Part shown: piece after piece, positions 1-37,171 of the stretch
How the letters are laid out: each line of letters begins with the position of its first letter
How positions within the stretch are numbered: the stretch's first letter is position 1
Assembly: GCA_007134525.1 (NCBI GenBank)
Contig: SLKR01000087.1
Span: 1-37,171 of the forward strand
Direction: 5' to 3'
Source: Bacteroidales bacterium
Lineage (GTDB): Bacteria > Bacteroidota > Bacteroidia > Bacteroidales > UBA7960
Length of the DNA stretch: 37,171 nucleotides
Notes under the pieces: model-generated
The model's database searches: none
What the model saw: the letters and a program-made list of their open reading frames with translations, nothing else
Told to the model about the DNA's origin: nothing
Position numbers and translations under genes: made by a program

Positions 1-1
1 A

Positions 2-898
2 TTCTATGACCCTGATGAGGAAACTGCCAAAGCAGTTGAAGAATCTTTCGGTATCCGCCGGTTTCATTCTGAAGATTCACTGATAGAGGTTTCCGAAATA
101 GTTGATATAGTCACACCTACGGTGTCACACTTTAATTGTGCGTCAAAAGCCCTGAAACATTCAAAGCATGTATTTATTGAAAAACCCCTTACTACGACAC
201 TTGAGGAAGCAAGAAAACTTATCTCGCTTGCTGAAGAAGCCAGCGTAAAGGTACAGGTAGGGCACGTAGAGAGATTCAACCCAGCATTCATATCGGCCAG
301 CAAGTATCTGAACAATCCACTATTTATAGAGGCTCACCGTCTGGGCCAATTCAACCCCAGGGGTACTGATGTACCGGTTATACTCGACCTGATGATACAT
401 GATATCGACATTATACTCAACGTGGTTAAGTCAGGTGTAAAAAAGATCTCCGCCAGTGGAGTAGCGGTAGTATCCGACACCCCTGACATAGCCAACGCAA
501 GGATAGAGTTCAGCAACGGATGTGTTGCAAACCTTACGGCCAGCAGGATATCGATGAAAAGTATGCGTAAGACAAGGTTTTTCCAGCACGAGGGCTATAT
601 CGCAGTAGACTTTCTAAAAAAAGAGACTCAGATAATAAGGATGAAGGATGTCGGTGCCAGCCCTGATCCGTTTGCCATGGTAATTGACATGGGTCCTGAA
701 AAAGACCAGAAACAGATATGGGTTGAAAAACCAGAGATAAAACCATTAAATGCAATAAAGACCGAACTGGAGACCTTCTGTGATTCGATAAATAACAATA
801 CTGAACCACTGGTCAATATAATGGACGGATATGCCTCGCTGGAGCTCGCTTACCGTATAATGGACAAGATCAGCGACAATGTGCAGATGCTGACATAA
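2..898 (+). CDS. Gfo/Idh/MocA family oxidoreductase, 5'-truncated by window edge
   Basis: The reading frame is open from the first complete codon of the window, so the start and the N-terminal NAD(P)-binding GxGxxG loop lie upstream; about 298 residues are visible. The hallmark EKPL motif (VFIEKPLTTT) of this dehydrogenase family is present, followed by GHVERFNPAF and a C-terminal substrate domain with LDLMIHDIDI, where family members carry the catalytic His-Asp region. These enzymes oxidise or reduce sugars, inositols and related metabolites with a nicotinamide cofactor. The substrate cannot be read from the sequence. The next gene on this strand is a membrane sugar transferase 145 bp away, so a role in surface sugar metabolism is possible but is only inferred from position. 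An internal GTG at 122 is not a real start because the family motif region continues upstream. Confidence 0.9.
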   Translation, partial: FYDPDEETAKAVEESFGIRRFHSEDSLIEVSEIVDIVTPTVSHFNCASKALKHSKHVFIEKPLTTTLEEARKLISLAEEASVKVQVGHVERFNPAFISASKYLNNPLFIEAHRLGQFNPRGTDVPVILDLMIHDIDIILNVVKSGVKKISASGVAVVSDTPDIANARIEFSNGCVANLTASRISMKSMRKTRFFQHEGYIAVDFLKKETQIIRMKDVGASPDPFAMVIDMGPEKDQKQIWVEKPEIKPLNAIKTELETFCDSINNNTEPLVNIMDGYASLELAYRIMDKISDNVQMLT

Positions 899-1043
899 TC
901 ATGTTAAGCTTTAATATGCAATATGTCATACAAACAGTCGTTATCATCTTATAATTCCCTTATTTTTTATTATCCTTGAAATACCGGTCAATATGTTCAC
1001 CGTAGTCATTATGCGGTAGTACCATGCTAACCAAAACTGCTTA

Positions 1044-2468
1044 ATGGATAAACGTTTACATAATATTCAAATCATAAAATTTGTCTTTTTTGATTTTCTT
1101 GCGGCAGCCCTGGCCTGGTTCCTTTTTATTAACATCCTCAGCGTTAACAATGGTTTTGCACTGGAAAGAATAAGGGAGCAGGTATTTATTGAAGAGAACC
1201 TGTTGCTCGGGCTCTTTATCATTCCATGTTTCTGGCTTTTTTTGTATTACCTCAGCGGATCCTATAAGAATATTTTCAGGCGTTCCCGCCTTGGTCAGTT
1301 CGGTCAGACACTTTTCATTTCAGTAATCGGTGTTCTGGTGATATATTTCGTTGTATTGCTTGATCAGGCCGTAACCGCCAGCCGCGGATATTACCATTCA
1401 CTGTTTCTTTTCCTGATGTTGCACGTTTTTTTCACTGCTACATTCCGTTTTATCCTGTCAACCCGGATAATAAGGAAAATACATAACCGGGAAATAGGCT
1501 TCAATACAATCATTATTGGCAGTCAGAAGAGGGCATCAGAAATTGCCGGTGAGCTTGAATCGCAAAAAAAGTCAGCTGGGAATAAACTTATCGGGTTTGT
1601 AAATGTCAGCAATCACGATGACTATCCATTGGGAAAGCACCTGCCACACCTTGGAAGTTTCGACAGGGTAAAGGAGATAATTGAGGAGTACGGTGTGGAA
1701 GAGGTTATTATTGCCATGGAGTCGAATGAACATTTGAAGATAAGCAGGATACTCACCGATCTTTACTCAACCGACGTTATAGTAAAGATTATTCCCGAAA
1801 TGCATGATATTCTGCTGGGATCGGTGAAGATGACATCAATATTCGGCACCCCCCTGATTGAAATACAATCAGGTCTGCTTCCGGTGTGGCAGCAATCGAT
1901 CAAACGCTTCCTGGACGTTGTTGTTTCAGTATGCTGCCTTATACTTCTGTCTCCTGTTTTCCTGACTACTGCAATAATAGTTAAGCTTACGTCAAAAGGG
2001 CCTGTTTTCTATAAACATGAAAGGATTGGACGCCACGGCAAGCCCTTTATGATGCATAAATTCAGGTCGATGTATGTCGACGCCGAAAAGAACGGCCCGC
2101 AACTCTCGTGTAAGGATGATCCGAGGATAACACCTTTTGGCAGGTTTATGCGCAAGGTAAGGCTGGATGAGATACCACAGTTCTACAATGTGCTGCGCGG
2201 GTATATGTCACTGGTCGGCCCCCGCCCCGAGCGAAAATACTATATCGATCAGATCGTACGTAAGGCACCCGAATATAAGCTACTTCAGAAAATAAAGCCA
2301 GGCGTGACCAGCTGGGGGCAGGTGAAATATGGTTATGCGGAGAATGTCGGGCAGATGATAGAGAGGCTTAAATACGATCTTCTTTATCTGGAAAACATGT
2401 CTCTGGCCGTTGATTTTAAGATACTTATATATACCGTACTGATAATTATACAGGGCCGCGGGAAGTAA
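1044..2468 (+). CDS. Exopolysaccharide-type polyprenyl glycosylphosphotransferase (bacterial sugar transferase)
   Basis: A 474-residue membrane protein predicted to move a sugar-1-phosphate from a nucleotide sugar to undecaprenyl phosphate, the first step of exopolysaccharide, capsule or O-antigen repeat synthesis. Four hydrophobic segments fill roughly residues 10-135. A nucleotide-binding-like middle domain begins near NTIIIGSQKR. A further membrane helix (FLDVVVSVCCLILLSPVF) opens the catalytic domain. That domain has the family signatures HKFRSMYVDAE, RKVRLDEIPQFYNVL and SLVGPRPE, which include the catalytic Asp-Glu pair. Length and domain order match the WcaJ/WbaP-like family. The ATG was chosen because it begins the first hydrophobic segment. 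The sugar specificity (glucose, galactose or an amino sugar) is unknown. The stop is only one base from the stop of the convergent DUF4294 gene. Confidence 0.92.
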   Translation: MDKRLHNIQIIKFVFFDFLAAALAWFLFINILSVNNGFALERIREQVFIEENLLLGLFIIPCFWLFLYYLSGSYKNIFRRSRLGQFGQTLFISVIGVLVIYFVVLLDQAVTASRGYYHSLFLFLMLHVFFTATFRFILSTRIIRKIHNREIGFNTIIIGSQKRASEIAGELESQKKSAGNKLIGFVNVSNHDDYPLGKHLPHLGSFDRVKEIIEEYGVEEVIIAMESNEHLKISRILTDLYSTDVIVKIIPEMHDILLGSVKMTSIFGTPLIEIQSGLLPVWQQSIKRFLDVVVSVCCLILLSPVFLTTAIIVKLTSKGPVFYKHERIGRHGKPFMMHKFRSMYVDAEKNGPQLSCKDDPRITPFGRFMRKVRLDEIPQFYNVLRGYMSLVGPRPERKYYIDQIVRKAPEYKLLQKIKPGVTSWGQVKYGYAENVGQMIERLKYDLLYLENMSLAVDFKILIYTVLIIIQGRGK

Positions 2469-2469
2469 T

Positions 2470-3069
2470 CTACAGCAGGCCTTCCTCTATCAGTTGTACT
2501 ATTTCCTCTATAATTTGGTCCTCGCCAAAGGGGTCATATTCTGTCTTAAGGTTATATCCGAAAAGTCTCCCCAGTGATTGCCAGAATACGGCAGAGAATG
2601 CCCCCCTGAACTCCCGGACAATTTCATAGGATGTATGTTGGGTTTCCCGGTCAATTAGTTTAATCAGGATAACCCCCTGCGAAAATGTGAGCCTTTTCAG
2701 GTCATCTTCAAAATGGTTCCTAAGCTCTTTTTCGGCGTTTTTTATGAATTCATTCCTTTCTCTGTCAGTTTCCAGTTTAACCAGCTGTTCACTGTACCTT
2801 CGGAACATGGCTCCGGCGATCCTGGCATAAGGATAAACTCTCTGCACATTCCGTACTGTCCGGTTATAACGGTAAGCCTCCAGCCTGTTGCGAAACTCCC
2901 TTTCTGCCACCACATTAACAGCCGGAAGCTCAATAATGATAAGCGTATCACCATTAACAACCCTTGCAGTATGAGTGTTGCCCCTTATAAACTCAACCTC
3001 CTGGGCATTAAGCCCGCTTAGTCCGGCTAAAAGGAAAAATACACATATATATAATACACTGCGTACCAT
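2470..3069 (-). CDS. DUF4294 domain-containing exported protein
   Basis: A 199-residue protein of unknown function. The N-terminus (MVRSVLYICVFFLLAGLSG then LNAQ) is a signal peptide, so the product is exported to the periplasm or envelope. The conserved part runs from about YRYNRTVRNVQRVYPYA through KLTFSQGVILIKLIDRET to FWQSLGRLFGYNLK, which I recognise as DUF4294, a family found in Bacteroidetes. The frame extends upstream only to a TTG at 3111. The ATG used here gives a clean signal peptide and is preferred. It is the last gene after tig-clpP-clpX, but a terminator-like hairpin ends directly at its start codon. No enzymatic motif is visible and no function should be assigned. Confidence 0.85.
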   Translation of the reverse strand: MVRSVLYICVFFLLAGLSGLNAQEVEFIRGNTHTARVVNGDTLIIIELPAVNVVAEREFRNRLEAYRYNRTVRNVQRVYPYARIAGAMFRRYSEQLVKLETDRERNEFIKNAEKELRNHFEDDLKRLTFSQGVILIKLIDRETQHTSYEIVREFRGAFSAVFWQSLGRLFGYNLKTEYDPFGEDQIIEEIVQLIEEGLL

Positions 3070-3102
3070 AAAAAAAAGCGTCCATTTATTGGTGAACGCT
3101 TT
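3070..3102 (-). terminator. Intrinsic terminator-like hairpin after clpX, abutting the DUF4294 start codon
   Basis: On the minus strand a 7-bp stem (AAAGCGT with ACGCTTT, 14-nt loop) is followed by a run of eight T, and the next base begins the ATG of the DUF4294 gene. This is the form of a rho-independent terminator for the tig-clpP-clpX transcript. Because no promoter is visible between the hairpin and the downstream gene, it may act as a leaky terminator or attenuator. Confidence 0.62.
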
Positions 3103-3137
3103 AATATACAAAAAATTTCAGCGGTGTCCAGGCATAT

Positions 3138-4385
3138 CTACGAAGCAGCCCGGAGCTTTCCCAGTCTTGCTTTCTCAAGCCGCTGGTGTGCATATTCCAG
3201 CGTAAGGTGAAATTCTTCCTGACTTCTTTCTGACGATGGGATCTCATACATTGCATCAAGCATTATCGCCTCACAGATTGACCGCAACCCCCTGGCTCCT
3301 AACTTGAACTCTACGGCCTTGTCAACTATGTAGTCAAGAACACCACTATCAATTACAAGCTTCCTGTTGTCCATCTCAAAGAGCTTGGTATATTGCTTCA
3401 CAAGTGAGTTTCTGGGTTCGGTCAGTATCTGCCTGAGTGCGTCTCTGTCAAGAGGGTTAAGGTAGGTAAGTACCGGCAGCCTGCCCACCAGCTCTGGAAT
3501 CAGCCCAAAGCTTTTAAGATCCTGTGGTGCGATATACTGCAGAACATTATCACGATCAATACGGCCCTTTTTACCTGCCCCGTAGCCAATGGCATTTGCC
3601 TGCATCCTCGACATTATTCTTTTCTCAATCCCATCAAACGCACCTCCGCAGACAAAAAGGATCTTCTGTGTGTTGATCTGTATCATCTTCTGCTCAGGAT
3701 GCTTCCTGCCACCCTGTGGCGGGACATTAACAACGGCACCTTCAAGAAGCTTCAGGAGTGCCTGCTGTACACCCTCTCCCGAAACATCCCTGGTAATTGA
3801 AGGATTGTCAGATTTACGGGCTATTTTATCAAGTTCATCAATGAAAACTATCCCCCGTTCGGCCGCAGCAACATCATAGTCAGCTACCTGCAACAGCCGT
3901 ACAAGAACGCTTTCAACATCCTCACCGACATACCCGGCCTCAGTGAGAACCGTAGCATCAGCAATGCAAAACGGCACCTTCATCATCCGTGCTATGGTAC
4001 GTGCCATAAGGGTCTTACCGGTTCCCGTTTCTCCGACCATAACTATATTGGACTTTTCAAGTTCCACGTCATCATTCTGGTCGTCGTTGCGGGAAGTTTC
4101 GTAGTTAATCCTCTTATAGTGGTTGTAGACAGCCACGGAAAGCACCTTTTTGGCATCCTCCTGGCCTATAACATATTGGTCAAGGAATTTATTTATTTCT
4201 GCCGGCTTGAAAAGCTCAAATGAGGGAATACTTTTCTTCTCCCTAAGGGTTTTTTCTTCGTCGATAATAGATTGTGCCTGGCCAACGCACTTTTCACATA
4301 TCTGGGCATCAATCCCGGATATAAGGAGTTCCACCTCTTCCGAAGCACGACCGCAAAACGCACATTTCTTTTTCTCCTTTGACAT
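3138..4385 (-). CDS. clpX: ATP-dependent Clp protease ATP-binding subunit ClpX
   Basis: A 415-residue AAA+ unfoldase that recognises substrates, unfolds them with ATP and feeds them to ClpP in the cytoplasm. The N-terminal zinc-binding domain has Cys8, Cys11, Cys30 and Cys33. Walker A is GETGTGKT (118-125) and Walker B is FIDELDK (181-187). The pore loop is GYVGE (151-155), the RKH loop is at 227-229, and a sensor/arginine region follows in the C-terminal small domain. The ClpP-docking loop reads IGY (266-268) where the well-known E. coli tripeptide is IGF. The frame could extend to 4448, but that would overlap clp[12 protein letters not shown] matches the normal ClpX N-terminus and leaves a 22-bp gap after clpP. 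It is in an operon with clpP and tig. Confidence 0.97.
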
Positions 4386-4407
4386 ATCGTTTCTTTTCCG
4401 CCTACTG

Positions 4408-5094
4408 TTACTTTTCAGCTTTTTTATTTGAAACCAATACCTCATCAATCATTCCGTACTCCTTTGCCTCCTCGGACGTCATCCAGAAGTCTCTGTCAGC
4501 ATCCTCCCATATCTTGTCATAATCCTGCCCGGAGTGACGGGCAATTATCTGGTACAGCTCCTTTTTGATCTTCTGAATTTCCCTGGCTGTAATTTCAATG
4601 TCTGAAGCCTGGCCTTCCGCACCACCCATTGGCTGGTGTATCAAAATACGGCTGTGTTTCAGGGCTGTTCTCTTTCCTGCAGTTCCTGAACTGAGAAGAA
4701 CTGCGCCCATTGAAGCGGCCATTCCGGTGCATATTGTTGCTACATCAGGGGCTATGTATTGCATGGTGTCATATATACCAAGCCCTGCATATACTGAACC
4801 ACCCGGAGTGTTTAAGTATATCTGGATGTCCTTCTTTGGATCGACCGATTCCATATACAGGAGCTGAGCCTGGATTATGTTTGCAACATAATCATTGATA
4901 GGGACACCAAGGAATATTATCCGGTCCATCATCAGGCGGCTGAAAACGTCCATTGTGGCTACGTTCAGCTGTCTTTCCTCAATAATTGTCGGGCTGATGT
5001 AGTTACCATATACAGATGTGTAATCATGCATGGTAATACTGCTTATACCCCTGTGCTTGGTGGCATATTTGTGAAAATCATCCGTTCTGCTCAT
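4408..5094 (-). CDS. clpP: ATP-dependent Clp protease proteolytic subunit ClpP
   Basis: A 228-residue serine peptidase that forms the proteolytic barrel capped by ClpX. The catalytic triad is visible: Ser128 in GMAASMGA, His153 in LIHQPMGG and Asp202 in the DRDFWM segment. [15 protein letters not shown] is the conserved substrate-strand region. The N-terminus is about 30 residues longer than the mature E. coli core and probably includes a propeptide that is removed on assembly. It begins 6 bp after the tig stop and ends 22 bp before clpX, so the three are very likely co-transcribed and act together in folding and turnover of new proteins. Confidence 0.97.
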
Positions 5095-5100
5095 GATATG

Positions 5101-6504
5101 TTATTTTTCAGTTTCTGATGAGGGCTCTTCCACCCCCTTTTGCTTCTTGTACTTTTCTGTTACCAGTTTTACAAAGTCGTCATATCCTGTTTCAACAGTG
5201 TTCAGGTTTATTTTTTCCCTGAAAAGTTCTAAAAGTTTCTGGTCAAACAGGTGGTCATAAACCTTTTTGACCTCCTCCTTGTTACCGGATATGTTTTTCA
5301 CATACTGGTCCAGTATATCCTGCGGGACATTCTCCTGGCCATATTGTTTGAGCTGAGCCCTTATAAAGTCCTCCAGCTGTTTGTTAACCTCTTCGGGCTT
5401 AACCTCGATCTTGTATTCCTTTATCAGGTAGTTCTCCAAAAGCTGCCACCTGAAAGAATCAGAGAACTGGTCAAACTCGTTTTCGACCTTCTCTTTTGAA
5501 AGTTCCTCCTTATTGGTGTCCAACAGCCACTTTTTCAGGAATTCCTCAGGCAGGTCGAGCTTTGTGACCTCCAGAAGCTTCTCCATTACGAGGTTTTTGA
5601 AGTGCTTGTCAGCATCAGCCTGGTACTGTTTGCTTACCTGTTCCCTGACCACCTCCCTGAACTGCTCCTCGGTTTCAACATTTTCCTCCGGAGCTGCCTT
5701 ACTGAAAAGTTCGCTGTTAACATCAGCGGGTTCAACACGACTAATACTCTCTATGGTAAAACGAAACAGTGGCCCGTAATTGTCAAGCTCTTCTTTCTTG
5801 ACGCCTATCATTGCAGCCGCCTCTGAATCCTGTCCAACCGATTCTTTTACGTCAAACACAAGACTGTCACCAGGTTTTTTACCAATCAGCTGTTTTTTAA
5901 GGTCTTCGTCCCTGATATACTGTATATAAACGTTTGACTTGTGCTCATGCCCTTCTGTCTTTGGAGTTTTTTCATCCTCCATTTCAACGAACTCCCCGAA
6001 GGCCACATCTTCGGCCTCTGCAACGCCCGGATTTGTCATCTTTCCGTATCTCTTCCTGATGTCCTGAATATAGTTGTCAACAACCTCATCCTCCACCCTG
6101 ATCTTGTGGTAGTCAACCTCAATCTCTTCATTTAGTTCAAGATTGATTTCGGGAGCCAGTCCGATATGGTAATGCAGCTCAAACTCTTTTTGGTTCTCCC
6201 AGTCAATATTGTCTGCCTGCTCCTGATCCGGGAGAGGGTTGCCAAGAACATTCAGTTCGTTTTCCTTTATATGCTTGTATACCGCGTCTGCAAGTATCTT
6301 GTTTACTTCCTCAGCCAGAATACTTTTTCCATACATTTTCATGACCAGGCCCTTTGGCACCTTTCCCGGCCTGAAGCCAGGCATCTGGGCCTTTTTCTGC
6401 ATATTCTTCAGCTCCTTTTCTACCTGGTCACCATAGTCATCTTCATTTAACCTTACCTTAAGCACCGCTTCCAGTGGACCTTTCTGCTCCTGTACTATTT
6501 CCAT
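5101..6504 (-). CDS. tig: Trigger factor, ribosome-associated chaperone
   Basis: A 467-residue chaperone that binds the ribosome exit tunnel near L23 and shields nascent chains. The ribosome-binding signature appears as MPGFRPGKVP in the N-terminal domain. A divergent FKBP-type PPIase domain follows, roughly residues 150-250, with GKKPGDSLVFDV. The long helical C-terminal arms follow and end in a Lys/Glu-rich tail. Its length is somewhat greater than E. coli trigger factor (432) but common in this phylum. It starts the tig-clpP-clpX operon. No promoter box is visible between it and the upstream tRNA-Leu; a terminator-like hairpin ends 24 nt before its ATG, so it may depend on read-through from the tRNA promoter. 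Confidence 0.96.
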   Translation of the reverse strand: MEIVQEQKGPLEAVLKVRLNEDDYGDQVEKELKNMQKKAQMPGFRPGKVPKGLVMKMYGKSILAEEVNKILADAVYKHIKENELNVLGNPLPDQEQADNIDWENQKEFELHYHIGLAPEINLELNEEIEVDYHKIRVEDEVVDNYIQDIRKRYGKMTNPGVAEAEDVAFGEFVEMEDEKTPKTEGHEHKSNVYIQYIRDEDLKKQLIGKKPGDSLVFDVKESVGQDSEAAAMIGVKKEELDNYGPLFRFTIESISRVEPADVNSELFSKAAPEENVETEEQFREVVREQVSKQYQADADKHFKNLVMEKLLEVTKLDLPEEFLKKWLLDTNKEELSKEKVENEFDQFSDSFRWQLLENYLIKEYKIEVKPEEVNKQLEDFIRAQLKQYGQENVPQDILDQYVKNISGNKEEVKKVYDHLFDQKLLELFREKINLNTVETGYDDFVKLVTEKYKKQKGVEEPSSETEK

Positions 6505-6528
6505 ACTGTTATGTTATTTTTTATGCTG

Positions 6529-6583
6529 AAAAAAATAAAAACAACCCCGCCAGACCTGTGGATTTGATGTCTATAACGGGGTT
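6529..6583 (-). terminator. Intrinsic terminator-like hairpin between tRNA-Leu and tig
   Basis: Downstream of the tRNA on the minus strand, AACCCCG pairs with CGGGGTT across a 27-nt loop and is followed by GTTTTTATTTTTTT. The stem-plus-T-tract form suggests 3' termination of the tRNA transcript. It lies just before tig. Confidence 0.6.
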
Positions 6584-6603
6584 TCATCTATCATAATCTT
6601 ATG

Positions 6604-6685
6604 TGCGGATGGAGGGACTCGAACCCCCACGCCTTGCGGCACCAGATCCTAAGTCTGGCGCGGCTACCAATTACGCCACATCCGC
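6604..6685 (-). tRNA. tRNA-Leu (anticodon UAG)
   Basis: An 82-nt cloverleaf on the minus strand. The 7-bp acceptor stem is GCGGATG/CATCCGC with discriminator A. The anticodon stem-loop CCAGA-CTTAGGA-TCTGG carries anticodon TAG. A long variable arm (TGCCGCAAGGCG) is typical of class II tRNAs such as leucine, and the T arm contains GTTCGAGTC. CCA is not encoded. It should decode CUN leucine codons. It sits between a sensor kinase gene and tig, with its own promoter box upstream and a terminator-like hairpin downstream. Confidence 0.97.
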
Positions 6686-6704
6686 ATTCGGAGCAAACTG
6701 GCTG

Positions 6705-6712
6705 CAAATATA
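6705..6712 (-). promoter_or_regulatory. -7 promoter box for tRNA-Leu (and possibly tig operon)
   Basis: The minus strand reads TATATTTG followed by CAG, an exact match to the Bacteroidetes TAnnTTTG -7 element, about 20 nt before the tRNA 5' end. The nearest TTTG upstream is 24 bp away rather than the usual 19 or so, so the -33 element is weak. Confidence 0.6.
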
Positions 6713-6754
6713 CGACATTTTTACAAAATGGCCTACCAAATTAACCAAAAAGGT

Positions 6755-8893
6755 TTATTCACCGGGATCATTACAGGGTATCGTAAAACTGATCACCGTA
6801 CCTTTTCCCTCTTTACTTCTTAGCCTTATATCACCTCCCTGTTTACTCACAAACTCCCTGCACAGCAATAGGCCCAGTCCGCTTCCCTTTTCATCGTCAG
6901 TACCATATGTGGAGTAGAGTGAGTCTGTCCTGAAAAGTTTTTGCTGATTATCTTCAGATATACCAACACCCTCATCAGCAACACTGATCTCAGCAAACCC
7001 ATTGAGCTTACGGGAAGTTATTGTAACTCTGCCATCCCTTTCTGAATACTTTATGGCATTTGATAAAAGATTACGGATAATTGTCCTGGTCATGTTGATA
7101 TCTCCCCAAACCATCAGATTTATGTCAACCCTGTCGATTATTTCAACTCCTTTTTCACTGGCATTGGGAGAAAAAAGCTTCAGGTTATCTCCGACAACAT
7201 CTTTAAGCTGAAAGTTGCCCGGCCTGTAAGTCATTTTGCCTGTCTGTGTACGCGACCACTGCAACAGGTTCTCCAGCAGGTTATTAATCTTTATAACTGA
7301 TTTATCCAGCTCACCGGCAAGCTCAATCAGCTCCTGATGGCTAAGGTTGTCCATATCCCGTTTCAGTATCCTGGAAAAGCTAACAATTGAGGCGAATGGA
7401 TTTCTGAGGTCATGAGATATAATCGAGAAAAACTTATCTTTTGTATTGTTGACTGCTATAAGCTCCTTTTCCGATTTTTTCAGCTTCTTATTTATATGTT
7501 CAACTTTTTGCTTCTGTTCGGTCAGCCGGTCATTTAATTCCTGAAGTCTGCGGTTGCTTTCACTTATCTCTGCCTTCTGCCTTTCAAGAAGCCGGTTGGT
7601 CTGCCTAACCTCCCTGAAGCGGTAATATATTACCAACAGCATTATTACAATCAGTATAATAAACACCAGCAGAAAATTGCGGTAGATCTTCTGCTTTTCA
7701 AGGTTCAGCTCATTTACCTGGTTGGCCCGTCTGAGCAACTCGAAGTCTTGTTCCCGGCTCCGTCTGTCGTACATCAGGCGAAGCTCAACCGATCTGCGCC
7801 TTCTATCTTCATCATAGATACTGTCCTGAAGCTCCAGAAACCTGTTCTGTAGTTCATATGCCTCCCTGTAATTTCCAAGGGAATACATAAGCTTGCTCAT
7901 ACTCTGGAAAACCTCTGAATTAAATAGAGTTACCTCCACGCTTTCTGTAAGAGCCAGTGCCTGGTCAAGGCAATGACGGGAGTTTTCAAGTTCTCCCATA
8001 TCAAGATATACCTTTCCAAGGTCATTATATACCTGGGCAAGTCCTCTTTTGTCGCCGACATCGATATAGATATCCTTTGTCCTTTCCAGCTCAGCCGCAG
8101 CCTCTGTGAGCCTGCCCTTAAGATGGTATATAATGCCGATATTTCTCATGGTGTAGGCTGTTTCTCGCCTGTCGGGATGTTTTTCCCAAATTTCCAGGGC
8201 CGCCTCATTGTATGCAAGTGCCTGCTGGTAATTGCCCTTTTCCTGGCTTACAGATCCAAGATTGGAATAAGAATAGGCCTTGCCTCTTTCGTTTCCGTAC
8301 TCCTCTTTTATCGCAAGGGAACGCATATGGAACTCCTCTGCATTCTCCAGGTCATTCTGCTGCTGGTAAACCAACCCAATGTTATTCAGCACTTTTGCAG
8401 TTGCGGCTACAGAATCAATTTCATTATAAAGGTCAAGGGTGTTGAAGTAATATTCAAGGGCAGTGTCAAAATGACCCCTTCCGTGAAACAGAATACCCAT
8501 ATTGTTCATTGCGCGGGCAACCCCGGATTTGTCTCCGAGATTATCAAATATATGCATTGCCTCAGACGTAAAGTCATAAGCCATTCCAAATTCACCCAGC
8601 CTCCAGTAAAGATGGCCCATATTTGTCAGCACCCTTGCAAGTTCACTCTCATAACCCAGGTTTTCTGCAAGGTCAAGCGCCTTTTTTGTGTATTCAAGAG
8701 CGCTGGAGGGGCATTCGCGGCGGGCCTCCCAACCAAGGTTTATAAGGGCATCCATTTTCAATGAATCATCCTCCTGGTGGCTGTCAAGATATAGATCATG
8801 GTCATTGATATCAGTCTCAGTTCGACCCTGGCAGACCAGGAAGAGGGCCAGAAAACAAATAAGGAGGATCACCCGTATAATGCGCATTTCCAT
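6755..8893 (-). CDS. TPR-containing membrane sensor histidine kinase
   Basis: A 712-residue predicted inner-membrane sensor kinase. After a hydrophobic N-terminal export signal come about eight tetratricopeptide repeats (roughly residues 45-370, e.g. ALINLGWEARRECPSSALEY, NIGLVYQQQNDLENAEEFH), which would lie in the periplasm. A single membrane helix spans about 402-424, followed by a coiled coil. The HisKA domain has phospho-acceptor His494 in SIISHDLRNPF. The ATPase domain has N box NLLSNAIKYS, G1 box DEGVGI and G2 box GSGLGLLLC. There is no receiver domain and no response regulator gene in the window, so its partner is unknown. Two ATGs six bases apart are possible starts. It is divergent from nrfHA across 234 bp, which makes a regulatory link possible but unproven. 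Confidence 0.93.
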   Translation of the reverse strand: MEMRIIRVILLICFLALFLVCQGRTETDINDHDLYLDSHQEDDSLKMDALINLGWEARRECPSSALEYTKKALDLAENLGYESELARVLTNMGHLYWRLGEFGMAYDFTSEAMHIFDNLGDKSGVARAMNNMGILFHGRGHFDTALEYYFNTLDLYNEIDSVAATAKVLNNIGLVYQQQNDLENAEEFHMRSLAIKEEYGNERGKAYSYSNLGSVSQEKGNYQQALAYNEAALEIWEKHPDRRETAYTMRNIGIIYHLKGRLTEAAAELERTKDIYIDVGDKRGLAQVYNDLGKVYLDMGELENSRHCLDQALALTESVEVTLFNSEVFQSMSKLMYSLGNYREAYELQNRFLELQDSIYDEDRRRRSVELRLMYDRRSREQDFELLRRANQVNELNLEKQKIYRNFLLVFIILIVIMLLVIYYRFREVRQTNRLLERQKAEISESNRRLQELNDRLTEQKQKVEHINKKLKKSEKELIAVNNTKDKFFSIISHDLRNPFASIVSFSRILKRDMDNLSHQELIELAGELDKSVIKINNLLENLLQWSRTQTGKMTYRPGNFQLKDVVGDNLKLFSPNASEKGVEIIDRVDINLMVWGDINMTRTIIRNLLSNAIKYSERDGRVTITSRKLNGFAEISVADEGVGISEDNQQKLFRTDSLYSTYGTDDEKGSGLGLLLCREFVSKQGGDIRLRSKEGKGTVISFTIPCNDPGE

Positions 8894-8922
8894 CTGCCTG
8901 ATTTATAGCAATTAATCTATCA

Positions 8923-8953
8923 AATAGAAAAGCAAAATTATGTTTTTTCTATT
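8923..8953. repeat. 9-bp perfect inverted repeat around the kinase -7 box
   Basis: AATAGAAAA (8923-8931) and TTTTCTATT (8945-8953) are perfect inverted copies separated by 13 bp. The spacer holds the -7 box of the minus-strand kinase promoter. This is a possible operator or AT-rich cruciform. No regulator is identified. Confidence 0.55.
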
Positions 8954-8962
8954 AGATAACAA
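8933..8962 (-). promoter_or_regulatory. Promoter of the TPR sensor kinase gene
   Basis: On the minus strand TTG, a 19-bp spacer and TAATTTTG match the Bacteroidetes sigma-ABfr -33/-7 pattern with the preferred spacing. The start codon lies about 40 nt downstream of the -7 box. Confidence 0.62.
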
Positions 8963-8967
8963 GTTAT
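8956..8967. promoter_or_regulatory. Candidate operator ATAAC-AA-GTTAT
   Basis: A 5-2-5 inverted repeat overlapping the -33 region of the kinase promoter in the divergent kinase/nrfH intergenic region. The size and position would suit a dimeric regulator. The sequence does not tell me which one. Confidence 0.35.
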
Positions 8968-9087
8968 TATCCAATAATATCATATCAAACTACTGCCAGT
9001 TACATAAATCCAGACATGTTTTTATTAAGTCTAAACAATAATTTGCACTAACCAATAGCACTGTTAGGAAAATAGACATTATTATTA

Positions 9088-9095
9088 TATATTTC
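9088..9095 (+). promoter_or_regulatory. Candidate -7 box for nrfHA
   Basis: TATATTTC matches TAnnTTTG except for the last base and lies 32 bp before the nrfH start codon. A TTAG about 20 bp upstream could be a poor -33 element. A weak promoter would be consistent with a need for an activator, but this is inference. Confidence 0.35.
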
Positions 9096-9127
9096 GGTAC
9101 CAGTTGTCTGATTAGAGCCAACAATAC

Positions 9128-9757
9128 ATGAATGCTTTCAAACGCATCTATCTTTTCATTCTTCCTCCACAGAGCTGGAGAATGACGGTTATTATCCTGA
9201 CAGGAATTTTTGCCGGTATTCTGCTACTGGTGGTACATATATCAAACGCGACATCCTACCTGTCGGATGAACCCGAAACCTGCATCAACTGCCATGTAAT
9301 GTATCCCTATTTTGCATCATGGGATAAAAGCAGCCACGGACGTGAAGCAAGCTGTGCAGAATGCCACGTTCCGCAAGAGAATATATTCAGTAAATACTAT
9401 GTAAAGGGTACTGACGGGATGAAACATGCCACATACTTTACCTTCAGGTGGGAACCTCAGGTTATCAGGATAAGGGACAGGGGGATTAACGTGGTGCAGC
9501 AAAACTGTATCCGTTGCCACATTGATCTCGTGGATATGGTACAGTTGGTTGAGGTATCCGGAAAAACTGCAGCAGAAGGAGACGGCAAACTCTGCTGGGA
9601 TTGCCATGTTGAAGTACCACACAGCAGCGTCAGGAGCCTCTCGGCGGCTCCTCATGCACTGGTTGAGAGACTCCCTTCCGTTATGCCGGCATGGCTTGAA
9701 AAACTTAGCGGGCAGGAATCAGCGCGTTCATCGAGAGTAGTTGAATATCCAAAATAA
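9128..9757 (+). CDS. nrfH: Cytochrome c nitrite reductase small subunit NrfH (tetrahaem quinol dehydrogenase)
   Basis: A 209-residue membrane-anchored NapC/NirT-family cytochrome that takes electrons from menaquinol and passes them to NrfA in the periplasm. One N-terminal membrane helix spans about residues 19-37. Four CxxCH haem motifs follow: CINCH (52-56), CAECH (76-80), CIRCH (127-131) and CWDCH (156-160). The family-typical APH segment comes after haem 4. The C-terminal extension after about residue 176 looks unstructured. It is followed by nrfA after 13 bp, forming the NrfH2A4-type complex known from epsilon- and deltaproteobacteria and Bacteroidetes. Confidence 0.96.
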   Translation: MNAFKRIYLFILPPQSWRMTVIILTGIFAGILLLVVHISNATSYLSDEPETCINCHVMYPYFASWDKSSHGREASCAECHVPQENIFSKYYVKGTDGMKHATYFTFRWEPQVIRIRDRGINVVQQNCIRCHIDLVDMVQLVEVSGKTAAEGDGKLCWDCHVEVPHSSVRSLSAAPHALVERLPSVMPAWLEKLSGQESARSSRVVEYPK

Positions 9758-9770
9758 ACCCATTGGTATC

Positions 9771-11213
9771 ATGAAGAGCATAAGAGAAACATCGGAAAGA
9801 AAGCCCTGGCTGAACTGGGTGTTGTTTTTTGCAACAGTTGTAATAGTGTTCATAATAGGTTTGTTTGCCGCTTCCATTATTGAAAGGAGAAGCGAGGCAC
9901 AGCTTTACTTCCAGATGGTGAGCCCGATACCTGAATGGGAGCCTGACAATGAGGTATGGGGCGAGAACTTCCCCCGCCAGTACGAGAGGTATATCATGAC
10001 ACTTGATACAACTTTTGAAAGCAGATATTATGGCTCTGTAATGATAGATTATCTGGAGAAGTATCCCGAACTCGTAGTTATGTGGGCCGGTTATGCATTC
10101 TCACGCGACTATAACCAGGGCCGGGGTCACTATCATTCAGTTACAGACGTCCACAATACACTGCGTACAGGGGTGGACCAGCCGGCTACATGCTGGACAT
10201 GTAAAAGCACAGACGTTCCAAGGATGATGAATGAGATAGGGGTAGAAGCCTTTTACGGCCAGAGCTGGTCCGGAATGGGCCCCAATATCCAAAACCCTAT
10301 CGGGTGCCAGGATTGCCATGATCCGGAAACAATGAACCTGAGGATTACAAGGCCTGCGCTGGCCGAAGCTTTCGCCAGGCAGGGTATTGACATTAACAAT
10401 GCAACACGTCAGGAGATGAGGTCACTGGTTTGTGCACAGTGCCATGTGGAGTACTATTTTGCTGAAAACAACTACCTTGTTTTCCCCTGGGACGAAGGAT
10501 TTTCAGCCGACGCAATGGAAAGGTACAAAGATAGTATAGATCATGTTGACTGGGTACATGCACTAAGCCGGACACCAATGCTCAAAGCTCAGCATCCCGA
10601 CTACGAACTCTACATGACCGGAATCCATGCCCAGCGGGATGTGTCGTGCGCGGATTGCCATATGCCCTATATGCGTGAAGGCGGTATAAAATATACCGAC
10701 CACCACCTTGTAAGCCCTTTGGATAAAGTTGATAAGTCCTGCATGGTATGCCACCGCGAGGATGAAGAGGCTCTTGTTTCAAGGGTTTATGAACAACAGG
10801 ACAGGGTGAGCGAGCTCCGCAGGATCGCAGAGAAAAACCTTGCCAGGGTGCACATCGAAGCAAAACATGCCTGGGATGCCGGAGCAACTGAAGATGAAAT
10901 GGCTCCTATACTTCAGCTTATCCGCCACTCCCAATGGAGATGGGACTGGGTAGCCGCTGCCAACTCCATGGGCTTTCATTCGCCATCGGAAGCGCTCAGA
11001 GTGCTCGCCACATCAATTCAGAAGGCACAGGAGGCAAGCCTGGAGCTGACATCTGTTTTCCGCAGGTATGGTGTTGATTACCCTATCGAAATGCCTGATC
11101 TTTCAACCAAAGAGAATGCGCAGGAGTTCATTGGCCTTGACATGGAGCAGATAAGAGGAGAGAAACAGGAGTGGAAAAACAATGTGTTACCAGAATGGCT
11201 AAGCCAACGGTAA
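9771..11213 (+). CDS. nrfA: Ammonia-forming cytochrome c nitrite reductase catalytic subunit NrfA
   Basis: A 480-residue pentahaem enzyme that reduces nitrite by six electrons to ammonium in the periplasm. An N-terminal hydrophobic segment (about residues 15-36) serves as signal or anchor. Haem 1 is the catalytic CWTCK site (141-145) with the characteristic lysine ligand. The others are CQDCH (179-183), CAQCH (221-225), CADCH (293-297) and CMVCH (324-328). Active-site residues line up with known NrfA: Arg118 in GRGHYH, Tyr228 in HVEYYF, and Lys272, Gln274 and His275 in KAQHPDY. The Glu227/Tyr228/Lys272/Gln274 set corresponds to the calcium site of the Ca-dependent class. The frame extends to a TTG at 9741 that overlaps nrfH; the ATG used here is more likely. 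No dedicated cytochrome maturation genes are adjacent. Confidence 0.96.
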   Translation: MKSIRETSERKPWLNWVLFFATVVIVFIIGLFAASIIERRSEAQLYFQMVSPIPEWEPDNEVWGENFPRQYERYIMTLDTTFESRYYGSVMIDYLEKYPELVVMWAGYAFSRDYNQGRGHYHSVTDVHNTLRTGVDQPATCWTCKSTDVPRMMNEIGVEAFYGQSWSGMGPNIQNPIGCQDCHDPETMNLRITRPALAEAFARQGIDINNATRQEMRSLVCAQCHVEYYFAENNYLVFPWDEGFSADAMERYKDSIDHVDWVHALSRTPMLKAQHPDYELYMTGIHAQRDVSCADCHMPYMREGGIKYTDHHLVSPLDKVDKSCMVCHREDEEALVSRVYEQQDRVSELRRIAEKNLARVHIEAKHAWDAGATEDEMAPILQLIRHSQWRWDWVAAANSMGFHSPSEALRVLATSIQKAQEASLELTSVFRRYGVDYPIEMPDLSTKENAQEFIGLDMEQIRGEKQEWKNNVLPEWLSQR

Positions 11214-11224
11214 CTGATCCGGTA

Positions 11225-12925
11225 TTACTCAATATTTATTCCGGCAATTGCTTCGTTTATATTTAGGATGGTGTCTCCGACCTTCTCGCATGAAGTGATC
11301 AGTTTATTGAAATAAAAAGCACTCTTTACGTGGCTTGGATCCTTCTCCATATCAACAATGACTGTGTCCCTTACCTGATCGCGGAATGAATTAATACTCT
11401 TTTCGAGTTCAGTAGCCTTTTGAAGGCTTGCCCGTGCCTCCAGTGTACTCACCTGCATATTATTCAGCATCAGTTCAAAAGCATTATTTACCAGCTTGAA
11501 CATCTCAAACAGGTCGCTTCGCTGGGCCGGGGTAAAGTATATCTTTTCCTTTTTCTTGTCGGCCAGTACTGAAGACATCTTAAAGCATACATCTCCTATT
11601 TTTTCAATCTCACTGCTTACAACACGCATCCGTCGGAGTTCCTCAGCAGCCTGTCCGCTGAGATGCCTACGTGATATTTTTATAAGAAAAGTGGTGATCT
11701 CAACCTCTACCCTGTCGGTGATCTCCTCATACTTGCTTACCTTTTCAAGGATGTTCTTGAACTCACCCTTGTCGGTCTCGATTATCATGGCCGGAATGAA
11801 GTTAAACATCCTGTGTGCAAGTTCTGCGTACCTGCGTACCTCTTTCTTTGCCTGGAAAACTGACAGTTCTGCCATATGCAGAAAACCGCTGCTGAAATAT
11901 TCCAGTTGCGGACGTTCAAACTTCTTGCCCCTTGACGGCAATACAAACTCTACAATCTTGACCAGGTACTTAATGAACCCGATAAGCAGAACGGTATTGG
12001 TAATATTAAAAATTGTATGGAATATCGAAAGTCCTATAGGTATCATGGTAGGATTATGCATTGGCGAACCCAGACCGAAGTAGACCATGAAATAGTCAAT
12101 TTTATCAAGGAAGAACCTGAACAGAATCAGCATCCAGATAATACCTATGATATTGAATATGGTATGTGCAAGGGCTGTACGCTTTGCGTAAACATTACCT
12201 ACCAGGGCAGCCAGGTTGGCTGTAATCGTTGTACCAATATTCTCGCCGAGAACGATGGCTGCACCATGTTCATATCCTATCCATCCATAATTACACATTA
12301 CCAGTGTCAGGGCCATTGTGGCGCTCGACGACTGCAGCACAATTGTAAGCAGAGTTCCCAGGCCAAGAAATAAAAATGTCGAATACACACCATAGTCGGT
12401 AAGTTCCTGGATAAACCTGAACATCTCCGGATTGGTCTCCAGGTCGGGAACAGATCCCCTTAAAAAGTCAAGCCCCATAAACAGAAGGGCAAACCCCAGT
12501 AATATCTGGCCCATTGAGTTGAAGCGTTCCCTGGAATTCAAAAGCAGTGGAAAGCTGACACCTATAAGTGGAAGTGAAAGTGCAGAAATATTGAGCTTGA
12601 AGCCGAGCAGGGAAATAAGCCAGGCAGTTGTGGTGGTACCTATGTTAGCACCCATTATCACCCCAACTGACTGGACAAGTGACATCAGTCCGGCGTTTAC
12701 AAAACTCACCACCATTACAGTTGAGGCCGATGAAGACTGAACCAGGGTGGTAAGCAAAAAGCCGGTAAATACTCCGATAAAACGGTTGGAGGTCATTGCG
12801 GCCAGTATTGACCGCATCCTGTCGCCGGCAAACCTTTGTATCCCCTCGCTCATAGTCTTCATTCCAAACAGGAAGAGACTGAGTGAACCAAACAGAGTCA
12901 GGAAATCAAAAAAGCTAAAGTCCAT
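11225..12925 (-). CDS. Na+/phosphate cotransporter family protein with PhoU-like C-terminal domain
   Basis: A 566-residue protein whose N-terminal half is a multi-helix Na/Pi cotransporter domain. The two inverted transport repeats are marked by TTLVQSSSASTVMV with GANIGTTTTAW, and IVLQSSSATMAL with GENIGTTITA. The QSSS motifs form the substrate and sodium site in this family. The C-terminal 230 or so residues are hydrophilic and helical (for example MRVVSSEIEKIGDVC), like PhoU domains. It is probably a sodium-coupled phosphate transporter or exporter of the NptA/YjbB type. No pho-regulon genes are adjacent, so the direction of transport and the regulation are unknown. Its stop faces the nrfA stop across 11 bp. 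Confidence 0.92.
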   Translation of the reverse strand: MDFSFFDFLTLFGSLSLFLFGMKTMSEGIQRFAGDRMRSILAAMTSNRFIGVFTGFLLTTLVQSSSASTVMVVSFVNAGLMSLVQSVGVIMGANIGTTTTAWLISLLGFKLNISALSLPLIGVSFPLLLNSRERFNSMGQILLGFALLFMGLDFLRGSVPDLETNPEMFRFIQELTDYGVYSTFLFLGLGTLLTIVLQSSSATMALTLVMCNYGWIGYEHGAAIVLGENIGTTITANLAALVGNVYAKRTALAHTIFNIIGIIWMLILFRFFLDKIDYFMVYFGLGSPMHNPTMIPIGLSIFHTIFNITNTVLLIGFIKYLVKIVEFVLPSRGKKFERPQLEYFSSGFLHMAELSVFQAKKEVRRYAELAHRMFNFIPAMIIETDKGEFKNILEKVSKYEEITDRVEVEITTFLIKISRRHLSGQAAEELRRMRVVSSEIEKIGDVCFKMSSVLADKKKEKIYFTPAQRSDLFEMFKLVNNAFELMLNNMQVSTLEARASLQKATELEKSINSFRDQVRDTVIVDMEKDPSHVKSAFYFNKLITSCEKVGDTILNINEAIAGINIE

Positions 12926-12976
12926 ATTATCAATTGCTTGGCTGCCCCGATTATAAACCTGCTAAGCTATATTGCG

Positions 12977-12984
12977 CAAATATC
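12977..12984 (-). promoter_or_regulatory. Candidate -7 box for the Na/Pi cotransporter gene
   Basis: The minus strand reads GATATTTG, one mismatch from TAnnTTTG, with a TTG 21 bp upstream. It lies about 50 nt before the start codon. Confidence 0.35.
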
Positions 12985-13043
12985 CGTATTTTTTACCAAC
13001 CTGTACAAGGCCCCTGATCAAAAGGAGATATTTTAACCTAAAC

Positions 13044-14336
13044 TTAATATATAATGAACTTTTCGCTGTAAGGTATCATGTTTTCACCCGTTACCCTGAT
13101 AAGGTATACTCCAACCGTCAAATGCTCAGTATCAATTGGATGGCGCTCTAAACCGCCGTCTGAAAAAGATTTCCAGCCCTTTATATACCGGCCTGAAGCG
13201 GTATATATCTCAAACCTTATCATTCCCGCTGCACCTTCCAGGATTATCCCGGGCGGACTGCCCGGCACATTTACCAAATATATATTCTCGGTGCTTTCCT
13301 GCATGAGAGGCACATTCGTTTCCACATCCGTAACCACCATTCTCAACTTAACCGGCAAATGATCCGACATATTGTACAGGGCATCTATTACTTCAGGTGG
13401 TTCACTCTGATTTGGCGGGTCAATAAGCGATTTGTTAAACCGATGTCCGTCCTGTCCTATGGTTTTATAACTGTCTTCCAGATACCTTAAACCGTGAGTG
13501 CCGTCCATAACGGCAGAAGTTACAATTATCTGGTCATAGCGGTCGTCAAGCCCACCGCTAACAAAGCAATCGTGATAGTCAGTCCGGGGGCTCTGTGTAT
13601 GGTAAAGTGCCATCTCCGGATTGTTGAACCATACTCCAGGGCTATCAATTGGATCATAAAAACGGATATTCTCATGTGGGTTATATGTCAGTAATTGATA
13701 TGCCTGTTCGTAGGAGGAGTTCATGTTAAAATCGCCCATGAACACTATACTACCGGACAGATCCATTCCGGTTAGTCCACTTAATACGGCTTTAATTTCC
13801 TGCTCGCGAGTTTGCTGGTCACCAACCCTGCTGCCGGCTTTAAGATGAGCGACTACAAGGTGGACAAATACCGTATCGGCGCCATTATCCAGCTCAGGGT
13901 CATTGTAGTACAGTGAGTAAAGGTTTATATCCCTTACTATACCGGCAATTACCGCCTCATCATACAGTGTGAACTTTTCGGTATTGAAAAAAAGCATATT
14001 TACCAGATTTGAACCTGCGGTATTCGTAAATTCTGCATGTGCATATTCTGGGGCGCCTTCCCGGTTAATTACGTTATTCAGAATACGTGCCGCAAGATCG
14101 GCAGAAGGCCCCATCTCATTAACAGCGAACAGATCCGGTGTGGTATGGTCAAATATAGTCCTGAGGTATTCGTCCTTATTGTCAATATTGTTGTTGTCGG
14201 GACGGCAAAATGAAGTGTAGTGCCCGTAAAAAAGAAGGTTATACACCATTACTGAAACAGTGTCTTTGGGTGCCGCCGCAAGCAGCTTGCCCAATAAGAG
14301 TATAAGGGCAAGAAGTATGGTTTTCCTGAATATCAT
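13044..14336 (-). CDS. Secreted endonuclease/exonuclease/phosphatase-fold protein with T9SS-type C-terminal domain
   Basis: A 430-residue exported protein. Residues 1-20 or so form a signal peptide (KTILLALILLLGKLLAAAP). The following 320 residues have the DNase I-like fold markers: VMVYNLLFYG (Asn), FAVNEMG (metal-binding Glu), VFMGDFNMN (Asp/Asn) and MSDHLPVKL (Asp-His pair). The last 80 residues (from IRFEIYTASGRYIKGW through VGVYLIRVTG to a Lys-rich end) resemble the C-terminal sorting domain that directs proteins through the type IX secretion system. It is probably an extracellular or surface hydrolase of nucleic acids or phosphodiesters. The exact substrate is unknown. It lies downstream of eno on the same strand, separated by a long hairpin. 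Confidence 0.88.
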   Translation of the reverse strand: MIFRKTILLALILLLGKLLAAAPKDTVSVMVYNLLFYGHYTSFCRPDNNNIDNKDEYLRTIFDHTTPDLFAVNEMGPSADLAARILNNVINREGAPEYAHAEFTNTAGSNLVNMLFFNTEKFTLYDEAVIAGIVRDINLYSLYYNDPELDNGADTVFVHLVVAHLKAGSRVGDQQTREQEIKAVLSGLTGMDLSGSIVFMGDFNMNSSYEQAYQLLTYNPHENIRFYDPIDSPGVWFNNPEMALYHTQSPRTDYHDCFVSGGLDDRYDQIIVTSAVMDGTHGLRYLEDSYKTIGQDGHRFNKSLIDPPNQSEPPEVIDALYNMSDHLPVKLRMVVTDVETNVPLMQESTENIYLVNVPGSPPGIILEGAAGMIRFEIYTASGRYIKGWKSFSDGGLERHPIDTEHLTVGVYLIRVTGENMIPYSEKFIIY

Positions 14337-14361
14337 ATAAGGACATTAACCACATTATACA

Positions 14362-14395
14362 CCAATACCTCTCATGCATACATGAAAGGTATTGG
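14362..14395 (-). terminator. Long hairpin between eno and the secreted nuclease-like gene
   Basis: A 15-bp stem with one mismatch (CCAATACCT paired with AGGTATTGG, then TCATG with CATGA) closes a CATA tetraloop. It starts about 20 nt after the eno stop. Neither side has a proper T tract, so it could be a weak terminator, a 3'-end stabiliser or a binding site. It ends 25 nt before the start of the downstream gene. Confidence 0.45.
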
Positions 14396-14414
14396 AAATA
14401 AACGGCCCGGGGGC

Positions 14415-15759
<1,345 letters not shown>

Positions 15760-15782
15760 AAGTTTCTTAATAAATTCCGGGT

Positions 15783-16415
15783 TTATTTGTCGGCCTTTTC
15801 TTCAGGCTCATCTTTGTCTTTCTCAGTGTCTTTTTCGGCTTCTTCTGCCTTGTTTTCCACAGTTTCCTCAGGCTTTTCCTGTGTTGGAGCTTCGACTGGC
15901 TCTTTAGTTTTCACTTCAGCTGCAACCTCCTCACCAGCAGCCTGCTGCTGAACCTGAGTTGTAGCTTCCTCCTGCTCGTTGCCTGATTTCTTTCCGCGGC
16001 GGCGACCTCTTCTGGTACGCTTCTGGGAAGTTTCCTCTTCGGTGCTTAGCATTGCTGTATTATAGTCAACAAGTTCTATAAAGCACATCTCTGCGGCATC
16101 ACCCTTGCGGAAACCAGTCTTCAATATCCTTGTGTATCCACCCGGTCGCTCGGCCACTTTTTGTGCAACCTCACGAAACAGCTCACTTACTGCATGCTTG
16201 TTTTTCAAATATGAAAACACCGTACGGCGCGAGTGGGTCGAATCGATCTTCGACCTTGTTATCAGAGGTTCCACATATACGCGCAAGGCCTTTGCTTTAG
16301 CAACAGTTGTATTGATACGCTTATGGAGTATCAATGCGCAGGCCATACTCGATAAAGTCTCCTTTCGATGGGCCGCCTTCCTCCCTAAACTGTTAATTTT
16401 ATTCCTGTGTCTCAT
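15783..16415 (-). CDS. rplQ: 50S ribosomal protein L17 with charged C-terminal extension
   Basis: L17 lies at the base of the 50S subunit near the exit tunnel. Residues 1-120 are the conserved core ([41 protein letters not shown]). Residues 121-210 form a low-complexity tail with a basic patch [12 protein letters not shown] (132-143) followed by about 67 acidic, Lys/Glu/Pro-rich residues. E. coli L17 has 127 residues, so the tail adds about 80. It is the last gene of the alpha group, 7 bp after rpoA, and is followed by a strong terminator. Confidence 0.96.
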
Positions 16416-16422
16416 TTTTCAG

Positions 16423-17415
16423 TTATTCCTTATCTAATTTGTACTTCGAAAGGTTCATTCCAAAGCTCAGGTTCTTTGACTTAATAAGTTCCTCAAGTTC
16501 TGTAAGTGACTTTTTCCCAAAGTTTCTGAACTTCAACAGATCATGCTTGTTCAGGGCTACCAGGTCAGCAAGAGTTTCAATATCTGCAGCCTTAAGGCAA
16601 TTAAGTGCCCTGACCGAAAGATCTAGATCTACAAGTTTTGTCTTCAGAAGCTGGCGCATGTGCAGTGAGTTTTCGTCAAACTCTTCGCTTGTGGCCTTTT
16701 CCTCAGTGTCAATTGTGATCTTCTCATTCGAAAACAGCATAAAGTGCATGATAAGTATTCTCGCCGCCTCTTTAAGTGCTTCCTTTGGAGTTATTGAACC
16801 GTCAGTCAGTATCTCTATCACCAGCTTTTCATAGTCCGTTTTCTGTTCAACCCGATAGTCTTCAACGTGATATGTAACATTTTTGATTGGCGTGAAGATA
16901 GAGTCAACAGGGATAACCCCAATAGTGGGATTAAGCCCCTTGTTCTCCTCAGCGGGTACATACCCTCTTCCCTTATCAATGGTTACCTCCATCGAGAGCT
17001 TTATGTCAGGCTCCATATTGCAGATAACAACATCGGGGTTCAGCACCTGAAAGTTAGCAAGTGAGTCATTCAGATCACCTGCCTTAAACTGTTCTTTCCC
17101 TGTTATATTAACTATAAACTTCTCTGATTCAGCATCCTCTATGTGACTCTTGATCCGGATCTGCTTGAGATTGAGAATAATCTCGGTTACATCCTCAACT
17201 ACGCCCTTGATAGTGGAAAACTCGTGCTCTACTCCCTCAATTTTCACTGAAGTAATGGCAAAACCTTCAAGGGATGAGAGCAGTATTCTTCTGAGTGCAT
17301 TGCCAATAGTTATACCATAACCAGGTTCCAACGGCCTGAACTCAAACTTACCCAAGCGGTCGTCAGACTCAAGCATGATAACCTTATCCGGTTTTTGAAA
17401 AGCTAAAATTGCCAT
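16423..17415 (-). CDS. rpoA: DNA-directed RNA polymerase subunit alpha
   Basis: A 330-residue alpha subunit that nucleates RNA polymerase assembly and contacts upstream promoter DNA and activators. The N-terminal dimerisation domain carries [20 protein letters not shown] and [20 protein letters not shown]. The C-terminal domain after about residue 250 has the helix-hairpin-helix segment [18 protein letters not shown] followed by [18 protein letters not shown]. The size is normal. It is followed directly by rplQ in the alpha group. Confidence 0.98.
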
Positions 17416-17454
17416 TGGTTTTTGTTTTTTTTGTTGAATAAGAAAAAATGTGCA

Positions 17455-18060
17455 TTACTTGGAGTACAATTCCACTATAAGCTGCTCCTTGATGTTCTCA
17501 GGTATCTCTTCCCTTTCAGGTAAATTCATGAACTTGCCTTTTTTCATATCCTGATCCCATTCAAGCCAGCTGAAACTAACTGACCTTGACGCCAGGGAGT
17601 CCTCTATAACCTCAAGGCTCTTTGATTTTTCACGCACTCCAATGATGTCGCCCGGACGCACTGTATATGAAGGTATATTAACAACCTTGTCGTTGACCGT
17701 TATATGACGATGTCCGACCAGCTGACGGGCTGCCCTGCGCGTTGGTGCAATACCAAGCCTGAAAACAACATTGTCAAGGCGTGACTCCAGGAGCTGGAGC
17801 AGTATCTCTCCGGTAATACCTTTTTTGCGTACGGCTCTCTTGAAAGTGTTTAAGAACTGCTTTTCAAGCAGACCGTATGTATATTTTGCCTTTTGCTTCT
17901 CCAGAAGCTGTACGCCGTACTCCGACTTTTTCCTCCTCTTTTTCATCTGCCCGTGCTGTCCCGGCGGGTAGTTCTTCTTCTCAAAAGCTTTGTCAGCACC
18001 AAAGATAGGATCCCCGAACTTGCGGGCTATCTTGGTTGTTGGACCTGTATATCGTGCCAT
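17455..18060 (-). CDS. rpsD: 30S ribosomal protein S4
   Basis: A 201-residue primary 16S rRNA-binding protein that helps start 30S assembly and, in E. coli, represses the alpha operon. The S4 RNA-binding domain is seen in [20 protein letters not shown] and [14 protein letters not shown]. The N-terminal region has no zinc-binding cysteines, so it is the zinc-free form. The N-terminal segment [21 protein letters not shown] is typical. It is between rpsK and rpoA, as usual. Confidence 0.98.
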
Positions 18061-18105
18061 ATTATTACTGTGATTCTTTATTGTTTGACATTAGACTTAA
18101 AGATG

Positions 18106-18504
18106 TTATACCCTTCTTCTCTTAGGCGGGCGGCATCCGTTATGCGGCAATGGTGTTACATCCATTATCTCGGTCACATCCAGTCCGGCCGAATGCAATG
18201 TTCGTATAGCTGACTCCCTGCCTGAACCAGGACCCTTGATAAACACCTTAATCTTCCTCATACCCAGGTCATATGCTATTTTTGCAGCATCCCCGGCTGC
18301 CATCTGTCCGGCATAAGGAGTGTTTTTCTTCGAACCCCTAAAACCCATCTTGCCGGCCGAGGACCAGGATATAACCTGCCCCTGCTGATTCGTTATTGTA
18401 ACGATAATGTTATTAAAAGAAGCAAAAATGTGGGCCTGGCCGAGGGGCTCCACCTTTACTACTCTCTTCTTGGCACCCCTGGCGCCTTTGGTTGTTTTTG
18501 CCAT
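18106..18504 (-). CDS. rpsK: 30S ribosomal protein S11
   Basis: A 132-residue protein of the 30S platform that contacts 16S rRNA near the E-site mRNA. Diagnostic segments are [31 protein letters not shown] and [13 protein letters not shown]. The C-terminus [12 protein letters not shown] contains the conserved Asn-Gly site known to form isoaspartate in E. coli. A basic N-terminal extension ([13 protein letters not shown]) is present. It is in the alpha group between rpsM and rpsD. Confidence 0.98.
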
Positions 18505-18557
18505 AATTAATTACTGTTTTTCTTCTGATCAAGGGGCACTTGCAGTACCCGCTTCAT

Positions 18558-18935
18558 TTATTTGGTTGCCTTTTTCTTGTTTGCAACAGTTTTCTTCTTA
18601 CCCTTCCTGGTACGTGCATTGTTCTTTGTCTTCTGTCCTCTGAGAGGCAAACCAATACGGTGACGGATACCACGGTAACATCCGATATCCATAAGCCGCT
18701 TTATGTTCATCTGCACCTCCGAACGAAGAGACCCTTCTACCTTAAACTCCTCGTTAATGACATTACGTACCTTGGTAAGCTCCTGGTCATCCCAGTCCTC
18801 TACTTGCTTATCCGGGTCAACACCCGCCTTTTCAAGGATTTTACGGGCATTGCTCTGACCAATGCCATAAATGTATGTAAGGCTGATTACACCTCTTTTT
18901 TTTCTTGGAATATCGACTCCAGCTATACGTGCCAT
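18558..18935 (-). CDS. rpsM: 30S ribosomal protein S13
   Basis: A 125-residue protein of the 30S head that bridges to the 50S subunit and contacts the P-site tRNA with its basic tail. It begins [15 protein letters not shown] and contains the helix-turn segment [20 protein letters not shown]. It ends in the tRNA-contacting tail [19 protein letters not shown] followed by a Lys-rich end. The start matches the family exactly. It follows rpmJ by 27 bp and opens the alpha group. Confidence 0.98.
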
Positions 18936-18962
18936 ATTTGTTTTTTTCTGTTGTTGTAAATT

Positions 18963-19079
18963 CTATCCCTGACGTTGTTTGAATTTGGGGTTCTTTTTAT
19001 TTATTACATAAATCTTCCCCTTCCTCCGAACTACTTTGCAATCGGAGCTCCTTTTCTTTACCGACACTTTTACTTTCAT
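18963..19079 (-). CDS. rpmJ: 50S ribosomal protein L36
   Basis: A 38-residue protein, too short for a default ORF search. It reads [20 protein letters not shown] then [18 protein letters not shown], a full-length L36. Only one cysteine is present, so this is the zinc-free type rather than the CxxC zinc-ribbon form. It occupies the conserved place between infA and rpsM and contacts 23S rRNA in the late-assembling part of the 50S subunit. Confidence 0.96.
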
Positions 19080-19103
19080 TGTATTTTCTATTAAACGTGT
19101 TTC

Positions 19104-19322
19104 CTATTTATATCTGAATGTAATACGTCCTTTGGTAAGGTCATAGGGCGACATCTCCACCTTGACCTTGTCGCCGGGCAAAATCTTTATGTAATGCATT
19201 CTCATCTTGCCTGATATATGGGCCGTAATAACATGGCCGTTCTCAAGCTCTACCCTGAACATCGCATTGCCCAGTGATTCTAAAACAGTTCCGTCTTGTT
19301 GTATGGATGGTTGTTTTGCCAT
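19104..19322 (-). CDS. infA: Translation initiation factor IF-1
   Basis: A 72-residue OB-fold protein that occupies the ribosomal A site during initiation and aids IF2 and IF3. Family segments are [37 protein letters not shown] and [19 protein letters not shown]. The length is exactly that of the family. It lies 5 bp after map and 24 bp before rpmJ. Confidence 0.98.
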
Positions 19323-19327
19323 TTGAT

Positions 19328-20128
19328 CTATCTAATAATGACTGAATTGTATTTGTTTTCCTTTAATGATTCTTCAATCAAACTAAAAGTAGAAAGCATT
19401 TCAGGCTTACCGTCGATCACGGCCACCGTGTGCTCGTAATGTCCGGAAGGTTTCCTGTCTGCCGTCCTGATTGTCCATCCATCCTTTTCCTGGACCACAA
19501 ACCGCTTCCCCATATTTATCATCGGTTCAATCGCAACCACCAAACCCTCCTTTATTAATTCGCCCATACCTTTTTTACCGAAGTTCGGAAGCTCGGGTGG
19601 TTCATGCAAATTACGTCCCACTCCGTGTCCTACCAACTCCCTGACTACTGAATACCCGGCTTTTTCAGCAGTATTCTGTATCGCCCATGAAACATCCCCA
19701 AGGGTGTTTCCTGCAACAAGCTGCTCAATTCCGTCGAGTAGCGATTTATAGGTGACCTTCAAAAGTCTTTTCTTTTCATCGCTTATCTCCCCAACGGCAA
19801 AAGTATATGCAGAATCACCGTAGAAGCCATTTTTCAGCACCCCGCAATCAATTGAGAGTATATCTCCTTCCATTACAGGATTGTCGCTCGGAAAGCCGTG
19901 TACTATGACTTCATTTGGCGAAATGCATAATGAGTAGGGAAACCCTTGGTATCCCTTGAACCCGGGTACAGCTCCGTGGTCACGGATAAAACCTTCCGCT
20001 ATCCGGTCGAGCTCTATTGTAGTGACCCCTGGCCGGATATGTTTTGCCACTTCAGCATGGGTCCTGGCAACAAGTAAAGAACTTTCACGTATTAATTCAA
20101 TCTCTTCTCTGGTTTTGTACTGAATCAT
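19328..20128 (-). CDS. map: Type I methionine aminopeptidase
   Basis: A 266-residue metalloprotease that removes the initiator methionine from nascent proteins in the cytoplasm. All five metal ligands are present: Asp94 (SIDCG), Asp105 (YGDSAY), His168 (VGHGVGR), Glu201 (AIEPM) and Glu232 (YEHTV). The substrate-contacting His77 lies in VIVHGFP. There is no N-terminal zinc-finger extension. Its position between secY and infA is the usual spc-operon order, with 15 bp to secY. adk, which sits here in many other bacteria, is absent. Confidence 0.98.
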
Positions 20129-20143
20129 CTTCTGTTTTTAAGT

Positions 20144-21502
20144 TTAGCCGGTCATGCCGATCGGTGACGAACGGCCTTTGATACGTCCGGACTTTGTAAG
20201 TCCGTCATAGTGACGCATCAGCAGGTGGCTTTCTATCTGCTGAAGGGTATCTAGTACAACACCAACCATGATAAGCAGTGATGTGCCGCCAAAGAACTGG
20301 GCAAATTGTCCTGTTACGCCCATCAGACTAACAAGTGCAGGCATGATGGCTACGAATGCAAGGAAAAGTGACCCAGGCAATGTAATGCGTGACATCACAT
20401 TATCAATAAACTCAGCTGTCCGCTTCCCTGGTTTTACCCCGGGAATGAACCCGCCGTTCTTTTTCATATCTTCGGCCATCTGGTTGGGATTAACTGTAAC
20501 AGCCGTATAAAAATAAGTAAACAGAATAATCAGTATTGCAAAAGTAAAATTATACCAGAATCCCGTAAAGTTTGACATGGTAGCTGCAAAACCGCTAAGC
20601 GCTTCCGAAAACCCTGCCAAAGTTATCGGTATGAACATTATCGCCTGTGCAAATATTATTGGCATTACTCCGGCTGCATTGACCTTAAGGGGGATATACT
20701 GACGAACACCCCCGTACTGGCGGTTACCTACCACTCTCTTTGCAAACTGCACCGGGATCCGTCGCTGACCCTGCACCAGTAGTATCACAAGCACAACTAC
20801 ACTCATAAGTATTACAAGCTCCAGCAGGAATATAACCAGACCACCGCCTGCTGCCTCCATACGGGCAATAAATTCAGCCGCTAATGCAAACGGAAGCTGT
20901 GCGATTATACCGATCATTATTATAAGCGAGATACCGTTACCAATACCCCTTTCAGTGATTCTTTCACCCAGCCACATTACGAACATCGTCCCGGAAATAA
21001 GGATTACCACGGATGATATCATAAAATAGAAGGAAGGACCGGTTGACCCGGGATCGAACGGAGATATGGCTTCAGCCGGCAACTGCGCTACAAGGTTTGC
21101 AAGGTAGGCAGGAGCTTGTGCAGCCGTTATGAAAACAGTCAGATACCTCGTGATCTGATTAATCTTCTTTCTTCCGCTTTCACCCTCCTTCTGAAGCCTC
21201 TGGAAATACGGAACCGCAACACCCAGAAGTTGGATTATAATGGATGCACTGATATATGGCATAATACCAAGTGCAAAGATGGAGGCGTTTGAAAATGCAC
21301 CTCCCGAAAACATATTGAGAAGCCCAAGCAGTCCGTCCTGTGTCTGAGCCTGCAGTGCCTGAAGCTGATGCGGATCAACGCCTGGCAGTACCACATATGA
21401 TCCAAGACGGTATATCAGTATAATACCCAATGTATTGATTATCCTGATACGCAGGTCTTCAATATTGTAGATGTTAATTAAGGTCTGAATAAATCTTTTC
21501 AT
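20144..21502 (-). CDS. secY: Preprotein translocase subunit SecY
   Basis: A 452-residue polytopic inner-membrane protein that forms the SecYEG channel. Ten membrane segments can be followed. The plug-region sequence GLLGLLNMFSGGAF is near the N-terminus. The conserved loop GERITERGIGNGISLIIM and the cytoplasmic loop RRIPVQFAKRVVGNRQYGG are family signatures, the latter around the SecA/ribosome-docking region. KNGGFIPGVKPGKRTAEF precedes the late helices. It follows rplO by 9 bp in the spc group. Confidence 0.98.
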   Translation of the reverse strand: MKRFIQTLINIYNIEDLRIRIINTLGIILIYRLGSYVVLPGVDPHQLQALQAQTQDGLLGLLNMFSGGAFSNASIFALGIMPYISASIIIQLLGVAVPYFQRLQKEGESGRKKINQITRYLTVFITAAQAPAYLANLVAQLPAEAISPFDPGSTGPSFYFMISSVVILISGTMFVMWLGERITERGIGNGISLIIMIGIIAQLPFALAAEFIARMEAAGGGLVIFLLELVILMSVVVLVILLVQGQRRIPVQFAKRVVGNRQYGGVRQYIPLKVNAAGVMPIIFAQAIMFIPITLAGFSEALSGFAATMSNFTGFWYNFTFAILIILFTYFYTAVTVNPNQMAEDMKKNGGFIPGVKPGKRTAEFIDNVMSRITLPGSLFLAFVAIMPALVSLMGVTGQFAQFFGGTSLLIMVGVVLDTLQQIESHLLMRHYDGLTKSGRIKGRSSPIGMTG

Positions 21503-21511
21503 TCCTGAGCT

Positions 21512-21958
21512 TTATATCCGGTTTACAGTTCCTCCATTTGCCTCAATTGCCTTGACGGCAGTTTCAGAAAAGGCATGGGCGCTAATATTGATCCTGGCAT
21601 TCAGTTTGCCCTTACCAAGTACCTTGACCTTTTCATTCTTTGAAACAAGGCCGTTGCTTATCAGGGTGTTCAGGTCGATCGTATCAGTTCCTTTACTTTC
21701 TACAAGTTTCTGAAGGGTACCGAGATTGACAGGCTGGTACTCCACACGATTACGGTTCTTGAAACCAAATTTCGGGACTCGCCTGGCCAGCGGCATCTGA
21801 CCTCCTTCAAAACCTGCCTTACGCGAAAATCCAGCACGGGATTTTGCTCCCTTGTGGCCCCTGGTAGCTGTATCGCCTGCACCAGATCCTTCTCCTCTTC
21901 CGATGCGCTTTCTTTGCCTGACTGACCCCCTTGCCGGCTTAAGATTACTTAGATCCAT
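21512..21958 (-). CDS. rplO: 50S ribosomal protein L15
   Basis: A 148-residue 23S rRNA-binding protein that enters midway in 50S assembly. The long Gly/Arg-rich N-terminal extension with GRGEGSGAGDTATRGHKGAK is diagnostic, followed by GGQMPLARRVPKFGF and the globular C-terminal region NARINISAHAFSETAVKAIE. It is between rpmD and secY, in normal spc order. Confidence 0.98.
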   Translation of the reverse strand: MDLSNLKPARGSVRQRKRIGRGEGSGAGDTATRGHKGAKSRAGFSRKAGFEGGQMPLARRVPKFGFKNRNRVEYQPVNLGTLQKLVESKGTDTIDLNTLISNGLVSKNEKVKVLGKGKLNARINISAHAFSETAVKAIEANGGTVNRI

Positions 21959-21996
21959 TATATATTGTAAATTTAATGATATTGAACAAAACAGTA

Positions 21997-22182
21997 TTAT
22001 TCACTGACCTCTTCTATAGAGAGTAAATGCCTGACCTTATTGATCATACCTTCTACCTGAGGTGTAGCATTGACCACAACAGGGCGGTGCAACTTTCTCA
22101 ACCCTAGTGCATCAAGGGTCCTTTTCTGTACCGCGGGCCTGCCGATCCTGCTTCTTATCTGAGCTATCTTGTATTTTTTCAT
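21997..22182 (-). CDS. rpmD: 50S ribosomal protein L30
   Basis: A 61-residue small protein of the 50S subunit. KYKIAQIRSRIGRPAVQKRT, LDALGLRKLHRPVVV and GMINKVRHLLSIEEV are family segments, and the length is normal. It lies between rpsE (18 bp) and rplO (38 bp). Confidence 0.97.
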   Translation of the reverse strand: MKKYKIAQIRSRIGRPAVQKRTLDALGLRKLHRPVVVNATPQVEGMINKVRHLLSIEEVSE

Positions 22183-22200
22183 TTTCCGCTTTTTATCAGA

Positions 22201-22719
22201 TTAGCCGTTAAATACTTTTTCAACACTTACACCACGCTGCTGTGCCACGGCAAACGGATCCCTGAGTCTAATCAGGGCATCTATCGTGGCCTTAACGACA
22301 CTATGCGGGTTTGAAGACCCCTTTGACTTTGCAAGGACATCGGTTACACCAACACTTTCCAGTACCGCACGCATGGCACCACCGGCTATAACACCGGTAC
22401 CGTGAGCGGCAGGCTTTATTAGTACCCTGGCACCACTGTACTTACCTTCCTGAGAATGAGGGATAGTACCTTTATAAATAGGTACCTTTATAAGGTGCTT
22501 CTTGGCATCGTCTATTCCCTTGCTTATGGCTGTTGTAACCTCCTTTGCCTTTCCGAGGCCAAAACCTACTACTCCATTCTCGTTACCTACCACTACAATG
22601 GCAGAGAAGCTGAAAGTACGGCCACCCTTGGTAACTTTGGTAACACGCTGTATGCTGACGAGTCTGTCTTTAAATTCGATCTCGCTTGACTTAACCTTTT
22701 TAATGTTTACGTTTGCCAT
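22201..22719 (-). CDS. rpsE: 30S ribosomal protein S5
   Basis: A 172-residue protein at the mRNA entry channel, with roles in accuracy and helicase activity. The double-stranded RNA-binding-like domain is [19 protein letters not shown] and [23 protein letters not shown]. The C-terminal domain has [19 protein letters not shown] and [19 protein letters not shown]. It begins 3 bp after rplR, suggesting coupled translation. Confidence 0.98.
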
Positions 22720-22722
22720 AAT

Positions 22723-23082
22723 TTAGAATTTTAAGCCTCCTTCCCTGGCGCCTTCAGCCAATGATTTAACTCTTCCGTGGTACAGGTAACCGTTACGGTC
22801 GAATACGATATTCTCAATACCAGCTTCACGGGCTTTTTCTGCCAAAACCTTTCCAACTTCCCTGGCCTTTTCTGATTTTGTCAGTTTCTTCTCGCCACTC
22901 TCAATTGTGTTTGAAGAGGCTGAAACAATCGTCCTGCCCTGGAGGTCATCGATTATCTGTCCATAGATAGTTTTGTTGCTGCGGAATACAGACAATCTTG
23001 GTTTCTCTGCCGTGCCCTGTACCTTTTTCCTGACACGGTATTTTATTCTTGTTCTTCTGTCGAGTTTCTTTCTTGTTACCAT
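22723..23082 (-). CDS. rplR: 50S ribosomal protein L18
   Basis: A 119-residue protein that carries 5S rRNA into the central protuberance with L5. [38 protein letters not shown] and [20 protein letters not shown] are typical, and it ends [12 protein letters not shown] like most L18 proteins. It lies between rplF and rpsE. Confidence 0.98.
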
Positions 23083-23111
23083 CCTTGTAAAGGAATTTTA
23101 ATTAATTACCA

Positions 23112-23669
23112 CTATTTTGCGGCAGCAGCCTTGCCGGCCTTGCGCCTTATTACCTCACCCTGGTATAGGACACCTTTGCCCTTGTAAGGCTCGGGTTTGC
23201 GCAGGGACCTTATTTTAGCAGCGACCTGTCCGATAAGCTGCTTGTCATGAGATTCGAGTATAATAGTCGGGTTCTTACCCCTTTCGGTAACGGTTTGAAC
23301 CTTGACCTCATCGGGCAGTTCAAAGAAAATGCTGTGAGAATATCCAAGTGAAAGCTCCAGCAACTGTCCGTTGTTAGAAGCTTTATAGCCTACACCTACA
23401 AGTTCCTGTACTATTTTGTAACCCTCTGATACCCCAACAACCATATTGTTTATAAGGGCCCTGTAAAGTCCGTGAAGGGCTTTGAGGCGTTTTTCTTCAC
23501 CAAGGCGCTCCAGGACAACTTCGTTATCCTTTACCGTTACCTTGATACCAGGGTCAACATCCTGGCTCAGTTCACCCTTGGGTCCCTTAACGGCAACTAC
23601 ATTGTTGTCCGATACCTTAACGGTAACACCCTCGGGAATATTTACTGGAAAGTTTCCTATTCGTGACAT
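23112..23669 (-). CDS. rplF: 50S ribosomal protein L6
   Basis: A 185-residue protein near the GTPase-associated centre. The two related domains are visible, starting MSRIGNFPVNIPEGVTV and carrying VGVGYKASNNGQLLELSLG and LRKPEPYKGKGVLYQGE. The frame is open upstream to a TTG at 23696 that would overlap rpsH; the ATG here matches the family start and leaves 11 bp to rpsH. The C-terminus ends in a short Ala/Lys stretch. Confidence 0.98.
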   Translation of the reverse strand: MSRIGNFPVNIPEGVTVKVSDNNVVAVKGPKGELSQDVDPGIKVTVKDNEVVLERLGEEKRLKALHGLYRALINNMVVGVSEGYKIVQELVGVGYKASNNGQLLELSLGYSHSIFFELPDEVKVQTVTERGKNPTIILESHDKQLIGQVAAKIRSLRKPEPYKGKGVLYQGEVIRRKAGKAAAAK

Positions 23670-23680
23670 TTGTAACTCTT

Positions 23681-24079
23681 TTAGCTTACGTAACAAATAA
23701 TTTCTCCACCCACATTCTGTTTCCGGGCTTCCTTGTCGGTCATCATGCCCTTCGAAGTAGAAACAACTGCTATACCCAGTCCGTTGAGAACCCGCGGCAG
23801 CTCCTTGCTGTTTGCGTAACGGCGGAGTCCCGGACTGCTTACCCTCTGCAGATCATTAATAGCGGGCAGTTTGGTAACCGGATGATACTTAAGGGCTATT
23901 TTTATGGTAGGAGGCATTTTGTCATCCTCGAATTTGTAGTTCAAAATATAGCCCTTGTCAAACAGGATCTTGGTAATGCCCTTTTTGACGTTTGATGCAG
24001 GAATCTCTACAACCCTGTGGTTGGACCTGATGGCATTCCTTATTCTTGTCAGATAGTCTGCAATTGGATCGGTTATCAT
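23681..24079 (-). CDS. rpsH: 30S ribosomal protein S8
   Basis: A 132-residue central-domain 16S rRNA-binding protein; in E. coli it also represses the spc operon. It begins MITDPIADYLTRIRNAI. The C-terminal RNA-binding signature STSKGMMTDKEARKQNVGGE is complete, with VSSPGLRRYANSKELPRVLN before it. It lies between rpsN and rplF. Confidence 0.98.
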   Translation of the reverse strand: MITDPIADYLTRIRNAIRSNHRVVEIPASNVKKGITKILFDKGYILNYKFEDDKMPPTIKIALKYHPVTKLPAINDLQRVSSPGLRRYANSKELPRVLNGLGIAVVSTSKGMMTDKEARKQNVGGEIICYVS

Positions 24080-24112
24080 TTTAAAAAAATAAAAAGTTAC
24101 TTTTAATAATAC

Positions 24113-24382
24113 TTACCAGCTTGCTTTGGTTACACCCGGGATCAATCCCTTGTTGGCCATTTCCCTGAAGTTTATACGGGAAATACCGAACTGGCGCATA
24201 TAGCCCTTAGGCCTGCCCGTAAGCATGCAACGGTTGTGCAACCTAACGGGAGAGGCATTTTTGGGGAGCTTTTGCAATCCCTCCCAGTCGCCCTTTGCTC
24301 TCAGTTCTGCCCTTTTCGCGGCATATTTCTTAACAAGCTTTGCTCTTTTAAGCTCTCTGGCTTTCATGGATTCTTTTGCCAT
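24113..24382 (-). CDS. rpsN: 30S ribosomal protein S14, long zinc-free form
   Basis: An 89-residue S14. The long N-terminal helix region ([20 protein letters not shown]) and the absence of the CxxC...CxxC zinc motif place it in the long C-minus form. The C-terminal segment [20 protein letters not shown] is the family signature. It sits in the 30S head and contacts S3 and S10. It is between rplE and rpsH. Confidence 0.98.
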
Positions 24383-24390
24383 GATATATA

Positions 24391-24948
24391 CTATTTATTC
24401 TGGTTTTTAAATGGTACTCCAAATTCTCTGAGCAGGGCAAAGGCTTCACGGTCTGTATTTGCCGTTGTTACGAAGCTTATGTCCATGCCGTTTATCTTGT
24501 TTACCTTATCTATATTGATTTCGGGGAAGATTATCTGCTCCGGCACACCGAGAGAATAATTACCCCTGCCGTCAAATCCCTTTTCATTCACACCCTTGAA
24601 ATCGCGGATACGGGGAAGCGAAACAGCAATAAGCCTGTCGAGGAATTCGTACATCTTATGTCCCCTAAGGGTAACCCTAACTCCTATGGGCATTCCCCTC
24701 CTAAGCTTAAAGTTGGATATATCCTTTTTTGACTTTGTGGGCACGGCTTTCTGACCAGCTATAAGAGTCATTTCCTCAATAGCATTGTCAAGGATCTTCT
24801 TGTCAGTAATTGCCTCACCAACACCCTGGTTCAGACTGATCTTCAACAGCCTTGGCACCTGCATGGAGTTTGAATAACCAAACTCCTTCATAAGAGCAGG
24901 AATGATCTCCTTTTCGTATCTTTCCTTAATTCTAGGTTTATAGCTCAT
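24391..24948 (-). CDS. rplE: 50S ribosomal protein L5
   Basis: A 185-residue 5S rRNA-binding protein of the central protuberance that contacts P-site t[59 protein letters not shown] and [18 protein letters not shown] are family segments. Its ATG shares one base with the rplX stop (TAATG), which suggests translational coupling. Confidence 0.98.
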
Positions 24949-25268
24949 TACTTGATTTCCTCCCCTGTCTTTTTGGAATATCTAACCAAACGGTTTTCTT
25001 CGTTTAACCTTCTGCCAACCCTTGTGGCATTTCCCTTGTTGTCAACCAGCATCAGGTTGGAAACATTAATACTAGCTTCCTTCTTAACTATTCCTCCCTG
25101 TGGGTTGGACGCATTTGGCTTTGTATGCTTCGACACCATATTAATGCCCTCAACAAATGCCCTGCGCTTTTTAATGTCAACCATAAGGACCTTGCCTGTG
25201 GCTCCCTTTTCATTGCCTGCAATTACCTTTACGGTGTCACCTTTTTTGATATGTAGTTTGGGATGCAT
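24948..25268 (-). CDS. rplX: 50S ribosomal protein L24
   Basis: A 106-residue protein that starts 50S assembly by binding the 5' part of 23S rRNA, near the exit tunnel. The KOW motif is [19 protein letters not shown], followed by [18 protein letters not shown] and [15 protein letters not shown]. Length is normal. It overlaps the rplE start by one base. Confidence 0.98.
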
Positions 25269-25285
25269 AATCTGTTTTTTACGGG

Positions 25286-25654
25286 TTACAACACTTCGGG
25301 TGCCAATGAAACAATTTTCATAAACTGTTTTTCACGCAACTCCCTTGCAACCGGGCCAAAAATACGCGTTCCACGCATTTCCTCAGTAGCAGTGAGCAGC
25401 ACTACCGCATTGTCGTCAAACTTAATATAACTTCCATCTTGTCTTCTTACATGCTTTTTGGTTCGAACGACCACTGCCTTTGACACGGTGCCCTTTTTAA
25501 TATTGCCCGAAGGCAGGGCGTCTTTTACCGTTACGATAATCTTGTCACCGATGCCGGCGTATCTGCGGCGGGTGCCTCCAAGCACTCTGATGCAAAGCAC
25601 CTCTTTGGCTCCACTGTTATCCGCCACCGCTAGTCTGGACTCTTGCTGTATCAT
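25286..25654 (-). CDS. rplN: 50S ribosomal protein L14
   Basis: A 122-residue protein at the subunit interface (bridge B8). It begins [20 protein letters not shown] and contains [20 protein letters not shown] and [20 protein letters not shown], with the C-terminal [20 protein letters not shown]. It is exactly the family length and is 2 bp downstream of rpsQ. Confidence 0.98.
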
Positions 25655-25656
25655 AA

Positions 25657-25914
25657 TTACTTAGCTCTTTCAAGGATTTCAACTAATCTCCAACATTTAC
25701 TCTTGCTCAGAGGCCTGGTTTCCATGATCCTGACCGTGTCACCAATATTGCACTCATTTTTCTCGTCATGAGCCATGAAACGGGATGTACGCTTTACGAA
25801 CTTACCGTACTTGGGATGCCTTACCCTGCGCAGAACTTCTACTACGACAGACTTGTCCATCTTGTTGCTTACAACAAGGCCTGTTCTTTCTTTTCTGGGA
25901 TTTCTGGTTTCCAT
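25657..25914 (-). CDS. rpsQ: 30S ribosomal protein S17
   Basis: An 85-residue OB-fold protein that binds the 5' domain of 16S r[43 protein letters not shown] and [20 protein letters not shown] are the family segments. It lies 13 bp after rpmC and 2 bp before rplN. Confidence 0.98.
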
Positions 25915-25927
25915 TTTAACAAATTGA

Positions 25928-26128
25928 TTATTTCGTTTCTTCTATTTCCCTCTTCCGCAACTCAGTGAGGATGCGGGCAACAGTTCTGCGATAATCCTTT
26001 ATCTTCATCGGGTTCTCCAATGGTGATACCGCATGGTTCATTTTCAGCTTGCGCAATTGCTTCTTCTCCTCGTCCAAACGCTCACGTAGCTCGCTGATTG
26101 ACATTTCTCGTATTACATTCTGCTTCAT
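25928..26128 (-). CDS. rpmC: 50S ribosomal protein L29
   Basis: A 66-residue two-helix protein next to the exit tunnel, where it borders the trigger factor and SRP docking site of L23. [20 protein letters not shown] and [20 protein letters not shown] are typical. The ATG used gives the normal length; Met9 is a less likely alternative. Unusually, 126 nt separate it from rplP, and this gap has a promoter box and a GC-rich leader. Confidence 0.97.
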
Positions 26129-26212
26129 CTTTGCGCTGATTTAATTTTTTACAGCTTATCCGCCCTGGCATTCCCTGTTGGCGGCTTGCGGCCTTATAGA
26201 TAGCCTGCAAAA
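26129..26212 (-). ncRNA. Putative structured 5' leader of rpmC
   Basis: Downstream of the -7 box about 84 nt precede the rpmC start. The middle is a GC-rich island in an otherwise A/T-rich spacer. CCGCC pairs with GGCGG (outer ends 26160 and 26184 in plus-strand terms), GGC/GCC can close a CGCAA loop, and GCTG/CAGC can pair near the start codon. A leader RNA that controls the downstream ribosomal genes is an inference; no known leader family was recognised. Confidence 0.35.
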
Positions 26213-26217
26213 AGGCT
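26202..26217 (-). repeat. Small hairpin at the predicted rpmC transcript start
   Basis: AGCCT and AGGCT can pair around a TTTTGC loop on the minus strand, directly after the rpmC -7 box. It overlaps the likely first transcribed bases, so it might shape or process the 5' end. Confidence 0.35.
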
Positions 26218-26218
26218 G

Positions 26219-26226
26219 CAAAGTTA
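26219..26226 (-). promoter_or_regulatory. Internal -7 promoter box upstream of rpmC
   Basis: The minus strand reads TAACTTTG followed by CAG, an exact match to TAnnTTTG. No TTG stands at the usual 19-bp spacing. None of the other spacers between ribosomal genes in this block contains such a match, so it stands out as a likely internal promoter. Confidence 0.55.
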
Positions 26227-26254
26227 CAATTTTTTTCCTAATTCCCGGTTTATT

Positions 26255-26671
26255 TCAAACATAATCTCTTCTTACCACAAACTTGGTGGTTATAGGGAGT
26301 TTCTGCGATCCGAGCCTCATTGCCTCACGTGCGGTTTCAATATTAACACCATCCGCTTCGAAGAGTATCCTTCCCGGGCTTACCCTGGCAACAAAATACT
26401 CAGGGGCACCCTTACCTTTACCCATCCTAACCTCGGCTGGTTTTTTCGTAACAGGCTTGTCAGGAAAAATTCTTATCCAAAGTTGTCCTTCACGCTTCAT
26501 ACGGCGGGTTATTGCCTGACGCGCAGCCTCAATCTGGCGACCTGTTATCCAGCTCTCAGCAAGGGCCTTAATGCCAAAAGAACCGAACGCGAGTTCAGCA
26601 CCGCGTTTGGTGTTACCCTTCATGCGGCCCTTCTGCATTTTCCTGTATTTGGTTTTCTTAGGCTGTAACAT
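26255..26671 (-). CDS. rplP: 50S ribosomal protein L16
   Basis: A 138-residue protein near the peptidyl-transferase centre that contacts A-site t[43 protein letters not shown] and [20 protein letters not shown] are complete family signatures. It follows rpsC by 29 bp and is the last gene before the unusual spacer in front of rpmC. Confidence 0.98.
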
Positions 26672-26700
26672 TACTATATATATATTTTACTTAATTGACA

Positions 26701-27417
26701 TTACTTCTTCCTTCTTCCTCCGAAGCGTCCGCCTCCCTGGCGTCCTCCTCCTCCCCTCGAAGGTTCCTCAGTAAATGGGGTGAGTTCAGGCTTGCCAAAT
26801 ATCTCGCCGCGGCAAATCCAGACTTTTACACCGATACGACCGTATGTGGTATGTGCCTCAACACTTGCGTAATCTATATCAGCTCGAAGAGTATGCAAGG
26901 GAATCCTGCCTTCCTTGTAGGTTTCATTACGAGCCATTTCAGCTCCGCCAAGACGTCCGCTTACCATAACCTTGATACCTTCAGCACCGAGCCTCATTGT
27001 GCTCGATATTGAGGTTTTTACAGCACGCCTGAAAGATATACGACCTTCGATCTGTTTTGCAACATTCTGTGCGACCAGAAAAGCATCCAGCTCCGGACGC
27101 TTTATCTCGCTGATATTTATCTGAATTTCCTTGTTTGTGATCTTTTTAAGCTCTTCCTTAAGCTTGTCGACTTCCTGGCCGCCTTTTCCGATAATGATGC
27201 CAGGGCGCGCGGTATTGATATTTACCGTAACGAGTTTAAGTGTCCTTTCTATAAAGATCTTAGACACACCGGCCTTTGCCAGACGAGCGTACAGATATTT
27301 ACGTATCTTGTCGTCTTCAACAAGTTTGGCAGCATACTTCTTCCCGCCATACCAGTTTGAGTCCCATCCTTTTATAACACCAAGCCTGAGGCCGATTGGA
27401 TTTGTCTTTTGTCCCAT
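26701..27417 (-). CDS. rpsC: 30S ribosomal protein S3
   Basis: A 238-residue protein of the 30S head that lines the mRNA entry site. It begins [20 protein letters not shown]. The KH domain carries [16 protein letters not shown] with the GxxG loop. The C-terminal domain has [20 protein letters not shown] and [13 protein letters not shown]. The last 20 residues are a Gly/Arg-rich tail ([18 protein letters not shown]), probably flexible. Confidence 0.98.
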
Positions 27418-27429
27418 TCTGAGAAATAT

Positions 27430-27834
27430 TTATTCGTTTTTATTTTTACTGTCAACAAAAATGGTCACGTGATTGGAACGCTTCCTGATCCGGTGAGCCC
27501 TTCCCTGTGGGGCCGGCCTGAGCCTCTTGAGCATCCTTGCACCATCCACATAAATTGATTCTACATAAAGATTGGCGTCCTCAATACGTACACCCTCATT
27601 TTTGCTTTGCCAGTTGGCTATTGCCGACATAAGCAACTTTTCAAGTCGCTGTGCCGCTTCCTTTTTTGTATAGCGCAATATTGCCAGGGCTTTATTCACT
27701 TCCTGTCCCCTTATCAGATCTGCGACCAGCCGCATCTTCCTGGGCGATGTGGGGCAGTTTCTCAGCCTGGCAAAATACTGAGTCTGTCTCTCTTCCTTGA
27801 GTTTTTCAGCCCTGATATGTTTTCTTAATCCCAT
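27430..27834 (-). CDS. rplV: 50S ribosomal protein L22
   Basis: A 134-residue protein with a long hairpin that lines the exit tunnel, the site of macrolide contacts. [20 protein letters not shown] is at the start of the core and the tunnel hairpin is [20 protein letters not shown], ending [13 protein letters not shown]. The N-terminal 25 residues are a basic extension. It is 12 bp before rpsC. Confidence 0.97.
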
Positions 27835-27847
27835 TGTGATATCTTAT

Positions 27848-28126
27848 TTATTTTTTGGCTTTATCCTTTTTACCTGCATGCCCCCTGAATATACGTGTTG
27901 GTGCAAACTCTCCCAGCTTATGGCCAACCATGTTCTCGGTGATGTACACGGGAATGAATTTGTTGCCGTTGTGAACTGCGATCGTAAGCCCGACGAATTC
28001 AGGAGATACAATTGAAGCCCTTGACCAGGTCTTAATAACAGACTTCTTGCTGCTGCCAGCCATTGCAAGTACCTTCTTCTCCAGTTTATAGTGTATATAG
28101 GGGCCTTTTTTTAATGAACGACTCAT
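27848..28126 (-). CDS. rpsS: 30S ribosomal protein S19
   Basis: A 92-residue protein of the 30S head that works with S13 near the decoding-site tRNA. It begins [20 protein letters not shown] and contains [40 protein letters not shown] and [17 protein letters not shown]. All are canonical. It is between rplB and rplV. Confidence 0.98.
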
Positions 28127-28157
28127 AACTCTTTAGTTTTTCCTTAATAAAGACAAA

Positions 28158-28982
28158 TTATTTTTTCTTTCTTTCCAAAATGAGCCTGTTGGAAGCCTTC
28201 TTCCTGTTACGGGTTTTAAAGCCTTTTGCAGGCAAGCCTTTACGGCTTCTGGGGTGTCCGCCCGAAGCCCTGCCTTCGCCACCGCCCATCGGGTGATCAA
28301 CAGGATTCATTACAACCGGACGGGTCCTTGGTCTGCGTCCAAGCCAGCGGCTGCGTCCTGCCTTGCCCGACATTTCATGCATGTGGTCAGGATTTGAAGT
28401 ACTTCCGATGGTTGCCTTGCAGGTTACAAGAACCAGACGCACCTCTCCGGATGGCAGTTTCAGTGCAGCATACTTCCCTTCACGGGATGTTAGCTGTGCA
28501 TAGGTACCGGCACTGCGTGCCATTTTGCCACCCTGCCCCGGCTGAAGTTCTATATTGTGTACAACACTTCCGAGCGGTATATCACGCAGGTAAAGGGCAT
28601 TGCCAATGTCGGGTGACGCTTTTTCTCCCGACATTACCGTTTGGTCAACCTTCAGCCCCACTGGGGCAACTATGTATCTTTTCTCACCGTCAGCATAATA
28701 AAGCAGGGCAATACGCGCCGAACGGTTAGGGTCATACTCAATACTCTTAACGGTAGCAGGGATGCCATCCTTATTGCGCTTGAAATCAATTATGCGGTAT
28801 CTTTTCTTGTGACCACCGCCGATATAGCGCATTGTCATCTTACCCTTGTTATTCCTGCCACCTGATTTGCTCATTCCCCTTACAAGGGATTTTTCCGGTC
28901 TGGTTGCAGTAATATCATCAAAAGCGCTGATAACCTTGTTGCGCTGTCCTGGTGTCGTGGGTTTAAACTTTTTTAAAGCCAT
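28158..28982 (-). CDS. rplB: 50S ribosomal protein L2
   Basis: A 274-residue protein needed for subunit association and peptidyl transfer. [20 protein letters not shown] is in the N-terminal part and [20 protein letters not shown] in the centre. The C-terminal [20 protein letters not shown] carries His230, the counterpart of the E. coli His229 linked to activity. Length is normal. It is 6 bp downstream of rplW. Confidence 0.98.
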
Positions 28983-28988
28983 GGATCC

Positions 28989-29282
28989 TTATATATTGCT
29001 GTAAAAATCAATTGTCTGGCCCTCGTCTAAAGTGACAATGGCCTTTTTAAAATCACTCTTTTTGCCTGTCTGGAATCCGGTACGGGTATATCTCATCTGG
29101 CGTTTGCCAAAAAAGACCATGGTATTTACCGATGTGACCGTAACGTCATACATATCCTCAACAGCCTTCTTAATCTGCGATTTTGAAGCCCTTTTGTCGA
29201 CAATGAAGCCGTAGCGGTTGGGATACTTCTCAGTAACCGCAGTCATCTTCTCGGTAATAAGTGGCTTGATCAGAACTTCCAT
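28989..29282 (-). CDS. rplW: 50S ribosomal protein L23
   Basis: A 97-residue exit-tunnel protein that docks trigger factor and SRP. IKPLITEKMTAVTEKYPNRY, RASKSQIKKAVEDMYDVTV and VNTMVFFGKRQMRYTRTGFQ are typical. The conserved acidic docking residue in the VEDMYD helix is present. It follows rplD with one base between them. Trigger factor (tig), its partner, is encoded elsewhere in this window. Confidence 0.97.
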   Translation of the reverse strand: MEVLIKPLITEKMTAVTEKYPNRYGFIVDKRASKSQIKKAVEDMYDVTVTSVNTMVFFGKRQMRYTRTGFQTGKKSDFKKAIVTLDEGQTIDFYSNI

Positions 29283-29283
29283 T

Positions 29284-29937
29284 TTATTCTTTATTTACGG
29301 TTTCCTTATTCTTCAACAAAGTGTTCTCAATCTCAGCTAAAGCGTCCTCCATAATTAGGAGCCTGTCTGAATTGAGTATCATATAGGTATTGAGCTGGGC
29401 AGCCCTTATTACATTCGCACCGGGAATATTCCTGGAGGAGAGCTGGATAATACGGTCATTATCGGCAAGTACCAATAGTGATTTCTTCCCGTCAAGCCCG
29501 AGGTTTTTTAGTATTTCAAGGTATTTTTTTGTCCTTGGCTCATCCATTGAGAAATTCTCCAGAACCATTAACCTGTCTTCCTTCACCTTGTAAGAGAGCG
29601 CTGATCTGCGGGCAAGGTTTCTTACCTTTTTATTCAGCTTGAAGCTGTAGTCCCTTGGACGGGGTCCGAAAGTAACACCACCGCCCCTAAGTATAGGGGA
29701 TTTAATGTCACCGATACGGGCTGCACCCGTACCTTTCTGACGGCGAAGCTTCCTTGTGCTGCCCTTTACCTCACCACGCTCCTTTGTCTTGTGCGTACCC
29801 TGGCGCCTGTTTGCCATATGGTATTTCACATCAAGGTATATAGCATGCTCATTCGGGGCAATGCCGAATATGGTTTCGTTTAGTTTTACGGTTTTTGCCG
29901 TTTTGCTTCCATCTGTATTATATACTGCTAACTCCAT
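29284..29937 (-). CDS. rplD: 50S ribosomal protein L4
   Basis: A 217-residue protein whose extended loop reaches the exit tunnel; in E. coli it also represses the S10 operon. The tunnel loop is [20 protein letters not shown] followed by [20 protein letters not shown]. The C-terminal Rossmann-like part has [20 protein letters not shown]. Its ATG overlaps the last 10 bases of rplC, suggesting coupling. Confidence 0.97.
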
Positions 29938-30557
29938 CTTTCCAAAATTAAATATGATCCATTTGGCCCGGGTACAGAGCCTTTAACAACAACGAGGTTC
30001 TTCTCCGGGATCAGTTTCATTATCTGAAGGTTGATCATCTTAACCCTGTTTCCTCCTGTACGTCCTCCCATTCTCATCCCCTTGAATACCCGCGAAGGCC
30101 AGGAAGAAGCACCGAGAGAACCAGGAGCGCGCAAACGGTTGTGCTGGCCGTGAGTCGCCTGACCTACACCGGCAAAACCATGTCTTTTAACTACTCCCTG
30201 AAATCCCTTTCCTTTGCTTACCCCCACAACATCAATGAACTCGCCTTCAATAAATATATCAGCCTTAAGTATGTCACCGAACTTTTTCTGATGTCCTGAC
30301 TCAAAGCGTGTAAATTCAGCAACTATCTTCTTGGGGGTGGTTTTGGCCTTGGCAAAGTGACCCCTCAGAGGCTTAGAACATAGCTTTTCACGCTTCTCGT
30401 CAAAAGCCAGCTGAATGGCCTCGTAACCATCAGACTCCTTTGTCTTTATCTGCGTAACAACACATGGACCAGCCTCAATTACTGTGCATGGGATATTCTT
30501 CCCAGAGGCATCAAATATGCTGGTCATTCCTATTTTTTTTCCTATTAATCCTGACAT
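29928..30557 (-). CDS. rplC: 50S ribosomal protein L3
   Basis: A 209-residue assembly-initiating protein with a loop that reaches the peptidyl-transferase centre. It begins [20 protein letters not shown]. The central loop is [20 protein letters not shown], followed by [20 protein letters not shown] and [14 protein letters not shown]. The next gene starts inside its last codons. Confidence 0.98.
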
Positions 30558-30599
30558 CTCTCGTCGTTTTAACTTTTACGCAATATTATTTACTGCTAC

Positions 30600-30905
30600 T
30601 TACACCTTTATCTCAACTTCAACGCCACTGGGAAGTTCAAGTTTCATGAGTGCATCCACAGTCTTTGAGGATGATGAGTAAATATCCATCAACCTTTTAT
30701 AAGAGCAGAGCTGAAACTGTTCCCTCGACTTTTTGTTGACAAATGGAGACCTCAGGACTGTAAACTTCCTCTTGTTGGTAGGCAGGGGTATCGGACCATT
30801 GACAACCGCTCCTGTGGTCTTCACTGTCTTGACGATCTTCTCGGCAGACTTGTCCACCAGGTTATAATCGTACGACTTTAGTTTGATTCGAATTCTGTGA
30901 CTCAC
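30600..30905 (-). CDS. rpsJ: 30S ribosomal protein S10 (GTG start)
   Basis: A 101-residue protein of the 30S head; with NusB it also functions in antitermination. It reads [39 protein letters not shown] and [15 protein letters not shown], all canonical. The start codon is GTG, the only one in the block; there is no ATG upstream in frame and the product matches the family from residue 1. The first gene of the S10 group, 26 bp after fusA, with no promoter box between them. Confidence 0.97.
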
Positions 30906-30931
30906 GGTTTACCTTATTTTAATTAATGGAT

Positions 30932-33031
30932 TTAGTATTTCACACCATATAGTTTTTCAATCACTCCTTCAGAAATATTCTGCGGGACCTCCTGGAAGCG
31001 TTCAAACTCCATAGTGGAGACTGCACGACCGCTGGTAAGTGTACGCAGGGAAGTAACATAGCCGAACATTTCCGACAGGGGCACCTCAGCATCAACAACC
31101 TGAAGATTAGCCCTTGAGGAAATACCTTTCAGGTGACCGCGACGACGGTTAATGTCACCGACCACGTCACCAAGATACTCCTCGGGAGTAACAACTTCAA
31201 GGCTCATAACAGGCTCAAGCATAACTGAACCAGCTTTCTTGCATGCATTCCTGAATGCGATCTTGGCAGCAAGCTCAAACGACAGCTGGTCTGAGTCAAC
31301 ACTGTGGAATGAACCGTCTATAAGCCTTACTTTCAAGCTTTCCAGCGGAAAACCGGCAAGCACACCATTCTGCATAGCGGCTTTGAAACCTTTTTCTACC
31401 GAAGGAATAAACTCCCTGGGAATGTTTCCGCCCTTTACCTCATCTATGAACTGAAGGTCGTTAACACCCTCATCAGCGGGTCCAACCTCCACAATTATAT
31501 CCGCAAACTTACCCTTGCCGCCAGTCTGTTTCTTGTAAACCTCACGGTGTTGTACCGTAGAAGTAACTGCCTCCTTATAGGCAACCTGCGGAGCACCCTG
31601 GTTGGCCTCTACGCTGAACTCCCTCTTAAGCCTGTCAAGAAGGATCTCCAGGTGGAGTTCTCCCATTCCGCTTATGATAGTCTGACCGCTGTCGGGATCT
31701 GTTTTTACGTTAAACGTGGGATCCTCTTCAGCGAGCTTGCCAAGTGCAGCATTGAGCTTATCCAGATCAGCCTGTGTTTTTGGTTCAATCGCCACACTTA
31801 TAACGGGTTCCGGGAAGCTCATGGATTCAAGTAAAACAGGATGCTTCTCGTCACACAGTGAATCACCGGTATGTATGTTCTTGAACCCAACTGCAGCTCC
31901 GATATCACCGGCTTCTATACTGTCAATAGGGTTCTGCTTGTTTGCATGCATCTGCAGTATCCTGGAAATACGCTCCTTTTTCTTGGTGGAGGCATTCCAT
32001 ACATAAGAGCCGGCTTTGAGGGTACCGCTGTAAACCCTGAAAAAGCAAAGACGCCCGACATAGGGATCGGTTGCAATTTTAAAGGCCAATGCAGCAAACG
32101 GTTCCTTTGCATCGGCCTTTCTTGTTTCGGTCTTTTCGGTTTTCGGATTGATCCCCTCCACGGAGTCAACATCAGAGGGTGATGGCAGAAACTTAACAAC
32201 TGCATCCAGCAGAGCCTGTATCCCCTTGTTTTTAAATGCTGATCCACATAGAACGGGCGTTATGCGCATGTCAATTGTAGCCTTCCTTATTATATCGAGC
32301 ATTTCCTGCTCCGATATGGAATCAGGGTCATCAATAAACTTTTCAAGAAGCTCCTCACTCTCCTCGGCACACCCTTCTACCAGTTTCATCCTGTACTTTT
32401 CAACAACCTCCCTGAGATCTTCGGGTAAAGGCACCTCCACAAAGCTTGCACCGAGTGTTTCATCTTCCCACTCATAAGCCTTGTTGGTTATAAGGTCAAC
32501 AATGCCACGGAAATCCTCTTCATGACCTATGGGAATCTGAAGCGGAACCGCATTCATTCCCAAACGCTCCTTTATCTTGCCAACAACGCTAAAAAAATCG
32601 GCCCCGGCACGATCCATTTTGTTAATGAAACTAATTCGGGGCACTTTGTATTTATCTGCCTGCCTCCAGACGGTTTCCGACTGGGGTTCTACACCTCCTA
32701 CGGCACAGAACAGTGCAATTGCGCCGTCGAGTACCCTGAGGCTCCTTTCCACCTCAACCGTAAAATCAACGTGGCCGGGTGTATCTATAATATTTACCTT
32801 GTACTGTTTGTCCTGATAATTCCAGAAGGTTGTTGTAGCGGCAGAGGTTATGGTTATACCACGCTCCTGTTCCTGGACCATCCAGTCCATGGTGGCAGAG
32901 CCATCATGGGTCTCGCCCAGGCGGTGGTTAACACCGGTATAGAACAATATCCGCTCGGTAGTGGTAGTCTTGCCGGCGTCGATATGTGCCATTATACCAA
33001 TGTTGCGTGTATATTTAAGATCTCTTGCCAT
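30932..33031 (-). CDS. fusA: Translation elongation factor G
   Basis: A 699-residue GTPase that drives translocation. Domain I has the P loop AHIDAGKT (15-22), the switch region [19 protein letters not shown] and NKMDRAG. Domains II to V follow, including [29 protein letters not shown] and [12 protein letters not shown] near the C-terminus. It has a normal length and is followed by rpsJ without a tuf gene, as is usual in Bacteroidetes. Confidence 0.98.
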
Positions 33032-33078
33032 TTGATTCTGTAGTACCTTCCTTTAATCTTCAGCTACCATAATTTATA

Positions 33079-33546
33079 TTAAAACCTGAAATGGGAGAAT
33101 GCCTTGTTGGCATCAGCCATACGATGGGTATCCTCCTTGCGCTTGAATGCGCCCCCCTCTTCTTTGCTTGCAGCAATGATCTCACCGGCAAGCCTGGCAC
33201 CCATTCCCTTTTCGTTCCTTTTCCTTGCAAAGGATATCATATGCTTTATCCCAACCGACATCTTCCTGTCAGGACGGATCTCAGAAGGTATCTGAAATGT
33301 GGCTCCTCCAATCCTGCGGCTGCGAACCTCTACCGCCGGAGTTACATTTGCAAGTGCCTTCTTGAATATTTCGAGACCATCTTCATTTGTCTTTTCAGAA
33401 ACAATATCAATTGCCTCATAGAAGATCTCGTATGCCAGGTTCTTCTTTCCCCTTAACATCAGATTATTGACAAAACGTGTAACCAGGGTGTCATTGAACC
33501 TTGGATCAGGGAGCAATATCCGTTTTTTGGGTTTGGACTTTCTCAT
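33079..33546 (-). CDS. rpsG: 30S ribosomal protein S7
   Basis: A 155-residue primary assembly protein of the 30S head; it represses the str operon in E. coli. It begins [20 protein letters not shown]. The family signature is [20 protein letters not shown], and the C-terminus is [19 protein letters not shown]. It is between rpsL and fusA. Confidence 0.98.
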
Positions 33547-33577
33547 TTGTATTGTAAATTTTATCTACTGCTTCAGT

Positions 33578-33958
33578 TTATTTCTTATCCTTTGGCCGTT
33601 TTGTGCCGTATTTTGAACGCCTCTGGTTGCGTCCTTCAACTCCGCTCGTGTCAAGCGCACCCCTCACAATGTGGTACCTTACTCCAGGCAGGTCCTTTAC
33701 CCTGCCTCCGCGAAGTAAAACTATTGAGTGTTCCTGAAGGTTATGACCTTCGCCCGGTATATATGCGTTAACCTCTTTACCGTTGGTAAGCCTTACCCTG
33801 GCAACCTTGCGTATTGCCGAATTCGGTTTCTTCGGAGTTGTGGTATAAACACGTACACATACCCCGCGCCGCTGGGGGCAGGAGTCAAGAGCGGGTGATT
33901 TGCTTTTATATGTCACCTTCTTGCGTCCCTTACGAACCAATTGCTGAATTGTTGGCAT
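33578..33958 (-). CDS. rpsL: 30S ribosomal protein S12
   Basis: A 126-residue decoding-centre protein. [20 protein letters not shown] opens it. The [19 protein letters not shown] loop keeps Lys43, and [13 protein letters not shown] keeps Lys88 and Asp89 (numbered with Met), the residues altered in streptomycin-resistant mutants. The sequence is therefore of the streptomycin-sensitive type at these sites. It is the first gene of the str-S10-spc-alpha block, downstream of tandem promoters. Confidence 0.98.
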
Positions 33959-34028
33959 ACTTTAATCTCAATTAGATAAAACTTCGTTTAAATTCTGTTA
34001 AATCCCTTCCTTCCGTTTTTTGGGAGTG

Positions 34029-34058
34029 CAAAGGTAGGAGTTATTTTTTGAAAACCAA
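34029..34058 (-). promoter_or_regulatory. Proximal promoter (P2) of the str-S10 block
   Basis: On the minus strand TTG, exactly 19 bp, then TACCTTTG followed by CAC. This is a full match to the Bacteroidetes promoter pattern. It lies about 70 nt before rpsL. Confidence 0.7.
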
Positions 34059-34144
34059 TAAGCAAGGACAAATAATTTTATCCGGCCCCGGCATATTTCC
34101 GTATTTCAGGTAAACAGCAAACCCGCATCCCGTTTTGAGGGGCA

Positions 34145-34152
34145 CAAAGGTA
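34145..34152 (-). promoter_or_regulatory. Distal promoter -7 box (P1) of the str-S10 block
   Basis: The minus strand reads CCTACCTTTG, repeating ten bases of the proximal promoter, 116 bp further upstream. There is no good TTG at 19 bp, only a T-rich stretch. It is probably a second start for the ribosomal transcript. Confidence 0.5.
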
Positions 34153-34204
34153 GGAAATTTTTTATAAATTTTTAAGAAATTATCCGCTTATTTAATTCCT
34201 TCGC

Positions 34205-35308
34205 TCAGAAACTATATGCTGCCCTTTCCATTTCGCCAACGTTTCTGAATTTCACAGGAGGGTCAAGGTATTTTTCAAGGAATTTATAGATCTCAAACCG
34301 TATATCACGCCCCATCCGGTGATCCATCCGGTCAAAAGAGTGCCCCCCGGGAATCTCCTCATATATCCTGTACTCAAAATCCCTGTTATGCGCCCTGAGG
34401 GTGTTAATAAGATTTTCAACCTCCAGCACATGTACATCTTCATCAATGGTATTGGTATGTATAAGCAGGGGTATTTCAAGCTTGTGTGCATGATAAACCG
34501 GAGAGCGCCTTCGGTACTCCTCAATATTCTCATGTACGCCCTGGCCAATATGGTGATCGGCTGCAAACCAGTCAGTTTCATACTCGGGACGTTTGTAACC
34601 CATTCTGGCGACAAGGTCGCTTACAGGCACACCGGCAAAAACCGCACTATACTGACGGGGATGCTCAAATGCATTCATCAGTGAGATCATGCCGCCGTGG
34701 CTCCATCCTATCAGGCCTACTCGCCTGGAATCTACAATATCATAGTTCTCCAGCATAAGCAGCATGCTTTCATGAACATCATCGTTCTCAAGACCGCCAT
34801 AGTCTATTAATTGATGATGGCCCTTACCATAACCAGTACTGCCACGGTACTCCGGAGCAACAACAATATACTGCTGCGCCATCAGCTCCCTTATAATATG
34901 AGTGTAATATGTATTGAAATCACCATGTACACCCCCATGCGGAAAAACAAGCAATGGGTATTGCTCTGACGGGTCAATATCTTTGGGTATAAATACATAT
35001 GTCCAGAACTTTATCGGATTGGATCCCCTGAGTGTCGTGGACATGTCTGCATCCCTCGGGGGCGGGCCTGCCATAAAAAGCTTGTCTATGTATGCAACAT
35101 CCCCTACTACCTTGTGCCACATGATATCATCAATGGCTTTCTCCAGTATGTCGAAGCGGTAGCGCAGGTCACGTATCTCCTCAAGGATGATTTCCTGGTT
35201 CTCCAGAACCTGACTGCCTGTCAGTTGTGCATGAAGCTGACCAGTATTTATGAATATTGTACACATTAGAGCAAAAATCAGGTGGCGTGTTGTAGAAAAA
35301 GTTCTCAT
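34205..35308 (-). CDS. Exported S9-type alpha/beta-hydrolase peptidase
   Basis: A 367-residue serine hydrolase of the prolyl oligopeptidase-like fold. A signal peptide ends near QLHAQ (28). A short helical segment precedes the alpha/beta domain. There HGGVHGD can form the oxyanion region, APEYRGSTGYG is a family marker, and the nucleophile is Ser203 in GWSHGG. Asp289 (NTIDEDVH) and His323 (GGHSF) complete the triad. It lacks the N-terminal beta-propeller of full S9 peptidases, so an esterase-like activity is also possible. It lies between the str promoters and the divergent helicase gene. Confidence 0.88.
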   Translation of the reverse strand: MRTFSTTRHLIFALMCTIFINTGQLHAQLTGSQVLENQEIILEEIRDLRYRFDILEKAIDDIMWHKVVGDVAYIDKLFMAGPPPRDADMSTTLRGSNPIKFWTYVFIPKDIDPSEQYPLLVFPHGGVHGDFNTYYTHIIRELMAQQYIVVAPEYRGSTGYGKGHHQLIDYGGLENDDVHESMLLMLENYDIVDSRRVGLIGWSHGGMISLMNAFEHPRQYSAVFAGVPVSDLVARMGYKRPEYETDWFAADHHIGQGVHENIEEYRRRSPVYHAHKLEIPLLIHTNTIDEDVHVLEVENLINTLRAHNRDFEYRIYEEIPGGHSFDRMDHRMGRDIRFEIYKFLEKYLDPPVKFRNVGEMERAAYSF

Positions 35309-35336
35309 AACAGATCTTTTTTTTGTTTTTCAGCCC

Positions 35337-35344
35337 TAAAGATA
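35337..35344 (-). promoter_or_regulatory. Candidate -7 box for the S9 hydrolase gene
   Basis: The minus strand reads TATCTTTA, one mismatch from TAnnTTTG, 28 bp before the start codon. No clear -33 element was seen. Confidence 0.3.
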
Positions 35345-35396
35345 AAAAGTATTTTCAGGATCGGCACACAGTCTGATACAGGAAAGACAAAAACTA

Positions 35397-35404
35397 TATC
35401 TTTG
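35397..35404 (+). promoter_or_regulatory. -7 box for the helicase gene
   Basis: TATCTTTG followed by CA is an exact TAnnTTTG match, 43 bp before the chosen start codon. The -33 region is weak. Confidence 0.5.
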
Positions 35405-35447
35405 CAATTCTGTAACAATGTATGCAGGCAATTTCCAGATATTCTAT

Positions 35448-37171
35448 ATGCTTGATTTTCTGAAAGATCTTAATGAAGCGCAAAGAAAAGCCGTGGAATC
35501 GACCCAGGGCCCGTCAATGGTAATTGCCGGTGCAGGCAGTGGGAAAACAAGGGTTCTTACCTATAAGGTGGCATACCTTCTGGGCAGGGGGATATCGCCC
35601 TTCAGGATAATGGCACTGACCTTTACCAACAAAGCTGCACGCGAAATGCGTGAAAGGGTAGCATTGCTTGTTGATCCATCAAGGGCTAAATCCCTCTGGA
35701 TGGGCACCTTCCACAGTATATTTGCCAGGATACTGCGATCCGAGGCAAGCAAAATTGATTACCCCTCGCAGTTTACTATATACGATACGGAAGATTCCAA
35801 AAGGGTTATCAGAAAGATCATCAAGGAGCAGAACCTTGACGATAAGACCTATGCACCGGGCTATGTTCTGGGAAGAATATCCAATGCAAAGAACAGTCTG
35901 ATATCTGCCATAGAATACAATGAAGACGTTGAGATACAGAGTGAAGACGCTCAGTCGCAGAAGCCAAGGCTTGGACTTATTTACAGTCTTTACCAGCAGA
36001 AGCTCAAAAGGGCCTCGGCAATGGACTTTGATGATATACTCTTCAACACCAATGTGCTGTTAAGGGATTTCCCCGATGTGCTGTACAAGTATCAGCAGCG
36101 TTTTGAATATATTCTCGTTGATGAGTATCAGGATACAAATTTTTCCCAGTACCTGATAGTCAAAAAACTTGCTGCCAACAACGAAAACATTTGTGTTGTT
36201 GGCGATGACGCCCAGAGCATATACGCATTCAGGGGAGCAAATATCCAGAACATATTAAACTTCAAAAATGACTACCCTGACTACAAGCTGTTCAAGCTCG
36301 AACAGAACTATCGTTCAACACAGAACATAGTATCGGCGGCAAACACCCTTATATCCCACAACAAAAACCAGATTTTCAAAAAGATCTGGACAAGCAATGA
36401 AACCGGTGACAAGGTAAACATTACCCAGACGGCCAATGAGGGAGAAGAGGCCTCCTGGGTCGCGGGCAGGATATTTGAGATGATACAGCAAAAACAACTC
36501 CCTAACAGTGCCTTTGCAGTTCTGTACCGCACCAATGCACAGTCAAGGGCAATGGAAGAGGCTCTCAGGCGGCTTAACATACCCTACAGGATCTTCGGCA
36601 GTTTATCCTTTTACCAGCGAAAGGAGATTAAGGACCTGCTGGCATACTTCAGACTGGTGATAAACCCCAGGGACGAAGACGCCCTGCTGCGCACCATCAA
36701 TTTTCCTGCCAGGGGTATAGGGGCTACTACTGTCAACAGGCTTATTGTAGCCGCTAACGAAGTCGGGAAACCCCTGTGGGAGGTTGTACAGGACCCCTCT
36801 TCCCATAAGGTGGCTGTCAACAGGGGAATAGCAAATAAACTTTCAGAGTTCGTCACGCTTATTAAGAGTTTTTCAGCACGTTTGTATAAGATGAATGCAT
36901 ACGAGCTAGGAGAACTCATTGTAAATAAATCAGGGATACGTAAACTGTATTTTGAAGACGGCAGCCCTGAAAGTCTCAACAGGAGAGACAACATAGAGGA
37001 ATTGCTGAGCGGGCTCAAGGATTTTGTTACCAGTCCCGGCGAAGAGGCTGATGAAGCCCCGCCTGTGCGGACTATGGACGAGTTTATGCAGGACATTGCC
37101 CTGCTAACAGATGCAGACACCAAGGACGATTCACCTGAAGACTTCAACAAGGTTTCCCTTATGACAATACA
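35448..37171 (+). CDS. UvrD/PcrA-family ATP-dependent DNA helicase, 3'-truncated by window edge
   Basis: A superfamily 1A 3'-to-5' helicase used in nucleotide excision repair, mismatch repair or replication-fork rescue. The 574 visible codons hold the Q motif LNEAQRKAV, Walker A AGAGSGKT (27-34), motif Ia TFTNKAAREMRERV, Walker B LVDEYQDT (about 223-230), motif III GDDAQSIYAFRG and motif IV EQNYRST. SFYQRKEIKDLLAY follows. The window ends in motif V (SLMTI then a partial His codon), so the last 150-200 residues are missing. An ATG at 35418 is in frame but would leave almost no leader after the promoter; the ATG used here fits the family. It is more like PcrA/UvrD than Rep, but this cannot be settled. 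Confidence 0.94.
   Translation, partial: MLDFLKDLNEAQRKAVESTQGPSMVIAGAGSGKTRVLTYKVAYLLGRGISPFRIMALTFTNKAAREMRERVALLVDPSRAKSLWMGTFHSIFARILRSEASKIDYPSQFTIYDTEDSKRVIRKIIKEQNLDDKTYAPGYVLGRISNAKNSLISAIEYNEDVEIQSEDAQSQKPRLGLIYSLYQQKLKRASAMDFDDILFNTNVLLRDFPDVLYKYQQRFEYILVDEYQDTNFSQYLIVKKLAANNENICVVGDDAQSIYAFRGANIQNILNFKNDYPDYKLFKLEQNYRSTQNIVSAANTLISHNKNQIFKKIWTSNETGDKVNITQTANEGEEASWVAGRIFEMIQQKQLPNSAFAVLYRTNAQSRAMEEALRRLNIPYRIFGSLSFYQRKEIKDLLAYFRLVINPRDEDALLRTINFPARGIGATTVNRLIVAANEVGKPLWEVVQDPSSHKVAVNRGIANKLSEFVTLIKSFSARLYKMNAYELGELIVNKSGIRKLYFEDGSPESLNRRDNIEELLSGLKDFVTSPGEEADEAPPVRTMDEFMQDIALLTDADTKDDSPEDFNKVSLMTI

Follow-up and report, generated by a model that had tools for sequence, protein, structure and literature searches.

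A conserved promoter box and a candidate leader RNA between rplP and rpmC in a Bacteroidales family, with a loop hairpin common to Sphingobacteriaceae

The window analysed here is the whole of a 37,171-nucleotide stretch of DNA from a Bacteroidales bacterium (assembly GCA_007134525.1, contig SLKR01000087.1, positions 1 to 37,171), on whose minus strand the ribosomal operon runs from rpsL (33958) to rplQ (15783) as a continuous series of genes joined at 31 junctions. Pfam confirms the genes for L16, L29, S17, L14, L24 and S3, and the remaining operon genes are named from recognisable first residues together with gene order. Across the 31 gaps measured in the window, the spacing between rpsL and rplQ lies between −16 and 53 nt except at two places: the IF1–S13 gap, which is 168 nt long but holds an rpmJ-like open reading frame at 18963-19079, and the 126-nt gap between rplP and rpmC. 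An earlier note on this DNA, made from the sequence alone, had called the latter gap exceptional and the only one to carry a TAnnTTTG box; it is indeed the sole long spacer of the rpsL–rplQ run once the rpmJ-like frame is taken into account, and the box occurs in 1 of the 31 gaps. The features at this junction, in the direction of transcription, are as follows.

26255..26671, minus strand: rplP (L16), Pfam PF00252, the gene upstream of the leader
26129-26254, minus strand: the rplP–rpmC gap, 126 nt
26227..26246, minus strand: A/T-rich stretch 5' of the box, with no TTG or TTTG at −33 spacing in the window copy
26219..26226, minus strand: −7 type promoter box TAACTTTG, recognised by its sequence and conserved in 36/36 family gaps
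26204..26218, minus strand: CAGCCTTTTTGCAGG, the most conserved stretch after the box (columns 9-23 of the family gap alignment)
26129..26213, minus strand: leader of about 85 nt predicted for the rpmC transcript from the position of the box
26190..26205, minus strand: leader hairpin 1, GGCU / loop AUCUAUAA / GGCC, from the minimum free energy (MFE) fold, without covariation support
26160..26184, minus strand: leader hairpin 2, CCGCC / 15-nt loop / GGCGG, from the MFE fold, its stem recurring in the nearest relative L002 only
25928..26128, minus strand: rpmC (L29), Pfam PF00831, the first gene downstream of the leader
25657..25914, minus strand: rpsQ (S17), Pfam PF00366, the second gene downstream of the leader

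As a bare pattern TAnnTTTG is not rare in the window, where 29 instances are found against 30.0 expected, and the TAACTTTG box therefore gains weight only from its conservation. Our family sample comprised 47 genomes, among them G000, to which the window belongs; the named loci of this group come from metagenome-assembled genomes of uncultured Bacteroidales such as CSSed162cmA_488 and KA13. The rplP gene was located in 36 of the family genomes; in every one of these the gap before rpmC measures 114-262 nt, and TAnnTTTG is present in each of the 36 distinct gaps, against 2.7 expected from mononucleotide shuffling of the same gaps. Outside the family the box appears in 1 of 194 rplP–rpmC gaps, a set that includes some repeated species, and the gap itself is mostly shorter than 50 nt in the other Bacteroidales families sampled; three Bacteroidales gaps of medium length (L057, L062 and L064, 42-46 nt) are filled by short simple hairpins. 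Directly after the box most family rows carry CAGCCTTTTTG, and an A tract at −10 to −5 is common. Because TTG with a 17-23 nt spacer occurs in only 5 of the 36 family gaps (a count in which the first pattern match of five rows lies slightly upstream of the main box, shifting those rows) and is absent from the window copy, we claim no −33 element. Primary-sigma promoters of Bacteroidetes, as described in PMC7366714, combine a −7 TAnnTTTG with a −33 TTTG; the family gaps resemble them in having a perfect −7 box in every one of the 36 and differ in that a TTG at the customary −33 distance is missing from most copies.

The conservation of the box across the family supports the proposal, made in the earlier note, of an internal promoter between rplP and rpmC, and we regard this half of its reading as well supported at the level of sequence. 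The predicted transcript start would lie at about 26211-26214 on the minus strand, given a box-to-start distance that we assume; the distance from box to ATG is 98 nt in the window copy and ranges from 96 to 238 nt across the family. Elsewhere in the window, two TACCTTTG boxes at 34029-34036 and 34145-34152, also on the minus strand and about 116 bp apart, lie upstream of rpsL and are likely the tandem main promoters of the str-S10-spc operon.

Downstream of the box the family leaders diverge fast and are built from small hairpins. One of these, a hairpin with a 7-nt CCGUUAC loop closed by G-C, is found in 11 of the 36 family gaps, in genera g1, g4, g6 and g8, and the loop is missing from the other 25; we infer that the form with the loop represents the ancestral leader. 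In genus g5, a consensus structure for nine sequences pairs in 97.6% of cells, and its covariation score is 0.217, whereas slid structures reach no more than 0.101. Four members of g3 and g8 (L022, L015, L028 and L031) have longer rpmC gaps of 207-262 nt, and L022 carries an A/T-rich inverted repeat 3' of the leader hairpin.

The window copy itself (L001) is a less telling representative. Its leader can be aligned with only one close relative, L002, and the CCGUUAC loop is absent from it and from the close relatives L002-L006. Folding of the window RNA gives −33.7 kcal/mol with a z of −0.76, and 42 of 200 shuffles fold as well, so that its helices are not beyond chance and the fold by itself is no evidence. 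The helices that the earlier note had placed in a GC-rich island are present, namely GGCU/GGCC (arms 26205-26202 and 26193-26190) and CCGCC/GGCGG (arms 26184-26180 and 26164-26160), but they have neither covariation support nor excess stability. Likewise, its suggestion of a folded autoregulatory leader finds support in the class of covarying hairpins seen in relatives but not in the window copy, by either its fold or its loop. Since the promoter is kept and the loop is missing, either the window leader has diverged in form or this mode of regulation no longer applies to it. Relatives do conserve the spacer, as the earlier reading implied. We also considered a long-range helix, UUUUUGCAG/CUGUAAAA, picked out by eye in genus g1 as closing the leader, and rejected it; against dinucleotide shuffles its p values ranged from 0.037 to 0.62 in g1, with 0.557 for the window copy, and reached 1.0 outside that genus.

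The identical CCGUUAC loop recurs in the rplP–rpmC gap of a second lineage, family f26, which includes Sphingobacterium, Parapedobacter and further genera and which we take to be Sphingobacteriaceae, its best L16 matches being 96-99% identical to L16 of Sphingobacterium nematocida. Among 67 gaps from this family, whose loci are biased towards the best L16 matches, CCGTTAC is present in 38 and absent from 29. A hairpin scan that did not select for the loop found exactly CCGTTAC as a 7-nt loop on an unbroken stem of 6 bp or more in 35 of the 67 gaps, and one-base variants of the loop on stems of at least 6 bp were seen in none of them. We combined the two lineages in alignment A1, which holds 35 distinct CCGUUAC hairpins, 7 from the window's family and 28 from f26. 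Because its rows were picked by the loop, loop invariance in A1 is a product of selection and the alignment tests the stem only; here 88.3% of cells pair, all nine stem pairs change on both sides, and the covariation score of 0.786 compares with at most 0.174 in slid controls. The loop is closed by G-C in 31 hairpins and by A-U in 4. Around the hairpin, the longer leader of Sphingobacterium forms an outer stem that includes a conserved internal loop (score 0.426 against at most 0.083 for slid structures, 22 sequences).

The setting of the hairpin differs between the two lineages. In Sphingobacteriaceae the leader starts shortly after the rplP stop and no TAnnTTTG box was found in the rplP–rpmC gaps, so the leader would act within the long transcript, and promoter and leader need not form one device. 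Two Sphingobacteriaceae gaps, L160 and L170 (180 and 158 nt), carry additional insert-like sequence that separates the conserved leader from the rpmC start. At G409:C11:266529-266940 rplP is split in two and contains an in-frame TGA, probably through an assembly or sequencing error.

The hairpin is restricted to rpmC leaders. A covariance model of the CCGUUAC hairpin, R1, gave only two matches with E below 1e-6 in 396 genomes of the class, both of them rpmC leaders, and at E of at most 0.2 it matched in 100 genomes where about 79 were expected by chance. When 30 of the R1 loci were read, 2 were rpmC leaders, 22 had CCGTTAC inside open frames of at least 60 codons, and the other 6, in whose central part no exact CCGTTAC was seen, were not placed; the class-genome matches above 1e-6 look like chance. 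In 151 Sphingobacteriaceae genomes the model matched in 65 at E of at most 0.05, and in 43 of the 151 a match lies just downstream of rplP, as judged by comparing positions by eye. Six matches elsewhere in these genomes were read (about 31 further ones were listed), of which five fall in open frames and the sixth, L286, has no exact CCGTTAC. A poorly planned pattern search of six genomes gave two matches, both unrelated to rpmC.

An internal control point in this stretch of ribosomal genes has a precedent in the S8 operator of the E. coli spc operon, which is located at rplE and mimics 16S helix 21. The present element would resemble it in that respect and differs from it in preceding rpmC and in having a loop with no copy in the rRNA stretches that we read. 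The earlier note had suspected a leader outside the families known to it, and the leader matches no Rfam family. With Rfam 15 at the gathering cut-off the window's only match is a tRNA-Leu at 6604-6685, the gene for which lies at 6603-6685 on the minus strand, and none falls in the leader; ten leader loci searched at E of at most 5 gave one sub-threshold chance match only. The list of 20 ribosomal-protein leaders in Table 1 of Eckert and Weinberg (2020, PMC7247131) has none for L29/rpmC. The terms L29 and rpmC are absent from PMC11109978, and a limited literature search found no published rpmC or L29 leader. Two features by which ribosomal-protein leaders are recognised are present: the element lies upstream of ribosomal genes, before rpmC in 36/36 family gaps, and it has a covarying secondary structure in relatives (A1, Sphingobacterium and g5). 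Like the L13 and S4 leaders of Bacteroidia in PMC7247131, it is an RNA with covarying structure that immediately precedes ribosomal genes within a lineage. Some of the leaders described there resemble no rRNA site, and the loop sequence of this element likewise has no copy in the rRNA loci read. Unlike those leaders, it precedes rpmC, its loop is common to two lineages, and in the window's family it has its own internal promoter.

On balance we favour the view that the junction is a regulatory joint across one Bacteroidales family, in which an internal promoter and a folded leader of the rpmC transcript together permit control through a loop that is read. The likeliest reading is a lineage-specific ribosomal-protein leader behind an internal promoter, found neither in Rfam nor in the 2020 list, and an identical loop in this position in both lineages suggests that ribosome building has a control element here that is yet to be described. 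We suggest that a TAnnTTTG promoter used by the housekeeping sigma factor would start a second transcript inside the operon, running from rpmC into rpsQ, rplN and the spc genes. This transcript would carry the folded leader, whose presumed ancestral form displays the CCGUUAC loop hairpin; the loop may be read by the product of a downstream gene, L29 or S17 most likely, or by free rRNA, and such reading would tune the translation of rpmC–rpsQ and of the genes coupled to them. The data show the position, the conserved box, the covarying hairpin and its confinement to rpmC leaders; the start of transcription, the ancestry of the loop, the ligand and the sign of the regulation are what we infer in this scheme.

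It is possible, if doubtful, that the junction holds a simple internal promoter that raises the output of the distal ribosomal genes, in which case the family leader would be drifting sequence without a regulator and the common loop would be incidental. Such a view fits the promoter block being the most conserved part of the spacer, the strong differences between leaders even within a genus, and the lack of excess fold stability in the window copy. It does not explain why the same stem-borne 7-nt loop is found at the same gap in two lineages, nor the covariation in the genus g5 leaders and in the joint hairpin set.

Within the preferred reading of a loop-bearing leader, the comparison with rRNA bears on what might read the loop. 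None of the nine rRNA-bearing loci examined, which cover 16S stretches and six 23S copies, contains CCGTTAC, and the hairpin therefore does not repeat the sequence of any rRNA site in the loci read. Mimicry of 23S H6/H7, the L24 or L29 site, as suggested by an E. coli sequence, was considered and rejected: the Bacteroidales 23S and five Sphingobacteriaceae 23S sequences have no CCGTTAC, and the H7 loop of the Bacteroidales 23S differs from the leader hairpin.

The loop is, by contrast with a copy, the exact reverse complement of GUAACGG, the loop of 16S helix 11, with the two 7-nt loops in register in the leaders that carry it (the window copy is not among them). In 3/3 16S sequences RNAfold places GUAACGG as a 7-nt loop on the 8-bp stem of h11, and the Rfam SSU structure line agrees for one of them. 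According to PMC3359968, S17 contacts 16S helix 11, and rpsQ is the second gene downstream of the leader. One could hypothesize from this complementarity that CCGUUAC pairs with GUAACGG of free 16S h11, so that the leader would sense 16S without S17 or recruit pre-30S particles and adjust rpsQ and its neighbours, and an invariant loop on a freely varying stem fits an invariant pairing partner. For a given 7-mer against one given in-register loop the chance is 1/16384 by rough arithmetic, before allowing for several comparisons. The match was, however, noticed post hoc; by arithmetic, roughly 24% of random 7-mers would have a complement within some 4.5 kb of rRNA, and a second complement of the loop indeed lies in the 23S in 6/6 copies. 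Both the CCGUUAC and the h11 loops are invariant in the sequences read and so show no compensatory change, the h11 loop may be buried in the mature 30S, and the window copy has no CCGUUAC. Given the chance of a complement, the 23S match and the several comparisons, we hold this pairing as a minority reading and think it unlikely. Fully complementary, in-register 7-nt loops resemble the kissing hairpins of ColE1 RNAI/RNAII, with the differences that the partner here would be 16S rRNA in place of an antisense RNA and that the pairing is a prediction from sequence complementarity. In its full form, which we put forward just as tentatively, the L29–S17 leader hairpin of two Bacteroidota lineages would be antisense to the 16S h11 loop and would read small-subunit assembly by kissing free 16S, not by binding a ribosomal protein, and the window's lineage would have kept the promoter and lost the loop.

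Very improbable, finally, is an intramolecular switch in Sphingobacterium, in which the outer 5' strand GGUAAUG would pair with loop CGUUACC in a pseudoknot alternating with the outer stem: GGUAAU, which is complementary to the loop, is identical in 22/22 rows of alignment A2, but GGTAAT was the criterion by which those 22 rows were chosen. Genera such as g174, g182, g183 and g184, and the window's family, keep the loop and do not have the strand, and L164 breaks one of the pairs.

We return to the lineage-specific leader as the reading with which to view this locus. Bacteroidota rarely use Shine-Dalgarno pairing, and to our knowledge little is settled about how bacteria other than Gammaproteobacteria control the S10-spc region. 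A covarying, invariant-loop hairpin that marks only rpmC leaders offers a concrete and testable control point, both in cultured Sphingobacterium and in an uncultured family. Should the loop prove to pair with 16S h11, unassembled rRNA would directly tune the ribosomal genes, and rRNA and protein would be kept in balance by a new mechanism.
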